Positions 1 to 11,291 of a DNA stretch of 11,291 bases are shown piece by piece. Source of the DNA: Hyphomicrobiales bacterium. Lineage in GTDB: Bacteria > Pseudomonadota > Alphaproteobacteria > Rhizobiales > Kaistiaceae. The notes under the pieces were generated by a model. That model saw only the letters and a list, made by a program, of their open reading frames with translations, did no database searches and was not told the DNA's origin. The stretch lies in the NCBI GenBank assembly GCA_017305815.1, contig JAFKJZ010000110.1, positions 1 to 11,291 of the forward strand. Direction: 5' to 3'. The translations under genes and the position numbers were made by a program. How positions within the stretch are numbered: position 1 is the stretch's first letter; each line of letters starts with the position of its first letter.

Positions 1-212
1 GCCACCTGCGGCGACAGGCCGAACAGCTCCGCGCCGCCATAGGCGACCATGAAGCCGAAGGCGCTCTTCAGGGCGTTGTCGGCGAAGGCGCCGAACCATT
101 GCACGATGAAGAGGGGCAGGAAGCCCGGCGTTTTCAGGAGCGGCGGCGAGCCGGCCCGGGAGTGGGCGGGCAACGATGCCTCGGGCGAGGATGTCTTTGC
201 GGAAGCGTCCAT
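1..212 (-). CDS. MFS transporter, LplT-like N-terminus (partial, 3' end outside window)
   Basis: Reading the minus strand from an ATG at 212-210 gives 70 full codons with no stop before the window edge. Residues 1-30 are a polar, Ser/Pro-rich cytoplasmic tail. From about residue 31 comes a first membrane segment with the phrase FLPLFIVQWFGAFADNALKS, which closely resembles the F-x-PLF-x-x-Q-F-x-GAFNDNxxK signature opening lysophospholipid-transporter-like (LplT) members of the major facilitator superfamily; the usual Asn before Asp is Ala here. A GAGG Shine-Dalgarno (plus coordinates 222-225) lies 9 nt upstream of the ATG. The gene is divergent from the TetR regulator and shares its operator region, so it is probably the regulated target. 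Substrate is unknown; in some bacteria such proteins are fused to an acyltransferase, which cannot be judged from this fragment. Confidence 0.75.
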   Translation of the reverse strand, partial: MDASAKTSSPEASLPAHSRAGSPPLLKTPGFLPLFIVQWFGAFADNALKSAFGFMVAYGGAELFGLSPQV

Positions 213-256
213 GGCGTCAAACCTCGGCCTGTTCGCGGCGACTCGCAAGTCGCATG

Positions 257-275
257 AATTGAACGATGTTCAATT
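257..275. promoter_or_regulatory. Operator-like palindrome, copy 1
   Basis: AATTGAAC-GAT-GTTCAATT is a perfect inverted repeat with 8-bp arms and a 3-bp centre. It lies between the divergent transporter and TetR genes. Its core TTGAACGATGTTCAAT (259-274) is repeated exactly at 289-304. Size and symmetry fit a TetR-family dimer site; assignment to the adjacent regulator is inferred from position. Confidence 0.7.
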
Positions 276-303
276 TCATAACAGCGTTTTGAACGATGTT
301 CAA
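275..303 (-). promoter_or_regulatory. Candidate sigma70-type promoter for the MFS transporter gene
   Basis: On the minus strand TTGAAC (303-298) is separated by 17 bp from TATGAA (280-275), matching the -35 consensus at 5 of 6 and the -10 consensus at 4 of 6 positions. Transcription would start near 268 and give a leader of about 55 nt before the ATG at 212. The -35 lies inside operator copy 2 and the -10/start region touches copy 1, so bound repressor would occlude polymerase. Based on hexamer matching only. Confidence 0.45.
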
Positions 304-304
304 T
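289..304. promoter_or_regulatory. Operator-like palindrome, copy 2
   Basis: This is the second copy of the 16-bp sequence at 259-274, with palindromic arms TTGAAC/GTTCAA around GAT. Its centre is 30 bp from that of copy 1, close to three helical turns, so two dimers could sit on the same DNA face. It overlaps the candidate -35 hexamer of the minus-strand transporter promoter. Confidence 0.65.
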
Positions 305-364
305 ATGTGCTACGGAACGGGCCGGCGAGAGCATGCGCCGGGTAAGAGCCTGTCAGGAGGCGAG

Positions 365-970
365 ATGGCACGTCGCAGCGACCATGCCCCCGAAGAGCTG
401 AAGCATCTGGCGCTGGAGGCGGCGCGCGCGATCGTGGTGGAGGAGGGCCTGCGCGGCCTGACGGTGCGCCGGGTCGCCGAGCGGATCGGATATGCGCCGG
501 GCACGATCTACAATCTGTTCGCCAATCTCGACGACCTCATCGTCCAGGTGAACGCGGCGACGCTCGACGCTCTGGCGCTGGTTTTGGTCGAGGCGGCGAG
601 GGCGGAACCGGCGCTGCGACCCGAACGGCTGGTGGACGCCTATTTCGATTTCGTCGAGAGCCGCCCGCGCCTCTGGAGCCTGCTGTTCGAGCATCGCCTG
701 CCGGAGGGCGAGGACCTGCCGGACTGGTATCGGCCGAAGCTCGCGGCCCTGATCTCGCTCGTCGCCGAGGCGCTCGGTCCGTTGATGCCGGACACCTCCG
801 CCGCGGCGCGGCAGGCGGCGACCGTCACCATGTGGGCCGGCCTGCACGGTATCTCGACGCTCGCCGTCTCCAGCAAGCTGGCGCTGGTCGCCGAGACCGA
901 GCCGCGCGCGCTCGGCCACCTGCTGGTGCGGCGGATGCTGGGCGGCCCGGCGGCTGATGCGACCGGCTAG
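365..970 (+). CDS. TetR/AcrR-family transcriptional regulator
   Basis: A 201-residue protein of usual TetR length. Residues about 10-56 form the N-terminal DNA-binding domain, with the helix-turn-helix phrase TVRRVAERIGYAPGTIYNLF at 33-52, a textbook TetR recognition region. The C-terminal ligand-binding domain carries WAGLHG at 157-162, resembling the conserved Trp-His-Gly region of the TetR_C_33 (WHG) family. The ATG at 365 is chosen because AGGAGG (355-360) precedes it by 4 nt and the family's N-terminus aligns there; the same frame is open to 296 but those codons overlap the operator. It is divergent from an MFS transporter and has two identical palindromes upstream, so autorepression and repression of the transporter are likely. 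The inducing ligand is unknown. The 47 bp between it and the convergent kinase gene hold no convincing intrinsic terminator. Confidence 0.92.
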   Translation: MARRSDHAPEELKHLALEAARAIVVEEGLRGLTVRRVAERIGYAPGTIYNLFANLDDLIVQVNAATLDALALVLVEAARAEPALRPERLVDAYFDFVESRPRLWSLLFEHRLPEGEDLPDWYRPKLAALISLVAEALGPLMPDTSAAARQAATVTMWAGLHGISTLAVSSKLALVAETEPRALGHLLVRRMLGGPAADATG

Positions 971-1017
971 GCGGAGGTCGACAGGAGGGGCCAGCCAGCT
1001 CTCCGAGCCTCCAAACC

Positions 1018-2019
1018 TCAGCCCGCCATCGCCTCGTGGATGATGCCCAGCGCCTTGTCGAAGGCCGGCGCGATGCGGCGCGGCTCGGTGCCGGCATCGA
1101 GGCGGAAGGTCGGCGTCGATCCGACGAGCTTCGACAGCATCCGGAACAACTCCTGCTGCGCGCGTGGCACGCCGCCGCCGAGCAGGCCGATATTGTCACT
1201 GAGGATCACGGTAAGCGCGTCGGCCTTGGAAAGGCGCTTCAGGCTCGCTTCGCCTTCCGAGCGCGGACCCACGACCACGACTGCGCCGATCCGGTATCCC
1301 TTCGAGGCATCCGGCAGCGGCAGCAATTCGGCGAGCGCGGCGCGCGTCAGCGGCGCCTCGTCCTCCTCGCCGCCGAAGGCGCCGAGATGCGGCGCGATTT
1401 CGGGGAACATCGCCGCCGTCCGCCGCTGCACCTTCAGCGTGCGCGGCATGCCCCAGCCGAACAGTTCCGCGCCTTCCTGGCGCAGGATGACAACGTCATC
1501 GCCCATATGGCCGTAGCCGCCGAGCGCCAGCGCGAGTGAGGTCGTGGTCTTGCCGAAGCCGCTCGGGGCGAACAGCAGCATGAGTTCGTCGCGCCCGGGA
1601 AGCATCAGCGACGCGGAATGGATCGTCATCAGGCCGTGCCCGCGCAGCGCCATGTCGAGAAGCACCGCGCCCGCCATCGAGCGGAACGGCTGCTCGGCCG
1701 AAGCCGTGACCTGAACCTCGGTCTGTGCGCGGCCGATTTCCTCTGTGATCGAGAGCTTCCCGGGAACGCGGAACTGCTGGCGGTCGCCATTGGCGCTGAT
1801 CTCGGCATAGAGGCCGTCGATCAGCGTGCCGGACCAGATCAACTCGCCCTCGGTGGCGATGTCGTCGCCGGCGGCTTCGCGGACCAGGATTTCGTGCGCG
1901 ACCGGGCCTTCCGCCTGCTCGAAGCCGGCAAGCTGCGGGAAGATCGGCGCGCCCAGTCCCTCGCGCTCGGCGATCACGTTGAAGGCGAGGCCGGGGATGA
2001 CGAAACGGGTCTTGTGCAT
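1018..2019 (-). CDS. HPr-kinase-like protein of a lasso-type RiPP cluster
   Basis: A 333-residue protein. The C-terminal half resembles the HPr kinase/phosphorylase (HprK) fold: a P-loop APSGFGKT at 151-158, a preceding IHSAS phrase with His134 that matches the conserved His upstream of the P-loop in HprK-like proteins, and a Walker-B-like GDDVV starting at 173. The N-terminal ~110 residues are less conserved, as in the stand-alone kinases of lasso clusters. Known relatives phosphorylate serine in lasso precursors (the paeninodin kinase family), so the likely substrate is the small precursor encoded here rather than HPr of the phosphotransferase system. The start is the ATG at 2019-2017, which overlaps the TGA of the upstream B2 gene as TGATG, indicating translational coupling. 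The frame is open to 2229, but that extension lies across the B2 gene and is rejected. It is the last gene of the minus-strand set and converges on tetR. Confidence 0.85.
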   Translation of the reverse strand: MHKTRFVIPGLAFNVIAEREGLGAPIFPQLAGFEQAEGPVAHEILVREAAGDDIATEGELIWSGTLIDGLYAEISANGDRQQFRVPGKLSITEEIGRAQTEVQVTASAEQPFRSMAGAVLLDMALRGHGLMTIHSASLMLPGRDELMLLFAPSGFGKTTTSLALALGGYGHMGDDVVILRQEGAELFGWGMPRTLKVQRRTAAMFPEIAPHLGAFGGEEDEAPLTRAALAELLPLPDASKGYRIGAVVVVGPRSEGEASLKRLSKADALTVILSDNIGLLGGGVPRAQQELFRMLSKLVGSTPTFRLDAGTEPRRIAPAFDKALGIIHEAMAG

Positions 2020-2450
2020 CAGGCGGATCCGGCGCGGTTCTTTTCGATGAAAACCGTCACCATGGATGGTTCCGGCGGATTGAGAAGGGGCTTGTCGTCG
2101 ACGACGACCCAGCAATGGGCGGAGAGCCTGGCGCTGCCGATGCTCTTGCGGTCGACGCCGAAATGCATGGCGGCCGGGATCCCCGCGAGCGTCAGGAAGC
2201 GATAGGCGAGAATGCCCTCGCGCAGGCACCGGCGGTCGCGCATCACCCAGGGGCGCCGTGCCGCGCGCTTGGCGCGGTGGGCTATATAGGCGGGCGCGAG
2301 GCCGCGGTAGCGTCGATCGGCGCCGGCATCGGCGATCTTCATGATGTCGGCGAAATCACGGGACTTTCGGCAGCGGAGCGGCAGGGTGCGGGCCCACAAC
2401 CACATCTCGGCCCGGAACATCGCCCGGCGAAGGACGCTGCCGGATGTCAC
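2019..2450 (-). CDS. Lasso-peptide biosynthesis B2-like leader peptidase (transglutaminase-like)
   Basis: A 143-residue protein of the size of stand-alone B2 proteins (Transglut_core3 family). The Cys-His-Asp catalytic set is visible: Cys75 in RRCLREGILAYRFLTLAGIP, His112 in SAHCWVVVD, and Asp118 six residues after the His. The family phrase is usually AHAWV; here Ala is replaced by Cys113. In lasso systems B2 removes the leader from the precursor together with the leader-binding B1 protein, typically just after a Thr-x pair. Translation begins at a GTG (2450-2448) that overlaps the stop of the PqqD-like gene in a GTGA, and ends in a TGATG overlap with the kinase gene, so the three genes form one coupled unit. 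All predicted catalytic residues are present, so it is probably an active peptidase despite the missing cyclase gene. Confidence 0.88.
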   Translation of the reverse strand: MTSGSVLRRAMFRAEMWLWARTLPLRCRKSRDFADIMKIADAGADRRYRGLAPAYIAHRAKRAARRPWVMRDRRCLREGILAYRFLTLAGIPAAMHFGVDRKSIGSARLSAHCWVVVDDKPLLNPPEPSMVTVFIEKNRAGSA

Positions 2451-2740
2451 TTGTCAACGCGAACGATCAGGCCTTCGGAGGCCAGATGGTTGGCGAGATC
2501 CGACATGTCGTCGCGCAGCATGTCGGCGTCGACGTCGAACACGGTTTCCAGCTCCGTCAGGATGCCGGCGAAATTGCGGGTTCCGTCGACGGTCGACAGG
2601 AAAGCGGCCGTGGTGTCGTTGCAGGTGAAGAGCTGGCCCGACACGGTGTCGAGCAGAACGCCGCCTTCGCCGTCGCCGAGCGGCTGAAAGCTCGTGTTTT
2701 CATGAAGCGCCCAAACGGCGCTCGGCTCAATTCTGGACAC
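2447..2740 (-). CDS. PqqD-family RiPP recognition protein (lasso B1-like)
   Basis: A 97-residue protein with the PqqD fold signature: a beta-rich N-terminal part with GVLLDTVSGQLFTCNDTTAAFL (described at residues 27-48; key features are the Asp-x-x-x-Gly turn and the Asn preceding the first helix), then helices containing the Phe-Asp-Val-Asp segment at 68-71 and a final LASEGLIVRV strand. PqqD-like RiPP recognition elements bind the leader of the precursor and deliver it to the processing enzymes; the stand-alone B1 form pairs with a B2 peptidase, which is the next gene. The start is a GTG at 2740-2738 with a purine-rich AGAGAGAG upstream on the minus strand, a weak Shine-Dalgarno. Its TGA overlaps the B2 GTG by 4 nt. 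It is the first gene of the minus-strand set and is divergent from the precursor gene, 138 bp away. Confidence 0.9.
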   Translation of the reverse strand: MSRIEPSAVWALHENTSFQPLGDGEGGVLLDTVSGQLFTCNDTTAAFLSTVDGTRNFAGILTELETVFDVDADMLRDDMSDLANHLASEGLIVRVDK

Positions 2741-2878
2741 GGGAAGTCTCTCTCTTGGCTGGTGCGAAACGTGGGATAGCCGAACCAGGTGTGCTTGACC
2801 AGAGGTGCGGCTTGCGGTTGGCTAACCGAACGGCGGCTTCGTCCGATCGATTCAAAGATAGTCAGCAGGGAATATGGA
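2741..2878. promoter_or_regulatory. Divergent control region between precursor and B1-B2-kinase genes
   Basis: This 138-bp gap must hold promoters for both directions. Visible elements are a near-exact direct repeat, TAGCCGAAC (2777-2785) and TAACCGAAC (2823-2831), spaced 46 bp, and an inverted repeat CGGTT-GGCT-AACCG (2815-2828) overlapping the second copy. TTGACC at 2795-2800 is a possible plus-strand -35, but no good -10 follows at 16-18 bp. AGGG (2867-2870) is the precursor's Shine-Dalgarno. No promoter can be assigned with confidence. Confidence 0.4.
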
Positions 2879-2971
2879 ATGAAGAAGACGTATGAGAAGC
2901 CCAAATTGCTGAAGCGCGAACGCGTGGCGATGATCGTCGCCGCCACGTCCGGCAATGCGCCGCCTCCGTAG
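2879..2971 (+). CDS. Lasso-type RiPP precursor peptide (30 residues)
   Basis: A 30-residue peptide starting MKKTYEKPKL. It carries the YxxPxL motif (Tyr5, Pro8, Leu10) that lasso B1 proteins recognise in leaders; the Gly often found a few residues later is absent, with KRER at 12-15 instead. A hydrophobic stretch VAMIVAA (16-22) leads to Thr23-Ser24-Gly25. Lasso leaders usually have Thr at the penultimate position, which predicts cleavage between Ser24 and Gly25 and leaves only GNAPPP. That tail has no Asp or Glu and is too short for a lasso ring. The ATG at 2879 has AGGG 8 nt upstream; the same frame is open to 2789, but the extension has no family resemblance and would displace the basic MKK-Y start. 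G/C at third positions is about 83%, supporting real coding. It lies divergent to B1-B2-kinase and upstream of a nucleotidyltransferase. Other cleavage sites are possible. Confidence 0.8.
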   Translation: MKKTYEKPKLLKRERVAMIVAATSGNAPPP

Positions 2972-3035
2972 GCGGATCCCGTTTCGGCTGAGCCGTGCGT
3001 CGTTCGACGCTGGTTGGCCGTCCTGAATATGCAGG

Positions 3036-3075
3036 GGATGATGGGCGGTGCGGAGGCATCGCCCTTTGTTCATCC
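3036..3075 (+). terminator. Terminator-like or attenuator hairpin after the precursor gene
   Basis: GGGCGGTG (3043-3050) pairs with CATCGCCC (3057-3064), eight pairs including one G-U, around a CGGAGG loop, followed by TTTGTT (3065-3070). An outer stem GGATGA (3036-3041) with TCATCC (3070-3075) can extend it, competing with part of the T-run. It lies 65 bp after the precursor stop and 48 bp before the nucleotidyltransferase ATG. It could end most precursor transcripts and let a fraction continue, giving more precursor than enzyme. The T-run is interrupted, so efficiency is uncertain. Confidence 0.45.
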
Positions 3076-3122
3076 GGGCGGCGGTGTCCGTCCAGCTTGT
3101 CTGCCGATGCAATGAGGATTGT

Positions 3123-4181
3123 ATGTCCGCTGTCGATTCCGCTGAGACCGCGCCGCCGCCGGGCGGGACGCCGCGTCGTCTGTCGCGCGCCGATGGCCGC
3201 CTGCTGATCGAACTCGCGGACCCGGAATCGACCCTCGCCCCGATGACGCTCACCCGCGAACGGGCCGGCCTGCTACTGTCGCAGGCCGAGCGGCATGGTG
3301 TGCTTCCCGCGGTTTTGCGCAAGCTTCGGCCGATGCTTTCCAGCACCGAGCTTCGCCCCGTGCGCGACGATTTCGCCGGCCGCTTCGCCAGCGGCATCGC
3401 GTTCAACATGCAGTTGCGCGCCGAGGCGAAGGGGCTGTCGACGGCGCTCCGCGCGGCAGGCCAGCCGGCGCTGCTGATCAAGGGGCATGATTTCGCCGAC
3501 AACATCTATCCGGACCCGGTGCTGCGGCCGACCAGCGACATCGACCTGATCATCCCGGTCGAGAGCCTCGATGCGGTCGAGGCCGTGGTGGCGGCCTCAG
3601 GGTTCGAACTGTGGCCGGACCAGCGCGACGACGAGCAGATGGAGCGCAAGTGGTTCCATGCGGTCCACAAGCGGCTGATGCTGGAGATCCAGGGCAACCT
3701 GGTCCACGCGCCCGGCCTTCGCTCGAAGCTTTCGCTCGGCTTTGCCGAGCTCTGCCCGCATGGCGATCCGGCCGAGGCCGCGCGTTCCTCGACGCGGCTC
3801 GCGATCGCCGGCGTCCACGCTGCGAGCTCGCATCATTTCGAGTTGCTGCGGCTGGTCATCGACGTGCTGCAGGCGGCGCGCCGGCTGCAGGGCGCGGCGG
3901 AGGAACAGGCGCTCGAAGATCTCGTCCGCCGTTCCGGCACGCGCCTGGCGCTGGTCGCCGCGCTCGACCTCGCGGCCGGGCTCTATGACGACCGGCGCTG
4001 CCGGGAGCTCGCGGGCGGGCTGGCTCCGGTGCGCTTCCGCTCGATGTCCAGGCTGCTGATCAGCGGCGACATGGTGATGGCGATGGAGACCGGCGAGCGG
4101 GCGCTGCAATCGTGGCGGCGGTCGCTGTTCCGCGAATTGCTGAAGCGCGGTGAGGGGCGGGCTTCACTTCCCTCGTCATGA
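3123..4181 (+). CDS. NTP_transf_5 family nucleotidyltransferase (RiPP-associated)
   Basis: A 352-residue protein with the signature of the NTP_transf_5 family (PF14907): LLIKGHDFADNIYPDP at 117-132 followed by RPTSDIDLII, where Asp139 and Asp141 form the metal-binding DxD of the nucleotidyltransferase fold; Glu188 in LMLEIQGNL is a candidate third carboxylate. The helical C-terminal half is typical of the family. Members recur in lasso clusters beside an HprK-like kinase; in the pseudomycoidin cluster one is reported to act after phosphorylation and lead to a sugar-decorated peptide. A similar tailoring role is inferred here but the donor is unknown. The ATG at 3123 is chosen because TGAGGA (3113-3118) lies just upstream; the frame is open to 3048 but that stretch includes the terminator-like hairpin. 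The Crp/Fnr gene follows closely on the same strand and may be cotranscribed. Confidence 0.85.
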   Translation: MSAVDSAETAPPPGGTPRRLSRADGRLLIELADPESTLAPMTLTRERAGLLLSQAERHGVLPAVLRKLRPMLSSTELRPVRDDFAGRFASGIAFNMQLRAEAKGLSTALRAAGQPALLIKGHDFADNIYPDPVLRPTSDIDLIIPVESLDAVEAVVAASGFELWPDQRDDEQMERKWFHAVHKRLMLEIQGNLVHAPGLRSKLSLGFAELCPHGDPAEAARSSTRLAIAGVHAASSHHFELLRLVIDVLQAARRLQGAAEEQALEDLVRRSGTRLALVAALDLAAGLYDDRRCRELAGGLAPVRFRSMSRLLISGDMVMAMETGERALQSWRRSLFRELLKRGEGRASLPSS

Positions 4182-4247
4182 GGCGAATTGAATGCTATCC
4201 GTTACACAACGCATCAGGGTAGTACGCAGATCACGACGGAGGGCAGG

Positions 4248-4925
4248 GTGCAGGTCGGCGAGATTGTTTCCTGGCTCGGTCGGACGAGCTTCTTCAACGG
4301 CCTCGAAAAGGAAGATCTGACGCGTCTGGCGCAGATCGCCCGCGTCACGACCTATCCCGCCGATACGGTGCTGTTTTCCCAGGGCGACGAATCGGACGGG
4401 CTCTATTCTGTCGTCGACGGCATCGTGCGCATCTTTCTGACGGCGGACGACAGCCGCGAACTGACGATCCAGCTGTTCGAGGAAGGCGAGGTGATCGGCG
4501 AGATCGCGCTGATCGACGGCCTGCCGCGCAGCGCCGGCGCGGCCACGCTGACGGAGACGAAGCTGATCTTCGTGCCGCGCCAGCCCTTCCTGAACCTGCT
4601 CGACACTTCCAGCCAGCTGCAGCGCCAGATCATCCTGAGCCTCTGCGAGCGGCTCCGCCAGACCAACGAGCAGGTGAACCGCGCCGTGTTCACCGACCTG
4701 CGCCACCGCCTGCTGGTGCTCCTGCGCCAGCTCGCTCTCATCCATGGCCGCATCGAGCGCGATGTCGCCGTGGTCGAGCTGGACCTGACCCAGGGCACGC
4801 TGGCGCAGATGCTGGGCGCGAGCCGCGAGGCCGTGAACAAGCAGATTCGTGCCCTGATCAAGGAAGGCCGCCTCTCGGTCGACGGCCATCGCATCATCGT
4901 GCATCGCTCGATGCGCGATGCCTGA
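4248..4925 (+). CDS. Crp/Fnr-family transcriptional regulator
   Basis: A cyclic-nucleotide-binding domain is followed by a Crp-type winged helix. From the GTG at 4248 the protein has 225 residues. The effector-pocket signature GEIAL...LPRSA is present with Glu85 and Arg94, the positions that hold ribose and phosphate in cAMP-binding members, so a cyclic-nucleotide-like ligand is plausible. There is no N-terminal cysteine cluster, so an Fnr-type iron-sulfur sensor is unlikely. The helix-turn-helix is around residues 180-219 (LAQMLGASREAVNKQIRALI). The start is uncertain: GTG 4248 follows GGAGG by 5 nt, whereas the frame is also open from a TTG at 4188 (245 residues) with a weaker GAGG; the extra codons have lower G/C at third positions, so I prefer 4248. 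It sits between the RiPP genes and the glycogen operon, and its targets are not evident: no clear TGTGA-N6-TCACA or TTGAT-N4-ATCAA site was seen nearby. Confidence 0.9.
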   Translation: MQVGEIVSWLGRTSFFNGLEKEDLTRLAQIARVTTYPADTVLFSQGDESDGLYSVVDGIVRIFLTADDSRELTIQLFEEGEVIGEIALIDGLPRSAGAATLTETKLIFVPRQPFLNLLDTSSQLQRQIILSLCERLRQTNEQVNRAVFTDLRHRLLVLLRQLALIHGRIERDVAVVELDLTQGTLAQMLGASREAVNKQIRALIKEGRLSVDGHRIIVHRSMRDA

Positions 4926-5003
4926 GCGGCGCCCGTGCCAAGGGCTCCCGGCCGCATGACTGAAAAATAGGCTGTCGTCTTGCCGAAACGGACTATGGCA
5001 TAA

Positions 5004-5030
5004 GGTGCCGCAGCAATGCGGTTCCGTTTT
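5004..5030 (+). terminator. Hairpin with GCAA tetraloop and T-run between crp-like gene and glgP
   Basis: CCGCA (5008-5012), loop GCAA (5013-5016) and TGCGG (5017-5021) form a perfect stem capped by a GNRA tetraloop; a G-T pair and two further G-C pairs (5004-5005 with 5024-5025) extend it past one T-T mismatch. GTTTT follows at 5026-5030. It lies about 80 bp after the regulator's stop and 130 bp before glgP, suiting an intrinsic terminator. The rest of 4926-5161 shows no other gene and no convincing glgP promoter. Confidence 0.45.
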
Positions 5031-5161
5031 GCGCCCTTATGGTTGAATCCGGCGGGGCAGTTCGATCCGGCATTGTTGTTGCATGGAATTCTGCCTGGCC
5101 CGAGCGTTCGCCGGGGGCCGGGTGCAAGGCAGGACGCGGCGAGCCACGACGAGGCCTATCG

Positions 5162-7579
<2,418 letters not shown>

Positions 7580-7595
7580 GGCATACGGAGACGCG

Positions 7596-9788
7596 ATGTC
7601 GGTTTGGCGTGCGAGTGGTGCAGATGTCGAAGCCCTGATTGCCGCGCGCCATGGTGATCCCTTTGCCCTTCTCGGGCCGCACGAAACGGCTGACGGCCTC
7701 GTCATCCGCGCCTTCGTGCCCCATGCCGAGACGCTTGCCGTCGAGGATCTCGACGGCAGGCGGGTCGCGCCGCTGGAGCGGCGGCCCGGGACGGACTTCT
7801 TCGAGGGACTGATTCCCGGCCGGTCCGAACGCTTCGGCTATCGCCTCCGCGCCGAGAATGCCGGCGGCGGCTGGACCTTCTACGATCCCTACAGTTTCGC
7901 CGGCGTGCTCGGCGCCACCGACGACTATCTGCTCGTCGAGGGCACCCACCGACAGCTCTACGCCAAGCTCGGCGCCCATCTGCTGCATCATCAGGGCGTT
8001 GACGGCGTGCATTTCGCCGTCTGGGCGCCCGACGCGCAGCGCGTTTCCGTCGTCGGTAACTTCAATGGCTGGGACGGCCGCCGCCACCAGATGCGCAAGC
8101 GCGTCGACAGCGGGCTGTGGGAGCTGTTCGCGCCCGGCTTCGGCGAGGGCGAGATCTACAAATACGAGATCGTCGGCGCCGACGGCATCGTGCAGCCGCT
8201 CAAGGCCGATCCGGTCGGCTTCGCCGGCGAATTGCGGCCCTCGACCGCCTCGATCGTGGCGCGGACCGACAATTTCAGCTGGCGCGACGATGACTATCTG
8301 CGCCAGCGCGAAGAGGGGCAGGCGCGCCGGAAGCCGATGGCGATCTACGAGGTCCATCTCGGCTCCTGGCAGCGCGGCGACGGCAATGCCTTCCTCACCT
8401 ATGACGAACTCGCCGACCGGCTGATCCCCTATGCGGTCGAGATGGGCTTCACCCATCTCGAACTGCTGCCGGTCAGCGAGCATCCGCTCGACGACAGCTG
8501 GGGCTACCAGCCGATCGGGCTGTTTGCGCCGACGCGCCGCCATGGCGATCCCGTAGGCTTCGCCCGCTTCGTCGATCGCGCCCATCAGGCGGGCCTCGCC
8601 ATCATCCTCGACTGGGTGCCGGCGCATTTCCCGACCGACCGGCACGGCCTCGCCCATTTCGACGGCAAGCCGCTCTACGAGCATGCCGATCCGCGCCGCG
8701 GCTTTCATCCTGACTGGAACACGGCGATCTATGATTTCGGCCGCGCCGAGGTCGCGAACTTCCTCGCCGCCAGCGCGCTCTACTGGCTTGATCGCTTCCA
8801 TGTCGACGGCCTGCGCGTCGATGCCGTCGCGTCGATGCTCTATCTCGATTATTCCCGCAAGGCCGGCGAGTGGCTGCCCAACCCGGATGGCACCAACGAC
8901 AACAAGGATGCCGTCGCCTTCCTGCGCCGCGTCAACCAGCTCTGCTATGGCGAGCATCCCGGCACGGTGACGATCGCCGAGGAATCGACCGCCTGGCCCG
9001 GCGTGTCGCGCCCGGCGCATGAAAACGGCCTCGGCTTCGGCTTCAAGTGGAACATGGGCTGGATGCACGACACGCTCGACTACATGTCGCTCGAGCCGAT
9101 CCATCGCCGCTACCACCACGACAAGCTGACCTTTGGCCTGCTCTATGCCTTCTCGGAGAATTTCGTCCTGCCGCTCAGCCATGACGAGGTCGTGCATGGC
9201 AAGCGCTCGATCCTCGGTCGCATGCCGGGCGATCGCTGGCAGCAATTCGCCAATCTGCGCGCCTATTACGGCTTCATGTGGGGGCACCCCGGCAAGAAGC
9301 TGCTGTTCATGGGCCAGGAGTTCGGCCAGCAGAACGAATGGAACTTCAACCAGAGCCTCGACTGGCATCTGCTGGCAGAGCCGGCCCATGCCGGCCTGCG
9401 CGACTTCGTGCGCGACCTGAACCATGCCTACCGGCAGCATCCGGCCCTCCATGCGCGCGATTGCGAGGGCGAGGGATTCCGCTGGGTGGTCGCCGACGAC
9501 AAGGAACAGTCGGTCTTCGCCTTCCTGCGCTTCGGCGCGCCGGGCGACAGGCCGGTTCTCGTCGTCTCCAACTTCACGCCGGTGGTGCGCGATTTCTACC
9601 GCGTCGGCGTGCCCGAAGCCGGGCGCTGGCGCGAGATCCTGAATTCGGACGCCGAGATCTATGGCGGCTCCGGCAAGGGCAATCTGGGCGCCGTCGAGGC
9701 CGTCCCGGTGCCGGCGCATGGTTTTCCGGCTTCGGCCACAATGGTCCTTCCCCCGCTCTCGACCGTCTTCTTCGAGTTCGATCCATAG
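7596..9788 (+). CDS. glgB: 1,4-alpha-glucan branching enzyme
   Basis: A 730-residue GH13 branching enzyme of usual length. It cuts alpha-1,4 chains and rejoins them as alpha-1,6 branches in glycogen. Two N-terminal beta-sandwich modules are visible: one beginning [14 protein letters not shown] near residue 21 and a CBM48 around 145-230 with [20 protein letters not shown]. The catalytic barrel contains [18 protein letters not shown] with nucleophile Asp409, IAEEST with acid/base Glu462, and [11 protein letters not shown] with Asp530; their spacing (53 and 121 residues from the Asp) equals that of E. coli GlgB Asp405, Glu458 and Asp526. The C-terminal beta domain ends in a typical [11 protein letters not shown] strand. 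GGAG (7587-7590) precedes the ATG by 5 nt. It follows glgP by 16 bp and precedes glgC by 71 bp, so one transcript is likely. Confidence 0.98.
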
Positions 9789-9859
9789 GCCGGCTGCGGC
9801 GCGGGGGCTTGGTTTGACAAAAACACTGCAGGGCAACGAGCGTTTTGGAGGGACAAAGG

Positions 9860-11125
9860 ATGGAACGGCCGCAGACCAACGCGCCTCTTGCGCGTAATGC
9901 CATGGCCTTCGTGCTGGCGGGTGGACGCGGCAGCCGCCTGATGGAATTGACGGATCGGCGCGCCAAGCCGGCTGTCTATTTCGGCGGCAAGTCGCGCATC
10001 ATCGATTTCGCGCTTTCCAATGCCGTGAATTCCGGCATCCGCAAGATCGGCGTCGCCACGCAATACAAGGCGCACAGCCTGATCCGCCACCTGAACCGTG
10101 GCTGGAACTTCTTCCGCCCGGAGCGCAACGAGATCTTCGACGTCTTCCCGGCCAGCCAGCGCGTTTCCGAGGACGCCTGGTATCGCGGCACGGCCGACGC
10201 CGTCTACCAGAACCTCGACATCCTGAAGGACTATGACGCCAAGTATTTCGTCATCCTCGCCGGCGACCACATCTACAAGATGGACTATGAGTTGATGCTG
10301 CAGCAGCACGTCGACTCCGGCGCCGACGTGACGATCGGCTGTCTCGAAGTGCCGCGCATGGAGGCGACCGGCTTCGGCGTCATGCATGTCGACGAGACGG
10401 ACCGCATCCTGCAGTTCGTCGAGAAGCCGAAGGATCCGCCCGCCATGCCCGGCAAGCCGGACAAGGCGCTGGCCTCGATGGGCATCTATGTTTTCGACAC
10501 CAAGTTCCTGATCGAGGAACTGGAGCGCGACGCCAACGATCCGAATTCCAGCCGCGACTTTGGCAAGGACATCATTCCGAACATCGTCAAGAACGGCAAG
10601 GCGGTCGCGCATCACTTCGAGAATTCCTGCGTGCGCTCGACCCAGGAATCGGTCAGCTACTGGCGCGATGTCGGGACGGTGGACGCCTACTGGGAAGCGA
10701 ATATCGACCTGACCAGCATCGTGCCGGATCTCGACCTGTTCGATCGCAACTGGCCGATCTGGACCTATAGCGAGGTCACGCCGCCGGCGAAGTTCGTCCA
10801 CAACGAGGATCACCGGCGCGGCTATGCGCTGTCCTCGCTGGTATCCGGCGGCTGCATCGTTTCCGGCGCTTCGCTGGAGCGCGCGCTGCTCTTCACCGGC
10901 GTGCGCTGCAATTCCTATTCGCATATCGAGAACGGCGTGATCCTCCCCTATGTCGACGTCGGCCGCTCGGCGCGCCTCTCCAACGTGGTGGTGGATGCGC
11001 GTGTGCAAATCCCGGAAGGGCTGGGGGTGGGCGAGGATCCCGAGCTCGACGCCAAGCGCTTCATGCGAACCGCGAACGGCATCTGCCTGATCACCCAGCC
11101 GATGATCGACGCGCTGGAGGAATAG
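9860..11125 (+). CDS. glgC: Glucose-1-phosphate adenylyltransferase (ADP-glucose pyrophosphorylase)
   Basis: A 421-residue enzyme that makes ADP-glucose from ATP and glucose-1-phosphate, the committed step of glycogen synthesis. The nucleotide-binding GGRGSRL is at 21-27, catalytic Asp136 in [11 protein letters not shown], and the glucose-phosphate lysine Lys189 in FVEKP; the 53-residue spacing equals E. coli Asp142-Lys195. The residue matching the E. coli fructose-bisphosphate-site Lys39 is Arg33, as in the Agrobacterium-type enzyme activated by fructose-6-phosphate and pyruvate, so similar control is inferred. The C-terminal left-handed beta-helix is complete ([16 protein letters not shown]). 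The ATG at 9860 follows GGAGGG (9847-9852) by 7 nt; an in-frame TTG at 9845 would overlap that site and is rejected. Glycogen synthase, expected next in rhizobial operons, is not within the remaining 166 bp. Confidence 0.98.
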
Positions 11126-11130
11126 TCCGC

Positions 11131-11260
11131 AAGACCCTCACCCAACCCTCTCCCGCAAGCGGGCGAGGGCTTTCTGCCGGCTTCCTTGCCCACGATCGCG
11201 CGCAGGCGGAGGGACTCCCTCTCCCGCCTGCGGGAGAGGGCGGGGTGAGGGGCTTCCTTG
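11131..11260. repeat. Composite inverted-repeat (REP/BIME-like) intergenic element
   Basis: Two palindromic units face each other. Unit 1: CCCTCACCC (11135-11143), then CCCTCTCCCGC (11146-11156) against GCGGGCGAGGG (11159-11169), one mismatch. Unit 2: CCCTCTCCCGC (11217-11227) against GCGGGAGAGGG (11230-11240), perfect, then GGGTGAGGG (11243-11251), the reverse complement of the unit 1 flank. A 10-bp direct repeat GGCTTCCTTG occurs at 11179-11188 and 11251-11260. A competing stem pairs CGCAGGCGG (11201-11209) with CCGCCTGCG (11224-11232). No T-run follows, so it does not look like an intrinsic terminator; it may stabilise the upstream mRNA or bind DNA proteins. The remaining bases 11261-11291 show no identifiable gene. 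Confidence 0.8.
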
Positions 11261-11291
11261 TCAAAAGGCCTGTAGTTGATGATCCTGAAGA

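Follow-up and report, generated by a model that had tools for sequence, protein, structure and literature searches.

The window analysed here is the whole stretch of 11,291 nucleotides, which comes from a member of the genus Kaistia whose genome is 92% complete. Within positions 1018-4181 it carries five genes, named K, B2, B1, A and N, which are placed between two regulators as follows.

365..970, + strand: TetR regulator, a flank outside the system, found in 14/14 Kaistia
1018..2019, - strand: K, putative HprK-like peptide kinase of 333 aa, whose start codon (ATG) overlaps the stop codon of B2
2019..2450, - strand: B2, lasso-type leader peptidase, 143 aa (NF033537, lasso_biosyn_B2)
2447..2740, - strand: B1, PqqD-like RiPP recognition element (RRE), 97 aa, overlapping the B2 start (PF05402)
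2879..2971, + strand: A, precursor, 30 aa, between B1 and N
3043..3067, + strand: hairpin with a short T run between A and N, terminator- or attenuator-like by folding energy
3123..4181, + strand: N, nucleotidyltransferase-type protein of the NTP_transf_5 family, 352 aa (PF14907)
4188..4925, + strand: Crp-like regulator, a flank outside the system, adjoining TetR in non-carriers

The initial annotation had described a YxxPxL precursor and four maturation genes within 3.2 kb, set between unrelated flanks and lacking an obvious exporter, and this description held. All five genes were confirmed by profiles and by the conserved position of the precursor, TetR directly adjoins Crp in 8/8 non-carrier Kaistia, and no exporter was found among the window proteins encoded between tetR and crp. 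Gene neighbourhoods were delimited with a crude gene caller, genes outside the Pfam or NCBIfam checks being named by eye. The region around the hairpin (2985-3075) folds with a computed energy of -50.1 kcal/mol (z -4.9), and 0/200 shuffles were as good.

B2 matched PF13471 at 49 bits (cut-off 26) and NF033537 at 55.7 bits (cut-off 33), and its residues C75, H112 and N124 were invariant in 8/8 sequences. A second PF13471 match in the same genome (L003) was rejected as another B2, as it adjoins a portal-like gene (named by eye) and is missed by NF033537. B1 matched PF05402 at 39.3 bits (cut-off 23.4), with N41 and D78 present in the 22/22 sequences that have letters at those positions. The spacing of this pair, 37, equals that of N33 and D70 of LppB, which are reported to hold the YxxP motif of the leader in the linear polyphosphorylated peptides (LPP) of Bacillota, published in May 2026 (PMC13381572). 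N matched PF14907 at 94 bits (cut-off 31.2), and K120-G121 and D139-x-D141 were invariant in 25/25 sequences. Searching PDB sequences with N, B1 and B2 gave nothing useful. For K, no Pfam match was detected at E 0.1, and the NCBIfam match, to HprK-related kinase A (TIGR04352, of the HPr-rel-A system), stayed below threshold (23.1 bits vs 200). The K profile found HPr kinase structures as its top matches (8.2e-6), and H134, S153-G-x-G-K157-x-T-T and D174-D175, that is, the His, the P-loop Lys and the Asp-Asp pair, were invariant in 43/43 sequences; K thus appears to be an HprK-like protein, only distantly related.

The sequence of precursor A is MKKTYEKPKLLKRERVAMIVAATSGNAPPP, with the leader MKKTYEKPKLLKRERVAMIVA and a predicted core ATSGNAPPP that has Ser at core position 3. 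The cut site was placed by the 17-residue register of BsfA, from the phosphorylated lasso system bsf (PMC10368454), which like the precursors here has Y(-17), P(-14), L(-12) and Ile/Val(-2), and whose reported target is Ser3. An A-type precursor also lies between B1 and N in four relatives (G002, G009, G012 and G010), and A differs from its counterparts in G002 and G009 by 11.5-13 synonymous vs 4-7.5 non-synonymous differences over 30 codons. From this shared position and the synonymous excess, A is no chance ORF. In a further relative, G011, the local precursor looks degenerate, as it would in a decaying lasso relic; this explanation is hardly credible, however, since dN/dS stayed at 0.01-0.27 in every comparison carried out on the five genes (0.21-0.27 for K), G011 retains six dispersed precursors with open frames, and the clade to which the locus belongs is widespread.

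In a tree of B2 proteins, computed on few alignment columns after loci more than 80% identical had been thinned to 39 cyclase-free rows, the cyclase-free B2s formed one clade with support 98/98. One of these rows, L115, is a B2 without the other genes. A comparison of neighbourhoods, as the initial annotation had suggested, found B1, B2, K and N all present at 79/80 loci of this clade (at least 80 loci), while extra tailoring genes differ from locus to locus. The carriers are mostly alphaproteobacteria, and two loci come from MAGs labelled Planctomycetes. The single clade and the constant four-gene set indicate that the absence of a cyclase is no recent loss. The earlier proposal of a lineage that abandoned macrolactam formation was therefore right as to a locus that is complete without a cyclase and keeps genes for leader recognition, cleavage and tailoring, but a local loss is unsupported, as the clade is widespread and has its own precursor type.

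Searches for a lasso cyclase were negative for the window, in agreement with the initial annotation, and likewise for its own genome and for four other Kaistia carriers. The whole-genome search proposed earlier returned a sole PF00733 match that reads as NAD synthetase, and its counterpart in G012 carries that name. A full-length PF00733 protein was absent in 5/6 Kaistia carriers, including the single-contig genome G011, and partial matches were read or named individually; the exception is K. adipata (G010), where another contig encodes a full-length match. As a positive control, PF00733 lay within 15 kb of 33/45 other alphaproteobacterial B2 genes, a count in which most matches stronger than about 1e-50 were omitted as other-contig or distant and one (G124, 10.9 kb, 3.7e-54) is doubtful; cyclase-profile matches adjoin two additional B2 genes, G438 and G223. 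A profile of 18 lasso cyclases found none in the 80 loci (at least 80 loci), except for one asparagine-synthetase-like gene (L101), which lies about 1.5 kb away from B1. This gene was rejected as a lasso cyclase: it scored 352.6 bits with TIGR01536 (above 267.1) and 197.2 with NF033535 (below 525), and is named asparagine synthase. The cut-off of 525 alone is indecisive, since the accepted lasso-type cyclases L157 and L166 also score below it. The start of the L101 protein reads MSG rather than MCG; AsnB has Cys at that N-terminal position.

The initial annotation had also allowed for a cyclase encoded elsewhere, in such a way that a lasso peptide would be closed in trans. Outside Kaistia, full-length PF00733 proteins occur somewhere in at least 30/36 carrier genomes (36 of the 80 host genomes being scanned), a true lasso cyclase lies 27 kb off in Mesorhizobium ciceri, and a cyclase-profile match is found at a similar distance in M. 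amorphae; the K. adipata match and the L101 gene point the same way. However, the M. ciceri enzyme was discarded as a partner because it sits in a distinct lasso cluster, which encodes a precursor, B1, B2 and ABC transporter of its own, and for Kaistia a cyclase in trans was rejected on the genome searches described above. We consider this alternative very improbable, also in view of the cores.

The 122 collected cores have 5-26 residues, with a median of 10. An acid at core positions 7-9, as the lasso acceptor Asp/Glu would require, was found in 11/122, and together with at least 14 residues, the length bound of a lasso-length core, in 3/122, making ordinary lasso peptides unlikely; the window core has no acid at all. 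Ser occurs in 115/122 cores vs 76% expected, with 0/5000 shuffles as high, although the shuffles ignore kinship among precursors and the search model covers part of the core. Ser or Thr is present in 122/122, Ser lies at core 3-6 in 109/122, and 7/122 have Thr without Ser; as the position of Ser also varies, a single fixed site is not evident. The collection patterns required Tyr and Pro, together with a hydrophobic residue and, at -10, a basic one; they also set the residue kinds at -2 and -1, and leader conservation among the 122 precursors is therefore partly by construction.

Many precursors are encoded far away from the enzyme genes, singly or in arrays. Four further precursors of the same type, one of them with the core GCAGSDCK, are encoded on another contig (C546) of the own genome, where weak model matches on contigs C360 and C555 were left out of the counts (the pattern found none on C360). 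Precursors were detected in 19/19 enzyme carriers vs 0/37 non-carriers, and in 0/37 of a set of genomes whose B2 genes are of other kinds, mostly true lasso ones. No strict local precursor was found at 43/80 loci (at least 80 loci); in four Mesorhizobium genomes of this kind (G080, G067, G071 and G077) precursors were found elsewhere in the genome, and in G015 and G016 only local ones were found. The co-occurrence with the enzymes suggests that dispersed precursors, too, are processed by them in trans.

Taking these data together, we propose, with a probability of about 0.78, that the locus is central to the maturation of short linear phospho-RiPPs, both product and function being predicted from sequence. 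B1 would grip the YxxPxL leader, for which the recognition residues are present, and K would phosphorylate a core Ser, as BsfK and LppK are reported to do at core Ser3 (PMC10368454 and PMC13381572). N, in the least certain step, might then add a sugar or nucleotidyl group to the phosphate; PsmN is described as adding hexose to phospho-Ser, and LppN had no detectable effect in its published test (PMC13381572). B2 would cut 17 residues past the start of the motif, Tyr counted; the modified peptide set free would be linear and in most cases 5-16 residues long. Further precursors whose genes stand elsewhere, alone or in arrays, would be processed likewise. As a cyclase is lacking and most cores have no acceptor acid, no ring is expected in the product, and from the K residues and the core Ser statistics the product would be a linear, (poly)phosphorylated-Ser peptide, as in LPP. 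The absence of a cyclase makes N testable on a simple linear phosphopeptide.

It could be argued instead that B1 and B2 do no more than cleave the precursors, for example to release a signal, and that K and N act on another substrate, as the variable tailoring genes and the inactivity of LppN in its test would allow. This is unlikely, though less so than a cyclase in trans, given the near-constant presence of K and N in the clade, their invariant catalytic-type residues, the excess of core Ser, and the published action of related K and N proteins on peptides. Within the phospho-RiPP reading, a bolder and rather doubtful extension is a genome-wide combinatorial system, in which one B1-B2-K-N machine would convert several scattered micro-precursors into linear peptides, mostly of 5-16 residues, in which Ser bears a sugar or nucleotide through a phosphodiester link, with lineage-specific formyl or acyl tailoring. 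Such phosphopeptide conjugates would be comparable in size to microcin C.

Compared with known systems, the locus has the B1, B2 and YxxPxL leader of lasso clusters and also, like LPP, an RRE, an HprK-like kinase and an NTP transferase but no cyclase. As described (PMC13381572), LPP share with it a discrete RRE with the Asn/Asp pair for YxxP, a linear product and a core Ser target (both proposed here) and frequent occurrence in lasso-making genomes. They differ in having an SpI-like signal peptidase and an MsbA-like exporter, whereas among the seven window proteins scanned no SpI-like peptidase was found, B2 taking its place, and no exporter lies in the cluster. The leader here, YEKPKLLKRERVAMIVA, is also unlike the LPP leader YxxPxVLxHQxIxFETxxS, the studied LPP core has 45 aa, and LPP are stated to be restricted to Bacillota. 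The phosphorylated lassos bsf (PMC10368454) and paeninodin/pseudomycoidin (PMC9266682) likewise combine a kinase, with or without a nucleotidyltransferase, with B1 guidance and B2 cleavage, but they have cyclase C and lasso cores; bsf has an ABC transporter as well, and the Ser targeted by paeninodin-type kinases is C-terminal (PMC9266682). The prochlorosins of ProcM/SyncM (PMC10783134) offer an analogy of organisation only, with a conserved leader and variable core, but an unrelated enzyme and lanthionine chemistry. The best reading appears to be an LPP-like set that uses a lasso B2 peptidase and whose precursors are dispersed and have far shorter cores.

If so, lasso recognition and cleavage enzymes would serve ring-free peptides outside Bacillota, and mining keyed on a cyclase or a neighbouring precursor would overlook such scattered short-core precursors. 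According to the RRE-Finder paper, discrete lasso-type RRE matches number almost 8,000, of which only about 4,000 co-occur with peptidase and cyclase; the cyclase-free clade may account for part of the remainder. New relative to the initial annotation are the cores of about 10 aa with their common Ser, the scattering of precursor genes and the counterpart LPP published from Bacillota.

The window is a single contig of its assembly, and the locus without a lasso cyclase within it (1018-4181) consists of five genes, those of the minus strand having overlapping stop and start codons.

minus strand, HprK-like kinase (K)
minus strand, lasso-type leader peptidase (B2)
minus strand, PqqD-like RRE protein (B1)
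plus strand, precursor (A)
plus strand, nucleotidyltransferase of the NTP_transf_5 type (N)

The same gene order was found in five other Kaistia genomes, and purifying selection was detected on all five genes in the comparisons made. B2 was not found in eight other Kaistia genomes, in which TetR lies directly beside Crp, and this upholds the initial annotation in taking the flanks (tetR on one side, crp and a glycogen operon on the other) as unrelated to the locus.

The alternative that the cyclase is encoded elsewhere in the same genome, also raised in that annotation, was not borne out: in this fragmented assembly (719 contigs, 92% complete, 5.3% contaminated), a search with PF00733, the model used for asparagine-synthetase-like cyclases, produced one weak, partial match, reading as NAD synthetase. 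Only partial matches were found in four other Kaistia carriers of the B1-B2-K-N set (G002, G009, G011 and G012), and a full-length match in K. adipata (G010) lies on a contig other than that of its cluster. Eleven of the partial-match ORFs were read out; the six scanned were named as argininosuccinate synthase, MnmA or NAD synthase, and the starts of the other five resemble these. As a positive control, a lasso B2 model was run on 387 alphaproteobacterial genomes, of which 38 matched at 46 places, and of the 45 that lie outside the window, 33 had a PF00733 match no more than 15 kb away. Eighteen of these control cyclases were combined into a profile, which had no match in the window or in the Kaistia loci.

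When the B2 alignment was run against genome contigs, at least 80 loci were found, mostly from Mesorhizobium, together with Hoeflea, Aquibium, Chelativorans, Roseovarius, Prosthecomicrobium, Hyphomicrobiaceae, Rhodospirillaceae and two MAGs labelled Planctomycetes. B1, K and N occurred together in the DNA examined around B2 in 79 of the 80 loci listed. Phylogenetic analysis of 70 B2 proteins placed every one of the 39 cyclase-free entries in a single group (98/98; recovered in 98% of 200 bootstrap trees), separate from the lasso B2s. Among the 80 loci listed, the 18-cyclase profile matched a single asparagine-synthetase-like gene, that of a Roseovarius MAG (L101:6325-9519), where it lies with a Mur-ligase-like gene beside B1. 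A full-length PF00733 protein was present somewhere in 30 of the 36 host genomes searched outside Kaistia and absent from six, so that cyclase absence at the genome level is less clean there. In a Rhodospirillaceae MAG (L110:7969-9981), B1 apparently carries a long fused N-terminal region that matches no Pfam family, which may be a gene-call artefact.

The window precursor shows Y(-17), P(-14), L(-12) and V(-2), with a predicted core ATSGNAPPP. The same register is found in BsfA, a phosphorylated lasso precursor for which experiments established both cleavage following Ile(-2)-x and Ser3 phosphorylation (PMC10368454). In a set of 122 unique precursors (69 local, 53 dispersed), core length was 5-26, with a median of 10. 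Ser was found in 115 cores, whereas composition predicts it in 76% (matched by 0 of 5000 shuffles, which ignore relatedness); it lay at positions 3-6 in 109, and every core had Ser or Thr. An acid at core positions 7-9 was present in 11 of the 122, three of them with at least 14 residues.

Because no strict local precursor was found in 43 of the 80 loci listed, with looser ones in at least four of these (L097, L107, L108 and L114), genomes were searched in full with the precursor alignment. In a 16-genome search (limit 0.05), precursors were detected in 15/15 carriers, with best E values of 4.3e-8 or lower, and not in the non-carrier G003. In a 41-genome search (limit 0.001), they were found in 4/4 carriers and in 0/37 non-carriers, G003 again included; none turned up in 37 genomes carrying B2 genes of other kinds, most of them true lasso B2s. 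Many precursor genes lie far from the enzymes. The window's genome has four arrayed on another contig (C546), flanked by one gene resembling a sugar kinase and one resembling an adenine deaminase (named by eye), and arrays between the same pair occur in G002, G009 and G011. Precursors are dispersed singly or in arrays in Mesorhizobium, M. ciceri has a match to the precursor model alone on a second contig, and G015 and G016 showed only local precursors genome-wide. The local precursor of Kaistia sp. 32K (G011; L035:8704-9175) looks degenerate, and six copies with open frames are arrayed about 1.27 Mb away (L216). Ten copies with differing cores occur at a single locus, L102.

As for the enzymes, K retains in 43/43 sequences the His-Lys-Asp-Asp set described for lasso kinases in PMC9266682, and N retains a DxD pair and a KG pair in 25/25. 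N41 and D78 of B1, kept in all 22 sequences with letters there, are spaced as N33 and D70, the pair by which LppB holds the leader at its Pro kink and its Tyr (PMC13381572). The sequences show conservation of the gene set, the lack of a cyclase in Kaistia, the residues of the leader and of the RRE, a core Ser and dispersed precursors co-occurring with the enzymes. In the proposed pathway, K would phosphorylate the core Ser, N would decorate, B2 would cleave after residue -1, the enzymes would act in trans and the product would be linear. The role of N is the least certain of these, because PsmN puts one or two hexoses on phospho-Ser in pseudomycoidin (PMC9266682) while LppN had no detectable effect in its test host (PMC13381572).

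Further genes accompany K and N in some relatives. A formyltransferase-domain gene adjoins N in two loci (Pfam) and is present in some others, including L110 and L116 (tblastn), and AMP-ligase, GNAT acetyltransferase and carrier-protein genes occur in varying sets.

L108:2994-3941, formyltransferase-domain gene
L114:12502-13440, formyltransferase-domain gene
L103:11710-13942, AMP-ligase, GNAT and carrier-protein genes (also in L057, L094, L101, L102 and L107)

The latter sets hint at acyl or aminoacyl tailoring, and the variation of both kinds between relatives suggests that tailoring is lineage-specific.

Linear polyphosphorylated peptides (LPP) are described in PMC13381572 as linear, kinase-modified relatives of lasso peptides with an SpI-like peptidase, restricted to Bacillota. 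Our system has the gene set of the LPP definition but differs in peptidase, exporter, leader consensus and core size, and we therefore consider it a variant and not an LPP member. No paper was recognised as describing the alphaproteobacterial system in the openly accessible literature; comparison with prochlorosins was based on PMC10783134.

In M. ciceri, a canonical lasso cluster with its own precursor, B1, B2, ABC transporter and a cyclase that scores 794.7 bits with NF033535 lies 27 kb from the cyclase-free one (L119:6600-12519), its precursor ending in GGGGSTAIDASFPAHTPIGDLTFS and having D9. Both systems coexist with separate machinery, at least in this species. A cyclase-profile match alone was found at a similar distance in M. 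amorphae (L120:6965-8896). The M. ciceri lasso cluster is set among polysaccharide-type genes, as named by eye.
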